Assembly (NCBI RefSeq): GCF_900188375.1
Contig: NZ_FZOO01000002.1
Span: forward strand, 248,001 to 312,000
Direction of reading: 5' to 3'
Length of the DNA: 64,000 bases
DNA from: Geodermatophilus pulveris
GTDB taxonomy: Bacteria > Actinomycetota > Actinomycetes > Mycobacteriales > Geodermatophilaceae
The notes under the pieces are model-generated. The model was not told where the DNA came from, searched no databases, and saw only the letters and a list, made by a program, of their open reading frames with translations. The position numbers and the translations under genes are program-made. Below, one piece after another: positions 1 to 64,000 of the stretch. The stretch's first letter is position 1. Each line of letters begins with the position of its first letter.

Positions 1-284
1 CGTGTACCGGGAGCACCGCGCGCCGGGCCGCTGAGGCGGGCGGCCCGGTGCCGCCCGACCCGGGTGTACCCGGCCAGCTCGGTGGAGACCGTGGCCTGCG
101 CGCCCTGACCGGCCAGCCGGACCGGACGCTCGTGGTCCAGCCGGCCGTCGAGGAGGTCCGGATCGTCGGCGCGTCGCCGTCGGGGGTCGTCGACCGGCGC
201 CACGCGCAGCGCCCACCAGGTGGTCCGCCGGGCGTCGTTGCGCATCTCCGACCCGTTCACGGCGACCTGGTCCCACACACCCAC
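1..284 (-). CDS. Partial hypothetical protein running off the left edge
   Basis: Read on the minus strand, this stretch is an open frame with G or C at nearly every third position, which the plus-strand frames lack. The start could be GTG at 284, GTG at 260 or ATG at 245; none has a clear ribosome site. The visible part includes the motif WWALRVAPVDD and a later stretch QATVSTELAGYTRV. I recognise no family. The frame leaves the window, so its length and stop are unknown, and it could also be a decayed remnant. It would be divergent from the tyrosinase gene that follows. Confidence 0.35.
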   Translation of the reverse strand, partial: MGVWDQVAVNGSEMRNDARRTTWWALRVAPVDDPRRRRADDPDLLDGRLDHERPVRLAGQGAQATVSTELAGYTRVGRHRAARLSGPARGAPGT

Positions 285-566
285 GTGCGCGGCCTGGGCC
301 GCCCGCGCGGGTGACCTCCGCGTCGACGGTCGTGCCGGCGCACTCGGGCACCGCCCCCCTCCGGACGGCCCTGCGCGCTCCGCGAGCCGCAGGCCGGGCC
401 CGCGCACCGGGACGCTGGGAGGGCGCCGTCATGCCGCCGTCACCACGCGGTCACCGCGGCCGGCCCCCCGTGCAGCGGAGCGGAAGCCGGGCGCCCGCGG
501 TGACGCGCCCGTGACGGGCGCGTGCTCTGCTCGGCGGGAGGGCGTGCACCGGCGCGAGGCGGCACC
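285..566. other. Intergenic region upstream of the tyrosinase gene
   Basis: About 280 bases between the putative left-edge gene and the tyrosinase start. It should contain promoters for both directions. I see no convincing -10 element, operator or RNA structure. All open frames here have poor third-position bias and look like noise. Confidence 0.4.
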
Positions 567-1847
567 ATGGCGATCTCCCTGCGGCTGAGCGTCAACGGGG
601 CCGAGGACGGCGCCGGGCGCTACCTGACGTGGTCCCCTCGGCCGGCCTCGCTCGCGGTCGTCGACGCCGACGGCGCCCGCGGCCCCGTCGAGGTGCGGCT
701 GACCGGTCCGACGGCGGGCGACGGGGGCCGGCTCGACCTGCGGCCCGGAGGCTCCGACCCCCCCTCGGGCCACCTGGACCTGGCCCTGGACCCGGACGGC
801 ACCCCGGTGCCGTTCTGGCTGAGCGGCCGGTTCGGCTTCCCCAGCCGGGAGGACGGCGACGCGCCGCTCGAGGTGCGGGCCCGGGGAACCGACCCGCGGG
901 CGCTCGCGTCCTTCCCGCTGATGGTGCGGATCCGGAAGGACGCCGACACGCTCACCGACGGGGAGCGCAGCCGGTTGCTGCTGGCCCTGGCCCGACTCAA
1001 CGACCAGGGCCGGGGCGCCTTCCGGGCCTTCCGCGACACGCACCGGGAGAGCACCCGGGCGGAGGCGCACGGCCGTGACGGCTTCCCGCCGTGGCACCGG
1101 GCGTTCGTCCTCGACCTGGAACGGGCCCTCCAGCAGATCGACCCCGGCGTCACGCTCCCCTACTGGCGCTTCGACGTGCCGGCTCCGCGGCTGTTCGACG
1201 AGACGTACCTGGGCGCACCCGACCCGCCGTCCCGGCTGCCCCGCTTCGCCGCGTCCAACCCGCTGCGCGTCTGGTCCACCGACGGTCAGCCCGGCATCGT
1301 GCGCGCCCCGTTCTTCGACCCACGGCGCAGCGGCGCGCACGACCGCAACGGGCAGGCGGTCCGGCGGGAGGCGGTGGTGACCGGCTTCCCCGAGGGCTTC
1401 ACCCGGTGGCGAGGTCCCACGGAGGTCGACCCCCACGGCAGCGCGCACGTCAGCTTCACCGGCCACGTCCGCGTCATCGACACCGCGGCCCGCGACCCGC
1501 TGTTCTTCCTGCTGCACTGCAACGTCGACCGGCTGTGGGCGAAGTGGCAGTGGCTGCACCGGCGGTTCGACCCGGACGAGGCCGACACCTACCGGTTCGC
1601 CGGGGAGGCGGGCGATCCGGGCAGCACCCGGGTGGGTCACAACCTGGCCGACTCGATGTGGCCCTGGAACGGGGTGCGCACCGCCCCGCGGCCGCCGACG
1701 GCGCCCCGGATGCCCTTCCCGCCGTCCCCCGTGACCGGGACGCCGGGAGACGCGCCGACGGTGCGCTCGATGATCGACTACCAGGGGGTGCACGACGCCG
1801 GCGCCTGGCTGGGGTTCGACTACGACGACGTGCCCTACGAGCCGTGA
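567..1847 (+). CDS. Tyrosinase-family type-3 copper oxidase
   Basis: A 426-residue di-copper oxidase that should oxidise phenols or catechols with O2. The CuA site shows the spaced pair His168-x8-His177 within FPPWHRAF. The CuB site shows the stretch DPLFFLLHCNVDRLW, which keeps the last His of the usual FFLHHxNVDR motif but has Leu at the first. About 100 residues of beta-rich sequence precede the catalytic core. No signal peptide is visible, so it is cytoplasmic unless exported with a partner. I chose ATG 567 because the protein reads as a clean N-terminus from there; the frame is open from 522. Only 25 bp separate it from a HEAT-repeat gene and then an SCO-like gene, which suggests one transcript and possibly help with copper loading. 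Family assignment is firm; the substrate is not known. Confidence 0.88.
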   Translation: MAISLRLSVNGAEDGAGRYLTWSPRPASLAVVDADGARGPVEVRLTGPTAGDGGRLDLRPGGSDPPSGHLDLALDPDGTPVPFWLSGRFGFPSREDGDAPLEVRARGTDPRALASFPLMVRIRKDADTLTDGERSRLLLALARLNDQGRGAFRAFRDTHRESTRAEAHGRDGFPPWHRAFVLDLERALQQIDPGVTLPYWRFDVPAPRLFDETYLGAPDPPSRLPRFAASNPLRVWSTDGQPGIVRAPFFDPRRSGAHDRNGQAVRREAVVTGFPEGFTRWRGPTEVDPHGSAHVSFTGHVRVIDTAARDPLFFLLHCNVDRLWAKWQWLHRRFDPDEADTYRFAGEAGDPGSTRVGHNLADSMWPWNGVRTAPRPPTAPRMPFPPSPVTGTPGDAPTVRSMIDYQGVHDAGAWLGFDYDDVPYEP

Positions 1848-1872
1848 GCACCGGTACACCGGGAGGAACGAG

Positions 1873-2856
1873 ATGAGCGTCGACGAGCCCGGGGGCGGCG
1901 GCCACCGCGCGCGCTACGCGGCCGAGGTGGCCGCGGCCCTCGCCGAGGTGGCCGACGACCCCCTGGTCAGGGAGGCGGGACGGGCCGCCCGGGCGGCACC
2001 GGGGACCGGGGACGCACCGGGGGCCGAGGCCGGGGGCGACCGGCCGCCCACCGCCGTCGCGTCGGCCGCGGACCGGGGCGCCGGCACGGCCGAGCGGGTC
2101 GCCGCCGTCGACGTGGCGCGTCGCGACGCGGTCGGCCGGCCGGACGTCGTCGACGCGCTGATCGCCGTCCTCGGGGACCGCGACGACGACCCGGCCGTCC
2201 GGCGAGCCGCGCTGGGGGCTCTCGGGGAGCTCAGCTTCGCCGTCGCCGCGTTCGCGCCGCACAGCGCCGCCTACCGCGAGGCGCTGCGGACCGCGGTGAC
2301 GGCCGGCGACCCCGCGCTCCGCGAGGACGCGCTGGAGGTCCTCGCGCTCACCCACGACGAGCTCGCCCAGGAACGGCTGGTGGCGGGCCTGCGGGACCCC
2401 GCCGCCGCCCTGGTCGACCCGGTGGTCGCGATCGAGCTGCTGGGCTACGACCTGCACGCCGGCCACTACGACCTGCTGCGCGGGATCGTCACCTCGTCGA
2501 CAGACCCGGCCGTGCGCAGCGCCGCGATCCGGCTGCTCGGCGGTGACAGCGGGTCCGCCGACCTGCTGCGCCGGGTCGTGCTCGACCGCGGGGAGGACGT
2601 CGGCGTGCGGGCCATGGGCGCGACGGCGCTCAACGCGCTGGCGCCGGACGAGTTCGCGCCCATCGCACGCGGCCTCGCGCTCGACCCGGACGAGGACGAC
2701 GAGCTGCGCGCCACGAGCCTGACCGCGCTGGCCGTGGGCCCCGGGGAGGCCGGCCCGGAGCTCGCCGACCAGGTCGTCGCCGCCGGCCCCGAACCGTCGG
2801 CGGACCTGGTCCGCGCCGCCGAGCAGTACCGGGAGGTGCGGGGCTCCGGTGGGTGA
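1873..2856 (+). CDS. HEAT-repeat protein
   Basis: A 327-residue protein of successive helical pairs rich in Ala, Leu, Asp and Arg, typical of HEAT or PBS-lyase-like repeats. Examples of the repeat are AVRRAALGALGELS, LREDALEVLALTHDE and AVRSAAIRLLGGD. No catalytic motif, signal peptide or membrane segment is seen, so it is probably a binding scaffold. A good ribosome site (GGGAGGA, 1860-1866) precedes ATG 1873. Its stop overlaps the next start by 8 bases, so the two are almost certainly translated together. Sitting between tyrosinase and an SCO-like protein, it may act in assembly of the copper enzyme; that is inference only. Confidence 0.75.
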   Translation: MSVDEPGGGGHRARYAAEVAAALAEVADDPLVREAGRAARAAPGTGDAPGAEAGGDRPPTAVASAADRGAGTAERVAAVDVARRDAVGRPDVVDALIAVLGDRDDDPAVRRAALGALGELSFAVAAFAPHSAAYREALRTAVTAGDPALREDALEVLALTHDELAQERLVAGLRDPAAALVDPVVAIELLGYDLHAGHYDLLRGIVTSSTDPAVRSAAIRLLGGDSGSADLLRRVVLDRGEDVGVRAMGATALNALAPDEFAPIARGLALDPDEDDELRATSLTALAVGPGEAGPELADQVVAAGPEPSADLVRAAEQYREVRGSGG

Positions 2857-3889
2857 GGACCGCGAACCGACCGGGCTGCTGGGACTCCTCGACGAGGCCT
2901 CACCCGCGCACGCCGGCCGCAGCGCGGCCGAGACCGCCCGGCTCCGAGCCGAGGCGCTGCTCTCCCTGGGCGCCTCCGGCCTGCCCGACGCCGCCCTCCC
3001 GTTCGTGGTGGAGGAGCTGGAGAGCGGCAGCGAACCCCTCCTGGTCGCCGCCGCGGCGCGGGCCGCGCGTGGCCGCCGGCCGGTGGACCCCCGGCTGACC
3101 CGGCCGCTGCTGCAGGCCCTGCGCAACCTGGCCGAGCGCGACGACACAGTGTCCTTCGGCAGCCCCCGGCCGGCGCCGGGCACGAGCGGGACGACCCCGC
3201 TGTCGGAGATCCTGGCCACTCTGCGGGAGCTGGAGCTGTCCAGCGCGGCGCGGGACGAGCTCCGGGACCTCGCCCGCCGGGAGGGCCCGCTGTTCGCCGG
3301 GGCGGTCCGGACGGCACTCGAGGACGTCGCCGGGCCGGCCGGGCACTGCTGCGGCGGCGGGATGCCGGCCACGCCCGCCCTCGACGACGGCCGGCAGGCC
3401 GCCGTGGGGCCGGTACCCCGGGAGGTGGAGGTCGAGGACCAGGACGGCCGGCGGCTGGCGCTCGCCGACTTCTTCGGGCATGCGCCGACGGTCGTCGCGT
3501 TCTTCTACACCCGCTGCGACAACCCGCGGAAGTGCTCCCTGACGATCACCTCGCTGGCCGAGCTCTGCCGGGACCTCGCCGACCGGCTGGGGTCCGTGCA
3601 GGTCGCCGCCGTCACGTACGACCCCGGCTTCGACATCCCGGCCCGGCTGCGGCGTTACGGGAGCGACCGCGGCCTGCCGTTCGGACCGGCCGTCCGGATG
3701 TTCCGGACCGTGGCCGGGTGGGACCTCCTGCGAGCCCACTTCGGGCTACGGGTCGGGTACACCGCTTCGGTGGTCAACCGGCACGGCATCGAGCTGTTCC
3801 TGCTGGACGGCGGACGGGTGGTCCGCATCTGGTCGCGGACCCGCTGGGCACCGGCGGACGTCGCGCGGCAGCTCGGTGGGGCGCGGTGA
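2849..3889 (+). CDS. HEAT-like domain fused to SCO1/SenC-like thioredoxin-fold domain
   Basis: A 346-residue two-part protein. Residues 1 to about 160 are helical repeats like the preceding gene. After a Cys167-Cys168 pair, residues of about 185-340 form an SCO1/SenC (AhpC/TSA superfamily) fold. The signature is FFYTRC, then AAVTYDPGFD and VVNRHGIELFLL. SCO proteins carry CxxxC to bind copper and here the pair is Cys223-x5-Cys229, two residues wider. There is no signal peptide or membrane anchor, unlike classical SCO1, so it would work in the cytoplasm. GTG 2849 overlaps the stop of the HEAT gene by 8 bases, which fixes the start. A copper chaperone or reductase for the nearby tyrosinase is the natural guess. 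Confidence 0.75.
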   Translation: MGEDREPTGLLGLLDEASPAHAGRSAAETARLRAEALLSLGASGLPDAALPFVVEELESGSEPLLVAAAARAARGRRPVDPRLTRPLLQALRNLAERDDTVSFGSPRPAPGTSGTTPLSEILATLRELELSSAARDELRDLARREGPLFAGAVRTALEDVAGPAGHCCGGGMPATPALDDGRQAAVGPVPREVEVEDQDGRRLALADFFGHAPTVVAFFYTRCDNPRKCSLTITSLAELCRDLADRLGSVQVAAVTYDPGFDIPARLRRYGSDRGLPFGPAVRMFRTVAGWDLLRAHFGLRVGYTASVVNRHGIELFLLDGGRVVRIWSRTRWAPADVARQLGGAR

Positions 3890-3981
3890 ACCGGTGGGGC
3901 ACGGTGACCCGGTGGGGCGCGGCGCCCGACAGGGGGACCCCGAGCAGCCCCGGCGGCCGGGCGTGGTGCGCCCCACCCGGC

Positions 3982-4215
<234 letters not shown>

Positions 4216-4344
4216 GCCCGGCGGCCGCTCCCCGGAGCGCGCCCGACGCTGGAAGCGGGTCCGTCACCACGACGTCGACGGTCCTCGGCGCCCAGGGGTG
4301 TGACGCACCGGGCGACGCAGGAGACAGCAGCTCGTCGGTGCCCG

Positions 4345-5121
4345 TCAGCCGGCGTGCTCGGTGCGCGAGTAGCTCCGCGCCCCCCACCAGTCCCACTCCT
4401 GCTGGTTGGGCGGCGTGTCCATCAGCTCGTGCATCCTCCAGCCGTAGAGGCGGAACAGGAACCACTTGATGTCGAGGGGGTAGCCGGCGAGGTTGGCCGG
4501 CCGGCCACTGACGTCGTAGGAGACCCACCACAGTCGGTCGAGGTCGTCGGCGGCGGCGAACGAGAGAACGGCGTCCGCAACCGCGTGGTGGTCGGGGTGG
4601 TCTCCGGGGTTGAGACCGCGGTCGTGGTCGGCGGTGTTGACCCACGGGCGCACCGACCCCCGCTCCGAGGCGACGATCGCGCGGACGGTGGTCACCAGGT
4701 CCTCCCAGCCGTCGTAGGTGGTCGACCCGTCGACGGCCGGCAGCGTGGGGGTGTCCCCGCGCTGCAGCTTGCCGAGGGTGCGGAAGCCGGTGGACTCGTA
4801 ACCCTCTCCGCTGGTGTTGCCGTCGGGGAGCCGGAGTGCGTAGAGCGCCCACGTCGGCCCGGTGTGGCGCTGGATCGGGTGCCCGTCGACGGTGACCCGG
4901 TCCGACGTCGGCGTACCGGGGGTGAGCGTGCCGGCCATCGACTCGATGCAGGCCACCTCGTGCGCCTCCCACCAGCCGTCGGTCCGGCCCGCATCGTCGG
5001 CCGTGACCACGATCTGCACCGTCCGCACGTCCTGGATGTGCAGGTCGGTGAACAGGCCCTCGCCGCGGAACAGGAGGGCGTCGTCGGTGTGGGCGGTGAC
5101 GTAGAACACCACGTCGGACAC
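4345..5121 (-). CDS. PIG-L/LmbE family deacetylase
   Basis: A 258-residue protein of the PIG-L (LmbE) family, zinc enzymes that remove N-acetyl groups from GlcNAc conjugates such as mycothiol precursors or GlcNAc-PI. Near the N-terminus is AHTDDAL (His11, Asp13, Asp14), the family's AHPDDE metal motif, and further on HPDHHAV gives the second His ligand region. In place of the motif Glu there is Ala15, so activity should not be taken for granted. GTG 5121 is chosen because GAGGAGG lies just upstream; the longer open frame to 5478 has no ribosome site. No signal peptide. Downstream, in the same direction, is the LysM gene. Confidence 0.8.
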   Translation of the reverse strand: MSDVVFYVTAHTDDALLFRGEGLFTDLHIQDVRTVQIVVTADDAGRTDGWWEAHEVACIESMAGTLTPGTPTSDRVTVDGHPIQRHTGPTWALYALRLPDGNTSGEGYESTGFRTLGKLQRGDTPTLPAVDGSTTYDGWEDLVTTVRAIVASERGSVRPWVNTADHDRGLNPGDHPDHHAVADAVLSFAAADDLDRLWWVSYDVSGRPANLAGYPLDIKWFLFRLYGWRMHELMDTPPNQQEWDWWGARSYSRTEHAG

Positions 5122-5401
5122 GGCTGCCTCCTCTGCTCGAGCCTCCCCCGGGAGGTCACCCGTGGAGCCTGCTCCCGTCATCGGCGACACGCCCGGACCC
5201 GGCGCGCGGCACCACCCGGGAGACTGCGGCACCGGCGTCCCGTCAGCCACGAGACACGGGTCAGGGCTGCGCTGGAGCCCCGGACCACGCACGTGGGACC
5301 AGCACCGCTTCGGCACGCAGTCGACCGGACGGCTGTGCTGCGCATGGGTGACCGTCGCACGCCACCGGACGGCGCCTGCCTTCCCCCGAGAGGAGAGCCG
5401 G

Positions 5402-7579
5402 GTGTCCGAGCTGACGTGGGACCAGTGGGCGTCGCTCACACCGCCCGCCGGGTGGGTGGTCGACGTGGGACGCTTCACCGACGGGGTCGGGGACGACCTC
5501 TTCGGCTACCACCCGGGCAACGGGACCCTGTGGGTCGCCGAGAACCGCGGTGACCGGTTCGTGTTCTCGCGTCCGTGGGCCACCGTGGACCCCGCGGACG
5601 GATGGCAGTTCGTCGTCGCCGACGTCACCGGGAGCGGCCCGGCCGACGTCGTCGGATACCACCCGGGAAACGGCGCCGTCTGGGTCGGCGAGAACCGCGG
5701 GGACGGCTTCGCCTTCACGCGGTGGGCGGACCTGGCGCCGGCGGCCGGGTGGAGCATCCACTGCGGCCTGTTCACGGGCCGGCCGCGAGCCGACCTGCTC
5801 GCCCACCACCGCGACAGCGGCTCGCTGTGGGTCGGGGAGAACACCGGCTCCGGGTTCGCCTTTCGGGGCACCTGGGCCACGGTCGCGCCGGACGAGGACT
5901 GGCGGTTCACGGCTGCGGACGTCATCGGCAACGGGACGACCGACGTGGTGGGGTACCGGCCGGACGACGGATCGGTGTGGGTCGGGGAGAACCGTGGCTC
6001 CTCCTTCAGCATGACCCGGTGGGCGTCCCTGACGCCGGCGCGGGACTGGTCCATCCGCACCGGCCTGTTCACGGGACGGGGCAAGGCCGACCTGCTCGGC
6101 CACCACCCCGGCAACGGCACGTTGTGGGTCGGGGAGAACGCCGGCGACCGCTTCGCCCTCACGGAGCTGTCGCCGCGCCTGCGCCCGGCCGAGGGTTGGC
6201 AGGTCGTCGCCGGCAGCGTGAACGGCGACCTGTGGCACGACGTCGTCGCGTACCACCCGGGCAACGGGTCGGTCTGGGTCGGGGTCTCGCCCACCCGCCC
6301 GGTCGAGGGGTACTGCTGGCCGCTCTCGGCAGGCCCGGGCGAGTCCATCTCGTTCCACCTCTCCCACGAGGGCGAGGTGCTCGCCTCGATCCAGCGGCAC
6401 AGCTCCACGTCGGACACGGTCGACTCCTCCGAGGTCCAGTCGGTGGCGCTCACGGCGGAACACCAGGTGACCCCGACGACGGCGTGGCGTCAGGGGTGCG
6501 GCTGGGACGAGACCCTCCGTCTGACCGTGCGGCCGGAGTGGACCTCGGGCATCTACTCGGCCGCCTGCACCGACTCCACGGGTGGCCGCTGCGATGTGAC
6601 GTTCGTGGTGAAGCCGGGACACGACCGGCGCTCGCGCATCGCGGTGCTGGCGAACGTGAACACCTGGCTGGCCTACAACGGGTGGGGCGGCCGGTCGAAG
6701 TACTCCGGGGCGGCCCGCACGAGCTTCCTGCGCCCCATGCCGCAATCGGCGCCTGGCGGGGACACCCACCTCACCCGTGGCGAGCTGTGGGTCCTCGGCT
6801 GGCTGGAGAGCCAGGGGCACTCCCCGGACGTCTTCACCGACGTCGACTTCCACGAGGACGGCTGCGATCCGGGGCAGTACCCCCTCCTGGTCGTGAGCAC
6901 CCACCCCGAGTACTGGACGCCGCGGATGTACGACCGGCTGGCGTCCTACCTGGGTGCCGGTGGGAGCCTCGCCTACCTCGGTGGCAACGGCGTCTTCGAG
7001 GCTGGGGAGTACGACGACGACGGGACGGCGATGGTCTTCCGACTGGGCGAAGAGGGCGGGGACCGGGAGCTCGCCCTCTTCCGGGTGCGGGACAGGCCGG
7101 AACGCTCGCTCCTCGGCGTCGCCACCGAGCGCTGCGAGGTGCCGGGGTCGGCCTACGTGGTGCGGTCCGCCGGTCACCCGCTGTTCGAGGGGACCGGGCT
7201 GTCGGACGGCGACTCCGTCGGCGCGGTGGGCCTCAACCGGGGACACAGCGGCGGCAGGGGCAACGGCGCGGCGAGCGGGTGGGAGGTCGACACCAGCCGC
7301 GGCCCCGGCGCGACCGGCGTCCCGTCGAGCTGCGAGCTGAGGCCGGCGGTGCTGCAACCGGGCGGAGTGCCGCCGTCGGCCCTGCCGGGCGGCCTTGTCG
7401 TCCTCGCCCAGGGCATACCGGACGGGACCGGCCCCGGAGCGGACATGACGTACTACGACCACCCCGGCGGCGGTTTCGTCTTCTCCGCCGGCTCGCTGAC
7501 GTTCGGCGGCAGCCTCGTCGTCGACGCCGCGCTCAGCACGCTGGTCGCGAACGTGGTGCACCGGGCAGGCGCCGGCTGA
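5402..7579 (+). CDS. Six-repeat FG-GAP-like protein fused to an N,N-dimethylformamidase-like domain
   Basis: A 725-residue protein. Residues of about 7-300 are six repeats of about 48 residues. Each starts with W-A-x-L/V-x-P, passes through a D-V/L-x-Y/H-H-P-G-N-G core and ends with WVGENRGDxF, as in VCBS/FG-GAP beta-propeller blades. The rest resembles the large-subunit C-terminal region of N,N-dimethylformamidase, with motifs such as LANVNTWLAYNGWGG, LVVSTHPEYWTPRMYDRL and GGSLAYLGGNGVFE. GTG 5402 has a strong upstream GAGAGGAG. No signal peptide is seen although propeller repeats are often extracellular. The family hydrolyses amides in known members, but the substrate here is unknown. It lies divergent from the PIG-L gene. 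Confidence 0.75.
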   Translation: MSELTWDQWASLTPPAGWVVDVGRFTDGVGDDLFGYHPGNGTLWVAENRGDRFVFSRPWATVDPADGWQFVVADVTGSGPADVVGYHPGNGAVWVGENRGDGFAFTRWADLAPAAGWSIHCGLFTGRPRADLLAHHRDSGSLWVGENTGSGFAFRGTWATVAPDEDWRFTAADVIGNGTTDVVGYRPDDGSVWVGENRGSSFSMTRWASLTPARDWSIRTGLFTGRGKADLLGHHPGNGTLWVGENAGDRFALTELSPRLRPAEGWQVVAGSVNGDLWHDVVAYHPGNGSVWVGVSPTRPVEGYCWPLSAGPGESISFHLSHEGEVLASIQRHSSTSDTVDSSEVQSVALTAEHQVTPTTAWRQGCGWDETLRLTVRPEWTSGIYSAACTDSTGGRCDVTFVVKPGHDRRSRIAVLANVNTWLAYNGWGGRSKYSGAARTSFLRPMPQSAPGGDTHLTRGELWVLGWLESQGHSPDVFTDVDFHEDGCDPGQYPLLVVSTHPEYWTPRMYDRLASYLGAGGSLAYLGGNGVFEAGEYDDDGTAMVFRLGEEGGDRELALFRVRDRPERSLLGVATERCEVPGSAYVVRSAGHPLFEGTGLSDGDSVGAVGLNRGHSGGRGNGAASGWEVDTSRGPGATGVPSSCELRPAVLQPGGVPPSALPGGLVVLAQGIPDGTGPGADMTYYDHPGGGFVFSAGSLTFGGSLVVDAALSTLVANVVHRAGAG

Positions 7580-7674
7580 CACCGCGCCCGGCACGCGCGT
7601 GACGTCCGCACGCGCCGGGTCACCAGGTGTCGAGGTCCGGCTGGCAGCCCGGGCACGGACCCACGGTCGGCGCG

Positions 7675-8133
7675 TCACCGCAGGGCGATCCCGGCGCAGA
7701 GCCCGACGAGTGCTCCGGACAGCGCGGCCGCCCCCGCCCCGGGCCCGCGCCGCCCGGCCAGGGCGAGTGCGTTCAGCACACCCAGGGCGACCAGTGCGAC
7801 GGTCGCCGTGCGCACGGTCGGCCGGTCGAAGACGGCCACGGTGACGACCAGCGCCAACAGGGTCACGCCGGCCAGCGCCAGGGTCACCCAGCGCCACTGC
7901 CACTGCCACCGCCGCGTGGCTCTCCGGCCGCGCCGCGACCGCTGCCGTCGCACCAGGAGCCACCAGAGGAGCAGGCCCAGGCAGGTCCCGACGGTCAGCC
8001 GCTGCAGACCGGTGAGGGCCTTCACCGCCTCCAGCACCAGGGAGCTCAACAGGCCGGGTACCGCCGGCAGCAGCAGGTCCTCCGCGGACGGCTCCTCCCT
8101 GTGGCGTCTCGTCGTCCGGCTGCCTGCGACCAC
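7675..8133 (-). CDS. Small integral membrane protein
   Basis: A 152-residue hydrophobic protein with four to five predicted membrane segments, including LTVGTCLGLLLWWLLV, WVTLALAGVTLLALVVTVAV and ATVALVALGVLNALALAG. A basic loop rich in Arg and Trp (ATRRWQWQWRW) separates two of them. GTG 8133 is preceded by GAGGAGG at a good distance. I recognise no family; it is not obviously a transporter or an enzyme. It stands alone between the large repeat protein, with which it converges, and a SARP regulator. Confidence 0.6.
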   Translation of the reverse strand: MVAGSRTTRRHREEPSAEDLLLPAVPGLLSSLVLEAVKALTGLQRLTVGTCLGLLLWWLLVRRQRSRRGRRATRRWQWQWRWVTLALAGVTLLALVVTVAVFDRPTVRTATVALVALGVLNALALAGRRGPGAGAAALSGALVGLCAGIALR

Positions 8134-8383
8134 TGCAGACCTCCTCGTTCCGTCCGGTCCGTGCTCGTGACGGAGCCGGTCACCACCCGGCCTGCTCGCG
8201 CGGCTGTCCCGCGGTCCACGCCGCGTCCGGACCTCCGGCACCAGCAGGCTGTCGGCCGCCCGCCGTGCGTCCGGGGAGCCCGGGTCGGACCCGCTCCCGG
8301 CCGTGCCCCTCAGCCCCGCCGGCCATCCGCCGGACCGCGTCCTCGGGCACCGTCTGCGGACGCGCGTCGGTCATGGCCCCATC

Positions 8384-9232
8384 TCACGCCCCGGTCGTCA
8401 CCGGGCCATCACCGGCGGGTCCACGCTCCCCGGCCCCGTCAGACCTCCGGTCCCGTCCGCCGGGCACCGGGTCGGCCGCCGGACGGGGTCGCGGGACTCC
8501 GCCCGGACCCCTGTCACCGGCGGTGGCGGGCACCCGGCCCCGGGCGGCGAGATCCTCCATCCGACCGGTCGGCGCGACGCCGAGCTCCCGGGCCAGGGCG
8601 TCCCGGAAGGTCTCGTAGACGCGCACGGCCCTGGCCGGGTCGCCCTGGGCCAGGCACACCCGTATGACCGCCCGGTGCGCGCTCTCCCGCAGCGGCTCGT
8701 GGCGGGCCGCCGCGTCGGCGACCTGCAGCGCCTCGGCGTACCGGCCGCCCAGCAGCAGCCGGTCGGCCAGCACCTCCAGGGCGTGCATGCGCAACTGGCG
8801 AAGCCGCTCGCGCTCCAGCACCACCCAGTCGTCGTACCACCCCGGGAGCAGCTCACCCGCGAGCGCCGCCGCCGGCGGATCCACGACGCCCGCCGGGGCT
8901 TCCGGGGCGAGGACGGCGCGGGCCCAGTGGGTGAACTCCCGGGCGTCGACGCGCACCCCCTCGGCCAGGGTCAACGCACCCCCGGACACCTCGACCAGCC
9001 CGGGCACCGCCCGCTGGACGCGCCACAGTGCCGAGCGCAGGCTGCCCTGCGCGTGCGACTCCGAGACCTCCGGCCAGAGCCGGCCGGCGACCGCTCCGCG
9101 GGCCGGACGTCCGGACAGGCTCAGGTGGGCGATCAGTCGCTGGGCGCAGTGCGGCAGCTCCGCCGCGGGGACGTCGTCCACCGACACCCGGAACCCGTCG
9201 AGCAGGCAGACGTGTGCGGTCCTGATGTCCAT
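8384..9232 (-). CDS. SARP/AfsR-type transcriptional regulator (BTAD) 1
   Basis: A 282-residue regulator. The N-terminal 90 residues form an OmpR-like winged helix (LLDGFRVSVDDVPAAELPHCAQRLIAHL ... then RLWPEVSESHAQGSLRSALWRV read as separate motifs). Residues of about 95-250 are a bacterial transcriptional activator domain, with LLPGWYDDWV, ALEVLADRLL and EPLRESAHRAVIR. It lacks the NB-ARC and TPR parts of large AfsR proteins, so it is a small SARP. ATG 9232 has GAGAGGGGG upstream. The last 40 residues are Pro/Gly/Arg-rich and probably disordered. A paralogue lies 500 bp upstream. SARPs usually activate secondary-metabolite operons by binding direct repeats; no target cluster is in view. Confidence 0.88.
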   Translation of the reverse strand: MDIRTAHVCLLDGFRVSVDDVPAAELPHCAQRLIAHLSLSGRPARGAVAGRLWPEVSESHAQGSLRSALWRVQRAVPGLVEVSGGALTLAEGVRVDAREFTHWARAVLAPEAPAGVVDPPAAALAGELLPGWYDDWVVLERERLRQLRMHALEVLADRLLLGGRYAEALQVADAAARHEPLRESAHRAVIRVCLAQGDPARAVRVYETFRDALARELGVAPTGRMEDLAARGRVPATAGDRGPGGVPRPRPAADPVPGGRDRRSDGAGERGPAGDGPVTTGA

Positions 9233-9365
9233 GGGCCCCCTCTCGGGCGTGACCGAGGCATGCGTCGGGCCGGGCGGGCAGGGCTGACTGGAGGTGATCG
9301 TCCCGACACGCACCGGGGGCGTCAATGGACGAAGGACCCTGGGACGCGACCGGCCGGGTCGCTCC

Positions 9366-9590
9366 TCAGCGGTGACCGTCGGTCGGGTCGGTGGCCCCCC
9401 CGGCGAAGCCGTCGAGCCAGTCCCGGACGGCAGCGAGCACGTCCTCGGGCGTCGACGCCACGGCGACGGTCACCTCCTCCGCCGGCGTGTCGGCGGTGGC
9501 GTCCCGCAGGGACAGCAGCCGCGCCCGGAAGTCGCTGCCGCCCTCCAGCCAGACGCGGACGAGGAGCGCGGCACTCGGGTCCTCGACCAC
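9366..9590 (-). CDS. Small conserved acidic protein between two SARP genes
   Basis: A 74-residue protein of mixed alpha/beta type with ALLVRVWLEGGSDFRARLLS at the N-terminus and TPEDVLAAVRDWLDGF near the end. GTG 9590 has AGGAGAG upstream; the longer frame to 9701 has none. No motif or family is recognised. Its position between two SARP paralogues in the same direction suggests co-transcription and perhaps a modulatory role, but nothing in the sequence proves it. Confidence 0.55.
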   Translation of the reverse strand: MVEDPSAALLVRVWLEGGSDFRARLLSLRDATADTPAEEVTVAVASTPEDVLAAVRDWLDGFAGGATDPTDGHR

Positions 9591-9746
9591 GTCGTCTCTC
9601 CTACGGGGTGTCGCGCAGCGTCCCGGAGCCGCACACTCCCGGAGCTCCGCGACGCGGCCGGCGTGGGACGACCCATCCTCCGAGATCACGGTGCGTGACA
9701 CAGTCCCCCGTACGGATGACCACCGGCGCGGACGGCACAGCCGCCG

Positions 9747-10577
9747 TCAGGTGCTGCGGACGAGCTCGGACGTCGCCATGCCTCCCCGGACGAGCACGTC
9801 GCGGACCCGCTCGCGCCCCTCCGGCCCGGTCGCGTGGTCGGCGGAGCACGCCCGACGGACCCGCGGGACGTGCTCGACGAGCCGGGTCATCTGCTCGGTC
9901 GGGAGCACGCCCAGTTCGTCCCGCAGCATGGTCCGGAAGAGCTCGTAGGCGCGGACCGCCTCGGCCACGTTGCCCTCGGCCAGGTGGACGCGGACCACCG
10001 TCCGGTGCGCGCTCTCCCGCAGCGGTTCCGCGCGGATCGCCGCATGTGCGGCCTCCAGTGCCTCCCACGGACGCCCGGAGGAGGCGAGCCTGTCCGCCAC
10101 CACCTCCAGCGCCTGCGTGCGGAGCTGGCGCAGCTGTTCCCGCTCGAGGAGGACCCAGTCGTCGTACCAGCCGGGCAGCAGGTCACCGAGCAGCGCAGCA
10201 TCCGGGACGGCGAGGTCCTCGGGACCTGCGTGCGCCGCGATCACCCGGCGCGCCCAGTCGTCGAGGTCCCGGACGTCGACCCGGACGTCCGTCGCGAGAC
10301 CGATCGCGCTGCCGGACGCCTCGACCAGGCCGGGCGCGGCCTTGTTCAGCCGCCACAGCGCCGACCGCAGACTCCCGTGCGCGCGGTCCTCGGGGACGTC
10401 GGGCCACAGCCGGCCGGCCGTCCCGGTCCGGGTCGACCGGGGGGACAGGCACAGGTGGGCCACCAGCCGCTGGACCGCGTGGGGCAGGTCCCCGGCGGCC
10501 GGCCGCCGTCCGCGACCGGGGAGCGCCAGGCCGAAGCCGTCGAGCAGCGAGACCCGGGGAAGGGGTGGACGGTCCAC
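9747..10577 (-). CDS. SARP/AfsR-type transcriptional regulator (BTAD) 2
   Basis: A 276-residue paralogue of the downstream SARP, with the same order of winged-helix DNA-binding domain and BTAD. Shared motifs are VSLLDGFGLALPG, GSLRSALWRL, LLPGWYDDWVLLERE, ALEVVADRL and EPLRESAHRTVVRVHLAEGN. GTG 10577 has AGGAAGG upstream. The pair clearly arose by tandem duplication, with the small protein gene between them. The C-terminus differs from that of copy 1, so the two may bind different partners. The 455-bp region upstream is shared with a divergent LuxR-type regulator. Confidence 0.88.
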   Translation of the reverse strand: MDRPPLPRVSLLDGFGLALPGRGRRPAAGDLPHAVQRLVAHLCLSPRSTRTGTAGRLWPDVPEDRAHGSLRSALWRLNKAAPGLVEASGSAIGLATDVRVDVRDLDDWARRVIAAHAGPEDLAVPDAALLGDLLPGWYDDWVLLEREQLRQLRTQALEVVADRLASSGRPWEALEAAHAAIRAEPLRESAHRTVVRVHLAEGNVAEAVRAYELFRTMLRDELGVLPTEQMTRLVEHVPRVRRACSADHATGPEGRERVRDVLVRGGMATSELVRST

Positions 10578-11032
10578 GAGACGGTCCTTCCTGAGAGGAC
10601 GAGCGACCGGACCGGGGCGCCGGAGGCACCCGTGATCCGGCTCCAGAGGTGGGCAGCCAGCCGACGATGCCGGGCCGCTGCGGGAGGGGCGTCACCGTCC
10701 CGGGACGCCGGGTGCCGGTCGGGGCCGCGCCACCGCGGTCCCGGCCGGCGGTCAACTCCTCAGGTGGTGCCGCTCGGTGGCACCGAGCCAGGTTGACCAC
10801 GGCCGATGGCGCGGGTGGGACACGGATCCAGGTCTAGGGCTGTGTCCGTCATGGTCCCCCCAGGACGCACGCGCACGGATGCGGCAGCGCGAAGCTAATC
10901 ACGTCCGGGCGTGGAGGCTCTACGCAGTTGTGCGTACGGGGCGGACGGGAGGGTCACAGCGGGCTCACCGGACGTTCCCGTACGCGCCTGAACGCCCCCA
11001 CGGTGCGACGCCGTCCGACTACCCTCAGCGCC
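10578..11032. other. Divergent intergenic region between SARP 2 and the LuxR regulator
   Basis: 455 bases holding both promoters. A TACCCT -10 element for the LuxR gene is at 11020-11025. No long inverted repeat or conserved RNA is seen, and no frame here has coding bias. Confidence 0.5.
11020..11025 (+). promoter_or_regulatory. -10 element TACCCT, leaderless promoter of the LuxR gene
   Basis: TACCCT followed by exactly 7 bases and then GTG 11033. This spacing puts the transcription start on the start codon, the usual layout of actinobacterial leaderless genes. Confidence 0.55.
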
Positions 11033-11962
11033 GTGCCGCGCACCACCAGGCGTCATGCAGCGTGGCTGGAGCTCGTCGGCGACATCCTGCAGGGTCAACC
11101 CACGGCGCGGCAGTTCCCCCATGCGCAGGTGGCGGACCTGCTCCTCGAGTCCTTCGACGCGGCCTGCTGCTCGCTCAACGTGGTGGACGACGCGTGGGTG
11201 GACCACGTCGTCGGGGGCTGGCCGGTCGGATTCCTGCCGACGACGCCACCGTCCGGTGCCCTCATCGATGCCTCCACGCACCCGCTCATCCGCTGGTACG
11301 CCGTCACGGGCGACTCGGCACCGCAGGTCCTGGGCCGGGTGCCGCGCGCGGTGGCCGGGCCGAGGATGCGCGCGGCGTGGTCGGCGTTCGCCCGTCCCTT
11401 CGGCATCACCCACCAGCTGGCGCTGCCGGTGCGCGTGGGCCGCGGGGTGGAGGCCTACGTGGTCAGCCGTCCCGACGACGACTACGACGACGCCGATGCC
11501 GACCTGGCCGCCCTGGTCCGGCCGGCACTGGCCGCGCTGGTCGGCCAGCACCGGGTGCTGCACGACGTGCCGGAGCGCCGGTACGACCGCGTCCGGGACC
11601 GCCACCTGACCGAGCGGGAGTTCGCCGTGCTCACGCTCCTCGGGGCGGGCCACACCGCCCAGGCGATCGCCCGCCGCCTGGACACGTCCCCCCGGACGGT
11701 GCACAAGCACCTCGAGCACCTCTACCGCAAGCTGGGGGTGCGCGACCGGCTGATGGCGGTGCAGCGAGCCCGGGACGCCGGCCTCCTCGCCACGCCCGCC
11801 GCGCCGATCGGACGGGACACCGCGACGACATCCGGACGCTGCACCCGTCGCCCTGAGCGGGCACCACCCAGCGGTGCGCCGACGCCCGAGAGCCAGCACA
11901 CCCGATGCGCCGGTGGACGACCGCGATCGGCCGACGCGGGAACCGCCGCACCGTGGCGCTGA
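11033..11962 (+). CDS. LuxR-type HTH regulator with an N-terminal sensor region
   Basis: A 309-residue regulator. Residues 1-180 form a sensor-like alpha/beta region (GAF-like in pattern, no motif that fixes it). Residues of about 195-255 are a LuxR helix-turn-helix, with LTEREFAVLTLLGAGHTAQA, RRLDTSPRTVHKHLEHLYRK and LGVRDR. About 50 residues of Pro/Arg/Thr-rich tail follow. There is no receiver domain, so it is not a two-component response regulator. GTG 11033 is chosen from the leaderless promoter 7 bases upstream. It is divergent from the SARP genes and may be part of the same control group. Confidence 0.85.
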   Translation: MPRTTRRHAAWLELVGDILQGQPTARQFPHAQVADLLLESFDAACCSLNVVDDAWVDHVVGGWPVGFLPTTPPSGALIDASTHPLIRWYAVTGDSAPQVLGRVPRAVAGPRMRAAWSAFARPFGITHQLALPVRVGRGVEAYVVSRPDDDYDDADADLAALVRPALAALVGQHRVLHDVPERRYDRVRDRHLTEREFAVLTLLGAGHTAQAIARRLDTSPRTVHKHLEHLYRKLGVRDRLMAVQRARDAGLLATPAAPIGRDTATTSGRCTRRPERAPPSGAPTPESQHTRCAGGRPRSADAGTAAPWR

Positions 11963-12017
11963 CCCGGACCAATCGCGTGGACGTCGATCCCGCGGTGTGC
12001 CGGGGAGCCGGCCGGTG

Positions 12018-12428
12018 TCAGGACACGATCGGTTCGACGTCGCGCGTGCAGAACATGCACACCGAGGCGTCGACCGGGATGAAGCTCTTGCAGTGATCGC
12101 ACTCGCGACTGCCCTGCGCGCCGGCCGCCTCGCGTCCGGTCGCGCGACGGATCGCCTGGACCAGCAGCATGATGGTGAACGCCAGCAGGAGGAAGGACAC
12201 GAAGGCCGTGAGGAACGCCCCGTAGCGGATCTGGGCACCGTTCACGGTCAGGACCAGGGCGTCGAAGTTCGGTGCACCGAAGATGGCGGCGACCAACGGC
12301 AGGATCACGTCCCCGACCAGGGACTCCACGACCGTCGCGAAGGCGGCTCCGATCGCCACACCGACCGCGAGGTCGACCAGGCTGCCGGAGAAGGCGAAGT
12401 TCTTGAAGCTGACCAGCAACGTGCGCAC
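12018..12428 (-). CDS. mscL: Large-conductance mechanosensitive channel MscL with zinc-ribbon tail
   Basis: A 136-residue MscL, the pentameric pore that opens under membrane tension to release solutes on osmotic downshock. The amphipathic N-terminus and TM1 read FKNFAFSGSLVDLAVGVAIG, followed by TM2 FLTAFVSFLLLAFTIMLLV. The last 30 residues carry CDHC-x10-CMFC, a zinc-ribbon-like pair of CxxC motifs that E. coli MscL lacks. GTG 12428 has GAGGAGG upstream. It stands alone in a minus-strand run and converges with the LuxR gene. Confidence 0.92.
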   Translation of the reverse strand: MRTLLVSFKNFAFSGSLVDLAVGVAIGAAFATVVESLVGDVILPLVAAIFGAPNFDALVLTVNGAQIRYGAFLTAFVSFLLLAFTIMLLVQAIRRATGREAAGAQGSRECDHCKSFIPVDASVCMFCTRDVEPIVS

Positions 12429-12565
12429 GGCGCCTCCTCGCAGGGGTAGTCAGGACCGCAGACCCTAGCCAGGCCCGCGGGTGCACGTGGCCGGGGGCCT
12501 GGCCGTGGCCGCACGGGGCTCCGCTGCCCCGTGCCGCCCAAACCCGTCCGGTACCGACACCGAGG

Positions 12566-13663
12566 TCAGCCCGGAGCCGTGCCGGGCGACGGACGGTGCC
12601 CGGACCGACGGTCAGGACCGAGGCCTCCTGCCGCCGAGGGCCCGCCGTCGGACCCGACCGTCGGGGCCTCTCGTCCGCTGCCACGCAGAGCAGCCAGGGT
12701 CTGGCGCACGCCCTGTTCGTACGGGGTGGGCGTGATCGCGAACGCCCGGGCCGCCGGAGCGCCGTCGACCACGAACGGCTGCTCGAACTGGTAGACCATC
12801 TCGGCTCCCTCCCGTGCCAGCGGCAGGACGTGGCCCAGCAGGCGCACCCGGGCGCTCCCGTGCGACACGAGCCGCAACCGGGTGCCCGCCTGCCGGCACG
12901 CCTCGGCGGCCAGTGCCCGGCCGGTGGTCGCCGGGGGGTGGGGCACGTGCCACACGCTCGCGTCGGAGCTGTCCCTCGTCCCGACGGCGGCCAGGGTCGC
13001 GGCGAAGTCGCCGATGAAGGTGGGCGTCAGGGGCAGGTCCGGGTCCCCGACCCACTGCACGGGCCATCCCCGGAGTGCTGGACGGAACACGTTGCCGGCG
13101 ACGAGCGACCGGACGCCGGGCCCGTAGAGCTCCCCCGCACGCACGACACTGACCTGCAGCCGGCCGGCAGCGGCGGCGTGGAGCACCCGCTCGGCGACCC
13201 ATGCCCTCAGCACGCCCTTGGCACTCACCGGCCGCCACGGGCTGTCCTCGGTCATCGGGCCGTCGACCCGCCCGTACATCCACGTGTCGTCGGCGTACAC
13301 CAGCCGGGCACCGGCGCGCGACGCGGCGTCGACCAGGGCGTCGGTGACCACCGGGAAGTCACTCGTCCAGCGGGCCAGCACCGGCATGACGCAGTGGTGG
13401 ACGGCGGCCGCGCCGCGGCAGGCAGCCGCCAGCCCGACGCCGTCGGTGGCGTCGGCCGCCGCCGTCTCCACCCCCGGCGTGCCGACGTCCCGCCCGTCGC
13501 GGGTGACCGCCCGCACACGACACCCGGCGGCGTGCAGGTGTGCGACGAGCCGCCGACCGGTCGCTCCCCCGGCTCCCACCACCACGTGGACGCCCGCGCC
13601 GTCGGCGGTCGGCGCCGCCCGCTCGACAGGGGCTCCGGTGGGTGGCTGCGCGCCTGCGTCCAT
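12566..13663 (-). CDS. NAD(P)-dependent epimerase/dehydratase (extended SDR)
   Basis: A 365-residue Rossmann-fold protein. The dinucleotide site is VVVGAGGATGRRLVAHL near residue 28, followed by a first acidic patch after the second strand. Further motifs are LVYADDTWMYG, RAGELYGPGV and TFIGDFAATLAAVG, matching atypical or extended SDRs that act on sugars or small ketones. The active-site Tyr is the YG of WMYGR, but the usual YxxxK is not evident, so catalysis is uncertain. ATG 13663 has GGGAGG upstream. The final 40 residues are low-complexity. A second SDR-like gene follows upstream on the same strand, 244 bp away. Confidence 0.78.
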   Translation of the reverse strand: MDAGAQPPTGAPVERAAPTADGAGVHVVVGAGGATGRRLVAHLHAAGCRVRAVTRDGRDVGTPGVETAAADATDGVGLAAACRGAAAVHHCVMPVLARWTSDFPVVTDALVDAASRAGARLVYADDTWMYGRVDGPMTEDSPWRPVSAKGVLRAWVAERVLHAAAAGRLQVSVVRAGELYGPGVRSLVAGNVFRPALRGWPVQWVGDPDLPLTPTFIGDFAATLAAVGTRDSSDASVWHVPHPPATTGRALAAEACRQAGTRLRLVSHGSARVRLLGHVLPLAREGAEMVYQFEQPFVVDGAPAARAFAITPTPYEQGVRQTLAALRGSGREAPTVGSDGGPSAAGGLGPDRRSGHRPSPGTAPG

Positions 13664-13907
13664 CGGGCGCCTCCCTCGTGGTGACGTCCCTCGCCACCCC
13701 GACAGCAGTCGATCCCCTGCCGGCCTCCGCTCGCCCCGGTGACCGGTGACCGGGCCCGGTCCCCGGGTCCCCGGGTCCGGCCGCGGCGGAGCAGCGGCGG
13801 GGTGCGGCGCAACGTACGCCGGAGACCACCCCGCAGCAACGGACCCGTACGCCGGTGTCCGGTGGAGGCACCGGCCGCGCCGGAGGTGGCGGGCGGCCTG
13901 GTCGCCG

Positions 13908-14825
13908 TCACGACCCCGTCGTGAGGCCCTGCCGCAGCTCGTCCAGGGCCCGCGCGAGGTCCACCCGCGGCGCCCAGCCCCACCGGCGCGCGCGGCCGGT
14001 GCGCAGCCGCCCCGTCCACACCGGCTCGTCGGTCCACTCCGGCGCGACGCCCAGCGCGTCGGTCACCGTGCCGAGGTAGTCCCGCCACGTCGCCGGCTCG
14101 CCCGCGACGATGACCGGGGTCGTGCCACCGGCGACGGGTCCTCGCTCCGCGTCGTCGGCGGTCGCGACGGCGCCCGTCGCGACGTCCGCGATCAGGGCCG
14201 CCAGGTCCTCGACGTGCACCCAGCCCCACGTCTCGGCCGGGTTCGCCCGGCGCGCACCGTCGCGGACCGCCTGCGGCCGCAGCGTGTTCCAGACCGACGT
14301 CCCGCCGGCACCCATGACCGCCGGCGGGCGCACCAGCACGGTCGTGAGACCGCCGACCTGCGCCAGCGCGGCGTCGGTGGCGTTCTTGGTGTCGGGGTAG
14401 TCGCCGCTCCCCTCGGGCAGCAGGGCGCCGTCCTCGGCGACGTCGCCGACGCCGGCCGAGCGGTCGTAGACCCCCGCCGTGGACACGTGCACGAGCCGGG
14501 CGACGCCGGCGTCCCGGGCGGCCCGCGCGAGGACCGGCGTGCCCTCGACGGCCACCCGGTGCTGCACCTCCCGGGACGAGCCCATCGGGTGGACCGTCGT
14601 GACGACGGCGTCGGCGCCCCGGGTCACCACGCGGGCGTGGCCCGCGTCGGCGAAGTCGCCGACGTGCTCGGTGACCCCCTCGAGCACCGGCCCGCTGCCG
14701 GCGCGGCGGACGACGGCGCGCACCCGCGCCGACCGCTCGACGAGCGCCCGGCACACGGCGGTGCCCACGAGTCCGTTCGCACCGGTCACCACGACCACGG
14801 GAGAGGAGTCGGCCACGCCGTCCAC
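13908..14825 (-). CDS. NAD-dependent epimerase/dehydratase family protein
   Basis: A 305-residue Rossmann protein, distinct from its neighbour. It begins with VVVVTGANGLVGTAVCRAL (TGxxGxxG), then RLVHVSTAGVYDRS and SGDYPDTKNATDAAL. In the last, Y..TK gives the YxxxK catalytic pair of the SDR superfamily. RPPAVMGAGG and WGWVHVEDLAALIADV are typical of the substrate half. Start choice is between GTG 14825 and GTG 14816; no ribosome site decides. No signal peptide. The reaction is not predictable beyond NAD(P)-dependent sugar or ketone conversion. Confidence 0.8.
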   Translation of the reverse strand: MDGVADSSPVVVVTGANGLVGTAVCRALVERSARVRAVVRRAGSGPVLEGVTEHVGDFADAGHARVVTRGADAVVTTVHPMGSSREVQHRVAVEGTPVLARAARDAGVARLVHVSTAGVYDRSAGVGDVAEDGALLPEGSGDYPDTKNATDAALAQVGGLTTVLVRPPAVMGAGGTSVWNTLRPQAVRDGARRANPAETWGWVHVEDLAALIADVATGAVATADDAERGPVAGGTTPVIVAGEPATWRDYLGTVTDALGVAPEWTDEPVWTGRLRTGRARRWGWAPRVDLARALDELRQGLTTGS

Positions 14826-14880
14826 CCTGCCAGCGAGCGCACGACGGCGCCCCCTGCCGAGGACCCGGGGACCCGGCCCG

Positions 14881-15051
14881 TCACCGGTCCCTGATCAGCG
14901 TCCTGAGCTGCCCGGCCATCTCCGGGGTCACGTCGACGCCGTGCGCGTCCTCCGCGTGCGGCCCGGCCTGGGCCATGACCTCGTCGACGGACTGCCCCTG
15001 GACGACGGCGTCGCAGTCGAACCCGGCGTCGCGGCACCTCAGTTCCTTCAC
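14881..15051 (-). CDS. DUF1059-family small protein
   Basis: A 56-residue protein starting at GTG 15051 with GGAGGAGG just upstream. It has KELRCRDAGFDCDAVVQG, with two Cys spaced as in DUF1059, and ends in VTPEMAGQLRTLIRD, the usual 'HP...P.....I' tail of the family in weaker form. The role of DUF1059 is unknown; the Cys pair suggests metal binding or redox. It precedes the SDR gene on the same strand. Confidence 0.75.
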   Translation of the reverse strand: MKELRCRDAGFDCDAVVQGQSVDEVMAQAGPHAEDAHGVDVTPEMAGQLRTLIRDR

Positions 15052-15188
15052 GGCCGGCCTCCTCCGGTGGCACGCCCCCGTGTGACGCGGACAGCGTGCC
15101 CGACGCCCCTCCGCGAGACCAGGCACCCCGGCACGGCGGCAGGGACCGATTCGTGGCGCGCACGTCCCTGCCGGCCGTCCCCCGCGGC

Positions 15189-15194
15189 TACCGT
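15189..15194 (+). promoter_or_regulatory. -10 element TACCGT upstream of the GYD gene
   Basis: TACCGT sits 37 bases before ATG 15232, giving a leader of about 30 bases that contains the ribosome site GGAGGTGG. No clear -35 is visible. Confidence 0.4.
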
Positions 15195-15231
15195 CACGGC
15201 GCGGGGGCCGACGCCGCGGAGGTGGCCAGAC

Positions 15232-15585
15232 ATGCCGCTCTACCTGACCAGGTTCAGCTACACGCCGGAGACCTGGGCCCGGCTGATCCACGACCCGGAG
15301 GACCGCCGGGAGGCCGCCCGGGCCTACATCGAGTCGGTCGGCGGACAGCTGCACGGGTTCTGGTACGCGTTCGGGCCCCGTGACGGCTACACGCTGTGGG
15401 AGGCGCCCGACAACGTGTCCATGGCCGCGGTGGCCCTGGCGCTCGGCGCCGGGGGTGCGCTCAGCCCCCTGGAGACGACGGTGCTGCTCACGGTCGACGA
15501 GACCATGGAGGCGATGCGCCGGGCGCGACAGGTCGCCTACCGGCCGCCCGGGTCTCCCGAGGGTGGTGCGTCCGGCCCGAATTGA
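15232..15585 (+). CDS. GYD-domain protein
   Basis: A 117-residue dimeric alpha/beta-barrel-type protein of the GYD family. It starts MPLYLTRFSYTPETWARLI, has the signature FGPRDGYTLWEAPDN and continues with SMAAVALALGAGGALS, all matching the family. Its function is not established. GGAGGTGG lies before ATG 15232. It precedes the permease gene by 65 bp and could share its transcript. Confidence 0.82.
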   Translation: MPLYLTRFSYTPETWARLIHDPEDRREAARAYIESVGGQLHGFWYAFGPRDGYTLWEAPDNVSMAAVALALGAGGALSPLETTVLLTVDETMEAMRRARQVAYRPPGSPEGGASGPN

Positions 15586-15650
15586 CGGGGGTGCCCGGTG
15601 GCGCTTCGGTGAACGGACCAGAGACCAGCGCTCGACGAAGAGGGGACCTC

Positions 15651-17078
15651 GTGGCCGGCACCAGCACCAGCACCCTCGGCGAGGAGGCCAGCGGTCTGCG
15701 GAGGTCCATCACCGGCAGGCAGCTGTTCTTCTACACCCTCGGTGACGTCCTCGGGTCCGGGATCTACGTCCTGATCGGCCTGGTCGCCGCCGCCGTCGGC
15801 GGGGCCTTCTGGATCGCCTTCGCCCTCGGCGTCACCGTCGCGGCCATCACCGGGTCGGCCTACGCCGAGCTGGTGACCAAGTACCCGCAGGCGGCCGGCG
15901 CCGCGCTCTACGTCAAGAAGGCCTTCGGCAGCACCGCCCTGACCTTCCTGGTCACCGTGTCGTTCCTGTCGGCGAGCTTCGCGGCGACCGGCTCGCTGGC
16001 GACCGGCTTCGCCTCCTACTTCGCCACCCTCTGGGACGGCGCGCCGGCGCTGCTGGTGTCGCTGGTCTTCCTGCTCTTCCTGGTGGTCGTCAACTTCATC
16101 GGCATCACCGAGTCGGTGGTGATGAACATGCTGATGACCTTCGTCGAGGTCGCCGGCCTGCTCATCGTGATGGTCATCGGCGTCTGGTACGTCGCGCAGG
16201 GGAACGCCGACTTCGGCGTCCTGACCGACATCAGCGTCTCGGGCAACCCGGCGCTCGCGGTCCTCGCCGGCATCGCGTTCTCCTTCTTCGCGATGACCGG
16301 CTTCGAGAACACCGCGAACGTCGCGGAGGAGACGATCGAGCCCCACCGCGCCTTCCCGCGGTCCCTGGTCGGCGGCATGGTCGTCGCGGGCACGGTCTAC
16401 GTGCTGGTTTCGATGGCCGCCGCGCTCACCGTGCCCACGGACGTGCTCGCGGACTCCGACGCGGCGCTGCTCGAGGTCGTCCGGCAGGGCATCCTGCCCT
16501 TCTCCACCGACGTCATGACCACGCTGTTCTCGGTCATCGCGCTGATCGCGATCACCAACACCACGCTGGTCACGATCGTCACCCAGCCGCGGATCCTCTA
16601 CGGCATGGCCAAGGAGGACGTCGTCCCGGCCGTCTTCGCCCGGATCCACGCCACCCGCCGCAGCCCGTGGGTCGGCCTGCTCTTCAGCGGAGCGGTGGTC
16701 GCGGCCCTGCTGATCACCGGCAGCCTCGTGGTCAACGCCGGCGGCATCGACCTGGTCAACACGCTCGCCCTGGTCACCGTCGTCCTCCTGTTGGCCATCT
16801 ACGCCCTCGTGATCGTCGCCTGCCTCAAGTTGCGCGGGCAGGACGAGGACGCGCGCACCTTCCGGGCCAACACCCCCCTGCTCGTCGTCGGCCTGATCGG
16901 GAACCTGGCCATCCTCGGCTTCTCGATCTACGACGACCCGTCGTCGCTGCTCTGGTGCGCCGGGCTGATCGCCATCGGCGTGGTGCTGTTCCTCATCGAG
17001 TACGCGGTCGGCTCGCGGAGCCGTCCGGCGGGTGTCGAGCGCGGCGATCCGGAGGCCGCCGCACGGAGGGACGCCTGA
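15651..17078 (+). CDS. APC-superfamily amino-acid permease
   Basis: A 475-residue secondary transporter of the amino acid-polyamine-organocation group with about 12 membrane segments. TM1 carries the unwound substrate site GSGIYVLIG and TM6 the motif FSFFAMTGFENTANVAEE, both typical of the cationic or neutral amino-acid branch. It ends with a short basic tail. GTG 15651 has AGAGGGG upstream and is preferred over GTG 15609. A universal stress protein starts one base after its stop, so the two form an operon, a common pairing in which the stress protein may regulate transport. Confidence 0.88.
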   Translation: MAGTSTSTLGEEASGLRRSITGRQLFFYTLGDVLGSGIYVLIGLVAAAVGGAFWIAFALGVTVAAITGSAYAELVTKYPQAAGAALYVKKAFGSTALTFLVTVSFLSASFAATGSLATGFASYFATLWDGAPALLVSLVFLLFLVVVNFIGITESVVMNMLMTFVEVAGLLIVMVIGVWYVAQGNADFGVLTDISVSGNPALAVLAGIAFSFFAMTGFENTANVAEETIEPHRAFPRSLVGGMVVAGTVYVLVSMAAALTVPTDVLADSDAALLEVVRQGILPFSTDVMTTLFSVIALIAITNTTLVTIVTQPRILYGMAKEDVVPAVFARIHATRRSPWVGLLFSGAVVAALLITGSLVVNAGGIDLVNTLALVTVVLLLAIYALVIVACLKLRGQDEDARTFRANTPLLVVGLIGNLAILGFSIYDDPSSLLWCAGLIAIGVVLFLIEYAVGSRSRPAGVERGDPEAAARRDA

Positions 17079-17079
17079 G

Positions 17080-17559
17080 ATGCACGTCGTCGTCGCCACC
17101 GACGGGTCACCGCAGTCCCTGGCCGCGGCCCGCCACCTGACGTCCTTCGCCGATCCCGGCAAGATCACCGGGATCTCGGTGGTCGCGGTGCTCCGCCCGC
17201 TGGCCTCGGTCGCCTTCGCCGACGAGATCTCCGACGCCGAGCAGGGCGGGGCCGGCGAGTGGACCGGCAGCTTCACCGAGGCGGCGCAGCGTGCCGTCGA
17301 CGCGGTCGCGGCCGTCTTCGACGGCTGGGGACCGCCGGTCGACAGGCAGGTCCGCAGCGGGTCGCCGGCCGCCGAGATCATCGAGGCGGCGCAGGAACGC
17401 GACGCCGGCCTGCTCGTGGTGGCGGCCGGAGGTCGCGGGATCAGCGACGTGATCCTGCTCGGCAGCACCGCCCAGCGGGTGCAGCACTACGCGCCGTGCC
17501 CGGTCCTCGTCGTCCGCCCCGCCCCGCGGTCGAGGAGGGCCCCCGACCGCAGGGGCTGA
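17080..17559 (+). CDS. Universal stress protein (UspA family)
   Basis: A 159-residue single-domain UspA protein. It begins HVVVATDGSPQSLAAARHL and ends with GRGISDVILLGSTAQ and CPVLVVRP. The nucleotide loop G-x2-G-x9-GS is present except that the first Gly is Ala, so ATP binding is likely but not assured. The ribosome site GGAGGG lies inside the permease 3' end and the genes are one base apart. It probably binds ATP and modulates the permease or its regulation. Confidence 0.9.
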   Translation: MHVVVATDGSPQSLAAARHLTSFADPGKITGISVVAVLRPLASVAFADEISDAEQGGAGEWTGSFTEAAQRAVDAVAAVFDGWGPPVDRQVRSGSPAAEIIEAAQERDAGLLVVAAGGRGISDVILLGSTAQRVQHYAPCPVLVVRPAPRSRRAPDRRG

Positions 17560-17599
17560 GCCTGTCCGGCGGTGCCGGGGGCACTGGGACACTGCGTCG

Positions 17600-17932
17600 G
17601 TGCCGAGTACGCAGATCGAGGTCCGTCGCCCGTACAGCCGGGCCGACGAGGTGGCCGTCATCGACGCGGTCCACGACTCCCTGGTCGCGGCGTTCGCGAT
17701 CCCACCGGGCGACGAGCACGTGCGCCTGGTCGTGCACGACCCCCACCGCTGCGCCACCGCACCCGACACGAAGCGCAGCCTCCACCGCGGCATCGTCGAC
17801 GGGCTCGCCCGCGTCGGGAGCCCGGGGGACCACGTCACGACCGTGCTGCGGGAGAGCGCGACCGAGGACAGGGGCACCAGGGGTGGACGGGCCGCGTGCG
17901 ACGTCGACCTGGGGTTCGACGTCCACGTGTGA
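17600..17932 (+). CDS. Tautomerase-family protein
   Basis: A 110-residue member of the 4-oxalocrotonate tautomerase superfamily. Pro2 follows the initiator Met and would be the N-terminal catalytic base after Met removal. ALVAAFAIPPGDEHVRLVVH and KRSLHRGIVDGL match the long-chain tautomerase group found in actinobacteria. The usual aromatic 'ENWG..GG' stretch is altered to EDRGTRGG. Start GTG 17600. The substrate is unknown. It stands between the stress protein and an MFS gene on the same strand. Confidence 0.75.
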   Translation: MPSTQIEVRRPYSRADEVAVIDAVHDSLVAAFAIPPGDEHVRLVVHDPHRCATAPDTKRSLHRGIVDGLARVGSPGDHVTTVLRESATEDRGTRGGRAACDVDLGFDVHV

Positions 17933-18047
17933 GGCCTCGACGGGTCCGTGGCCCCGGGCACACCGCCGCGGTGGCGGACTCGTCAGCGTGGCGCGGGTGT
18001 CCGAGGCCGGGGACCGGGGCGGGCCCGGGCACTGTCATGCTGCGCGG

Positions 18048-19535
18048 GTGCCCGGCTCCCGCTCCCCCGCCGAGCGCCCCGCCAGCCCGCCGTCCCCCGA
18101 GCCCGACCCCGGGGAGTGCAGCGAGGACGCCGCCCGGCTGGCCGGGCCCGCGGCCGGCGCACCGTGCCGTCCGGCCCTGCCGGCGGCCGGTGCCCCGGGC
18201 AGTGCTCCGGGCGAGGCACCGGCGGGGTCGGCGCCACGGCTGGCCCTGGCGCTGGGTGTCCTGTTCGCCCTGGCCGGCAGCGGCTCCTCCGCCGCGGCGG
18301 TGGCGCTGCCGGGGCTCGGTACCGCACTCGACGTGCCGGCGAGCGCGACGGCGTGGGTCCTCAGCGTCTACGTGCTGGCGCTGGCGGTCACCACGGCGGT
18401 CTACGGCCGGCTGGCCGACCTGGCCGGGGTCCGGTGGCCGCTGGTGGCCGGGGTCGTCCTCATGGCCGGTGGCGCACTGCTGGGCGCGGTGGCGCCCACC
18501 CTGCCGGTCCTCCTGGTCGGCCGGGTGCTGCAGGGCGCCGGTGCGGGCGCGGTGCCGGTCCTGGCGACCGCGCTGCTCAGCGCCCGGTACTCCGGCGAGG
18601 TGCGGGCCGCGGCGCTCACCCGGGTGGCCGGGGTGGCCGCCGCCGGCGGCGCGCTGGGCCCCTTCGCCGGCGGCCTGCTGCAGACCTGGGTGGGATGGCG
18701 TGTCGTCCTCGCGCTGCCCGCCGTCGGGCTGCTCCTGCTCCCCCTCATCGCACCCGCCGCCGCCCGGCGGGGCCGCGGCGGGCCGTTCGACGTGCCGGGG
18801 GCCGTGCTGGTCACCGCCTGCGCCGCCGGCCTGGTGCTGCTCGTGCAGTCCCCCGCGGCCGGCGTGACCGTCGCGCTCGCCGGGGCCGCGCTGCTCGCGG
18901 TCGGCGGCTCGGCCGCGGCGGTGCACCTGGCCAGGACCCCGCTGGGCTTCCTGCCCCGCCGGGTGCTCACGTCGGGTGCCGCGGTGACGGCCGCCGGCTG
19001 CGCGGCCGTCGTGCCGGCGGGGTGGTTCGGGCTGCTCCTGGCCGTGCCCGACGTGCTCACCGCACGCGGCTGGTCGCCGCTGCTCACCGGGGCCAGCCTG
19101 GTGCCGGCCGCGGCCGTGGGCCTGTTCGCCTCCCGCTACGCCGGGCGGCTGCTCGCCCGTGCCGGTGCCGTCCGCACGCTCGCGCTGGCCACCGCCCTGA
19201 CGGTGTTCGCGCTGCTCGACGCCGCCGTGGCGGCCGCCGCCGGGATACCCGCGCTGCTGTGCCTGGCGGTCGCGGTGGTGTCGGCCGCGTTCAGCGTGGG
19301 GCAGCCCGCCCTCGTCGAGATCGTCGGCGCGGCGGTCCCGGTCGCCGACCGCGGGGTGGCGCTGGGTGCGGCGACGCTGCTGTTCCTGCTGGGCGGCGGT
19401 GTCGGCACCGCGGCCGTGGCCGGGGTGGGCGCGCTCACCGGCACGGCCGTCGCGCTCGTCGTGCTGGCCGCGCTGCCCGCCGCGGCCACCCTGGTGGCCG
19501 GGGTGTGGTCGGTGCGGGCGGCACGCGCCGGCTGA
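18048..19535 (+). CDS. MFS transporter, probable drug exporter
   Basis: A 495-residue major facilitator with about 12-14 membrane segments. It has the DHA2/EmrB-like pattern: WVLSVYVLALAVTTAVYGRL with ADLAGVR (motif A region), then LVGRVLQGAGAGAVPV (motif B with Arg) and GPFAGGLLQTWVGWRVV (motif C). The first 60 residues are Pro/Ala/Glu-rich and probably cytoplasmic. GTG 18048 has no ribosome site and may be a leaderless start; a shorter start would remove the disordered tail. Substrate not predictable. Confidence 0.82.
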   Translation: MPGSRSPAERPASPPSPEPDPGECSEDAARLAGPAAGAPCRPALPAAGAPGSAPGEAPAGSAPRLALALGVLFALAGSGSSAAAVALPGLGTALDVPASATAWVLSVYVLALAVTTAVYGRLADLAGVRWPLVAGVVLMAGGALLGAVAPTLPVLLVGRVLQGAGAGAVPVLATALLSARYSGEVRAAALTRVAGVAAAGGALGPFAGGLLQTWVGWRVVLALPAVGLLLLPLIAPAAARRGRGGPFDVPGAVLVTACAAGLVLLVQSPAAGVTVALAGAALLAVGGSAAAVHLARTPLGFLPRRVLTSGAAVTAAGCAAVVPAGWFGLLLAVPDVLTARGWSPLLTGASLVPAAAVGLFASRYAGRLLARAGAVRTLALATALTVFALLDAAVAAAAGIPALLCLAVAVVSAAFSVGQPALVEIVGAAVPVADRGVALGAATLLFLLGGGVGTAAVAGVGALTGTAVALVVLAALPAAATLVAGVWSVRAARAG

Positions 19536-19560
19536 GCCCCTGCTGCCGGAGGATGGCGGG

Positions 19561-19728
19561 GTGAAGCCGCTCCTCGCCGTCGTCGCGGTCCTCCTCGTCA
19601 TCGGCCTCGGCGTCGCCGCCGTCGTGCTCGGGGAGGCCGACGACTCCCCCGGTCTCCAGGGCCTGGGGGTCCTGCTCGTCGTGGGCGCGGTCGTGGCCGG
19701 GGTGCGGACGCTGCGCCGCGCCCGGTGA
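19561..19728 (+). CDS. Small two-span membrane protein
   Basis: A 55-residue protein with two hydrophobic segments, LLAVVAVLLVIGLGVAAVVL and GVLLVVGAVVAGV, joined by an acidic loop (GEADDSPG) and ending in TLRRAR. GTG 19561 is 25 bases after the MFS stop. No family recognised. It may be co-transcribed with the transporter. Confidence 0.6.
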   Translation: MKPLLAVVAVLLVIGLGVAAVVLGEADDSPGLQGLGVLLVVGAVVAGVRTLRRAR

Positions 19729-20101
19729 CCGCACGGCCGCGGCCTCCGCCGGGGGACCCGGGCCGGATCGACGGAGGCGTCCTCGGCGGCCCGGCACACG
19801 CGTCGTCCCGGTGCCCGGGCGTCCGCAGCCGTCGACTCCGCCGACGTCGTGCGCCGGCGCGCAGCCTCCACCCGTCCCCGACCGCGCTGCCGTCCACCGC
19901 TGGCAGCGAGGTCGCCGGGACCGTCGAGGCGCTCGGCCCGGACGTCCCCGGCCCGCCGCTGGGCACGCCGGTGTCCACGCTGGTCGGGGCGACGGTCCAC
20001 CGGTCGGACTCCGACCCGGGGCCGGCGCTCCGGGTTCCGGGTTACGCGGACACTGCCGCCGCCGGCGCGCCCCGCGTCCCGGCAGCTGCCACCATCACGT
20101 C
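19729..20101 (+). pseudogene. Remnant of a medium-chain alcohol dehydrogenase/quinone reductase
   Basis: Between 19875 and 19990 the plus strand reads LPSTAGSEVAGTVEALGPDV followed by LGTPVSTLVG. This is the conserved N-terminal 'GxExAGxVxxxGxxV' segment of zinc-type or quinone-type MDR dehydrogenases. The flanking bases do not continue the domain, there is no start or ribosome site, and the nucleotide-binding half is missing. It is best read as a decayed gene fragment. The remainder of the 373-base gap shows nothing else. Confidence 0.5.
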
Positions 20102-20461
20102 ATGGGTCACGCCCACGACGTCCAGGAGGAACTCCGCGAGCCGGCCCGCGCGCTGCGCCGCGCGATCCCGGAGGTCTACGACGGCTACCGCGCGCTGCAC
20201 GCCGCCGCCTACGCCGCGGGTGCGCTGGACCAGAGGACCAAGGAGCTGATCGCGCTGGCCATCGCGGTCAGCGAGGAGTGCGACGGCTGCATCGCGTCGC
20301 ACGCCCGGGGTGCCGCCCGCACCGGCGCCACCGAGGCGGAGGTCGCCGAGGCGCTCGGCGTGGCCATCGCGATGACCGGCGGACCGGGCACCGTGTACGG
20401 CCCGCGCGCCTTCGCGGCGTTCCGGGAGTTCGCCGGGGAGGACGCCGGCCCGACGGGGTGA
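20102..20461 (+). CDS. AhpD-like carboxymuconolactone decarboxylase family protein
   Basis: A 119-residue all-helical protein of the CMD/AhpD family. It has LIALAIAVSEECDGCIASHA, giving the E..CxxC...H redox centre typical of alkylhydroperoxidase-like members, and ALGVAIAMTGGPGTVYG at the end. These small trimers or hexamers reduce peroxides or act with lipoyl partners. ATG 20102 has no strong ribosome site. It converges with the GH3 gene across a hairpin. Confidence 0.85.
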   Translation: MGHAHDVQEELREPARALRRAIPEVYDGYRALHAAAYAAGALDQRTKELIALAIAVSEECDGCIASHARGAARTGATEAEVAEALGVAIAMTGGPGTVYGPRAFAAFREFAGEDAGPTG

Positions 20462-20462
20462 C

Positions 20463-20481
20463 CCGGCCGGACGGCGGCCGG
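20463..20481. terminator. GC-rich hairpin between convergent genes
   Basis: CCGGCCG and CGGCCGG form a perfect 7-bp stem around a 5-base loop. It lies right between the stops of the AhpD-like and GH3 genes. There is no T-run, as is common in such GC-rich genomes. Confidence 0.45.
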
Positions 20482-20485
20482 CGGC

Positions 20486-22942
20486 TCACCCGCCGTCGTC
20501 CAGGGCCAGGGTGGCGCGGACGTCGCCCAGCCCGCGGGCGACCAGCAGCCGGCCGCTGACCGGCAGCCTGGCCCAGCCGCCCGCGTCGGCGTCCCACCGG
20601 CGCCACATCCGGGCGTCGGTGGCCACCTCGACCGGGACGCTCTCCCCCGGCCCGGCGGTCACCGCGGACCACCCGGCCAGGCGCACCGGCTGCCGCGGGT
20701 CCGCCGGGTGCAGGTAGACCTGCACGACCTCCCGGCTCGGCCGGTCACCGGTGTTGGTCACGGTCACCGCGACGCCGGGCACGTCCGGGCCCGGGACCAC
20801 CCGGGCGTCGGCGTAGTCCCACGTGGCGTAACCGAGGCCGGCGCCGAACCAGAAGGCGGGCGCGGGGGCCCGGCCGGCGTGGTGGCCGCGGTGGCCGAGG
20901 AACGGGCCCTCGCCGTAGACCAGCCGCCCCTCCACGGGGGTCACCGACCAGGCCGGCGCGGCGCCGTCCGCGGCGGGGAACGTGGTCACCAGGCGCCCCG
21001 CCGGCTCGATGTCGCCGAGCAGCGCGGCGGCGACCGCGTGCCCGCCCTCCTGACCGGGCAGCCCGGCCCAGAGGACGGCGTCGACCTCGTCCCGCCACGG
21101 CATGAGCACCGGCGTCGCCGCGTTGACGACCACCACCGTCCGCCGGGCGGCCGCGGCGACGGCGCGGACGAGATCGTCCTGGCCGCCGGGCAGGGCGATC
21201 GTCGTCTTGTCGGCCGACTCGGTCTCCTGCTCCTCGGTGAGGCCGACGACGACCACGGCGACGTCGGCCGCCCGCGCCGCGCCGGCCGCCTCGCGCAGGA
21301 CCTCCGCCGGGTCCCGGGTGGCCGGCCGGGCCACCAGCCCGAACAGGCCGGCCCCGGTCGTCCGGCCGTCGCGGCCCGGCCCGGGGGCGCCCCGCAGGTC
21401 CACCGTGGCCGCGACGAGGTCCCCGTCCGCGACGTCGGCGTCCACCGTGCGGGCCGGCGGCCGGAGCACCGCCTCGCCGACGTCGGACCCGGTGAGCCGC
21501 AGCTCGAACCGCGCCACCTCCCGGCCGGCGACCCGGAGCTCCCAGCGGCCCACGCCGAGGGCACCGAGCTGCAGCCGCCCGCCCTGCGGCACCCGCGCCC
21601 GCAGCCGGACCAGCTCGGCCGGCTCCGGGAGGTCGTCGTCGACCCCGACCACCGTGCTCGCCGCGGCCGCGTGCCGCTCCTCGACCACCGCGCCGTCCGC
21701 GCGGAGCAGCGTGGCCTGCACACCAGGCCCACCTGTCCCCGGGTGCAGCACCGAGCCGAACCGGGCCGGCACCGGGCGGCTGCGCACCTCGACGCCGTCC
21801 ACGACGGTGACCGCCGGCCCGAGCAGCGCGGTGAGCCCCTCGGCCACGCTGACCTGGTACGGCGGGGTGACCTGCGCCGACCCGCCGCCCATGTCGACCG
21901 TCTCGGCGGCGTGCCGGCCGACGAGGGCCACGGTCGCCCCCCGGGACAGCGGCAGGGTCCCGCGCTCGTTGCGCAGCACGGTCATCCCCTGCGCCGCCAG
22001 GCGGGTGAGCTGCCCGCGGCGCACGGCGCTGTCCGGGGCGGGCGGGTCCTCCCGCGATCCCTCCCGGGGCGGCCCGAGGGCGCCGACCCGCCTGGCCAGC
22101 CGCAGCAGACGGCGCAGGTGGTCGTCGACGACGTCCTCGGCGACCTCGCCGGCGGTGACCGCCGCGACGAGCGCGTCGCCCCAGGGGCCGACCGGCCCGG
22201 GCATCACCAGGTCCAGGCCGCCGTTCGCGGACGGAGCGGTGGTCCGCGTGGCCCACCAGTCGGACACCACCAGGCCGGCCCAGCCCCACTCGCCCTTGAC
22301 GACGCCGTTGAGCAGGGCGTCGTGCTCGGTGCACGCGACGCCGTTGACGCGGTTGTAGGCGGCCATGACCGTCCACGGGTCGGCGTCGGCGACCGCGATC
22401 TCGAACGGCAGCAGGTAGACCTCCCGCAGGGTGGCCTCGTCGACCACGCTGTCGACGGTGTGCCGGTCGGTCTCGGACTCGTTGGCGACCAGGTGCTTGA
22501 GGCAGGCGCCGACGCCCTGCTCCTGCAGCCCGCGGACGTAGGCGGCGGCCAGCCGGCCGGTGAGGTACGGGTCCTCGGAGTACGCCTCGAACAGCCGCCC
22601 GCCCAGGACGCTGCGGTGCAGGTTGACCGTCGGGCCGAGGACGACGTGCACCGACCGGGCCCGGGCCTCCTCGGCGAGCAGGCCGCCGGCCTCTGCGGCC
22701 ACCTCCTCGCTCCAGGACGAGGCGAGCAGCGTGGCGTTCGGGAGCAGGGCGGCCGTCCGGCCGCCGGAGAACCGCAGCCCGCGGACGCCGGTCGGCCCGT
22801 CGGACAGGCGCAGCGCGGCCAGCCCGATGGACTCCTCGGCCGCGAGGGTGAACATGCCGGCGCCGGTCAGCAGCGACACCTTGGCCGGCAGGTCCAGCGC
22901 GCCGACCAGCCCGGCGGGGCCGGGCGGGGGGTCCAGGGTCAC
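20486..22942 (-). CDS. Glycoside hydrolase family 3 beta-glucosidase
   Basis: An 818-residue GH3 enzyme that would release glucose or another sugar from the non-reducing end of beta-glucosides. The nucleophile is Asp228 in GLVVSDWWATR. CLKHLVANESE gives the substrate-binding KH region and LGPTVNLHRS the start of the barrel. The middle has a PA14-like insert near residues 400-500, and the C-terminus (VTVTNTGDRPSREVVQVYLH) is the fibronectin III-like domain. No signal peptide, so it is intracellular and would act on imported oligosaccharides. GTG 22942 with GGGAG upstream is preferred to GTG 22978. Confidence 0.92.
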   Translation of the reverse strand: MTLDPPPGPAGLVGALDLPAKVSLLTGAGMFTLAAEESIGLAALRLSDGPTGVRGLRFSGGRTAALLPNATLLASSWSEEVAAEAGGLLAEEARARSVHVVLGPTVNLHRSVLGGRLFEAYSEDPYLTGRLAAAYVRGLQEQGVGACLKHLVANESETDRHTVDSVVDEATLREVYLLPFEIAVADADPWTVMAAYNRVNGVACTEHDALLNGVVKGEWGWAGLVVSDWWATRTTAPSANGGLDLVMPGPVGPWGDALVAAVTAGEVAEDVVDDHLRRLLRLARRVGALGPPREGSREDPPAPDSAVRRGQLTRLAAQGMTVLRNERGTLPLSRGATVALVGRHAAETVDMGGGSAQVTPPYQVSVAEGLTALLGPAVTVVDGVEVRSRPVPARFGSVLHPGTGGPGVQATLLRADGAVVEERHAAAASTVVGVDDDLPEPAELVRLRARVPQGGRLQLGALGVGRWELRVAGREVARFELRLTGSDVGEAVLRPPARTVDADVADGDLVAATVDLRGAPGPGRDGRTTGAGLFGLVARPATRDPAEVLREAAGAARAADVAVVVVGLTEEQETESADKTTIALPGGQDDLVRAVAAAARRTVVVVNAATPVLMPWRDEVDAVLWAGLPGQEGGHAVAAALLGDIEPAGRLVTTFPAADGAAPAWSVTPVEGRLVYGEGPFLGHRGHHAGRAPAPAFWFGAGLGYATWDYADARVVPGPDVPGVAVTVTNTGDRPSREVVQVYLHPADPRQPVRLAGWSAVTAGPGESVPVEVATDARMWRRWDADAGGWARLPVSGRLLVARGLGDVRATLALDDGG

Positions 22943-22987
22943 GGTCCGGCTCCCGTCGGTCGGTGGCGGTCCGGGCACGGCCGCCGG

Positions 22988-23278
22988 TCAGCCGGGCGGC
23001 GGCCGACGCAGCCCGCCGGCCGCGACCAGCACGGCCGCGACGGCGACCTGCGGCCCGACGGAGAGCAGGGCGGGGCGCCAGTCGCCGCCGGCCGCCGGCA
23101 GCGGCACGCCGGAGAGGTCCAGTGTGGCGTGCGGGACGACGGCCGGCAGGACCGAGCCGCCGGTGTGCAGGAACACCCAGGTGCAGCCGACGGCGCAGGC
23201 CGGGAGCGGGACGAGCGGCAGCCAGACCGGCCGCCCCTCGAGCGCCGCCCCGCCGGCGGGCGCCCGGCGTCCATGCCG
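22988..23278 (-). pseudogene. C-terminal remnant of a CPBP (CAAX-type) intramembrane protease
   Basis: The minus strand reads CAVGCTWVFLHTGGSVLPAV then VPHATLDLSG, which is the last conserved block of CPBP/Abi membrane proteases (T-W-x-F-x-R/H-T-G-x-S, H-x-x-x-N/D). A final membrane segment follows and a normal stop is at 22988. The EExxxR and FxxxH blocks that should precede it are absent; the region upstream belongs to the GrpB-like gene. No start is seen. It is a truncated leftover. Confidence 0.55.
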
Positions 23279-23295
23279 CGGGTCGCGGGGCGGCG

Positions 23296-23829
23296 CTACG
23301 CCGGCGGCCGGCCGAGGACGGCGTCGACGAACTCCGCCTTGCCCCTGGTGTAGGCCTCCCGGTCGTCCGCGTGCTCGGCGGCCAGCTCCCGCTTGAGGGC
23401 GGCGTACCGCCGCGCCAGCGCGGGGTCGCGGCGCAGCGCGTCCCGGAAGGCCAGCTGCTCGGCCCACCGGGGGTCGCCGGCGAGCAGCAGGTGCAGGTGG
23501 ACCGCCCGCGCACCGTCGACGACCCGGACCAGCAGCCGCCGCCACGGCCGGGCGTCGAGCACCGGGGGCACCAGGTGCCACCCGTCGCCGAGGGCCGCGG
23601 CGACCGCCGGCGCGCTCTCGAGGTCGGCGACGGCGGCCTGCAGGTCCAGGACCGGCTTGGCGTCCAGGCCGGGGACCGCCGTGGACCCGACGTGCTCCAC
23701 CGGGGCGACGAGCCACCGGGCGAGCGTCCCGTCCAGCTCCCGGCACAGCCGCTCCCCGCGCTGCTGCCACGCCGGGTCCGCGGGGCGCACCTCCACCCGC
23801 TCGGTCGCCCACGCGGGCCACTGCGTCAT
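23296..23829 (-). CDS. GrpB-family (UPF0157) nucleotidyltransferase-like protein
   Basis: A 177-residue protein of the GrpB/UPF0157 group, which has a nucleotidyltransferase fold. The signature is VEHVGSTAVPGLDAKPVLDL, with the family's G-S-[TS]-x-x-x-G-x-x-x-K-x-x-x-D pattern complete. HLHLLLAGDPRWAEQLAFRD is the second block. ATG 23829 is chosen as the family start; the open frame to 23925 is Pro-rich noise. The biochemical role is unproven; some members fuse to CoaE. Confidence 0.88.
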   Translation of the reverse strand: MTQWPAWATERVEVRPADPAWQQRGERLCRELDGTLARWLVAPVEHVGSTAVPGLDAKPVLDLQAAVADLESAPAVAAALGDGWHLVPPVLDARPWRRLLVRVVDGARAVHLHLLLAGDPRWAEQLAFRDALRRDPALARRYAALKRELAAEHADDREAYTRGKAEFVDAVLGRPPA

Positions 23830-23878
23830 GCCGCGGATCGTCCCCGGCGGCGGTGCCCGCGCGCACCCCGGGCCCCGG

Positions 23879-26029
23879 TCAGGAGGCGGCGGCGGCCCCC
23901 TGGCCGGCGGGCGCCCCGAGCGCATCGGTCAGCAGCGCGACCAGCGCCCCGAGCCGCACGTCGGCCGTCGCGGACGCCTCCTCGTCGGAGCCGTCCAGCG
24001 CCCGCGCGGCGAGCCCGGCCTTGCCCTCGACCAGCTCGGCGATCCGGGCGTCGATGGTCTGGGCGGCGATGATGCGCCACGCGGTGACCGGCTCGGTCTG
24101 CCCGATGCGGTGGCTGCGGTCGATGGCCTGCGTCTGCTCCGCGTCGGTCCAGGACAGCTCGGCCAGCACCACGTTGGAGGCGACCTGCAGGTTCAGGCCC
24201 ACCCCGGCCGCGGTCAGCGAGCACACGGCCACGGCGACGTCCGGGTCCTCGACGAAGGCGTCGACGTTGGCCTGCCGCACGGTGGGCGTCTGGTCCCCGC
24301 GGATCGACGAGTACCGCACCCCCTGCCGGGCGAACGCCTCCTCGGCGGCGTCCATCACGTCGACGTGCTTGGCGAAGAACACCACCTTGCCGGCGCTGCG
24401 GGCCAGCTGGGCGGCGTAGTCCGCGGCCAGCCCGGCCTTGGCCAGGCCGATGCGCCGCATCATGCTGAACACGTTCTCGCCGGACTGCGCGGTGCTCGCC
24501 TCCTTGAGCTCCGCGCGGGCCACCCGGCGCACCAGCTCGGTGTCGATGCCGCCGTCGGGGACCCCCGCGGACCGGTTGGCCAGCGCGGTCTCGTAGCGCG
24601 CCACCATCCGGCGGGCGAGGTCGCGCTCGGCCGCGCGGATCGACCGGCCCGCCGGTCCGTCCAGCTCGACGGGGAGGTCGGCGATGCGGCGGGCGGGGAT
24701 GTCGGCGGCCACGTCGACCTTGCGGCGGCGCACGATGCCGAGGTCGATCACGCACCGGCGGGCGGCGGCGGAGAAGCCGGGGTCCGCGGGCGTCAGCCCG
24801 GTCGCCTCGAGGGTCTCCATGAGCTCGCCGCGGGGCGTGCCGCCGTCGGTCCAGCCGAGGAACTGCCAGATCGCCCGGAAGTCGTCGACGTCGTTGATGA
24901 GCGGGGTGCCGGTCAGCGCCATCAGCAGCGGCCGCGCGGTGCGCGTCCGGATGCGGTCGGCGAGCGCGAGGACGTGCTGCGAGCGCTGGGAGGTCGGGTT
25001 CTTGATGAAGTGCGCCTCGTCCACGACCATGCCGCGGAACCCCAGGTCACCGAGCCACCGGGCGTGCCGGTCGAGCACGTCGTAGTTGACGACGACGACG
25101 TCGGCGAAGCCGTCGACGGTCTCGCCGTCGCCCTGCACCACGGTGGCCGCGCGGTGCGGCGTCCACCGGGCCGCCTCGCGCGCCCAGTTGGTCTTGACCA
25201 CGTTGGGCACGACGACGAGCAGCGGGTAGGCGTCCGCGGCCTCGGCGGCCAGCAGTGCCTGGGCGGTCTTGCCCAGGCCCGGCTCGTCGGCGAGCAGGAA
25301 GGTGCGGTGGCCGGCAGCGGCCGCGGCGACCAGCTGCCCCTGGTGCGGCATCAGCTCGTGGCCCGCCGGGGTGAACCGGGCCGTCGGCACCGGCAGCGCC
25401 ATGCAGGCCGGCGCTCCCCCGCCGGCGCGCTCGAAGGAGGCCAGCAGCGGGCCGAGCAGCTCCCAGCCGGCCAGCCGCTGGGGGCGGGCCGCGCGCTGCG
25501 GGGCGGCGGAGAAGTCGGGGGCGAGGAAGGGGTTGGCCAGCTGCCGGGACACCACCGACTGCGGCACGACCTGCCGGCCGGTGCCGGCCGGCGCGGTCGC
25601 GACCTGCGCCGGCGCGGCCTGCTCGGGCTCGGGCTCGACGCCGAGCTCGCGCAGCAGCTCCCGCCGGCGCGACCGGGCGGCGTCGGAGACGACGGCGTCG
25701 TCGGCGAGCAGCGCCAGCAGCCCGGCGTCGCGGACGGCGGTCGTCGCCAGCACGGTCGCGATGCCGTCCAGGCGCTTGAGCTGCTCCGCGCGGTGGCCGT
25801 CGGCGCCGCCGGCGCCCGCCAGGACGCGGGCGCGCTCCTCGCGCAGCATCAGGGCGACGGCCTGGAACGTGGCGCGCACGCCGGGCGTCACCCGGCCGCG
25901 GCGGGCGGCCGCCTCCACCTCGCGGGCGGCGGCGGTGAGCACCGAGACCAGGTCGCGGCGACGGGTCCGTCGCTGCTCCCGGGGGGTGGTGCGGCGAGCG
26001 CCCGTCTGGCGCCGGCCGGGTCGAGCCAC
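23879..26029 (-). CDS. SNF2-type DEAD/DEAH helicase
   Basis: A 716-residue ATPase of the SNF2/SMARCAL1-like helicase group. Residues 1-210 are a helical Arg/Ala-rich region. The motor begins with FTPAGHELMPHQ, Walker A ADEPGLGKTAQ, then VVDEAHFIKN (DEAH) and MALTGTPLIND. The helicase C half has GKVVFFAKHVDVM, then GVGLNLQ and IDRSHRIGQ. Such enzymes move along duplex DNA and remodel forks or protein complexes. GTG 26029 has GAGGAG just upstream. It is divergent from the GH15 gene. Confidence 0.9.
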   Translation of the reverse strand: MARPGRRQTGARRTTPREQRRTRRRDLVSVLTAAAREVEAAARRGRVTPGVRATFQAVALMLREERARVLAGAGGADGHRAEQLKRLDGIATVLATTAVRDAGLLALLADDAVVSDAARSRRRELLRELGVEPEPEQAAPAQVATAPAGTGRQVVPQSVVSRQLANPFLAPDFSAAPQRAARPQRLAGWELLGPLLASFERAGGGAPACMALPVPTARFTPAGHELMPHQGQLVAAAAAGHRTFLLADEPGLGKTAQALLAAEAADAYPLLVVVPNVVKTNWAREAARWTPHRAATVVQGDGETVDGFADVVVVNYDVLDRHARWLGDLGFRGMVVDEAHFIKNPTSQRSQHVLALADRIRTRTARPLLMALTGTPLINDVDDFRAIWQFLGWTDGGTPRGELMETLEATGLTPADPGFSAAARRCVIDLGIVRRRKVDVAADIPARRIADLPVELDGPAGRSIRAAERDLARRMVARYETALANRSAGVPDGGIDTELVRRVARAELKEASTAQSGENVFSMMRRIGLAKAGLAADYAAQLARSAGKVVFFAKHVDVMDAAEEAFARQGVRYSSIRGDQTPTVRQANVDAFVEDPDVAVAVCSLTAAGVGLNLQVASNVVLAELSWTDAEQTQAIDRSHRIGQTEPVTAWRIIAAQTIDARIAELVEGKAGLAARALDGSDEEASATADVRLGALVALLTDALGAPAGQGAAAAS

Positions 26030-26399
26030 GGACTCCTCCTCTGGGCTGCCGGCCGGGGTGGCCGTGGCAGCAGGTCGCACGGTCGCGCGGGCACGTCCCG
26101 GGCGGGGGGCCCGGCGCTCGGGACGCCGAGCCGGCCGGCGGTCCCCGGGGCGACGACGCCACCGGGCCCCGGCAGGTTCTCACAGGGCCGGGCGGGCCGC
26201 CGGTGGACGGGCCGGTGACCGTGACACGAGGGCACCGCCGCGCGACCGGCCGGCCCCTCCCTCAGCCCAACGCATCCGTGCGCGCATGATTCCCGGCCGG
26301 TGCGCGCCGTGCGCCGCCGGGCCGGCAACGCAGGGTTCACCACGGCGGACGGAGGGCAGGCACGTCCCGACCGACCGACGTCCGGAGGAGCGGTGGACC
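26030..26399. other. Divergent intergenic region, helicase/GH15
   Basis: 370 bases with promoters for both flanking genes. The ribosome site of the GH15 gene, GGAGGAG, is at 26383-26389. No confident -10 boxes, repeats or coding frames are seen. Confidence 0.4.
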
Positions 26400-28259
26400 G
26401 TGCCGACCCGACCCCTGACCCGCACCGACGGGTACCTGCCGATCGAGGACCACGGCCTGATCGGGGACGGCAGCACGTGCGCGCTGGTCGCGCGCGACGG
26501 CTCCATCCCGTGGCTGTGCCTCCCCGACTTCGACAGCCGGCCGTTCCTCGCCGGGCTGCTGGACCCCCGACGTGGCGGCAGCCTGGTCCTCACACCCACG
26601 GGGCTCCGGGCGGCCGCCCAGCGCTACGTCGAGGACACCGGCGTGCTGGTCACCGAGCTGCACGGCCCGGACGGCGTGCTGGAGGTGACCGACTGCCTGA
26701 CCCTGCGCGCCGGTGCGGACCTCGACGAGCTGGTGCCCCACGGGCGCGGCGAGCTGCTGCGGCTGGCCCGGGTGGTGAGCGGCACGGTCGACGTCGACGT
26801 GCGGCTGGCCCCGATGGACCCCGTGCAGGTCAGCCAGGAGGGCGGGGCCTGGCGGATCCGGTGGGCCGCCCGGCCGGACCTGGACCTGCTGCTGTGGTGC
26901 TCCTCCCCGCTCGAGCCCGCCCGTGACGGCTCGATCGGCGGCCGGGTGACGCTGCACGCCGGCGAGCAGCTGAGCGTCGTGCTGCACTGGTCGGGCCACA
27001 CCCGCGTGCTGTACCGCACCGACCCGGCCCAGCTGGTGGACCGCACCGTCGCCGCCTGGCGCCGCTGGGCCGCCCGGCTGCGCTACGAGGGGCCGCAGCG
27101 GGCGCTGGTCCGCCGCTCGGCGCTGACGCTGAAGCTGCTCGACCACCACCCGACCGGCGCGCTGGTGGCGGCGGCGACCTCGTCGCTGCCGGAGCACGTC
27201 GGCGGCGTGCGCAACTGGGACTACCGCTACACCTGGGTCCGCGACGCGGCGTTCTCCACCTACGCGCTGCGCCGCATCGGCATGACCAGCGAGTCGTCGT
27301 CCTTCCTGGCCTGGACGCTCGCCAACGCCGAGCGGGACGGCCGGATCAGCGTCATGTACACCCTCGCGGGCGGGCAGCCGGCCACCGAGTGGGAGGACAT
27401 CGCCCTGGCCGGCTACCGCGGCTCGGCACCGGTGCGCTGGGGCAACGGCGCGGCCGGGCAGCGGCAGCACGACGTCTACGGCGAGCTGCTCGACGTGGCC
27501 TGGCAGTGGGTCGGCTCCGGCGGCGAGGTCACCGCGCACCTGTGGCGGCTGCTGTGCCGGCTCACCGACGAGGCCACCGAGCGGTGGGACACCCCGGACG
27601 CCGGGCCGTGGGAGATCCGCGACACCGGCCGGCCGTTCACCTACTCGGTCGCGCTGTGCTCGGTGGCCGTCGACCGGGCGCTGCGGATCGCGCAGGCCCG
27701 TGGCCTGCCGCACCCGCGGGACCGCTGGCGCGCCGAGCTGGACCGGATGCGCGCCGCGCTGCTCGACCGGGCCTGGGACCCCGGGCGGCGCACCTTCACC
27801 GAGCACCTCGCCGACGCGCAGGGACGGGGCCGCGGCGGCCTGGACGGGTCCCTGCTGGCCCTCCCGCTGCGCCGGGTGGTCGCCGCGGACGACCCGCGGA
27901 TGGTCGCCACCGTCGAGGCGGTCCGCCGGGAGCTCGGCGCCGGGGACGGGCTGCTGTACCGCTACCTGCACGCCGAGTCCCCCGACGGCCTGCCCGGGCA
28001 GGAGGGGGCCTTCCTGCTGTGCAGCTTCTGGCTGGTGGACAACCTCACCGGGCAGGGCCGGCTGCAGGAGGCCCACGACCTGTACGACTCGCTGTGCGGC
28101 CGGGCCACCGAGCTGGGGCTGCTCGCCGAGGAGGTCGACCCCGGCACCGGCGCGTTCCTCGGCAACTTCCCGCAGGCCTTCAGCCACGTCGGGGTGGTGT
28201 CCAGCGGCTGGGCACTGGCCCGCGCCGAAGCGGACGCCCGGGAGGGGGTGCGCCGGTGA
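26400..28259 (+). CDS. Glycoside hydrolase family 15 (glucoamylase/trehalase type)
   Basis: A 619-residue inverting GH15 enzyme, acting on alpha-glucans or trehalose. The N-terminal beta-domain opens with YLPIEDHGLIGDGSTCALVA and GSIPWLCLPDFDS. The (alpha/alpha)6 barrel has VRNWDYRYTWVRDAAFS, QHDVYGELLDVAW (general-base region) and GLLAEEVDPGTGAFLGNFPQ (general-acid region). This layout fits the bacterial trehalase/GDH-like subgroup. GTG 26400 has GGAGGAG upstream. No signal peptide. The next gene, G6PD, starts inside its stop codon region (GTGA overlap), so sugar release and the pentose-phosphate entry step are translated together. Confidence 0.92.
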   Translation: MPTRPLTRTDGYLPIEDHGLIGDGSTCALVARDGSIPWLCLPDFDSRPFLAGLLDPRRGGSLVLTPTGLRAAAQRYVEDTGVLVTELHGPDGVLEVTDCLTLRAGADLDELVPHGRGELLRLARVVSGTVDVDVRLAPMDPVQVSQEGGAWRIRWAARPDLDLLLWCSSPLEPARDGSIGGRVTLHAGEQLSVVLHWSGHTRVLYRTDPAQLVDRTVAAWRRWAARLRYEGPQRALVRRSALTLKLLDHHPTGALVAAATSSLPEHVGGVRNWDYRYTWVRDAAFSTYALRRIGMTSESSSFLAWTLANAERDGRISVMYTLAGGQPATEWEDIALAGYRGSAPVRWGNGAAGQRQHDVYGELLDVAWQWVGSGGEVTAHLWRLLCRLTDEATERWDTPDAGPWEIRDTGRPFTYSVALCSVAVDRALRIAQARGLPHPRDRWRAELDRMRAALLDRAWDPGRRTFTEHLADAQGRGRGGLDGSLLALPLRRVVAADDPRMVATVEAVRRELGAGDGLLYRYLHAESPDGLPGQEGAFLLCSFWLVDNLTGQGRLQEAHDLYDSLCGRATELGLLAEEVDPGTGAFLGNFPQAFSHVGVVSSGWALARAEADAREGVRR

Positions 28260-29629
28260 GCCGCACGCTGGTGGTGCTCGGCGGCTCCGGGGACCTGACC
28301 GGCCGGCTGCTGCTGCCCTCGCTGGCCCAGCTGACCGCCCTCGGCGGGCCGGGCGGGGACGTCGCGGTGCTGGCGGTCAGCCGGCAGGACTGGGACGACG
28401 ACGCCTACCGCGGCTGGGCCCGCGACCGGCTGGCCGCCCACGCGCCGGAGGTCGACGACGGCGCCCGGGAGCGGCTGCTCGCCCGGCTGGGGCACGTCCG
28501 CGCCGACGTCACCTCCCCCGCCCAGCTGGGCGTCGCGCTCGGGCGGGCCGCCGGGACCCCGGTCGTGTACCTGGCGCTGCCCAACACCGCGTTCCTGCCG
28601 ACGCTGGAGGCGCTGGCGGTCATCGGGCTGCCCGCGGGCGCGCAGGTCGTCGTCGAGAAGCCCTTCGGCCGCGACCGGGCCGACGCGCGCGCCCTCAACG
28701 AGGTGCTGCACCGCCTCGTCCCGGAGCGGTCGGTGTTCCGCATCGACCACTTCCTGGCCCTGCAGACGGCGCTCGACGTCCTGGGGCTGCGCTTCGCCAA
28801 CCGGATGGTGGAACCGGTCTGGCACGCCGGGCACGTCGAGCGGGTGGACATCGTCTTCGACGAGGCGCTCGCGCTGGAGGGCCGGGCCGGCTACTACGAC
28901 ACCGCGGGCGCCCTGCGCGACATGCTGCAGAACCACCTGCTGCAGCTGCTCGCCCTGGTCGCCATGGAACCGCCGCACGCGCTGGACGACACCACCCTGC
29001 CGGCACGGAAGGCCGACGTGCTGCGCGCCGTCCGCCCGCCCGCCGACGTCGCCCGCGACACGCTGCGCGGCCGCTACACCGCCGGCACCGTCCACGGACG
29101 CCGGCTGCCGGGCTACGCCGAGGAGGCGGGCGTCGACCCGTCCCGGGCCACCGAGACCTACGCGGAGTTCACCGTCACCGTCGACGACCCGCGCTGGGCG
29201 GGCGTGCCGTTCCGGCTGCGCACCGGCAAGGCCCTGGGCACCGACCGCCGGGAGATCGCCGTCCACTTCCGGCCGGCGCCCGGGCTGCCCTTCGCCGGCC
29301 GGCCGCCGGAGCCGGACGTGCTGCGGCTGCGGTTCGACCCGGACGGCATCGCGCTCGAGCTCAACCTCAACGGCGCCGGGGACCCCTACGACCTGGAACG
29401 CCACGTGCTGGAGGCGCCGCTGCCGCCGCGGCCGCTGCCCGCCTACGGCATCCTGCTGCGCGAGCTGCTGGCCGGGGACAGCACCCTGTCGATCAGCGAC
29501 GCCGAGGCGGAGGAGAGCTGGCGGATCGTCGAGCCGGTGCTCGCCGCGTGGGCGGCCGGCGAGGTGCCGCTGCTGGAGTACCCGGCCGGCTCCGCCGGTC
29601 CCACCCGGCCGGGGACCGCGGACCGCTGA
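28256..29629 (+). CDS. zwf: Glucose-6-phosphate 1-dehydrogenase
   Basis: A 457-residue G6PD that oxidises glucose 6-phosphate to 6-phosphogluconolactone with NADP+. The cofactor site is VVLGGSGDLTGRLLLPSL, followed by VVVEKPFGRD and the active-site motif RIDHFLALQTA with the catalytic His. GYYDTAGALRDMLQNHLLQL and FRLRTGKAL are typical of the C-terminal domain. Length is a little shorter than the usual 480-510. GTG 28256 overlaps the GH15 stop by 4 bases, so it is a second zwf-type gene in a catabolic setting rather than a classical zwf-opcA locus. Confidence 0.92.
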   Translation: MSRTLVVLGGSGDLTGRLLLPSLAQLTALGGPGGDVAVLAVSRQDWDDDAYRGWARDRLAAHAPEVDDGARERLLARLGHVRADVTSPAQLGVALGRAAGTPVVYLALPNTAFLPTLEALAVIGLPAGAQVVVEKPFGRDRADARALNEVLHRLVPERSVFRIDHFLALQTALDVLGLRFANRMVEPVWHAGHVERVDIVFDEALALEGRAGYYDTAGALRDMLQNHLLQLLALVAMEPPHALDDTTLPARKADVLRAVRPPADVARDTLRGRYTAGTVHGRRLPGYAEEAGVDPSRATETYAEFTVTVDDPRWAGVPFRLRTGKALGTDRREIAVHFRPAPGLPFAGRPPEPDVLRLRFDPDGIALELNLNGAGDPYDLERHVLEAPLPPRPLPAYGILLRELLAGDSTLSISDAEAEESWRIVEPVLAAWAAGEVPLLEYPAGSAGPTRPGTADR

Positions 29630-29695
29630 CGCCCGCCCCTGGCCCCGGCGGACCGCGTCGCGGAGGATGGGGGCACACCACCGCGGAGGGGACCG

Positions 29696-31084
29696 GTGAG
29701 GGCGATGGAGGAGTGGGCGCGCAGCGCGCTGCGCTGGGCCACGACACAGGCGGCGATGCGCGCGGCCATCCGGGTCCGCGCCCACGCGGGCAACGCGGAC
29801 GCCCAGCTCCTGGCCGACCCGGCGCTGCGCGAGGACCCGTACCCGCGCTACGAGCGGCTGCGGACGCCGGCCCCGTTCGCCGACGGCGCCCTGGCGCGGA
29901 TCAGCGTCCACCACGACGTGTGCACCGACGTCCTGCGCAGCGAGGACCTCGGGCAGATCGGCGGGTTCACCACCGAGCGGCTGCCCCGGGTCCTGCGGCT
30001 GGTGCTGCGGGTGGCCGGCCCCCGGCCGGGGGTGAGCCCGATCGACCCGCCGTCGATGGTGGCCGTCGACCCGCCGGACCACACCCGCTACCGCCGGCTC
30101 GTCAGCCGGGCGTTCAGCGCCCGGGCCGTCACCGGCCTGCGCGAGCGCACCCGGGAGATCGCCGACGAGCTGCTCGACGGGCTGGAGCGCGAGGCCGCGG
30201 CGAACGGCGGCCAGGTCGACCTGGTCGCCCGCTACGCCAGCCTGCTGCCGGTCACGGTGGTCTCCGAGGTGCTCGGCGTCCCGGTCGCGATGCGCGAGCA
30301 GTTCCTCGCCTGGGGGGACCGGGCCGCGCCGGTCCTGGACCTGGGCCTGGACTGGTCCACCCACCGCGACGTCGAGCGCAGCCTGGTCGAGCTGGACGAC
30401 TGGTGGCGCGGGCACCTGCAGCGGCTGCGCCGGGACCCGGGTCCGGACCTGCTGTCCCGCCTGGTCACCATGGTCGACGAGGACGGCGGCGGCCTGACCG
30501 AGACCGAGCTGCGCGCGACCGCGGCTCTGGTCGTCGGCGCCGGGTTCGAGACCACCGTCAACCTCATCGGCAACGCGGTGGCGCTGCTGTTCGCCCACCC
30601 CGACCAGCGCCGGCTGCTGGCCGAGGACCCGTCGCTGTGGCCCAACGCGGTCGACGAGGTGCTCCGCGTCGACCCGCCGGTGCAGCGGACCGGGCGCCGG
30701 GCCCGGCGGGACACGACCGTGCACGGGGTGCCCGTCGCCGAGGGCGAGTGGCTGATCCTGCTGCTCGCCGCGGCCAACCGGGACCCGCGGGTGTTCCCCG
30801 ACCCGCACGTCTTCGACGTGACCCGGCCGAACGCGCGCGACCACCTCGCCTTCGCCAGCGGCATCCACTTCTGCCTGGGCGCCGCGCTGGCCCGGATGGA
30901 GGGCGAGGTCGCGCTGCAGGCGCTGTTCGAGCGCTTCCCCGGCCTCGCCCCGGCGGGTCCCGGGCGCCGCCGCCGCACGGTGATCCTGCGCGGCCACGAG
31001 TCCCTGCCCGTCGTCCTCGGCGCCCCGGCGCGGCGGGCCCGGGCGGCCCCCGGCCGGGAGCCGGCCGGCACCGGTCCGGCCTGA
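29696..31084 (+). CDS. Cytochrome P450
   Basis: A 462-residue P450 monooxygenase. The I-helix oxygen-activation motif is AGFETT, the K-helix has the EVLR form of ExxR, and the haem site is [17 protein letters not shown] with thiolate ligand Cys393. The C-helix has [15 protein letters not shown]. It is of the soluble bacterial class that needs separate ferredoxin and reductase; none lies nearby. GTG 29696 follows GGAGGGG closely; ATG 29705 is an alternative. Substrate unknown. It converges with the aldolase gene. Confidence 0.93.
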
Positions 31085-31096
31085 CCCCGGGGTCAG
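31081..31096. terminator. Perfect 16-bp palindrome spanning two convergent stop codons
   Basis: CTGACCCCGGGGTCAG contains the TGA of the P450 gene on one strand and that of the aldolase gene on the other. It may act as a two-way terminator, though it has almost no loop. It may be chance given the overlap of stops with GC-rich sequence. Confidence 0.3.
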
Positions 31097-31818
31097 CCCC
31101 GGGCGACGCCGAGGTGGTGGGCCAGCGCCTCGCGCAGGCAGACCGTGTCGACGGCGACCGTGGCGATGGTGGCCCCCTCGGCGACGTAGCCGGCGGCCTC
31201 CTCGCCGCTGTAGGCGTGCACCCCGACCGGCACCCCGGCGGCCACGGCGCGGGCGATGACCGACGACAGCACGCCGCGCAGCTCCGCCCGGCGCTCGGGG
31301 CCGGTGAGCTGCAGGGCCAGCGACAGGTCGCCGGGGCCGACGTACACGCCGTCCAGTCCGTCGACGGCGAGCACGGCGTCCAGGTCGTCGAGCGCGCTCG
31401 CGGTCTCCACCATCACCACCACCAGCGGCTCGTCGGCCCCGCCGGACAGCCGCCCGATGGACCGGCCCCCCGCCGGGGCGTACCGGGCGGCGGCGACGAC
31501 CTCGCGGGCGTGCGCGGCGTCCCGCACGTTGGGCACGACGACGCCGCGGGCGCCGAGGTCCAGGGGCCGGCCGACGTCGGGGAACAGCGGGCTGCGGGTG
31601 CGCACCAGCGGCACCGATCCCGCCGCGGTGACCGCCGCCGCGATGCCCGGCAGGTCGGCCTCGGCGGCCGCCCCGTGCTGCAGGTCGACGACGACGAAGT
31701 CCGCGCCGGTCCCCGCCACGACCTCGCCGGTGACCGCCCCGGGCAGCTGGCTCCACAGGCCGTGGCAGGCCGTGCCCCCCGCCCAGCGCCGCCGCAGCCC
31801 GGTCTCCCTGGTCTCCAT
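31093..31818 (-). CDS. HpcH/HpaI-family aldolase
   Basis: A 241-residue class II aldolase of the HpcH/HpaI or citrate-lyase-beta type that cleaves 2-keto-4-hydroxy acids with a divalent metal. Motifs in order are GADFVVVDLQHG, VPLVRTRSP, GARGVVVPNV, VVVMVETASALDDLDAVLAV (metal-binding Glu) and YVGPGDLSLALQ (metal-binding Asp). ATG 31818 starts the conserved region; the ribosome site is weak. It follows an 83-base gap after an unknown conserved gene of the redox/selenoprotein run and could be the end of that operon. Confidence 0.87.
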   Translation of the reverse strand: METRETGLRRRWAGGTACHGLWSQLPGAVTGEVVAGTGADFVVVDLQHGAAAEADLPGIAAAVTAAGSVPLVRTRSPLFPDVGRPLDLGARGVVVPNVRDAAHAREVVAAARYAPAGGRSIGRLSGGADEPLVVVMVETASALDDLDAVLAVDGLDGVYVGPGDLSLALQLTGPERRAELRGVLSSVIARAVAAGVPVGVHAYSGEEAAGYVAEGATIATVAVDTVCLREALAHHLGVARG

Positions 31819-31901
31819 CGCCGTCCCCGCCTCCCGCCTCGGCGTCGCGGGCACCGACCGGCGGCCGCACCGGCAATCCTGCCGCAGCGGGCCGGCCCCG
31901 G

Positions 31902-32408
31902 TCAGCCGGCCGGGCGGACGGCCCCCGCCACCGCCGGCTCGACCATCGCCTGCTCGTAGCAGCCGTGCAGCAGGACCAGCCGGTCCAGCAGCCGGTCCAC
32001 CCAGGCCGCCGAGGTGCGCACCGGCTCCGGCTCGGACATCAGCGACCAGAACAGCCGGTCGACGTCCCGGCCGGACCGGCAGGCCCGCCACAGCGCCGGG
32101 GCCGGGCGGACGCCCAGGGCGTCGGTGAGGTGCCGGGCGGCCGCCCGCCGCAGCCGGGCGACGGCCGCGGCCTGGCCGCCCTCTCCCGCGGGGACGGCCA
32201 GGCCGATCGCCCGGCCGAGCAGGGGCACCAGCCGGGGCCGGTCGGCCGCGGACAGCACGTCGTTGGCGTGCCGGAGGACGGCGGCCAGCTCCGCGTCCAC
32301 GCAGGCCGGCGCGTCGCCGAACGGCTCGCCCGCCAGCAGCGCCGTGTACTCCAGGAAGCAGGCGCCGCGCTCGGGGCGCCGGTGGCGGCCCCGGGCCAGG
32401 ACGGGCAT
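31902..32408 (-). CDS. Conserved actinobacterial protein of unknown function
   Basis: A 168-residue helical protein with the opening RHRRPERGACFLEYTALLAG followed by an Asp/Cys/Asn-rich helix (AVLRHANDVLSAADRPRLV). I recall proteins with this pattern as common in actinobacteria, but no function is known to me. The Cys of GACFLEY and the His of LLHGCYEQ are conserved-looking. ATG 32408 is chosen; GTG 32447 is also possible and neither has a clear ribosome site. It lies 70 bases behind the FAD monooxygenase and may share its message. Confidence 0.65.
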   Translation of the reverse strand: MPVLARGRHRRPERGACFLEYTALLAGEPFGDAPACVDAELAAVLRHANDVLSAADRPRLVPLLGRAIGLAVPAGEGGQAAAVARLRRAAARHLTDALGVRPAPALWRACRSGRDVDRLFWSLMSEPEPVRTSAAWVDRLLDRLVLLHGCYEQAMVEPAVAGAVRPAG

Positions 32409-32478
32409 CGACGCCGGGCCCTCGGACGTCGCGGTCCTCGCGCTCACCCCGGCGCGCGCCGCGGGCGGGCGGCGCACC

Positions 32479-33672
32479 TCAGGCCGCCCCGGTCACGGGG
32501 GCGTCCCAGTCGACGTGGTGCGCGCGCACCCAGGACTGCGGGTCGCGGCCGCGGGCGACGGCGCGGCGCAGCAGCACCGGCATCACCAGGTCGCGGACCA
32601 CCCGGCCGACCGGCGGGGGCGACTTGGCGCTGCTCACCCCGAAGCCCTGGGCGACGACCCGCTCGACCCGCTCCCGGCGCAGCCCCTCGAACACCGTGAA
32701 GGCCTGCGGCACCGGCAGGTCGCGCAGGCAGCGGGCGAGGACGACGGCGTCCTCGATGGCCAGCGAGGAGCCCTGCCCGGAGGCCGGGGAGGTGGCGTGC
32801 ACCGCGTCCCCGATGAGCACCGTGTGCCCGCGGTGCCACCGCGCCACGCGGGGCACGTCGTGGGTCGCCCAGCCGCGCAGCGGGGCGCGGGTGGCCTCGA
32901 CCAGGGCCAGCGCCGGGGACCGGTCGTCGCGGTAGAGCTCGTGCAGCCGGCGGCGCCACTCGGCGTCCGACGTCCCGGCGACCTCGGCCTGCGCCGGCTC
33001 CCGCGACACCGGCGGGTTGGCGAACCACCAGGTGTCGCCGGACGGCATGCGCAGGTAGCCGAAGAAGGCCCGCCGGCCGAAGACCATGGTCAGCCGGCCG
33101 ACCTCGGCGCCGGGCGGCACGTGCTCGGAGACCCCGGCGGTGTTGAGCACCGGGACGAACCGGGGCGGCGGGGCGCCCGGGTCGACCAGCGTGCGGAGGG
33201 CGGAGCGCACGCCGTCGGCGCCGATGAGCACGTCGGCGGAGTCGGTGCTGCCGTCGGCGAACACGGCGGTCACGCCGTCGCCGGTGTCGTGCGCGTCGAC
33301 CAGCCGGGCGCCGTAGCGGATGTCGACGCCGCGGCGGAGGGCCTCCTCGTGCAGCGCCCGGTACAGGTCGGCGCGCCGCAGGGACACGCCCGCCGCGCCC
33401 CCCGTGCCCGTCGGCACCTCACCGAGCACCCGGCCGGTCCCGCTGCGGAACTCGATCACCGGTGTCGGGAAGCCCACGTCGAGGACGGCCTGCTCGGCGT
33501 CGATCGCCCGCAGCGCGTCCAGTCCGTTGACCTGCACGCCGAGCCACGCGCCGACGTCGTCGGCCGCGGCCGGCCGCATCTCGTGCACGGTCGCCTCGAT
33601 CCCCGCCCGCTGCAGGGCCATGGCCGCCACGGGTCCGGCGACCCCGCCGCCGATGACGAGCGCGCGCGTCAT
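32479..33672 (-). CDS. FAD-dependent monooxygenase (PHBH/UbiH type)
   Basis: A 397-residue class A flavoprotein hydroxylase. It has the dinucleotide motif ALVIGGGVAGPVAAMALQRAG at the N-terminus, the second FAD/NADPH motif DVLIGADGVRSALR and the third HTVLIGDAVHATSP. This set defines aromatic or antibiotic hydroxylases using NAD(P)H and O2. ATG 33672 overlaps the stop of the UGSC gene (ATGA), and GAGGAGG lies upstream, inside that gene. Its translation is therefore probably coupled to read-through of the UAG in the UGSC gene. Substrate unknown; a role in a selenium or thiol redox pathway is inference from position. Confidence 0.9.
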   Translation of the reverse strand: MTRALVIGGGVAGPVAAMALQRAGIEATVHEMRPAAADDVGAWLGVQVNGLDALRAIDAEQAVLDVGFPTPVIEFRSGTGRVLGEVPTGTGGAAGVSLRRADLYRALHEEALRRGVDIRYGARLVDAHDTGDGVTAVFADGSTDSADVLIGADGVRSALRTLVDPGAPPPRFVPVLNTAGVSEHVPPGAEVGRLTMVFGRRAFFGYLRMPSGDTWWFANPPVSREPAQAEVAGTSDAEWRRRLHELYRDDRSPALALVEATRAPLRGWATHDVPRVARWHRGHTVLIGDAVHATSPASGQGSSLAIEDAVVLARCLRDLPVPQAFTVFEGLRRERVERVVAQGFGVSSAKSPPPVGRVVRDLVMPVLLRRAVARGRDPQSWVRAHHVDWDAPVTGAA

Positions 33673-34229
33673 CCCCCCGACCTCCTCGTCCGGTCGTCCC
33701 CCGCCGCACCGGGCGGCGCGGCGGTCACTGCGGCCACCACCGCGGGGTGCACCCGCTCGGCGACCTCCCGCAGCTCCGCGTCCGTGCGGTCCTGCACCGG
33801 GTGCGGCACCAGCACGTGCGGGGCCGGGAACCCCAGGGCAGCGCCCTGGGCGCGGGCGGCCTCGGCGAACACCTCGCTGGCGAGGAAGACCCCCACCACG
33901 CCGCGGCGTTCCAGGTCGGCGATGTCGTGCACACTGCACGACGTGCAGGAGCCCTAGTCGGCCAGCGCCTCGACGACTACCTCGCACTGCTCGGTGATCC
34001 GCTGTCGCAGGTCCAGCGGGGCGACCCGGGCGAAGGTCGGCTTGCGGTAGCGGCGCACGGTCGCGCCGTCCGCGGCGAGCAGCTCGGCCAGCCGGTCGAG
34101 GACGACGTCGCCGCGGGCCTTGCCGATGTCGAGCAGCCCCACCGTGCGCCCGCGCAGCGACGCCGGCCGGGGCAGCGGCGCGCGCTCCGCCGGCCGCCGC
34201 TCGCCGGTGGGGTCGAGGACCGTCGTCAC
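33669..34229 (-). CDS. UGSC-family selenoprotein with UAG-encoded selenocysteine
   Basis: A 186-residue product if the TAG at 33954-33956 is read as selenocysteine. The first 91 residues (GRTVGLLDIGKARGDVVLDR ... ITEQCEVVVEALAD) run straight into TAG and then GSCTSCSVHDIADLERRG, VVGVFLASEVF and VPHPVQDRTDAEL. This is the UGSC family, in which U-G-S-C is the redox motif and some bacteria have C-G-S-C; here TAG stands precisely at U92. Cys95 and Cys98 follow. A perfect hairpin at SECIS distance is present. GTG 34229 overlaps the stop of the thioredoxin-fusion gene (GTGA) and the end overlaps the FAD gene (ATGA). If TAG simply stopped translation, a 91-residue fragment lacking the active site would result. 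Confidence 0.85.
33924..33942 (-). promoter_or_regulatory. Candidate bacterial SECIS hairpin
   Basis: On the coding strand GTCGTGCA and TGCACGAC form a perfect 8-bp stem with the loop GUG. The loop begins 20 bases after the UAG, close to the 19-base spacing of the E. coli fdhF element, and it also displays G-U at the loop, which SelB recognises there. The identity of the loop requirement in this organism is not known. Confidence 0.65.
33954..33956 (-). other. Recoded UAG codon (selenocysteine) in the UGSC gene
   Basis: In-frame TAG at codon 92, at the U position of U-G-S-C. Coding continues for 94 further residues with family-specific motifs. UAG rather than UGA is the notable point. Confidence 0.8.
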
Positions 34230-35620
34230 ACCCGCACCTCCCGCGTCACCGGGGCGCTGCCGGTCTCACCGGCGACCCACCCGCCGACGATCGCACTGAA
34301 CAGCCCGGCGTCGCCACCGGCGTGCGCCACCAGCAGGCCGCCGGGCCGGAACTTGGGCACGTCACCGTCGCCGGCCCCGGGCGGCAGGCCCTCGGCCATC
34401 CCCCCGGCCCCCCGCACCAGCTCGCCGGCCGGCAGCCGCAGCAGCCCGTCCAGCTCGGCCAGCAGCCGGGTGCGGTCCCAGCCGGCCTCCCGCAGCACCC
34501 GGCCGTGCTCCGGGGAGACGACCAGCATCGCGTCGAAGGCCAGCGGCAGCTTGGGGTGGGCGTTCACCCGCAGGCAGGCGGCGAACGTCCGGGCCAGGGA
34601 CTCCGCGTCCCGGCTGAGCTGGTCGACCACCGGCTGCACCCCGGCCCCGGCGAAGACGGTGACCGCGTCGCCGGGCACCCCGCGGTCGGCGGCCAGCGGC
34701 GCGAACGGGCTACCCTCCTCGCGCTCGGCGAAGCAGAAGGTGAGCTTGCCCGGGTTGCCCAGGGTGGCCCGGTCCACCTCGCCGGGGCGGCCGCCGCCGA
34801 CGTTGCGCACCACCAGTTGCAGCGCCCGGCCGATGGTGGCGTTCGCCCGGTTGCCCTGACCCAGGGCGTTGACGCCGCTGTTCATGCCGACCCGGGCGGC
34901 CACCGGGCCGTTGACGACGACGACGGGTCCGGAGAAGTAGGTGGTGGCCAGCAGCCCGTGCAGCGCGAACTCCTCGGCGCACGCCGCCTCCACCGCCGCG
35001 AGGACGACCGGCAGGTGCTCGGGCCGGCAGCCGGCCATGACCGCGTTGACCGCGACCTTCTCCACCGTGCACGGCACCAGGTCCGGCGGGACGACGGCGA
35101 CCACCTCGCCGGGGTCGCAGGTGGTGCCGCGCAGCATCCGCACCACCCGTTCCGGGGTCGGGGGGACGACGGGCAGCCCGTCGGTCCAGCCGCGGTCGAA
35201 CAGCGCCTCGTGCTCGTCCTCCAGGTCGGCCAGCTGCACCCGCCGGCTGGCCAGCCGGCCGCCGTGGCGGGCCTCCAGCGCGTCGGCGCGGGACGGGTCC
35301 ACCGACAGCGACCCGCAGCCGGGCCGGTGGTCGGGCAGGCCCTCGCCCAGTCCGGGGACGCCGGTCAGCTCGGCCCACTGCTCCCGGCTCCAGCCGACCG
35401 TGCGCGCGGTCTCCCGGCCGCCGTCCACCCGGAGCAGCGTCGGCACCGTCTCCACGCCCAGCCGGTGGGACAGCTCCAGGGAGGTGTCGTCGCCGTCGAA
35501 CCAGTCGGGGTCGTCCTGGCACCACACCGCGGCGCCGAGCTCCCGCAGCACCGGCTCGACCAGCAGGCAGGTGGGGCAGTCCCGCTTGACGACGGCGACC
35601 AGCCCGTCCGGCAGCTGCAC
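34226..35620 (-). CDS. Thioredoxin-like domain fused to a UGSC-associated domain
   Basis: A 464-residue protein. Residues 1-90 are a thioredoxin fold with Cys15-Pro-Thr-Cys18 (VVKRDCPTCLLVEPVL) and the cis-Pro stretch GVETVPTLLRVDGG. From about residue 110 it has ALFDRGWTDGLPVVPPTPERVVR, split here as ALFDRGWTDGLPVVPP and TPERVVRML, then VNAVMAGCRPEHLPVVLAAV and GMNSGVNALGQGNRAN. This large domain occurs, as far as I recall, together with UGSC proteins. GTG 35620 is leaderless: a TAGGGT box lies 7 bases upstream. Its end overlaps the UGSC start (GTGA). It likely supplies electrons to the selenocysteine protein; catalytic chemistry is unknown. Confidence 0.75.
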   Translation of the reverse strand: MQLPDGLVAVVKRDCPTCLLVEPVLRELGAAVWCQDDPDWFDGDDTSLELSHRLGVETVPTLLRVDGGRETARTVGWSREQWAELTGVPGLGEGLPDHRPGCGSLSVDPSRADALEARHGGRLASRRVQLADLEDEHEALFDRGWTDGLPVVPPTPERVVRMLRGTTCDPGEVVAVVPPDLVPCTVEKVAVNAVMAGCRPEHLPVVLAAVEAACAEEFALHGLLATTYFSGPVVVVNGPVAARVGMNSGVNALGQGNRANATIGRALQLVVRNVGGGRPGEVDRATLGNPGKLTFCFAEREEGSPFAPLAADRGVPGDAVTVFAGAGVQPVVDQLSRDAESLARTFAACLRVNAHPKLPLAFDAMLVVSPEHGRVLREAGWDRTRLLAELDGLLRLPAGELVRGAGGMAEGLPPGAGDGDVPKFRPGGLLVAHAGGDAGLFSAIVGGWVAGETGSAPVTREVRV

Positions 35621-35627
35621 GAGCCGG

Positions 35628-35633
35628 ACCCTA
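35628..35633 (-). promoter_or_regulatory. -10 element TAGGGT, leaderless promoter of the selenoprotein operon
   Basis: On the minus strand TAGGGT is followed by 7 bases and GTG 35620, placing the transcription start on the start codon. The 102-base gap to the OsmC-like gene holds both promoters. Confidence 0.6.
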
Positions 35634-35722
35634 GCCCACGCACGGGCGCACCGGCCGGTGTGCGGTTCCCCGGGGCGGGCACTGGGCATGGCGGTCAGGA
35701 CCGACGAGGAGAGGGAGGGCGA

Positions 35723-36178
35723 GTGTCCGATATCGCGTACGTGTCCGAGGTCCGCGTCGAGCGCCTGGGCGGGCCGCTGCGCGCGGCCCACCTGCCGGGC
35801 GAGGAGCAGCCGACCGTGTACGGCATGCACGGGGCCGTCGCCGAGCACTACGGCATGGAGCCGGGTTCGGCCCCCAGCCACGCCAGCACGATCGACCACC
35901 TCGTCGGCGCCGCCCTCGGTTAGCTCACCGGGACGTTCGCCGGGGCCCTCGCGGCCCGGCGGATCGACCCCACCGGTCTGGTGGGGCACGCGCGCGGTGA
36001 GGTGGTGCTCGAGGGCCGGGTCCTGGTGGTCAAGCGGATCGCGGTCACCTACACGGGGCTGGACGTCGCCGACGAGGACGCGGAGAAGGTGCAGCGGGTG
36101 CTCGCCGTCCACGCGGACGGGTGCCCGGTGGCTCGCAGCATCCGGGGGTCGATCGACATCACCACCCGGCTCGGCTGA
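35723..36178 (+). CDS. OsmC-like selenoprotein with UAG-encoded selenocysteine
   Basis: A 151-residue product if the TAG at 35921-35923 is read through. Before it, residues 40-66 include SHASTIDHLVGAALG; after it come LTGTFAGALAARRIDP, VVLEGRVLVVKRIAV and a Cys134 in DGCPVARSI. OsmC/Ohr-type peroxidases have an 'AALxxCLTGTL' helix with the peroxidatic Cys and a second Cys in 'CPVxxSL'. The TAG falls exactly at the first Cys, so the protein would have Sec67 with resolving Cys134. GTG 35723 has GAGGAGAGGGAGG upstream. Coding bias continues unchanged past the TAG. It is divergent from the UGSC operon. The likely role is reduction of organic hydroperoxides. Confidence 0.82.
35921..35923 (+). other. 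Recoded UAG codon (selenocysteine) in the OsmC-like gene
   Basis: In-frame TAG at codon 67, replacing the first catalytic Cys of the OsmC fold. Downstream a GC-rich stem (CGCCGGG with CCCGGCG, 35938-35961) with a 10-base loop is a possible but non-specific SECIS. Confidence 0.75.
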
Positions 36179-36414
36179 CGGGCCGGCGCTGCCCACCGGA
36201 GCCCAGGTCGGGGGCGCAGCACCTGCAGGCCCACCCGGGTGGCCTCCGGGTCGACGGTGGCGACCGCTCCCCCGGTGCCCACGGCGAGCGGCGCCTCGAC
36301 CGGCACCGGGACCGGCACCGGCTCGCCGGCGGCGGCCCCGCCGGGCCCGGCGGCGGCGAGCAGCCCGGTCGACAGACCGGCCAGGGCGAGCAGCGTGGTG
36401 CGTCGACGGGTCAT
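36049..36414 (-). CDS. Putative small secreted protein
   Basis: A 121-residue frame with a convincing Sec signal peptide: MTRRRTTLLALAGLSTGLLA followed by AAGPGGAAAG, with cleavage expected after one of the Ala residues. A PVPVPVPVEAP segment follows. GGAGGGG lies before ATG 36414, which supports the start. The 3' 130 bases lie antisense to the end of the OsmC-like selenoprotein gene, which is unusual, and the C-terminal third looks like an antisense shadow. Either the genes overlap tail to tail or the true frame ends earlier through a frameshift. No family recognised. Confidence 0.5.
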   Translation of the reverse strand: MTRRRTTLLALAGLSTGLLAAAGPGGAAAGEPVPVPVPVEAPLAVGTGGAVATVDPEATRVGLQVLRPRPGLRWAAPARQPSRVVMSIDPRMLRATGHPSAWTASTRCTFSASSSATSSPV

Positions 36415-36545
36415 GACGTCCCCTCCGGCGGAGTCGACCTGCCGGCCCATCGCACACCCGGCCGGCGGCCGGCGCCGCCGCGGTCGCGGGCCCGGCGGAC
36501 CGACCCGGACGGGTGGCGGACCCCGTGCCGGGGGCCGCGGGCGCG

Positions 36546-36551
36546 TAGCGT
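36546..36551 (+). promoter_or_regulatory. -10 element TAGCGT
   Basis: TAGCGT lies 5 bases before GTG 36557, which is in frame with the downstream small protein. Either the protein starts there, leaderless and with a Pro/Arg-rich head, or the transcript has a 138-base leader up to ATG 36695. Confidence 0.4.
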
Positions 36552-36694
36552 GGCCGGTGCGGGACCGTCCGGTGCCCGCACCACCGACCCGGCGCCGACG
36601 GCAGCGCCGCCCGCCCGGGTCCGCGGCGCCGATCCGGCGCCCACCACCGCGGAGCGGCCCCCGGCCCCCGCCCGTCCCCGTTGGGAACCCCTGC

Positions 36695-37039
36695 ATGAGC
36701 GCACCCGCTCTCACCTTCCTCGCACCGCCGCCCACCGGCTACGACCCGGCCGACGACCTGGCCGACGACCCGGCGGACGACCCGGCGGAGGGTGCCGCCG
36801 CCGTCCGGCCGGCCCTCCGGCGCGGACCGGCTCCGGCGCTGCGGATGACCCGCGGCGCCCGGGAGGCCGCCGCCGGTGCCCGCATCAGCGACGCCGACGT
36901 GCGGCGCTGCCTGGACTCCCCCGACGAGGTGTCCCCCGACGCGGACACCCCCTCTCGCACGCACGTCCGCCGCGGCACCCTCGTGGTGCTGACCGCCGCC
37001 GACGGCACCGTCCTGCGGGTCAGCCGCCGCGGCCGCTGA
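36695..37039 (+). CDS. Small protein, DUF4258-like C-terminus
   Basis: A 114-residue protein. The N-terminal part has an acidic repeat (PADDLADDPADDPAE). The C-terminal 60 residues (MTRGAREAAAGARISDADVR, then THVRRGTLVVLTAADGTVLRV) resemble the pattern of DUF4258-type small proteins, some of which are toxin-like; this is weak. ATG 36695 has only a poor GGGA upstream, and the in-frame GTG 36557 is an alternative start. A zinc-ribbon-like small gene follows 25 bp later. Confidence 0.5.
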   Translation: MSAPALTFLAPPPTGYDPADDLADDPADDPAEGAAAVRPALRRGPAPALRMTRGAREAAAGARISDADVRRCLDSPDEVSPDADTPSRTHVRRGTLVVLTAADGTVLRVSRRGR

Positions 37040-37064
37040 CCGGCACCCCGCCGAGAGGAGCCCC

Positions 37065-37301
37065 ATGACCACCCACCGCGGCCGCTGCGCCGAGGCCCAC
37101 CTCGGCTGCCCCTGCCGGGGCGACGTGGCCGTCCACGAGGAACGCGCCCGCGTGGTCGCCGAGGCCCGCACCCGGGCCGGCGAGTCCGTCGACTGCCCCG
37201 AGTGCGGCTCCCCCACCTCGCCGCTGTCCCTCGTCACCTGGGGGAACTGCCGGGCCTGCCGCACCGCGCAGTCCCGTCGCGTGGACCCGCTGCGCTGGTG
37301 A
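37065..37301 (+). CDS. Small cysteine-rich protein, probable zinc ribbon
   Basis: A 78-residue protein starting at ATG 37065 with GAGAGGAG upstream. It has CxxC pairs CPEC and CRAC 19 residues apart, plus earlier Cys and His residues (HRGRCAEAHLGCPCRG). The later pairs could hold a zinc ion. The function is unknown; it is likely in an operon with the preceding small gene. Confidence 0.6.
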   Translation: MTTHRGRCAEAHLGCPCRGDVAVHEERARVVAEARTRAGESVDCPECGSPTSPLSLVTWGNCRACRTAQSRRVDPLRW

Positions 37302-37305
37302 CCGC

Positions 37306-37320
37306 GGGCGGCCGCCGCCC
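37306..37320. terminator. GC-rich hairpin between convergent genes
   Basis: GGGCGG and CCGCCC pair around a 3-base loop, directly between the stop of the zinc-ribbon gene and that of the DUF4407 gene. No T-run is present. Confidence 0.4.
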
Positions 37321-37325
37321 GGGCG

Positions 37326-39215
37326 TCAGACCGACGTCGGGACGCGCCCGCCGCGGCCGGTGACCGTCCGGACGGTCCGCACCGCGGCGTCGCGGGCCAG
37401 CCCCAGCGGGTTCAGGTCCCACGGCCAGCGCGGGCCCGCCGCGGCCGCGGCGTCCCGCGCCGCCTGCTGCTCCAGCTCCACCCGCGCGGCCTCCAGCTCT
37501 GCCCGCGCCGCCTCCAGCGCCTCGGCCGCCCGGTGTGCCTCGGCCGCCTCCCGGGCCTCGGCGGCCCGCCGCGCCGCGGCCGCCCGCCGCGCCTCGGCCG
37601 CCCGCCGCGCCTCCGCGGCCGCCCGCGCCGCGGCCGCCTCCTGCGCCTCGGCCGCCCGCCGCGCCTCGGCGGCCTCCTGACGGGCGAGGATCACCTGCTT
37701 CTGGCGCTCCACCCGCCGCCCCTCGGCCGCCTCGGTCGCCTCGGCCGCCCGCCGGGCGTCGGCCGCCTTCCGCGCCTCGGCCGCGGCGGTCGCCTGCCGG
37801 GCCTCGGCCGCCCGCCGCGCGCCGGCCTCGCGCCGGGCCTCGGCCGCCCGGCGTGCCTCCGCGGCCTCCCGGGCCTCGGCCGCCCGGCGTGCCTCGGTCG
37901 CCTGCTGGCGGGCGAGGATCAGCTGCTTCTGGCGCTCGACCCGCCGCACCTCGGCGGCCTCCGCCGCCGCGCGCTCCTCGGCCGCCCTCGCCGCCTCGAC
38001 GGCGTGCTGGCGCGCCAGCAGCTCCTGCCTCCGGGTCTCCACCCGTTCGGACTCCGCCATGAGCAGCAGCTCGACCTGCGCCCGCTCCACCCCCAGCCGC
38101 ACCCGCTGCTGCAGCCGCATGGTCTCCACGTCGTCGTGGTCGCGCAGCGCGGTGACCTCGTCGTAGGCGCTCGGCGGGGCCAGGTTGAGCAGCACCTTCA
38201 CCAGCACCGGCATCAGCTCGACGCAGACGAAGAGCAGCGACAGCACCAGGTGGGCCAGCTGCAGCGTGGTGTCGCGGTCGCCCAGCCGGCTCAGCGCCTG
38301 CAGCCGGATGAGGATGCCGTCGGCGTCGTCGTTGGTGGCCTCGAACGCGGCCTGCAGGCGGTCCTGCTCCGCGGTGAGGGCGGCGAGCGTGGCCTCGTCG
38401 GCGACGAGGTCGGCCTGCGCCTGCGCGGCGCTGCGCGCCCCGGCACCCTCGGCGGCCGCCACCGCGGCGTCCAGCCGGGCCCGGGCGGCGGTCACGACGG
38501 CGGCCTGCGTGTCGGCCGCCGCCCGCGCACTCCGGTAGGCCCCGCCGTCCCCGGCGTCCCCCGTGCCGCAGGTGCCGTCCATCTCGCACTGCGCCTTCGC
38601 CACCAGCTGCTGGTGGGTGCCGACCGCCTCGTCGTACGCGTCCTGCTCGGCCGCCAGCCGGCGGGTGACCGGCTCCAGTGCCGGGTCGGCCTGCCCGCCG
38701 CTGGCGACGACCGCCTGCTGCGCGGCGATCCGCTCGCGCAGCGCCGGGAGCTGCCGGAAGCGGGCGTCGGCGTCCAGGCCGGCCCGGTAGGCGTCCGCCG
38801 CCTCGGCCTGGATCGACGCGACCTCCGTGTCGATCTCCGGGGCGAACACCCGCAGGGTGAGCGGCGTGGCGATGACCGCGCCCAGCACCAGCGCCAGCCC
38901 GACCCGCGGCACGGCCAGGACGACGGTGCGGCGGACGGAGGCGTCGTGCGCCATCCCGACCAGCAGCATCCGGTCGAGGTTGACGATCACCGCGCCCCAG
39001 CCCAGCCCGACGAGCAGCGCCACCGGCCACGAGGCGCCCAGCGCCATGTGCACCGCGAACGACGCCGACAGCACGGCCAGCGCGCCGGTGCTCAGCAGCA
39101 CGCCGCCCAGGGCGACGAACCGCGCGCGGGCACGGGGCGCGGCCGCGAGGACGTCGGGGTGGGCGCCGGCGAGCGCGGCCAGCGCGTCGCCGGTGCGCCG
39201 GCACGGGGCAGTCAT
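37326..39215 (-). CDS. DUF4407 membrane protein with long Ala/Glu/Arg coiled coil
   Basis: A 629-residue protein of the DUF4407 type. Residues 30-130 hold membrane segments (FVALGGVLLSTGALAVLSAS, VALLVGLGWGAVIVNLDRML, RVGLALVLGAVIATPLTLRV). A helical region with EIDTEVASIQAEAAD and a Cys pair follows, then a last membrane segment LVLSLLFVCVELMPVLVKVL near residue 335. From about 390 to 600 it is a coiled coil of AARRAAEAR-type repeats containing two copies of the module RVERQKQ-[LV]-ILARQ, about 75 residues apart. ATG 39215 has GGGAGGAG upstream. Its role is unknown; a structural or sensory membrane anchor is possible. Confidence 0.8.
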   Translation of the reverse strand: MTAPCRRTGDALAALAGAHPDVLAAAPRARARFVALGGVLLSTGALAVLSASFAVHMALGASWPVALLVGLGWGAVIVNLDRMLLVGMAHDASVRRTVVLAVPRVGLALVLGAVIATPLTLRVFAPEIDTEVASIQAEAADAYRAGLDADARFRQLPALRERIAAQQAVVASGGQADPALEPVTRRLAAEQDAYDEAVGTHQQLVAKAQCEMDGTCGTGDAGDGGAYRSARAAADTQAAVVTAARARLDAAVAAAEGAGARSAAQAQADLVADEATLAALTAEQDRLQAAFEATNDDADGILIRLQALSRLGDRDTTLQLAHLVLSLLFVCVELMPVLVKVLLNLAPPSAYDEVTALRDHDDVETMRLQQRVRLGVERAQVELLLMAESERVETRRQELLARQHAVEAARAAEERAAAEAAEVRRVERQKQLILARQQATEARRAAEAREAAEARRAAEARREAGARRAAEARQATAAAEARKAADARRAAEATEAAEGRRVERQKQVILARQEAAEARRAAEAQEAAAARAAAEARRAAEARRAAAARRAAEAREAAEAHRAAEALEAARAELEAARVELEQQAARDAAAAAGPRWPWDLNPLGLARDAAVRTVRTVTGRGGRVPTSV

Positions 39216-39439
39216 CGCGGCACTCCTCCCTGGCGACCGGGGTCGGCCGTCGCCTCGGCTGCCTCATCGGCGGGCGGGGCGGGCGGCGTGATCGCGCAGG
39301 GGCGGTGTCCGGGCGGCCGGCCCCGGTGCAGGACACCGTGGGTGGTGACACCGAGCCCGGTGCGTCGGCTGTGGCGCCCGACACGGCCGCGGCGGCCCGG
39401 CGGCGGCAGGATGCGGCGGGTCGTCCGCACACTGTGCCC

Positions 39440-40207
39440 ATGCGCCTGGCTGTCAGTTCCTCCAAGGGGGGTGTGGGCAAGACGGCGGTGGCCGCCAACC
39501 TGGCCGTCGCCCTCGGCCGCCACGGCCGGGTGCTCGCCGTGGACGTCGACCCGCAGGACAGCCTGGGCCGGGCCTTCGGGGTGGTCGCCACGTCCGGCGA
39601 CGACAGCCTGGCCGCCCTCCTCGAGGACCCCTCCCGCGACGCGCGGGCCGTGGTGCGGCACGACGTCGCGCCCGGGCTGGACCTGCTGCCGTCGCACCCG
39701 TCGCTGGAGACGGCGGCCACCCACCTGGCCACGACCGGCGGGCTGGTGACCAGCGTCCGGCGGGTGCTGCGGCCGCTGGTGGGTGCCTACGACCACGTCG
39801 TCCTGGACACCCGCGGGGACCTCGGCGGGCTCACCCTCGCCGCCGTCTGCGCGGTCGACGCGGTGCTCACCGTCTACACCAGCGACCCGGGCTCGGCCCT
39901 CGGCGTCGCGCGCGTCGCGGCGTTCCTGGAGCAGCAGCGCACCTACGAGAACACCTCGGCGGTGCTGGTCGGGGTCGCCTGCGCGGTCTGGGACCAGCAC
40001 GGCCGCGCGGCGCGCGAGGTCGCCGGCGCGCTCGACGGCACGGACCTCCCCCTGCTCCTGACCCGCGTGCCGCTGTCCCGCCGCGTGCCGACCAGCACGC
40101 TGGCCAAGCGCCCGGTCGTCCTGTCCCACCCCACGAGCCCCGTGGCGGTCGCGTACTGCGCGCTCGCCGACGAGGTCCTCACCGCCTCCGAGAGGGTCCC
40201 GCGATGA
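39440..40207 (+). CDS. ParA/MinD-family ATPase
   Basis: A 255-residue Walker-type ATPase. The deviant Walker A is SSSKGGVGKTAVAANLAVAL, with the signature first Lys. Walker A' is VLAVDVDPQDSLG and Walker B is YDHVVLDTRGDLGG. These proteins form ATP-dependent dimers on DNA or membrane and position plasmids, chromosomes or protein complexes. The window has no ParB; the next gene, overlapping by 4 bases, encodes a 98-residue partner. ATG 39440 is selected at the family start. Confidence 0.88.
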   Translation: MRLAVSSSKGGVGKTAVAANLAVALGRHGRVLAVDVDPQDSLGRAFGVVATSGDDSLAALLEDPSRDARAVVRHDVAPGLDLLPSHPSLETAATHLATTGGLVTSVRRVLRPLVGAYDHVVLDTRGDLGGLTLAAVCAVDAVLTVYTSDPGSALGVARVAAFLEQQRTYENTSAVLVGVACAVWDQHGRAAREVAGALDGTDLPLLLTRVPLSRRVPTSTLAKRPVVLSHPTSPVAVAYCALADEVLTASERVPR

Positions 40208-40500
40208 CGACTCCCGACCGACCGCGCCCCCGAGCGACCCGCTCCAGCGCCCTGCGGGACGACCTGCTCGACGACCTGCGCCAGGCCGCGCCGGTCCCGG
40301 CGGCGCACCCGGTGCGCCCGGCGGCCGCGCCGCCGGAGGAGCGCCGCGGCACGGCGTGGGTGCGCACGGCGATGCCGCGGCCGACGCTGGAGCTGCGCGT
40401 GACGCTGTGGCAGTGGTCCGCGCCCGACGTGCGGCGGCTGCGCGGCGGCGTGGTCCTCAGCGCCGGGCCGGTGCGGCTCTCCCTGACCGGCCTGGGCTGA
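40204..40500 (+). CDS. Small protein coupled to the ParA-like ATPase
   Basis: A 98-residue protein whose ATG lies inside the end of the ParA gene (ATGA overlap). The first half is Arg/Pro-rich with a helix ALRDDLLDDLRQ, and the second half has ELRVTLWQWSAPDVRRLRG and ends GPVRLSLTGLG. It could be the ATPase-stimulating partner in place of ParB, whose Arg/Lys-rich N-terminus does that job. No family recognised. Confidence 0.6.
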   Translation: MTTPDRPRPRATRSSALRDDLLDDLRQAAPVPAAHPVRPAAAPPEERRGTAWVRTAMPRPTLELRVTLWQWSAPDVRRLRGGVVLSAGPVRLSLTGLG

Positions 40501-40555
40501 CCCCGCGCCCGGCCGGGCGCCGCAGCACCCCGGCTCGGGCGCGGCGGGGAGCCGG

Positions 40556-40561
40556 TAGCGT
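40556..40561 (+). promoter_or_regulatory. -10 element TAGCGT, leaderless promoter of the MFS gene
   Basis: TAGCGT followed by 7 bases and GTG 40569, the spacing of a leaderless message. Confidence 0.55.
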
Positions 40562-40568
40562 CCGGCGG

Positions 40569-41747
40569 GTGCCGGACGCCACGCTGCCGCGCGAGGGCAC
40601 GCGGCGGCGGCTGGACGCGCTCACCCTCGGGCTGTTCACCGTGGCCCTGGGCACCAACATCCCCACCCCGCTGCTGCTGGTCTACCGGCGCACGCTCGGC
40701 CTGTCCGACGCCGACCTCACCGCCGTCTTCGGCTGCTACGCCCTCGGCCTGATCGCCGCGCTGAGCGTGTCCGGCGCGCTGTCCGACCGGTTCGGCCGGC
40801 GGGCGCTGGTGCTGCCGTTCGCGGTGCTCGCGGGCCTGGTGTCGCTGCTGTTCCTGCCCGCCGCGGGCGACCTGTCCCTGCTGTTCACCGGCCGGCTGCT
40901 GCAGGGGGTCGTGTCCGGTGTGGTGTTCTCCGTGGCCAACGCCTGGCTGCAGGAGCTCGCCGGGCCCGACGGCCAGCAGTCGGCGGCCACCCGCGGTGCG
41001 GTGTCGACGTCCCTGGGGTTCGCCGTCGCCCCGGCGATGAGCGGGGTGCTCGCCCAGTACGGCCCGGCGCCGACGACGCTGCCCTACCTGGTGCACGTCG
41101 CCGTCCTGGTCGTCGGGCTCGGCGCGCTGCTGACCGTCCCGGAGACCGTGCACGTCCGGAGCCGGGGCCGGCTCATGACGCTCGGCCTGCCGGCGGACGC
41201 GCGGCGGCCGTTCTGGGCGGTGCTGGCGCCCACCGCCGTCGGCGTGTTCGCCTTCCCCGCCGTGGCGGCGACCCTGCTGCCGCTGCTCGTGGTCCGCGAC
41301 GGCGTCGGCGTCGCCTACGCCGGCCTGATCGCCGGGCTGGCCCTGGCGGCCAGCGCGGTGACCGCCCGCCTCGGACGCCGGGCGCCGCGCGGGGCCGCGC
41401 CGCTGGGCATGGTGCTCGGGGCGCTGGGCCTGGCGACCGGGGTGGCCGCGGTGGTGGCCGGCTCGGGGCCGCTGCTGCTCCCGGCGACGCTGGTGCTCGG
41501 CGCGGGTGGCGGGCTGTGCCTCACCGCCGGGCTCACCCTCACCGCCCGGCTGGCGCCGCCGCAGGCGCGGGGTGCGATGAACAGCGCCTTCTACGCGTTC
41601 GCCTACACCGGCTTCGGCACCCCCCTGCTGCTGGCCTGGCTCGGGTCGCTCCTCGGCGCCGTCCCGGCGCTGTCCGCGTTCGTCGCCGTGCCGGCCGCGC
41701 TGGCCGCCTGGCTGTGGCGGGAGCTGCGGCCCCGCGCGGGCGGCTGA
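40569..41747 (+). CDS. MFS transporter (12 TM)
   Basis: A 392-residue major facilitator with 12 predicted membrane segments. Motif A appears as SGALSDRFGRRALVLPF and the pattern GRLLQGVVSGVVFSVANAWL follows. The second half has PAVAATLLPLLVV and LGAGGGLCLTAGLTLT. It fits the small-molecule exporter type; substrate unknown. The start GTG 40569 follows from the leaderless promoter. It is followed at 73 bp by PHA synthase 1, which has its own promoter. Confidence 0.85.
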   Translation: MPDATLPREGTRRRLDALTLGLFTVALGTNIPTPLLLVYRRTLGLSDADLTAVFGCYALGLIAALSVSGALSDRFGRRALVLPFAVLAGLVSLLFLPAAGDLSLLFTGRLLQGVVSGVVFSVANAWLQELAGPDGQQSAATRGAVSTSLGFAVAPAMSGVLAQYGPAPTTLPYLVHVAVLVVGLGALLTVPETVHVRSRGRLMTLGLPADARRPFWAVLAPTAVGVFAFPAVAATLLPLLVVRDGVGVAYAGLIAGLALAASAVTARLGRRAPRGAAPLGMVLGALGLATGVAAVVAGSGPLLLPATLVLGAGGGLCLTAGLTLTARLAPPQARGAMNSAFYAFAYTGFGTPLLLAWLGSLLGAVPALSAFVAVPAALAAWLWRELRPRAGG

Positions 41748-41774
41748 CGGGGGTACACCGGGCCCGCGAACGGC

Positions 41775-41780
41775 TACCGT
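41775..41780 (+). promoter_or_regulatory. -10 element TACCGT of PHA synthase 1
   Basis: TACCGT lies 40 bases before GTG 41821. A start near 41787 would put the CRP-like site at about +7 to +20. Confidence 0.4.
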
Positions 41781-41792
41781 CACCCCCGTGCA

Positions 41793-41806
41793 GTGACGCA
41801 CGTCAC
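41793..41806. promoter_or_regulatory. CRP/FNR-family site GTGA-N6-TCAC
   Basis: GTGACGCACGTCAC is a perfect match to GTGA-N6-TCAC, the core of cAMP-receptor-protein operators, flanked by A on the right as in TCACA. It is 14 bases upstream of GTG 41821 and downstream of the proposed -10, so it may block elongation or initiation rather than activate. Confidence 0.55.
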
Positions 41807-41820
41807 AGAGGGAGACCGCG

Positions 41821-43536
41821 GTGACCACCACGACAGCACGGACGCCGGACCGGCAGGAGCCGCGACCGCAGGACGAGCCCGAGGCGCTGGCCTCCGTCGA
41901 GGGGGCCGAGGCCCCCGGCCTGCCCTCCCCGCGCGGCATGGCGCGGGGCCTGCTGGCCACGCTGACCCAGCCCCGGCCGGTGGCCCGCGAGGCCCTGCGG
42001 CTGACCCGGGACGCCGCCCGCATCCTGCGCGGCACCGGCGAGATCGCCCCCTCGCCGAAGGACGCGCGGTTCGCTGACCCCGCCTGGTCCACCCACCCCG
42101 GGTACCGCCGGCTGCTGCAGTCCTACCTGGCCACGACGGCGTCGCTGGACCGCCTGGTCGCCGACTTCGAGGCCGGCGGCGCGGACTGGCGCGAGGTCGA
42201 GCAGGTGCGGTTCGTGCTCACCGCGCTGACCAGCGCGATGGCGCCCACGAACACGCTGCTCGGCAACCCGGCCGCGCTCAAGCGGGCGTTCGACACCGCC
42301 GGGCTCAGCCTGGCCCGCGGCACCCGCAACGCGCTGCGCGACCTGGTGCGCAACGGTGGCATGCCCGCTCAGGTCGACCGCAGCGCCTTCACCGTGGGCA
42401 CGGACCTCGGGGTCACCCCGGGCGCGGTCGTGCACCGCGACGAGGTCATCGAGCTCGTCCAGTACACGCCGGCGACGGACACGGTGCGGCAGCGGCCGCT
42501 GGTCATCGTGCCGCCGCCCATCGGCCGCTTCTACTTCCTGGACCTGCGGCCGGGGCGCAGCCTGGTCGAGTACCTGGTCAGCCGCGGGCTGCAGGTGTTC
42601 ATGGTCAGCTGGCGCAACCCGACCCCCGAGCAGGCCGAGTGGGGTTTGGACACCTACGCCGGTGCCGTCGTCACCGCCGTCGACGTCGCCCGGGAGGTCA
42701 CCGGCTCCGAGGACGTCACCACCCTCGGCCTGTGCGCCGGCGGCCAGGTGATGACGACGGCGCTCAACCACCTCGCGGCGACCGGCGACGACCGGGTCCG
42801 CGCCGCCGGCTACGCGGTGACCCTGCTGGACTTCTCCGGGCGGGCGCCGCTGGGCGCCTTCTCCGGCCCGCGGCTGCTGGACCTCGCCGGGCGCAACTCC
42901 CGCCGCCGCGGGGTCATCACCGCCCGGCAGATGGGCTCGGTGTTCACCTGGATGCGCCCCGACGACCTGGTCTTCCCCTACCTGGTGCGCCAGTGGCTGA
43001 TGGGCGAGGACCCGCCGGCGTTCGACATCCTCGCCTGGAACGCCGACGGCACCAACCTGCCCGCCCGGCTGCACGAGCAGTTCCTGGAGATCTTCGCCGG
43101 CAACGCGCTGGTCCGGCCAGGAGCGATGCGGGTGCTCGGCACGCCGGTGCACCTGAGCCGGATCACCGTCCCCACCTTCGTCACCGGCGCGCTCACCGAC
43201 CACCTCACCCCGTGGGACGGCTGCTACCGCACCACCCAGCTGCTGTCCGGCCCGAGCACCTTCGTGCTCAGCAGCAGCGGGCACATCCAGAGCCTGGTCA
43301 ACCCCCCGGGCAACCCCCGCTCGCGCTACTGGACCGGCGGGGAGCCCGGCCCGGACCCGCACGCCTGGCGGGCGGCGGCGCAGGAGCACACCGGCAGCTG
43401 GTGGGAGCCGTGGTCGGAGTGGGCGATCGGGCACTCCGGCGCGGAGGTGCCCGCGCCCGCGGCCCTGGGCAGCGCGGCCCACCCGCCGCTGGAGCCGGCC
43501 CCCGGCTCCTACGTCCGGGACCGCGTCCCGGGCTGA
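41821..43536 (+). CDS. phaC: Polyhydroxyalkanoate synthase (PHA synthase 1)
   Basis: A 571-residue PhaC of class I/II type that polymerises 3-hydroxyacyl-CoA into granules. The lipase-like box is LGLCAGGQ with the nucleophile Cys305. Asp460 in GALTDHLTPW and His488 in SSSGHIQSL complete the triad. FYFLDLRPGRSLVEYLVSRG and FMVSWRNP are family signatures, and the N-terminal 100 residues are the usual helical domain. GTG 41821 has GGGAGA upstream. No phasin or PhaB is adjacent. A second PhaC lies at 60.3-62 kb. Confidence 0.92.
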   Translation: MTTTTARTPDRQEPRPQDEPEALASVEGAEAPGLPSPRGMARGLLATLTQPRPVAREALRLTRDAARILRGTGEIAPSPKDARFADPAWSTHPGYRRLLQSYLATTASLDRLVADFEAGGADWREVEQVRFVLTALTSAMAPTNTLLGNPAALKRAFDTAGLSLARGTRNALRDLVRNGGMPAQVDRSAFTVGTDLGVTPGAVVHRDEVIELVQYTPATDTVRQRPLVIVPPPIGRFYFLDLRPGRSLVEYLVSRGLQVFMVSWRNPTPEQAEWGLDTYAGAVVTAVDVAREVTGSEDVTTLGLCAGGQVMTTALNHLAATGDDRVRAAGYAVTLLDFSGRAPLGAFSGPRLLDLAGRNSRRRGVITARQMGSVFTWMRPDDLVFPYLVRQWLMGEDPPAFDILAWNADGTNLPARLHEQFLEIFAGNALVRPGAMRVLGTPVHLSRITVPTFVTGALTDHLTPWDGCYRTTQLLSGPSTFVLSSSGHIQSLVNPPGNPRSRYWTGGEPGPDPHAWRAAAQEHTGSWWEPWSEWAIGHSGAEVPAPAALGSAAHPPLEPAPGSYVRDRVPG

Positions 43537-43597
43537 CCCGGCCGGCGGGTGCCGGCGGCCGGGGTGCACCGGTCGGCGGGCGGGCCGGGACGTCTGC

Positions 43598-43616
43598 TTA
43601 GGTGAGGCTGCCCTAA
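43598..43616. promoter_or_regulatory. DtxR/IdeR iron box
   Basis: TTAGGTGAGGCTGCCCTAA matches the 19-bp DtxR/IdeR consensus TTAGGTTAGGCTAACCTAA at 16 of 19 positions, with near-perfect dyad ends. It lies 43 bp upstream of the siderophore-binding lipoprotein gene, so that gene should be repressed in iron-rich cells. Confidence 0.8.
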
Positions 43617-43659
43617 GCCACGCGGGCCGGCCGGTCCGCCCCTGCCCGGAGGAGACACC

Positions 43660-44607
43660 GTGCGCCTGCGCTCGCTCACCACCGCCCTCATCGCCGCGAC
43701 GGCCCTCTCCGCCTGCGGCACCGCCGCCGAGGACACCGCCGACGACACCTCGGAGGCCGCCCAGGCGACCACCGCCCCGGAGACCCGGTCGGTCACCCAC
43801 GTCCTCGGGACCACCGAGGTCCCGGCCGACCCCCAGCGGGTGGTCACCCTGGACACCCCGCACCTGGACACCGCGCTCTCCCTCGGCCTCACCCCGGTCG
43901 GCTCGGTGCAGTCCGACGTCGCCACCGGCCTGCCGGCCTACCTGGGCGACCGCGCGCAGGGCATCGAGCTCGTCGGGACCATCGAGGAGCCCGAGCTGGA
44001 GGCCGTCGCCGCGCTGGAGCCGGACCTGATCCTGTCCTCGAGCGTGCGGCACGAGCAGATCTACGACCAGCTCAGCGCGATCGCACCCACCGTCTTCACC
44101 GACTACACCGACGGCTGGCGGGCGATGTTCACCACCACCGCGGACACCCTCGGCCGGGCCGCCGACGGCGAGGAGGCGCTGGCCGGCTACGACGCGCGCG
44201 CCGAGGAGGTCGGCGCGGCCGTGGGCGCCGCGGGCGCGACCGCGTCGATCGTGCGCTTCCTGCCCGACGAGACGCGGATCTACGGGCCGGAGACCTTCTC
44301 CGGCAGCGTGCTCACCGACGTCGGGTTCGGCCTGCCGGAGCTGGCCTACGACGAGTACTCGATGGCCTACGTCAGCGCCGAGCAGATCGACCAGGCCGAC
44401 GCCGACGTGGTCTTCTCCACCGCCTACGGCGACCCCGCCGCCACCACCCAGGCCAGCGTGACCGCCGTCTGGGACTTCCTCGAGGCCGTCCCGGACTGCG
44501 CCTTCGCGGTGGACGACGACGAGTGGATGCTCGGCATCGGCCTGATCGGCGCGGAGAACGTCCTGTCCGACGTCGAGACGCTGCTGGCCGACGGCACCTG
44601 CCTCTGA
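43660..44607 (+). CDS. Iron-siderophore ABC transporter substrate-binding lipoprotein
   Basis: A 315-residue FecB/FepB-like binding protein. The lipobox is LSAC with Cys19 as the lipidated residue, followed by an acidic linker. ADPQRVVTLDTPHLDTALSL, LEPDLILSSSVRHEQIYDQL and RIYGPETFSGSVLTDVGFGL are typical of the type III fold. It would capture ferric siderophores outside the membrane and hand them to a permease that is not in the window. GTG 43660 has GGAGGAG upstream. A DtxR/IdeR box precedes it and a hairpin follows its stop. Confidence 0.92.
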   Translation: MRLRSLTTALIAATALSACGTAAEDTADDTSEAAQATTAPETRSVTHVLGTTEVPADPQRVVTLDTPHLDTALSLGLTPVGSVQSDVATGLPAYLGDRAQGIELVGTIEEPELEAVAALEPDLILSSSVRHEQIYDQLSAIAPTVFTDYTDGWRAMFTTTADTLGRAADGEEALAGYDARAEEVGAAVGAAGATASIVRFLPDETRIYGPETFSGSVLTDVGFGLPELAYDEYSMAYVSAEQIDQADADVVFSTAYGDPAATTQASVTAVWDFLEAVPDCAFAVDDDEWMLGIGLIGAENVLSDVETLLADGTCL

Positions 44608-44625
44608 GCGCCCCGGTCCGGGCGC
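44608..44625 (+). terminator. Hairpin after the lipoprotein gene
   Basis: GCGCCC and GGGCGC pair over a 6-base loop, starting on the base after the stop codon. No T-run. Confidence 0.4.
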
Positions 44626-45042
44626 GGCCACCCCCTGGACCCAGGACCCCGGCGCACGCCTCGGCTGCCGGAGCGCGCCGACGCGGTGCTGGTCCGCTGG
44701 CCGGCGGCCCAGATGGCGCACAGCATCACCAGCGCCGTCCTCGCCGGGCACTCCCGGTTCCTCGCCGGCGTCGCCGAGGAGCACCTGGGCGTCCCGGAGG
44801 ACGACTTCTGGGCGCTGGTGCGCGACGCGCTGCTCGGCTGGCGGGCCGGCCACCCCGACCGCGCCGCGGAGTTCGACGCGCTGGGCCTGCTGGCGCCGGA
44901 GGTCGGGCGGGTGGCGCTGAACCGGGAGCACCGGACCGGCGGCGGGTTCCACGACCGCGCCGAGCGCGACGCCGCGCCGGACGTCGTGCACGGCTCGGTG
45001 CCCAACCCGGTGGCCGCCGTCCCCGCGGGGGTGCCGGCGTGA
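44626..45042 (+). pseudogene. Probable remnant of an IucA/IucC-type siderophore synthetase
   Basis: The frame has GHPLDPGP near the front and, from 44686, VRWPAAQMAHSITSAVLAGH, VPEDDFWALVRDALLG and GLLAPEVGRVALNREH, ending VPNPVA. The head resembles the GHPxHP motif of IucA/IucC NIS synthetases, and the tail their C-terminal ferric-reductase-like domain with the 'K/N.R...PNPL' end. About 400 intervening residues are missing, so this looks like an internal deletion. Its stop overlaps the start of the glutamine synthetase gene (GTGA). The family call rests on short motifs only. Location behind an iron-regulated lipoprotein fits. Confidence 0.45.
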
Positions 45043-46383
45043 CCACCCTCGCGGAGCTGCGCGCCGAGGTCGACGCGGGCCACGTCGAGGAGGTCGTCCT
45101 GGCCATGCCGGACCTCGCCGGCCGGCTGCAGGGCACCCGGCTGTCGGCCCGGCACTTCCTGGACAGCACGGTGACCGAGGGGTTCGGCGCCTGCACCTAC
45201 CTGCTGACCACCGACGTCGACACGGCCGTCACCGCGCCGTCGCCCGGGCCGGACCCGGAGGGCACCGGCTTCGGGGACATGGTGCTCGTGCCGGACCTGG
45301 CCACGGTGCGGCCGCTGCCGTGGGACCCGGGCACCGTGCTGGTGCTCGCCGACCCGCGGCACCCCGGCGGCGGCCCGGTGGCGGTCGCGCCGCGGCAGGT
45401 GCTGCGGGGCCAGGTGGACGCGCTGGCCGGGCACGGCCTGGTGCCGTTCGCCGGGGTGGAGCCGGAGTCCCGGGTGTTCACCGGGTCCTACGCCGACGCA
45501 GCGGCGGCCGGCTGGTCCCGGCTCACCCCGGCCACCCGCACCGGGGTGGACTACGCGCTGGTGGGCCTGGAGGGGATGGCGGCGCTGACCCGCCGGCTGC
45601 GCCGGGAGACCGTCGCGGCCGGGCTGCGGCTGGAGTCCGCCCGCGGCGAGTGCGCCCCCGGCCAGTACGAGATCGTGTTCCGCTACGACGAGGCGCTGGC
45701 CGCGGCCGACGCGGCGGCGTTCTACCGGACCCTGCCAGGCAGATCGCCCGCAGGAGGGCATGGCGCTGACCTCCATGCCTGAGTACGACGGCGCGGAGGG
45801 CAACTCCTGCCAGCTGCACGTCAGCCTCCGCAGCCCCGACGGCACCCCGGTGCTCGCCGGGGACGGCGCGCACGGCGAGTCGGCCCTGCTGCGCCGGGTG
45901 CTGGCCGGCCAGCTGGCCTGCCTGCGCGAGCTGACGCTGCTGTTCGCGCCGACGGTCAACGCCTACAAGCGGCTGCGCCCGGGCGCCTCCGCCCCCATCT
46001 CGGTCGCCTGGGGGCCGGACGACCGGCTGGCCGCGCTGCGCCTGGTCGGCTCCGGTGCGTCGCTGCGCCTGGAGCACCGGGTCCCCGGCGGCGACGCCGA
46101 CCCGCACCTGGCGCTGGCCGCGGTGCTGCTCGCCGCGCGGCACGGCATCGAGCACGACCTGCCGCTGCCCGACCCGGTGCGCGGGGCGCCCGGGCCGGAC
46201 GCGGCGACGCTGCCGGCCTCCGTGGCCGAGGCCGCCGACCTGCTCGACGGCAGCGCCGTCGCCCGCGAGGGGCTGGGCGACGCGCTCGTCGACGCGCTGG
46301 TCGCGGCGGCGCGCGCGGAGTGGGCCGGGTACACGGGGTCGGTGTCGGAGTGGGAGCGGGCCCGCTACTTCGAGCGCCGCTGA
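45039..46383 (+). pseudogene. Glutamine synthetase-like gene broken by two 1-base deletions
   Basis: A glutamate-ammonia ligase superfamily gene of the GlnA-like type used for amines. It runs from TTLAELRAEVDAGHVEEVVL to ESARGECAPGQYEIVFRYDE and ADAAAFYRTL, then the frame is lost. Some 20 bases on it continues as EGMALTSMPEYDGAEGNSCQ, then LHVSLRSPDG, NAYKRLRPGA and LRLEHRVPGG. Restoring one G near 45735 and one near 45755 gives TLARQIARREGMAL and a 449-codon gene of normal length (1345 + 2 bases). So two single G losses in short G runs, real or sequencing error, are the simplest explanation. Confidence 0.75.
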
Positions 46384-46396
46384 CCCGCGCCGCCGG

Positions 46397-47269
46397 TCAG
46401 GGGACGCCGGGCGCCCGGGCGAGCAGCGCGCGCAGCTCGGCGGCCATCGCCTGCGGGTACTGCAGCGGCACGAAGTGGGTGCCGGCCAGCACCCGCAGCC
46501 GGGAGCCGGGGACCGCGCGCGCCGCCGCGCGCACGTCGGCGACGTCGATGAGGGTGTCGTGGCTGCCCGCCACGAAGGTCACCGGGCAGCGCACCGGCGC
46601 GATGTCGAGCGGGGGGTGCTCGGCGACGGCCAGCGCCAGGTGCCGGTACCAGTGCCAGTCGTGCCGGGAGAACTCCTGCAGCACCTGGTAGAGCGCGGCC
46701 GGGTGGGCGGCCTCGCGGGCCGGGCCGAGCAGCCCGGACAGCGAGGCCAGCTGCTGCCAGGGCGGCAGGCCGGCGACGAGCACCGGCACCAGCGGGCCGA
46801 CCACCGGCAGCAGCCGGCTGCCCAGCCGCCCGGCGGACGGCCGCCACCGCCGCGGCACCCCGTAGGGGGCGAAGACCGACGCCGAGCTGCCGCCCGGGAC
46901 GCCGGCGACGGCCAGCACGGCGCGCACCCGGTCGGGTTGCTCGAGGGCCAGCTCGAAGGCCACGTTGACGCCCAGCGACCAGCCGACGACCGCGGCCGAC
47001 GGCAGGTCGAAGGCGTCGAGCACCGCGCGGGCGTCGTCGGCGTGGTCCTCCACCCGCACCCGGGTGGGGTCGGCCGGCCGCTCGGAGCCGCCCAGGCCGC
47101 GGTGCGACCAGCTGACCACCCGGAACCCGCCGTCCGGCGCGGTGACCTGCGGCCAGGCCGCGGGCGGCGCGCCCAGCCCGTTGCACAGCAGCACCGCCGG
47201 GCCGCTGCCCCCGTTGCACCAGGCGCGCAGCCGCGTCCCGTCCGCGCTCCGGACCGTCCGGCTGCTCAG
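46397..47269 (-). CDS. Alpha/beta hydrolase with a probable CTG start
   Basis: A 290-residue alpha/beta hydrolase. The nucleophile elbow is VVGWSLGVNVAF (Ser), the acid Asp is in FVAGSHDTLIDV and the His in LAGTHFVPLQYP. GSGPAVLLCNGLGAPPAAWP is the oxyanion strand. The frame is open only from just upstream of the KAS III stop and contains no ATG, GTG or TTG before conserved sequence. CTG 47269 overlaps that stop as CTGA, mirroring the GTGA overlaps upstream, so CTG is the likely start. It closes the operon of reductase, carboxylase and KAS III and may be a thioesterase or depolymerase. Confidence 0.82.
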   Translation of the reverse strand: MSSRTVRSADGTRLRAWCNGGSGPAVLLCNGLGAPPAAWPQVTAPDGGFRVVSWSHRGLGGSERPADPTRVRVEDHADDARAVLDAFDLPSAAVVGWSLGVNVAFELALEQPDRVRAVLAVAGVPGGSSASVFAPYGVPRRWRPSAGRLGSRLLPVVGPLVPVLVAGLPPWQQLASLSGLLGPAREAAHPAALYQVLQEFSRHDWHWYRHLALAVAEHPPLDIAPVRCPVTFVAGSHDTLIDVADVRAAARAVPGSRLRVLAGTHFVPLQYPQAMAAELRALLARAPGVP

Positions 47270-49220
47270 CCGAAGGCCTCCTGCACGCCGTCGGAGCCCT
47301 GCGCGGACCCGTTCGGCTCCCGCACGGCCGGCGCCGACGCGCCGTCCTGCGGCACCGGGGCGGACTGCACCGCGACGACGGCCGGGTCCACGCGCATCAC
47401 CGCGTAGCCGGCCACGGCGCCCGCGCCGAAGCCGGGCGCGAACACCCGCAGCGGCGCGGTGATGACGCCGTCGCGCACCGCGTCGTGGATGGCCAGCGGG
47501 ATGCTCGCCGAGGAGGTGTTGCCGACCCGCTCGATGTTGAAGTAGAGCTGGTCGGCGGTCAGCCCGGCCCGCTCGGCCAGGCCGATCACCATCGTCTTGT
47601 TCGCCTGGTGCGGCACGATCAGCTCGACGCTGTCCAGCAGCGAGCCCTCCCCGCCGTCGGGGTGCGGCAGCGCGGAGATCTCCTCGATCATCTGGGTCAG
47701 GTAGCGGCCGGCCAGCGCCTTCACCTGCGGCCCGAACACGGTGATGTTGTTGTCGAACTCCGGGTTGGGCCACAGGATCGAGTTGACCTCGCTGGCCGGG
47801 CCGCTGGCGTAGGTCTTCATCACGTCGAAGTCGGTGCCGGCGCCCTCCGGGGCCGGGCCGACCACCAGGCCCGCGGCGCCGTCCCCGAAGATCATCCGCG
47901 ACGTCCGGACGTTGCCGATCTTGTCGGAGAACTTCTCCACGCAGACGACCAGCACCGGCCGCTCCACCTCCTGCAGCAGCCGGGTGGCCTCGGCGACGCC
48001 GTAGGGCATGCCCGCGCAGGCGGCGATGATGTCGTAGGCGGCGTAGACCTGGTGCATGCCGAGCTGGCCGCACAGGTAGGTGGCCAGCGACGGGATGAGC
48101 CGGGAGCTGGTGCAGGTGGCGACCAGCACCGCGCCGATCTCCTCGGGCTCCCGGCCGGCCTTGGCCAGCGCCGCCTCCGCGGCCTGCAGGGCCAGCTCCT
48201 CCAGCGGCAGCGAGCTGTAGCGGCGCTGCTCGATGCCGGTCTTGCTGCTGATCTCCTCGGCGCTCATCGGCGACCAGTTGTAGGCGGTGTTGCGGATCAG
48301 GTCCTCGTTGCTGCAGGCCTGGTCGCCGTGCACCGCCGCCAGCGCCTCCAGCCGCGGCAGCACGTCGAACCGCTGCCGCACGTCGACCGCCGGGTAGGGC
48401 CGCACCGGCGGGCGGGACTCCCGGGCGGTGGGCGCGTGCCGCGGCGCGGCCTGCGCGCGCAGCCGGCGCAGGAACGCCCGCACCTCCTTGTCCCGCGGGT
48501 GGAAGGCGACCACCCAGTCGTCGTCCCTGAGGTCACCGGCCGCGGCCAGCTCCACCTTGGACCGCTCCCACGGGTACTGGTTGTGCAGCACCATCGCCCA
48601 GCGGTGCAGCGCGGTCAGCTCGGGCACGTCCTCGTCGACGTCGAGGATGTCGTCGTAGTCGTAGACCGGGTAGTCCGGGTCGTAGTCGGGCAGCCGGAAG
48701 GTCAGGTTGCCGGGCTGCTCGAGGAACTCCGCGACCGTGGGCTTGACGGCCGGCAGCGTGGAGGCGTGGTGCCGGCGGTTGGCGAAGACGTCGAAGAGGA
48801 CCTCGAAGACCCGGTCCTCGCACGGGCTGTCCCACCGCGACGGCAGCTGCGGGTAGGCCTGCTGCACGCCGGAGACCTTGGCCTCGCCGTCCTCCCACGG
48901 CTCCAGCACGGGCAGGAACACGTCGGAGCGGCTGCGCGGCAGGTCGCGCCAGCGGGTCGGCCGCTTCTCGTACATGGTGATCGAGAAGCGGTTGGCCCAG
49001 AACAGGTTGAGCGCCATGTCGCGCATCAGGTCGTACCGGGTGGCGTAGCCGCCGGTGCGGACGCGCTCGAGGATCTCGGTGCCGCTGGGGGCCTTGGTCT
49101 CGAAGTCCCGACGGATGACGCTGTCGAGCTGCTCGAGGGTCTCCATGGTGGAGAAGTCCAGCTCCGGGATGATGTTCGAGGGGAACACCATGCGGCCGTG
49201 CCGGTTCAGGACGAAGGCGT

Positions 49221-49224
<4 letters not shown>
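47266..49224 (-). CDS. KAS III (FabH-like) ketosynthase with 300-residue N-terminal extension
   Basis: A 652-residue protein. Residues of about 300-640 are a complete 3-oxoacyl-ACP/CoA synthase III with Cys403 in IIAACAGMPYG, His539 in VPHQANKTM and Asn569 in ERVGNTSSAS. That is the Cys-His-Asn set that condenses acyl-CoA with a malonyl donor. The first 300 residues (VFPSNIIPELDFSTMETLEQ, LFWANRFSITMYEKRPTRWR, YDPDYPVYDYDDILDVDEDV) match nothing I know. Ordinary FabH is about 320 residues long. GTG 49224 overlaps the carboxylase stop (GTGA). With malonyl-CoA made by the gene before it, it could make acetoacetyl-CoA as NphT7 does; this is inference. Confidence 0.85.
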
Positions 49225-54755
<5,531 letters not shown>

Positions 54756-54798
54756 CCGAGCTCTCCTCACGTCCGGTGGATCGGTGCTGGCGGCGCGG

Positions 54799-55614
54799 CT
54801 ACATGTCCAGGCCGCCGTTGACCCCCCACACCTGGCCGGTGATGTAGCCGGAGGCGTCGGCAGCCAGGAAGTGCACGACGCGGGCGACCTCCTCGGGCTC
54901 GCCGAGCCGGCCGATGGGGGTCTTGGCCTTGAGGCCCTCGAGCACCTTCTCGGGCACCGTGCCGAGCATGTCGGTGGCGGTGTAGCCGGGCGTCACGGCG
55001 TTGACGGTGATGCCCAGCCCGTCGGCCTTGCCGGCGCGCTGCACCTGCATCGCCGACTCCCGGGCCAGGGTCTTGGTCAGGCCCAGCAGGCCGGCCTTGG
55101 CCGACGAGTAGTTGGACTGCCCGATGCCGCCCATCTCGCCGATGACCGAGGAGATCATCACGATCCGGCCGCTGCCCCGCTCCAGCATGTGCTTGAGCGC
55201 GGCCTGGGACAGGTAGAAGGCGCCGGAGAGGTTGACGTCGATGACCCGGCGCCAGTCGTCGTCGGTCATCTTCAGCACCGTGCGGTCGACGGTGATGCCG
55301 GCGTTGTTGACCAGGATGTCCAGCCGGCCGTGCTGCTCGATGACCTCGGCGACGGTGCGCCGGCAGTCGTCGGGGTTGGCGATGTCGCCGCGGTGCACGC
55401 TCACGCTGCTGTCCGGGTAGGTCTCGGCGTACTCGGTGGCGAACGCCTCGGCGCGCTCGGTGTTGCCGCTGTAGCCGGCCGCGACGGTCGCCCCCTGGGC
55501 GGCGAAGCTGCGGCAGATCGCCGCGCCGATCCCGCGGGTGCCTCCGGTCACGAAGGCCACCCGGCCGACGAGCTTGTCACCGGTCCTGCTGGTGCGGGTC
55601 TGGGTCGCTGTCAC
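54799..55614 (-). CDS. 3-oxoacyl-ACP/acetoacetyl-CoA reductase (FabG/PhaB type)
   Basis: A 271-residue classical SDR that reduces 3-ketoacyl thioesters with NADPH. VAFVTGGTRGIGAAICRSF is the cofactor site, DILVNNAGITVD the NNAG motif, and MISSVIG with QSNYSSAKAG the Ser/Tyr/Lys triad. It ends with VNGGLDM. A 10-residue stretch QVQRAGKADGLG is inserted after the triad region. GTG 55614 has AGGAGG upstream. It is the first gene of the operon with the carboxylase (43 bp), KAS III and hydrolase, and would deliver 3-hydroxybutyryl-CoA or ACP. PhaB and FabG cannot be told apart by motifs. Confidence 0.9.
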   Translation of the reverse strand: MTATQTRTSRTGDKLVGRVAFVTGGTRGIGAAICRSFAAQGATVAAGYSGNTERAEAFATEYAETYPDSSVSVHRGDIANPDDCRRTVAEVIEQHGRLDILVNNAGITVDRTVLKMTDDDWRRVIDVNLSGAFYLSQAALKHMLERGSGRIVMISSVIGEMGGIGQSNYSSAKAGLLGLTKTLARESAMQVQRAGKADGLGITVNAVTPGYTATDMLGTVPEKVLEGLKAKTPIGRLGEPEEVARVVHFLAADASGYITGQVWGVNGGLDM

Positions 55615-56195
55615 CGGAGTCCTCCTCGGCACTGGGGAGTGCGCCTCGTTCCTGGGCCGGGCGGGCGACGACCAGGCCACCCCGTCCCGGCATCGGGTAG
55701 GGGCAGCATGGTGGGCCGGGGGCAGCACGGCAACAAGAGAACGGGACCGTCCGCGCCGGTGCGCCCCCCCGTGCCGCCGGACGGCCGGTCCGCTGCCGGG
55801 ACCGGCCTCCGGCAGCGGCCCGGCGGCCGTTCCGCCCGCGTCCCGCCTCGTGGGACGGGGCGACCCACGGCCCGCCCGCAGACGGTCGGCGGACACCCGC
55901 TCCGCCGGCGCGTCCCCGCGGGGACGTCTCCCCGGGGACGCCGGCCGGTCCCCCGGTCCGGCCGCGGGACGGGCCCCGTGGGACGGCTGCGACGCGAGTG
56001 GCCCGGTCGGGCCGGCTGCCGTGCCCGGACGCGCCGGCCGGCACGGGGGAGGGACAGATGACGCCAAGACCCGGCCCGGTTTCCTTCCACCTTGTGCCAG
56101 TGCGCTCGGGGACTCGTCTCCGTAACGTCACCTGCAGCAACCAGTTCGTACCGGTCCGTCACGGCCGGTGCGCCCCCTCCCCGAGGAGCCCCCCG
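55615..56195. other. Divergent intergenic region, PHA/carboxylase operon and whiB
   Basis: 581 bases with promoters for the fabG-type operon and for whiB. The ribosome site of whiB is GAGGAG near 56183. I see several GC-rich dyads but no confident operator, and no coding bias despite open frames on both strands. Confidence 0.45.
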
Positions 56196-56531
56196 GTGTC
56201 CGCCTTCTCCCGCCCCCACCTCTCCCTGGTCAGCGACCACTCGCCGGCCGCCGGCCGCGACGGCTCGCCGTGGACGGACCTGTCCCCCGTCGGCGACGCC
56301 TCGTGGCGCCTGGACGCGCTGTGCGCGGAGACCGACCCGGAGGCGTTCTTCCCCGAGAAGGGCGGCTCGACCCGCGACGCCAAGCGCGTGTGCAACGGCT
56401 GCGCCGTCCGCGCGGAGTGCCTCCAGTTCGCCCTCGCCAACGACGAGCGCTTCGGCATCTGGGGCGGCCTCTCCGAGCGCGAGCGGCGCCGGCTGCGCCT
56501 GGAGCAGCGCGGCAGCCGCATCAGCGCCTGA
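56196..56531 (+). CDS. whiB: WhiB-family iron-sulphur transcriptional regulator
   Basis: A 111-residue Wbl protein. Cys43, Cys66, Cys69 and Cys75 (the CNGC pair and AEC) are the four ligands of a redox-sensitive [4Fe-4S] cluster. The GIWGG turn with SERERRRLRLEQR is the sigma-factor and DNA-binding part. The sequence around DERFGIWGG matches the WhiB/WhmD (WhiB2) branch that controls septation and sporulation. GTG 56196 has GAGGAG upstream; earlier in-frame starts lack one. It is a stand-alone gene that converges with a thioesterase. Confidence 0.93.
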   Translation: MSAFSRPHLSLVSDHSPAAGRDGSPWTDLSPVGDASWRLDALCAETDPEAFFPEKGGSTRDAKRVCNGCAVRAECLQFALANDERFGIWGGLSERERRRLRLEQRGSRISA

Positions 56532-56548
56532 CCCGACCGCCCCTGCGG

Positions 56549-57088
56549 TCAGGACCCGCCGACGCCCCCGCCGTCGTCGGGCACCGCCCTCCGGATCTCC
56601 CGGGTGGCCCGGTCCACGTCGCGCCGCAGCTGGCTGCGCCGCTCGGCGGCGAGGTGCCGGCGGCGCTCCTCCGCGCTCCGCGGCTCCCAGCGGGGAACCG
56701 GGACGGGTCTGCCGTCGGGGCCGACGGCGACCATCGTGAAGTAGCAGCTGTTGGTGTGCCGGACCGTCTGGGCGACCAGGTCCTGCGTGGTGACCCGTAC
56801 GCCGACCTCCATCGAGGTGCGACCGGTCCGGTTCACACTGGCGTCGAAGGTGACCAGCTCCCCGACGTGGATGGGCTCGCGGAAGACGACCTGGTCGACC
56901 GACAGCGTCACCGCGTAGGCCCGGGCCCAGCGGGTCGCGCAGGTGTAGGCCACCTGGTCGAGGTACTTGAGCAGCGTGCCGCCGTGCACGTTGCCCGCGA
57001 AGTTCGACATGTCCGGCGTCATGAGGATCGTCATCGACAGCCGCCGCCGGTCGTCTCCGGGGCCACCTGCTCCTGACGTCCCGCCCAC
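56549..57088 (-). CDS. Acyl-CoA thioesterase (hotdog fold)
   Basis: A 179-residue single-hotdog thioesterase like YciA or BACH, which hydrolyses acyl-CoA to free acid and CoA. The signature MTPDMSNFAGNVHGGTLLKY carries the catalytic Asp/Asn and HGG, followed by VDQVVFREPIHVGELVTFDA. A basic C-terminal helix (RRRHLAAERRSQLRRDVDRA) follows. GTG 57088 has a GGAG upstream; ATG 57034 is the alternative if the basic head is noise. Confidence 0.9.
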   Translation of the reverse strand: MGGTSGAGGPGDDRRRLSMTILMTPDMSNFAGNVHGGTLLKYLDQVAYTCATRWARAYAVTLSVDQVVFREPIHVGELVTFDASVNRTGRTSMEVGVRVTTQDLVAQTVRHTNSCYFTMVAVGPDGRPVPVPRWEPRSAEERRRHLAAERRSQLRRDVDRATREIRRAVPDDGGGVGGS

Positions 57089-57360
57089 CGCCGCGCTCCT
57101 CCGACCGACCGTGTCGCCCGCGCCGCGCGGGACCACCGACGACCCGGTGCCGCCGGACGGGCGGCGGGGGCCGCCCGCCGGGTCACGGTAGCCACCGGAC
57201 GCCCTGGGCGCAGGGTCGCCGGTCGGCCGGCGTCCTCCGGTTTCCTGACCGGCCCGCTCACCGGGAGACTGGTCGCCTGGCCGCTCGGCACCACCGCCCT
57301 CGGCACCGCCGGCGCGGCCAGCGCCCCGTCCACCACCGCACCGACACCGAGGAGCCCCGT

Positions 57361-57750
57361 GTGACCGTCCTCGTCGCCTACGTCCCGACGCCCGAGGGGG
57401 ACGCGGCCTTCTCCGCGGCCGTCGACGAGGCGGCCCGCCGCCGCGAGCGGCTGGTGCTGCTCAACACCCCGCGCGAGGGGGCACCGGTGAGCGCGGCCCT
57501 GGCCGGGGAGGACGCCGTCCGGGCCCTCACCGAGCGGGCCGCGACGTCCGGTGTCGAGCTCGAGGTGCACCAGGAGACGCACACGGGCGACACCGCCGAC
57601 GCCGTCGTGCGGGTGGCCGGCGAGCTGGGCGCCTCGGTGATCGTCATCGGCCTGCGCCGCCGCTCCCCGGTCGGGAAGCTGCTCCTGGGCAGCACCGCCC
57701 AGCGGATCCTGCTCGACGCCGACCGCCCGGTGCTCGCCGTCAAGCCCTGA
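57361..57750 (+). CDS. Universal stress protein (UspA family), short
   Basis: A 129-residue UspA-type protein. It starts TVLVAYVPTPEGDAAFSAAV and ends with SVIVIGLRRRSPVGKLLLGS, TAQRILLDADRPVLAVKP. The G-x2-G-x9-GS nucleotide loop has Arg at the second Gly, so ATP binding may be weak or absent. GTG 57361 has GAGGAG upstream. It is single, with a small unknown gene 93 bp downstream. Confidence 0.88.
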   Translation: MTVLVAYVPTPEGDAAFSAAVDEAARRRERLVLLNTPREGAPVSAALAGEDAVRALTERAATSGVELEVHQETHTGDTADAVVRVAGELGASVIVIGLRRRSPVGKLLLGSTAQRILLDADRPVLAVKP

Positions 57751-57843
57751 GCGCGCCGGACAGGGACCTGCGCCCCTGACCCGGCACCGCGGGTCCGGCG
57801 GAGACTGGCCGCGCCGGTCCGGAGCCGGGGCAGGGAGGTCGCC

Positions 57844-58104
57844 GTGTACGTGGGTGTCGTCCACACCATCAAGGACGCCGAGGCCTGGGACCGGCTGGCG
57901 CACGGCACCGGCACGCCGGCCCTGCCGGAGGGCCTGGAGCTGCTCGCCACCGGGCGGGCGGCCGGCTCCGACCGCGTCATCTGCCTGTGGCGCGCGCCGA
58001 GCGTGGCGCACCTGCGGGCCGCCCTCGACGGCATGACCGGCACCTTCGTGGTGGACGACTGCTTCGCGGTCTCCGGCGGACCGGCCCCCGCGGCGGTCGG
58101 CTGA
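57844..58104 (+). CDS. Small conserved hypothetical protein
   Basis: An 86-residue alpha/beta protein starting YVGVVHTIKDAEAWDRLAHG and containing VICLWRAPSVAHLRAALDGM. The pattern resembles small ferredoxin-like barrels such as GYD-like or DUF3303-type proteins, without firm identity. GTG 57844 has GGGAGG upstream. It converges with the PhaZ-like gene, 8 bp apart. Confidence 0.6.
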   Translation: MYVGVVHTIKDAEAWDRLAHGTGTPALPEGLELLATGRAAGSDRVICLWRAPSVAHLRAALDGMTGTFVVDDCFAVSGGPAPAAVG

Positions 58105-58112
58105 CCCGCCGC

Positions 58113-58991
58113 TCAGCGGGGGGCGGGGGTCTCGTCGCGCCGCACGCCGCGCCACCTGCTCGCGCCGGACCGGGCGGCGTCCCGGTCGAGGAACGCGGTG
58201 ACCAGGTCGGCGATCTCGGCCGGGCGCTCGAGGATGAACAGGTGCCCCCCGCCACGGACGACGTGCAGCCGGGCGTCCGGGATGCGCCAGGCGAGGATCC
58301 GCCCGTTGACCAGCGGCACGATCGGGTCGTCGTCGCCGGCCAGGACCAGCGCGGGCTGCCGGACGGTGTGCAGCCACGGCATGCTGCTCCACCCGGTGAC
58401 CGCGTAGAGCTGCCCGGCGTAGCCGATCGCCGACGGCGGCCGCACCCGGCCGAGGGTCGAGCGCAGCAGCCGCCGCGGGTCGGTGCGGGCCATCCCGCCG
58501 TAGATCCGCCCGGCGATCTGCAGGTAGTGCTCGGGGTCGCGGTACCGGCGCGGGGTGGCCAGCGCCAGCAGCGCCGACGGGGCGCCGGGCATGCCGCCCA
58601 TCCCCGGCGCGGTGGCCGCCAGCACCAGGCGCCGGACGCGGCCGGGCGCCTGGTGGGCCAGCTGCTGGGCCACGACGCCGCCGAGGGAGACGCCGAAGAC
58701 GTCGACCTCGTCCAGCCCCAGGGCGTCGAGCAGGGCGGTCACCGTCCGCGCCAGGCCGGGCATCCGGCGCGGCCGGCGGTAGGGCGTGGAGCCCCCGATG
58801 CCGGGGGCGTCGAAGCTGACCACCCGCCGCCCGCGGGCGGCCAGCTCCCGCTCGAACGGCTCGGCCAGCTCCAGGCTGGCGCCCAGGCCGGTGACCAGCA
58901 GCAGCGGGCGGCCCGTGCCGCGGACCGACGTCCGCAGCCGCACCTCGCCCAGGTCGACCGTGGAGACCTCCGCCGGGGCGGAGCGGGTCAC
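58113..58991 (-). CDS. phaZ: PhaZ-like intracellular PHA depolymerase (alpha/beta hydrolase)
   Basis: A 292-residue hydrolase that resembles the mcl-PHA depolymerases of pseudomonads along its whole length. Shared stretches include LVTGLGASLELAEPFEREL, FDAPGIGGSTPYRRPRRMPG, VFGVSLGGVVAQQLAH (Ser nucleophile), YLQIAGRIYGG, GWSSMPWLHTVRQPALVLAG, DDDPIVPLVNGRILAWRIPD and GHLFILERP (His). It would release 3-hydroxy acids from intracellular granules. GTG 58991 is 10 bases after the acyl-CoA dehydrogenase stop, so the two share an operon with PHA synthase 2. The symbol rests on motif recognition, not alignment. Confidence 0.82.
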   Translation of the reverse strand: MTRSAPAEVSTVDLGEVRLRTSVRGTGRPLLLVTGLGASLELAEPFERELAARGRRVVSFDAPGIGGSTPYRRPRRMPGLARTVTALLDALGLDEVDVFGVSLGGVVAQQLAHQAPGRVRRLVLAATAPGMGGMPGAPSALLALATPRRYRDPEHYLQIAGRIYGGMARTDPRRLLRSTLGRVRPPSAIGYAGQLYAVTGWSSMPWLHTVRQPALVLAGDDDPIVPLVNGRILAWRIPDARLHVVRGGGHLFILERPAEIADLVTAFLDRDAARSGASRWRGVRRDETPAPR

Positions 58992-59001
58992 GCGGACGCC
59001 G

Positions 59002-60264
59002 TCACGTGAACGCCGAGGCGCCGGTGATGTCCCGGCCGACGATCAGCGACTGGATGGTCTCGGTGCCCTCGAAGGTGTGGATGGACTCGATGTCGGCCAT
59101 GTGCCGGATGACGTGGAACTCCAGCAGGATGCCGTTGCCGCCGAGCAGGTCGCGGGCCTCGGCCAGCACCTCGCGGGCGGTGCCGGTGTTGTGCGCCTTG
59201 GCCAGCCCGGCCAGCGTCGGCGCGATCCGGTCGCCCAGGGCCAGGTCGGCCAGCCGGCGGCAGTACAGCTGCATGGCGGTCACCTTGGCCAGCATGTGCA
59301 CCAGTCGCTGCTGGATCAGCTGGAACTCCACCAGCGGCCGGCCGAACTGCTTGCGCCGCCCGGCGTAGGTCAGCGCGGCCTCGTACCCGGCGACGGCGTG
59401 CCCCAGGGCCATCCAGGCGCACGAGCCGCGGGTGGTGGCCAGCACCGCCCCGGTGTCCTTGAAGCTGCGCCCGCCGGGCAGCCGGTCCTCCGCCGGGACG
59501 CGCACGCCCTCGAGCTCGATCTCGGCCTGCCACACCGCGCGCAGCGAGCCCTTGCCCTCCATCCGCCGCGCCCGGTAGCCCGGCGTCCCCTTCTCCACGA
59601 GGAAGCCCTTGACCTGGCCGTCCTCGGTGTCCCGGGCCCAGACGACGACGACGTCGGCGATGCTGCCGTTACCGATCCACTTCTTGGACCCGTCGAGCAC
59701 CCAGGAGTCGCCGTCGCGCCGGGCGGAGGTCTCCAGGGCGATGGAGTCCGACCCGTGGTCGGGCTCGGTGAGCGCGAACGCGCCGAGCGCCTCGCAGCGG
59801 GCCATGGGGGGCAGCCAGCGCTGCTTCTGCTCCTCGGAGCCGAGCATGGCGATCGACTTCATCGCCAGCCCCGCCTGGACGCCGAGGAAGGTGCCCAGGC
59901 TGCCGTCGCCGCGGTTGAGCTCCATGTGCACCAGCCCGGCGGACAGCGCGTCCATCGGCGGGCAGCCGTAGCCCTCGATGCCGTCGCCGACGAGCCCCGC
60001 CGCGCCCAGCTTCTCGGCCAGCTCCCGGGGGAACTCCGCGCGCTCCCAGTAGCCGTTGATGACCGGCAGCACCTCGTCCTCGACGAAGGCGCGGGTGCGC
60101 AGCAGGTGGTCCATCTGCTCGTGCGAGAGGTCCTCGCGCAGCAGGAAGTAGTCCGTCGACAGGGCGTGGCCGATGCCCTCGGCGAGCGGGTCCCCCGTGC
60201 TCGGCCCGAGCGTGTCGCCTGCGCCCTCGGCGCGCGTGTCCCTGCTGCCCTCGGTGAGTGTCAC
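59002..60264 (-). CDS. Acyl-CoA dehydrogenase, glutaryl-CoA dehydrogenase-like
   Basis: A 420-residue flavoenzyme that oxidises acyl-CoA to enoyl-CoA. The family block GAFALTEPDHGSDSI carries the FAD and substrate contacts. WVLDGSKKWIGNGSIADVVV and the C-terminal HTFEGTETIQSLIVGRDITG are closest to glutaryl-CoA dehydrogenases and related enzymes. The first 40 residues are Gly/Thr/Asp-rich with a loose repeat. GTG 60264 has GGAGGGG upstream. It lies between PHA synthase 2 and PhaZ, suggesting oxidation of released acyl-CoA. Confidence 0.9.
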   Translation of the reverse strand: MTLTEGSRDTRAEGAGDTLGPSTGDPLAEGIGHALSTDYFLLREDLSHEQMDHLLRTRAFVEDEVLPVINGYWERAEFPRELAEKLGAAGLVGDGIEGYGCPPMDALSAGLVHMELNRGDGSLGTFLGVQAGLAMKSIAMLGSEEQKQRWLPPMARCEALGAFALTEPDHGSDSIALETSARRDGDSWVLDGSKKWIGNGSIADVVVVWARDTEDGQVKGFLVEKGTPGYRARRMEGKGSLRAVWQAEIELEGVRVPAEDRLPGGRSFKDTGAVLATTRGSCAWMALGHAVAGYEAALTYAGRRKQFGRPLVEFQLIQQRLVHMLAKVTAMQLYCRRLADLALGDRIAPTLAGLAKAHNTGTAREVLAEARDLLGGNGILLEFHVIRHMADIESIHTFEGTETIQSLIVGRDITGASAFT

Positions 60265-60292
60265 GTCCGCCCCTCCTGCGTCCGGTGCCGGC

Positions 60293-61987
60293 TCACGAGT
60301 CCCGCACGTAGCTGCCCGGCGCGGCCTCGCGGACACGGAACCGGGGGCTGCCGAGCTCCTCGGGCGCCGGCTTGTCCGGCCCGGAGCGCTCGCCCAGCCA
60401 GGCGGCGTGGTCCGGCCACCAGGAGCCCTTCTCGGTGCGGGCGGTGTCGGTCCAGTCCTCGGCCGGGACGGCGTTGTCGTCGGTGACCCGGAAGCTGGAC
60501 TTGGGGTTGCCCGGCGGGTTGACCAGCGCGGCGATGTGCCCGTTGGTCGACTGCACGAAGCGCACCTTGCCGCCGAGCAGCTGGCTGCTGCGGTAGCAGG
60601 ACTGCCACGGGCAGATGTGGTCCGCGGAGCCGGCCAGCACGTAGGAGTCCAGGGTGACCTGGCCGAGGTCGACCTCGGTGCCCAGCACGGTGACCGCCCC
60701 CGGGTGGGTCAGCAGGTTCCGCGAGGTCATGGTCACGAAGTCCGCGTGCAGCCGGGCGGTCATCCGGGTGGTGTCGGAGTTCCAGAACAGGATGTCGAAC
60801 TTCGGCGGCTGCTTGCCCTGCAGGTAGTTGTTGATCCAGTAGTTCCAGATCAGGTCGTTGGGCCGCAGCCAGGCGAACACCTCGGCCAGCTTGCGCCCGT
60901 CGAGGTAGCCCTGGCGCTGCGAGGCGGCCACGGCCTCCGCGGCGGCGTCCTCGTCGATCGTCGCGCCGAGCAGGCCGGCCCGGGTCTGGTCCAGCACGGT
61001 GACCAGCAGGCTCAGGCTGGCCAGCCGCTCCTGCCGGCCGGTGGCGGCCAGCACGGCGGCGGTGATGGCCGACAGGATGCCGCCGGAGCACACGCCCATG
61101 AGGTGGACGGAGTCCTCGCCGGTGATCTCCGACACCGCGTCGATCGCCTCGATGATGGCGGTGGCGTAGGTGTCGAAGCCCCAGTCGCGGTGCCGGGCGT
61201 CGGGGTTGCGCCAGGAGATCATGAACACCTGCTGGCCCTGGCCGACCAGGTGCTCGACCATGCTGCGCCCCGGCGCGAGGTCGAGCACGTAGAACTTGTT
61301 GATCGTCGGCGGCGCGATGACCACCGGCACGCTGCGCACCGTCTTCGTCGTCGGCCGGTACTGGATGAGCTCGAACACCGGCGTCCGCAGCACCACCGAC
61401 CCGGGGGTGACGGCCAGGTCCCGGCCGACCTCGTAGGCGTCCGGGTCGACCATGGTCGGCACCCGCGGGGTGCTGGCCAGGTCGCGCACCAGGTTGCGCG
61501 GGCCGCGGACGACGTTGGCGCCGGCGGTGTCGATGAACGCCTTCCACGCGACCGGGCTGACCAGGGGGTTGTTGCTCGGCGACAGCGCGTCGACGAGGTT
61601 GGTGCCCGCGAAGCGGACCCGCTCGGCGTCGGCCCACTCCAGGGGGACGTCGTGCAGCAGCCCCAGCGCGGTCTCCCCGGTGGCCAGGTAGGCCTGCACC
61701 AGCCGGCGCAGCACGGGGTTCTCCTTCCACGCCGGGTCGGCGAAGCGCTTGTCCCGGCTGGAGGGGGCCAGCTCGGAGGTGCCGGCGGCGATCTGCGCCA
61801 GCTGCCCGGCCAGCGACCGGGCCCGCGCGGCCACCCGGTCCGGTCGGCGGGCCAGCCCGCTCAGGAACCGCAGCCCGGGCTTGCCCGGGGAGAAGCGACG
61901 CACCGTGCTGCTGGCCGCCTGGGTCAGCAGCAGGTCCAGCGGCGCGGTGGCCCCGGGCACCTCGCGCGAGTCGTCGACCGATGTCAT
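60293..61987 (-). CDS. phaC: Polyhydroxyalkanoate synthase (PHA synthase 2)
   Basis: A 564-residue PhaC paralogous to the one at 41.8 kb. The triad is Cys300 in LMGVCSGGIL, Asp456 in GSADHICPW and His484 in TNGHIAALV. FYVLDLAPGRSMVEHLVGQG and FMISWRNPD are shared with copy 1, but overall they differ enough to suggest different substrates. ATG 61987 is the clear start. The genes downstream are the acyl-CoA dehydrogenase and PhaZ-like depolymerase on the same strand. No phasin or PhaR/PhaE subunit lies beside it, so it should work alone. Confidence 0.92.
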   Translation of the reverse strand: MTSVDDSREVPGATAPLDLLLTQAASSTVRRFSPGKPGLRFLSGLARRPDRVAARARSLAGQLAQIAAGTSELAPSSRDKRFADPAWKENPVLRRLVQAYLATGETALGLLHDVPLEWADAERVRFAGTNLVDALSPSNNPLVSPVAWKAFIDTAGANVVRGPRNLVRDLASTPRVPTMVDPDAYEVGRDLAVTPGSVVLRTPVFELIQYRPTTKTVRSVPVVIAPPTINKFYVLDLAPGRSMVEHLVGQGQQVFMISWRNPDARHRDWGFDTYATAIIEAIDAVSEITGEDSVHLMGVCSGGILSAITAAVLAATGRQERLASLSLLVTVLDQTRAGLLGATIDEDAAAEAVAASQRQGYLDGRKLAEVFAWLRPNDLIWNYWINNYLQGKQPPKFDILFWNSDTTRMTARLHADFVTMTSRNLLTHPGAVTVLGTEVDLGQVTLDSYVLAGSADHICPWQSCYRSSQLLGGKVRFVQSTNGHIAALVNPPGNPKSSFRVTDDNAVPAEDWTDTARTEKGSWWPDHAAWLGERSGPDKPAPEELGSPRFRVREAAPGSYVRDS

Positions 61988-62132
61988 GGCCAGCTCCCTC
62001 CGGGAACGGTGTCGCTCCTCGATGACCTCCCGCCCGGTGCTGGGCACCGGGTGACGTCCGTCCGCATCATGCCCGCGCGGGCGGCAGCCATGCGCCCCGG
62101 GCACCGATCGACCGGGTCGCCGGTGGCCGCGG

Positions 62133-64000
62133 TCAGTCCGTGGCGGCGGCGCCGGTGGGCTGCTGCTCCGTCCCCGCGGCGCCGTCCGTCCCCGCGGGGA
62201 CCCCCGACCCGACGAGGGTGCCGGCCGGGGCCGGGGGGGTGCCCTCACCCGGCGTCTCCTCGACCGGGGCGCCCCGCACCTGGGCCGGAGCCGACGTGGC
62301 CGGCTCGTCCACCGCGGCGTCCGCGGCCTGCGGCTGCGGCGCGACCCCCTCCGCGGGGTCGACGGCCACCGCGGCGGACCCGACCGCGGCGGCGGTGGTC
62401 GCCTGGGGGGCGACCGTGCCGTCCGGGCCCTGCTCCAGGACCCCGCCGGCGAACTCCTGCCGGAGGACGCCGTCGCTGCCCGCGGCAGCCGCCGACAGCG
62501 GCCGGCCGATGCCGGCGTCGCCCCCCTCGGCCCGCCACGCGGCCGCGAACCCGCCGAGGACGGGGACCGGGCCCTCCGGCGTCGTGTAGAGCACGCCGCC
62601 GGTGAACGACGTCCACGTGGTGCCGGCTGCCGCGCCGGTGTGCTGCCCGCTGGTGGGCAGGCCGAGGGCACCGCTCTCGCGGCCCAGCCGGATCCACGCG
62701 TCGCGCGCGCCGCCGCGCAGCACCTGCGCGCCCGCGGACGCGGTCCAGGCGACGCTGCCCCCCACGAAGTCCTGCACGGAGCCGGCACCCGTCGTGACGA
62801 CGCCCGCCCGCGGGTGGCCCAGCACGCCGTCCTCCGCGCCGAGGGACACCCACCGGTCGCGGATCGGACCGTTCAGGACGGCCTGGGACCCGGTGGCCGG
62901 GCTCCAGTGGACGTGGCCGCCCTGGAAGGACTGCACGGCCCCCCCGCTCCCGGGGAGCGCGCGCTGCTCCCCGACCGGGTAGCCCAGCACACCGCCCGCC
63001 GCGCCCAGCGACACCCACCGGTCGTGGATCGTCCCGGGGCGCACGACGTGCGCCCCGGAGCCCGGCGACCAGTAGACGAGGCCCCGCTGGAAGGTCTGCG
63101 CGACGCCGCCACCGGGGAGGAGGCGCTCGGCGCCCGTCGGGTAGCCGAGCGAGCCGGTCTCCCGTCCGGCGCGGACCCACCTGTCCCGGATCGCGCCGCG
63201 CAGCTCCCGGGCACCGGTCGCGGGGCTCCAGTAGACCGCGCCGCGCTGGAACTGCTGGTACACGCCCCTGCCGTCGGCGGTGCGCCGCTCGCTGCCCGTC
63301 GGGTAGCCCAGGCCGCGCTCGGCACCGAGCCGGCCCCAGCGGGTCCGGATCGCGCCGCGCACCTCGTGGGCGCCCGTCGCGGGGCTCCAGTAGACCGTCC
63401 CCCGCTCGAACACGGTGAAGCGTCCGACCCCGTCCGCGGTGGCGGTCTCCCCGGACACCGGGTAGCCCAGACCGCGCTCCCGGCCTAGTTCGGCCCAGCG
63501 GCGCCGGATGCCGCCGAACACCTCCCAGGCGCCCGTCCTCGCCGTCCAGTAGATCGAGCCGCCCTGGAAGTGCTGGTACACGCCCCGCCGGTCGGCGGTG
63601 AGGGCCTCGTCGGCGACCGGCATGCCCAGGGGACCGGTGGCGTGCCCGAGCTGCTGGTGGCGCTCCCAGATGGCGCCCCGGACGGTGCGGACGCCGGTGG
63701 CTCGGCCGTGGTGGATGCTGCCGCGCTGGTACGTCGTGACCCAGCCCCGGCCGCCCGGCAGCCGGACCTCCCCGGAGACCGGGGCCCCCAGGGTCCACTC
63801 GCCGTTGGTGCGCTCGTAGTGGTCGGAGATCCACGTCCCCGACCACCGTCCGGTCACGTCGGTGAAGTAGTACCCGTGCCGCCGGTAGTGGTCGATGATC
63901 GGCTGGACGGCGTCGACGGTGTTCTGCCGGAAGCCGCCGTCGGAGCCGTCGTGCATCAGGACGTCGGCGTGGTCGTGCCACGGCACGGTGGCCCGCGCGA
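62133..64000 (-). CDS. Polysaccharide deacetylase-type protein with LGFP repeats (5' end beyond window)
   Basis: At least 622 residues, with the N-terminus outside the window. It enters inside a NodB-type deacetylase domain (HDHADVLMHDGSDGG, then IIDHYRRHGYYFTDVTGRW). From about 63.7 to 62.5 kb it has about eight LGFP-type repeats of about 50 residues, each with a W-x-x-L/G core and a Y/F-x-G-G-x-I/V-Y-W end, such as FQGGSIYWTARTGAWEV. LGFP repeats bind cell-wall arabinogalactan or mycolate layers in actinobacteria. The end is a 110-residue Ala/Pro/Thr-rich tail. The protein would be secreted and modify or anchor to the envelope. Confidence 0.85.
   Translation of the reverse strand, partial: ARATVPWHDHADVLMHDGSDGGFRQNTVDAVQPIIDHYRRHGYYFTDVTGRWSGTWISDHYERTNGEWTLGAPVSGEVRLPGGRGWVTTYQRGSIHHGRATGVRTVRGAIWERHQQLGHATGPLGMPVADEALTADRRGVYQHFQGGSIYWTARTGAWEVFGGIRRRWAELGRERGLGYPVSGETATADGVGRFTVFERGTVYWSPATGAHEVRGAIRTRWGRLGAERGLGYPTGSERRTADGRGVYQQFQRGAVYWSPATGARELRGAIRDRWVRAGRETGSLGYPTGAERLLPGGGVAQTFQRGLVYWSPGSGAHVVRPGTIHDRWVSLGAAGGVLGYPVGEQRALPGSGGAVQSFQGGHVHWSPATGSQAVLNGPIRDRWVSLGAEDGVLGHPRAGVVTTGAGSVQDFVGGSVAWTASAGAQVLRGGARDAWIRLGRESGALGLPTSGQHTGAAAGTTWTSFTGGVLYTTPEGPVPVLGGFAAAWRAEGGDAGIGRPLSAAAAGSDGVLRQEFAGGVLEQGPDGTVAPQATTAAAVGSAAVAVDPAEGVAPQPQAADAAVDEPATSAPAQVRGAPVEETPGEGTPPAPAGTLVGSGVPAGTDGAAGTEQQPTGAAATD

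Follow-up and report, generated by a model that had tools for sequence, protein, structure and literature searches.

Selenocysteine (Sec) is nearly always encoded by UGA. For Geodermatophilus and Blastococcus, 75Se evidence for UAG read as Sec reportedly exists, and UAG-Sec decoding in the Geodermatophilaceae is said to have been described by Mukai et al. in 2016. Excerpts of PMC5330540 (Santesmases et al. 2017), which cites Mukai et al. 2016, report three Geodermatophilaceae genomes with a CUA tRNA-Sec together with formate dehydrogenase (FDH) and UGSC selenoproteins, and excerpts of PMC10778597, citing the same work, state that some species encode Sec by UAG, UAA or ten sense codons. Judged by these excerpts, UAG-Sec is already published for this family, and the gene described here adds a further genome and a further gene. 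The published evidence for Geodermatophilus and Blastococcus mentioned in an earlier note on this DNA fits what the excerpt of PMC5330540 says of its three genomes.

The UGSC gene and its in-frame UAG codon

The window, that is the whole 64,000-nucleotide stretch of Geodermatophilus pulveris DNA that was analysed, carries on its minus strand a UGSC family (seleno)protein gene (33669..34229) of 187 codons including the stop. Its frame runs from GTG 34229 to a TAG at 33956-33954 (codon 92) and on through 94 sense codons to the TGA at 33671-33669. The TAG is directly followed by GGC TCC TGC (G-S-C), and both the frame and the alignment of homologues place it as the U of the UGSC motif; the earlier note had given this same frame and this same position, and both can be read off the sequence. 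When the TAG is read through, the protein scores 147.6 bits against PF24696 (Pfam, cut-off 25) and 137.6 bits against NF041046 (NCBIfam, cut-off 125), and it is placed in the UGSC family by passing the profile cut-off and by the U/C-G-S-C motif at the conserved site. We consider it very probable that the gene makes a 186-residue UGSC selenoprotein, in which Sec is the predicted reading of the UAG at codon 92, by means of a CUA tRNA-Sec that SelB would deliver at a hairpin. This was the main claim of the earlier note, and the CUA tRNA-Sec, the sel genes, two more TAG-Sec genes and the tracking of codon and anticodon in the family all argue for it.

The ends of the UGSC gene overlap its neighbours by a few bases, the GTG start with the upstream stop and the TGA stop with the downstream ATG, so that the three genes probably belong to one operon. 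The upstream gene (34226..35572, minus strand, start uncertain) has a CPTC motif in an N-terminus that weakly resembles thioredoxin (PF13098, 21.1 bits, short of the cut-off of 27); its C-terminal part is unclassified. The downstream gene (32479..33672, minus strand) is of the FAD-dependent monooxygenase type (PF01494, 105.8 bits).

A search for homologues of the window protein found 213 sequences, of which 120 were listed and 24 of the listed were aligned. As the earlier note had proposed, the alignment was used to look at the residue opposite the TAG: it is a cysteine in 15 of the 19 homologues that span the site, with W, R, S and Q in one each, and the other five aligned sequences stop just short of it. 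W, R or Q occupies the Sec site in P0123, P0125 and P0126, three homologues of the window protein; the W or Q could be a product of gene calling with another code table.

Under the standard code the frame ends at codon 92, and a nonsense mutation or a sequencing error would leave a pseudogene or two separate ORFs. Such an account would be in line with a query coverage of only 47-49% in 100 of the 120 listed homologues, including the five aligned ones that end just before the site. We hold it to be very unlikely, since the frame is intact beyond the TAG, a matching CUA tRNA is present, two further TAG-Sec genes are found in the same genome and the TAG recurs in the family. Among 112 Geodermatophilaceae genomes, 54 yielded 95 UGSC matches, 72 with one in-frame TAG and 23 with no stop, and no TGA or TAA was seen within any of the 95; this one-TAG pattern exceeds chance. 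Furthermore, in each of the 34 distinct sequences that were gathered by this motif, it is the UGSC site that holds the TAG. If the TAG is a Sec codon, as we prefer to read it, the half-length coverage of so many listed homologues means that such genes come out shortened in annotation.

The AlphaFold model of the window protein (mean pLDDT 91.0) consists of alternating strands and helices, and its fold matches are generic. Residue 92 lies between a strand (84-90) and a helix (93-108). The junction from strand to helix is the usual place of a reactive cysteine or Sec. A Sec at residue 92, which the model puts at the start of the helix, may act as a redox or nucleophilic centre.

Selenocysteine machinery and the SECIS-like hairpin

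The genome from which the window was taken (G000; 4.38 Mb, 26 contigs, 99.99% complete) was searched for the genes that the earlier note expected. selD (TIGR00476, 380.8 bits), selA (TIGR00474, 413.8 bits) and selB (TIGR00475, 287.8 bits, plus the winged-helix domain PF09107) are all present beside a tRNA-Sec gene with anticodon CUA, which sits between selD and selA. This tRNA scores 64.2 bits against RF01852 (cut-off 47) and is the best of eight RF01852 matches; matches 2 to 6 are tRNA-Ser, -Tyr, -Ser, -Ser and -Leu according to ARAGORN. A tRNA-Sec pattern admitting both UCA and CUA gave a single match, with anticodon CUA. The earlier note had named a tRNA-Sec with UCA alone among the findings that would contradict it; no UCA tRNA-Sec was seen in the genome, either by this pattern or among the six typed RF01852 matches.

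Three Sec sites were found in this genome and all are TAG: the one in the window, that of a second UGSC gene (C6:14619-15116, L019), and that of formate dehydrogenase-N (FDH-N; NQARI-TAG-HSATVPG), whose Sec site lies before the stretch C18:80607-82622 (L308). Hence what is found in this genome is a CUA tRNA-Sec, selA, selB and selD, UAG at the Sec sites of known selenoproteins and a SECIS-type hairpin, and not the UGA codon and UCA tRNA-Sec of the canonical system. ARAGORN labels the CUA tRNA as tRNA-Pyl, which would make UAG a pyrrolysine codon; we take this label to follow from the anticodon CUA. Such a reading is hardly credible, given that Rfam assigns the tRNA to tRNA-Sec over its cut-off, that the gene is located between selD and selA, that cysteine prevails at the site in homologues and that the Sec site of FDH-N uses the same UAG codon.

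Downstream of the TAG on the minus strand, a SECIS-like hairpin (33924..33942) is formed by a stem (33942-33936 / 33930-33924) around the loop AGUGU (33935-33931), which begins 18 nt past the TAG. The hairpin had been described in the earlier note as a perfect one of 8 bp: it does exist at these positions, with 7 bp round AGUGU, and reaches 8 only if an A-U pair closes. The loop of the E. coli fdhF hairpin, GGUCU, stands at the identical 18-nt offset. We collected distinct sequences by motif from 52 UGSC loci (of the 95 matches of the family) and 30 FDH-N loci; three UGSC loci without a stop (L116-L118) were not placeable by motif and stand outside the count. An RGUNU loop at exactly 18 nt is present in 34 of 34 distinct UAG-UGSC and 24 of 24 distinct UAG-FDH-N sequences, with a stem of at least 6 bp in 32 and 24 of them, respectively, counts that are weakened by the mutual relatedness of the sequences. 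Neither the loop nor such a stem was seen at that offset in the 13 Cys-UGSC sequences (11 initially and 2 found later). Two-sided changes of stem pairs occur at pairs 1-3 in UGSC and at pairs 4 and 7 in FDH, and non-pairs are seen in two UGSC sequences and one FDH sequence.

The serine codon of the loop, AGU, accounts for 7 of 585 serine codons in the crude ORF set of the window. In 20,000 trials of synonymous recoding per gene, a stem with an RGUNU loop arose in 0.14% for the window gene, 0.07% for the second UGSC gene and 0.36% for the genome's own FDH-N, and a stem at least as long, whatever its loop, in 3.2%, 1.6% and 8.4%, respectively. The folding energy of the window hairpin is ordinary compared with dinucleotide shuffles (z -0.75, 47 of 200 as good) and with synonymous shuffles (z +0.32). 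The case for this putative SECIS element is carried by position and loop, not by energy.

We propose that the CUA tRNA-Sec would be charged with serine, which SelA and SelD would then convert, and that SelB would bind the hairpin, with its loop 18 nt after the codon, deliver the tRNA-Sec and outcompete release factor 1 at the UAG of codon 92. As UAG still terminates other genes (3 of the 35 crude gene calls end with it), it is the hairpin that would tell Sec from stop.

Anticodon and Sec codon across the Geodermatophilaceae

In the 112 genomes of the family, a CUA tRNA-Sec was found in 101, one of which (G019) also has a UCA tRNA-Sec; seven have UCA only (G066, G068, G069, G070, G072, G073 and G074, from genera g5, g6 and g7) and none was found in the remaining four. 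In the part compared, most differences between the UCA and the CUA tRNAs fall in the anticodon and its closing pair. FDH-N was matched in 100 genomes; 30 loci were fetched from them, and 29 of these have a Sec site occupied by TAG. The FDH-N locus of G079 (L301) lacks about 95 nt round the Sec codon and the hairpin, and is frameshifted, owing to either a deletion or an assembly error.

In genus g7 a different FDH is found; the match extends over its Sec site in three genomes (G071, G073 and G074), and each of them has TGA there. The UCA tRNA is present in G073 and G074, and no tRNA-Sec was found in G071. In the UCA genomes no UGSC gene with TGA was found, the three matches there being all stop-free, so that the tracking of codon and anticodon in these genomes rests on FDH in one genus. 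As far as can be judged from sequence, the Sec codon tracks the tRNA-Sec anticodon across the family, and the genera with a UCA tRNA-Sec, with TGA in the FDH of g7, are likely to represent the state before a codon swap.

This tracking bears on another explanation, in which the amber codon is read through by a near-cognate or suppressor tRNA that inserts an ordinary amino acid, the truncated form being the main product. The scatter of W, R, S and Q at the site, each in one homologue, would suit it, as would the rarity of UAG as a stop in the crude gene calls. We nevertheless judge it highly improbable, because cysteine is the residue in most site-spanning homologues, the genome has the selenium genes and the hairpin, and codon and tRNA-Sec anticodon go together in the family; decoding of UAG as Sec is the reading that we retain.

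A SelA tree was made of 28 rows (20 CUA, 4 family UCA from g6 and g7, and 4 outgroup, all UCA) with a midpoint root; g5 is absent from it, its contigs giving no SelA match. The 20 CUA rows form a single clade (100/100), with all UCA and outgroup rows outside; closest to this clade are either the family UCA rows or the Nonomuraea row, which the tree does not separate. The SelA of the source genome clusters with Trujillonella, g11, two named Geodermatophilus and two genomes of g1, one of them G019, at a fork that stays open (85/89). When the sel locus of this genome was compared by BLAST with 11 named loci, those of Geodermatophilus matched best. Since the outgroups carry UCA, the direction would be from UGA to UAG, and most likely the lineage swapped its Sec codon once, via a change in the tRNA anticodon. 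It seems that a stop codon other than UGA can take over the meaning Sec, and that this happened, apparently once, in the Geodermatophilaceae.

Some observations were made outside the family. A contig of 4845 bases (L324, G230:C194), from a genome that belongs to a different family of the order, carries a CUA tRNA-Sec, selD and a partial selA; the SelA of that genome falls inside the CUA clade, which indicates contamination or transfer. The conjugative plasmid pYA7-1a of Arthrobacter sp. YA7-1 (L351) carries selD, a UCA tRNA-Sec, selA and selB, adjoined by molybdoenzyme subunit genes and a Tn3-family transposase, and this region is possibly a mobile selenocysteine cassette. On plasmid pSym of Cupriavidus necator UYPR2.512, a tRNA with anticodon CUA (L215:6615-6702) fits the general tRNA model, not that of tRNA-Sec, and is possibly an amber-reading tRNA.

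Genome G019 and comparison with known systems

G019, the genome with both tRNA-Sec genes, belongs to the same genus as the source genome and is listed as 100% complete with 1% contamination. UAG is its resident Sec code, and its CUA tRNA-Sec lies inside the sel locus. The UCA tRNA-Sec (81.8 bits, with an encoded CCA end) is at 1173-1263 of a 69-kb contig (C17; L108:1-6000). In its vicinity are an ORF resembling a transposase and an AhpD-like gene (1579-2157; TIGR01926, 112.6 vs 81.8 bits), and a TGA at C-F-Y-U breaks the frame of the latter. In bins of 1 kb, the GC content of this contig is 0.59-0.65 over 1-6 kb, 0.74 in the first kilobase, which holds the transposase, and about 0.69-0.79 over the rest. 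In the column of the TGA, the 11 homologues aligned of 225 found have six Cys and five Trp; the Trp could be TGA read with another table, or a real Trp. The AhpD-like gene is followed by a hairpin with loop AGUUU, which starts 16 nt past the TGA, not 18. A single SelB passes the cut-off in G019.

The presence of both tRNAs and of a UGA-interrupted AhpD-like gene makes two Sec codons possible in this genome. Thus, we put forward a tentative reading in which the Geodermatophilaceae would have switched once from UGA to UAG by the anticodon, and G019 would later have gained a mobile UGA-Sec cassette (the UCA tRNA-Sec and the UGA-interrupted AhpD-like gene, on an island of low GC that also has transposase genes), two stop codons then being read as Sec with a single SelB. 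Because the UCA contig is possibly a contamination or an assembly chimera, we rate this reading at slightly less than an even chance. With relatives that keep the usual UGA state and one or more genomes that may combine the two, this natural codon swap can be dated and tested. Among the open-licence papers searched, none was found that deals with the family's UCA genera or with a genome that has two Sec codons; the newer parts of the present work are the family-wide picture, the UCA genera and the possible two-codon genome.

Compared with the canonical UGA-Sec system of E. coli fdhF, the system described here shares SelA, SelB, SelD, tRNA-Sec and a like loop 18 nt after the codon, and it differs by the codon UAG and the anticodon CUA, so that the competitor would be RF1 and not RF2. 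With the UGSC family as defined by NF041046 and PF24696, the window gene shares the motif and an over-cut-off match, but it has UAG where a UGA or a Cys codon would stand. Finally, the CUA tRNA-Sec, the UAG at the UGSC and FDH Sec sites and the family itself are common to this system and the published UAG-Sec of the Geodermatophilaceae, whereas the mapping over 112 genomes, the genera with a UCA tRNA-Sec and the one genome with both tRNAs set the present picture apart.
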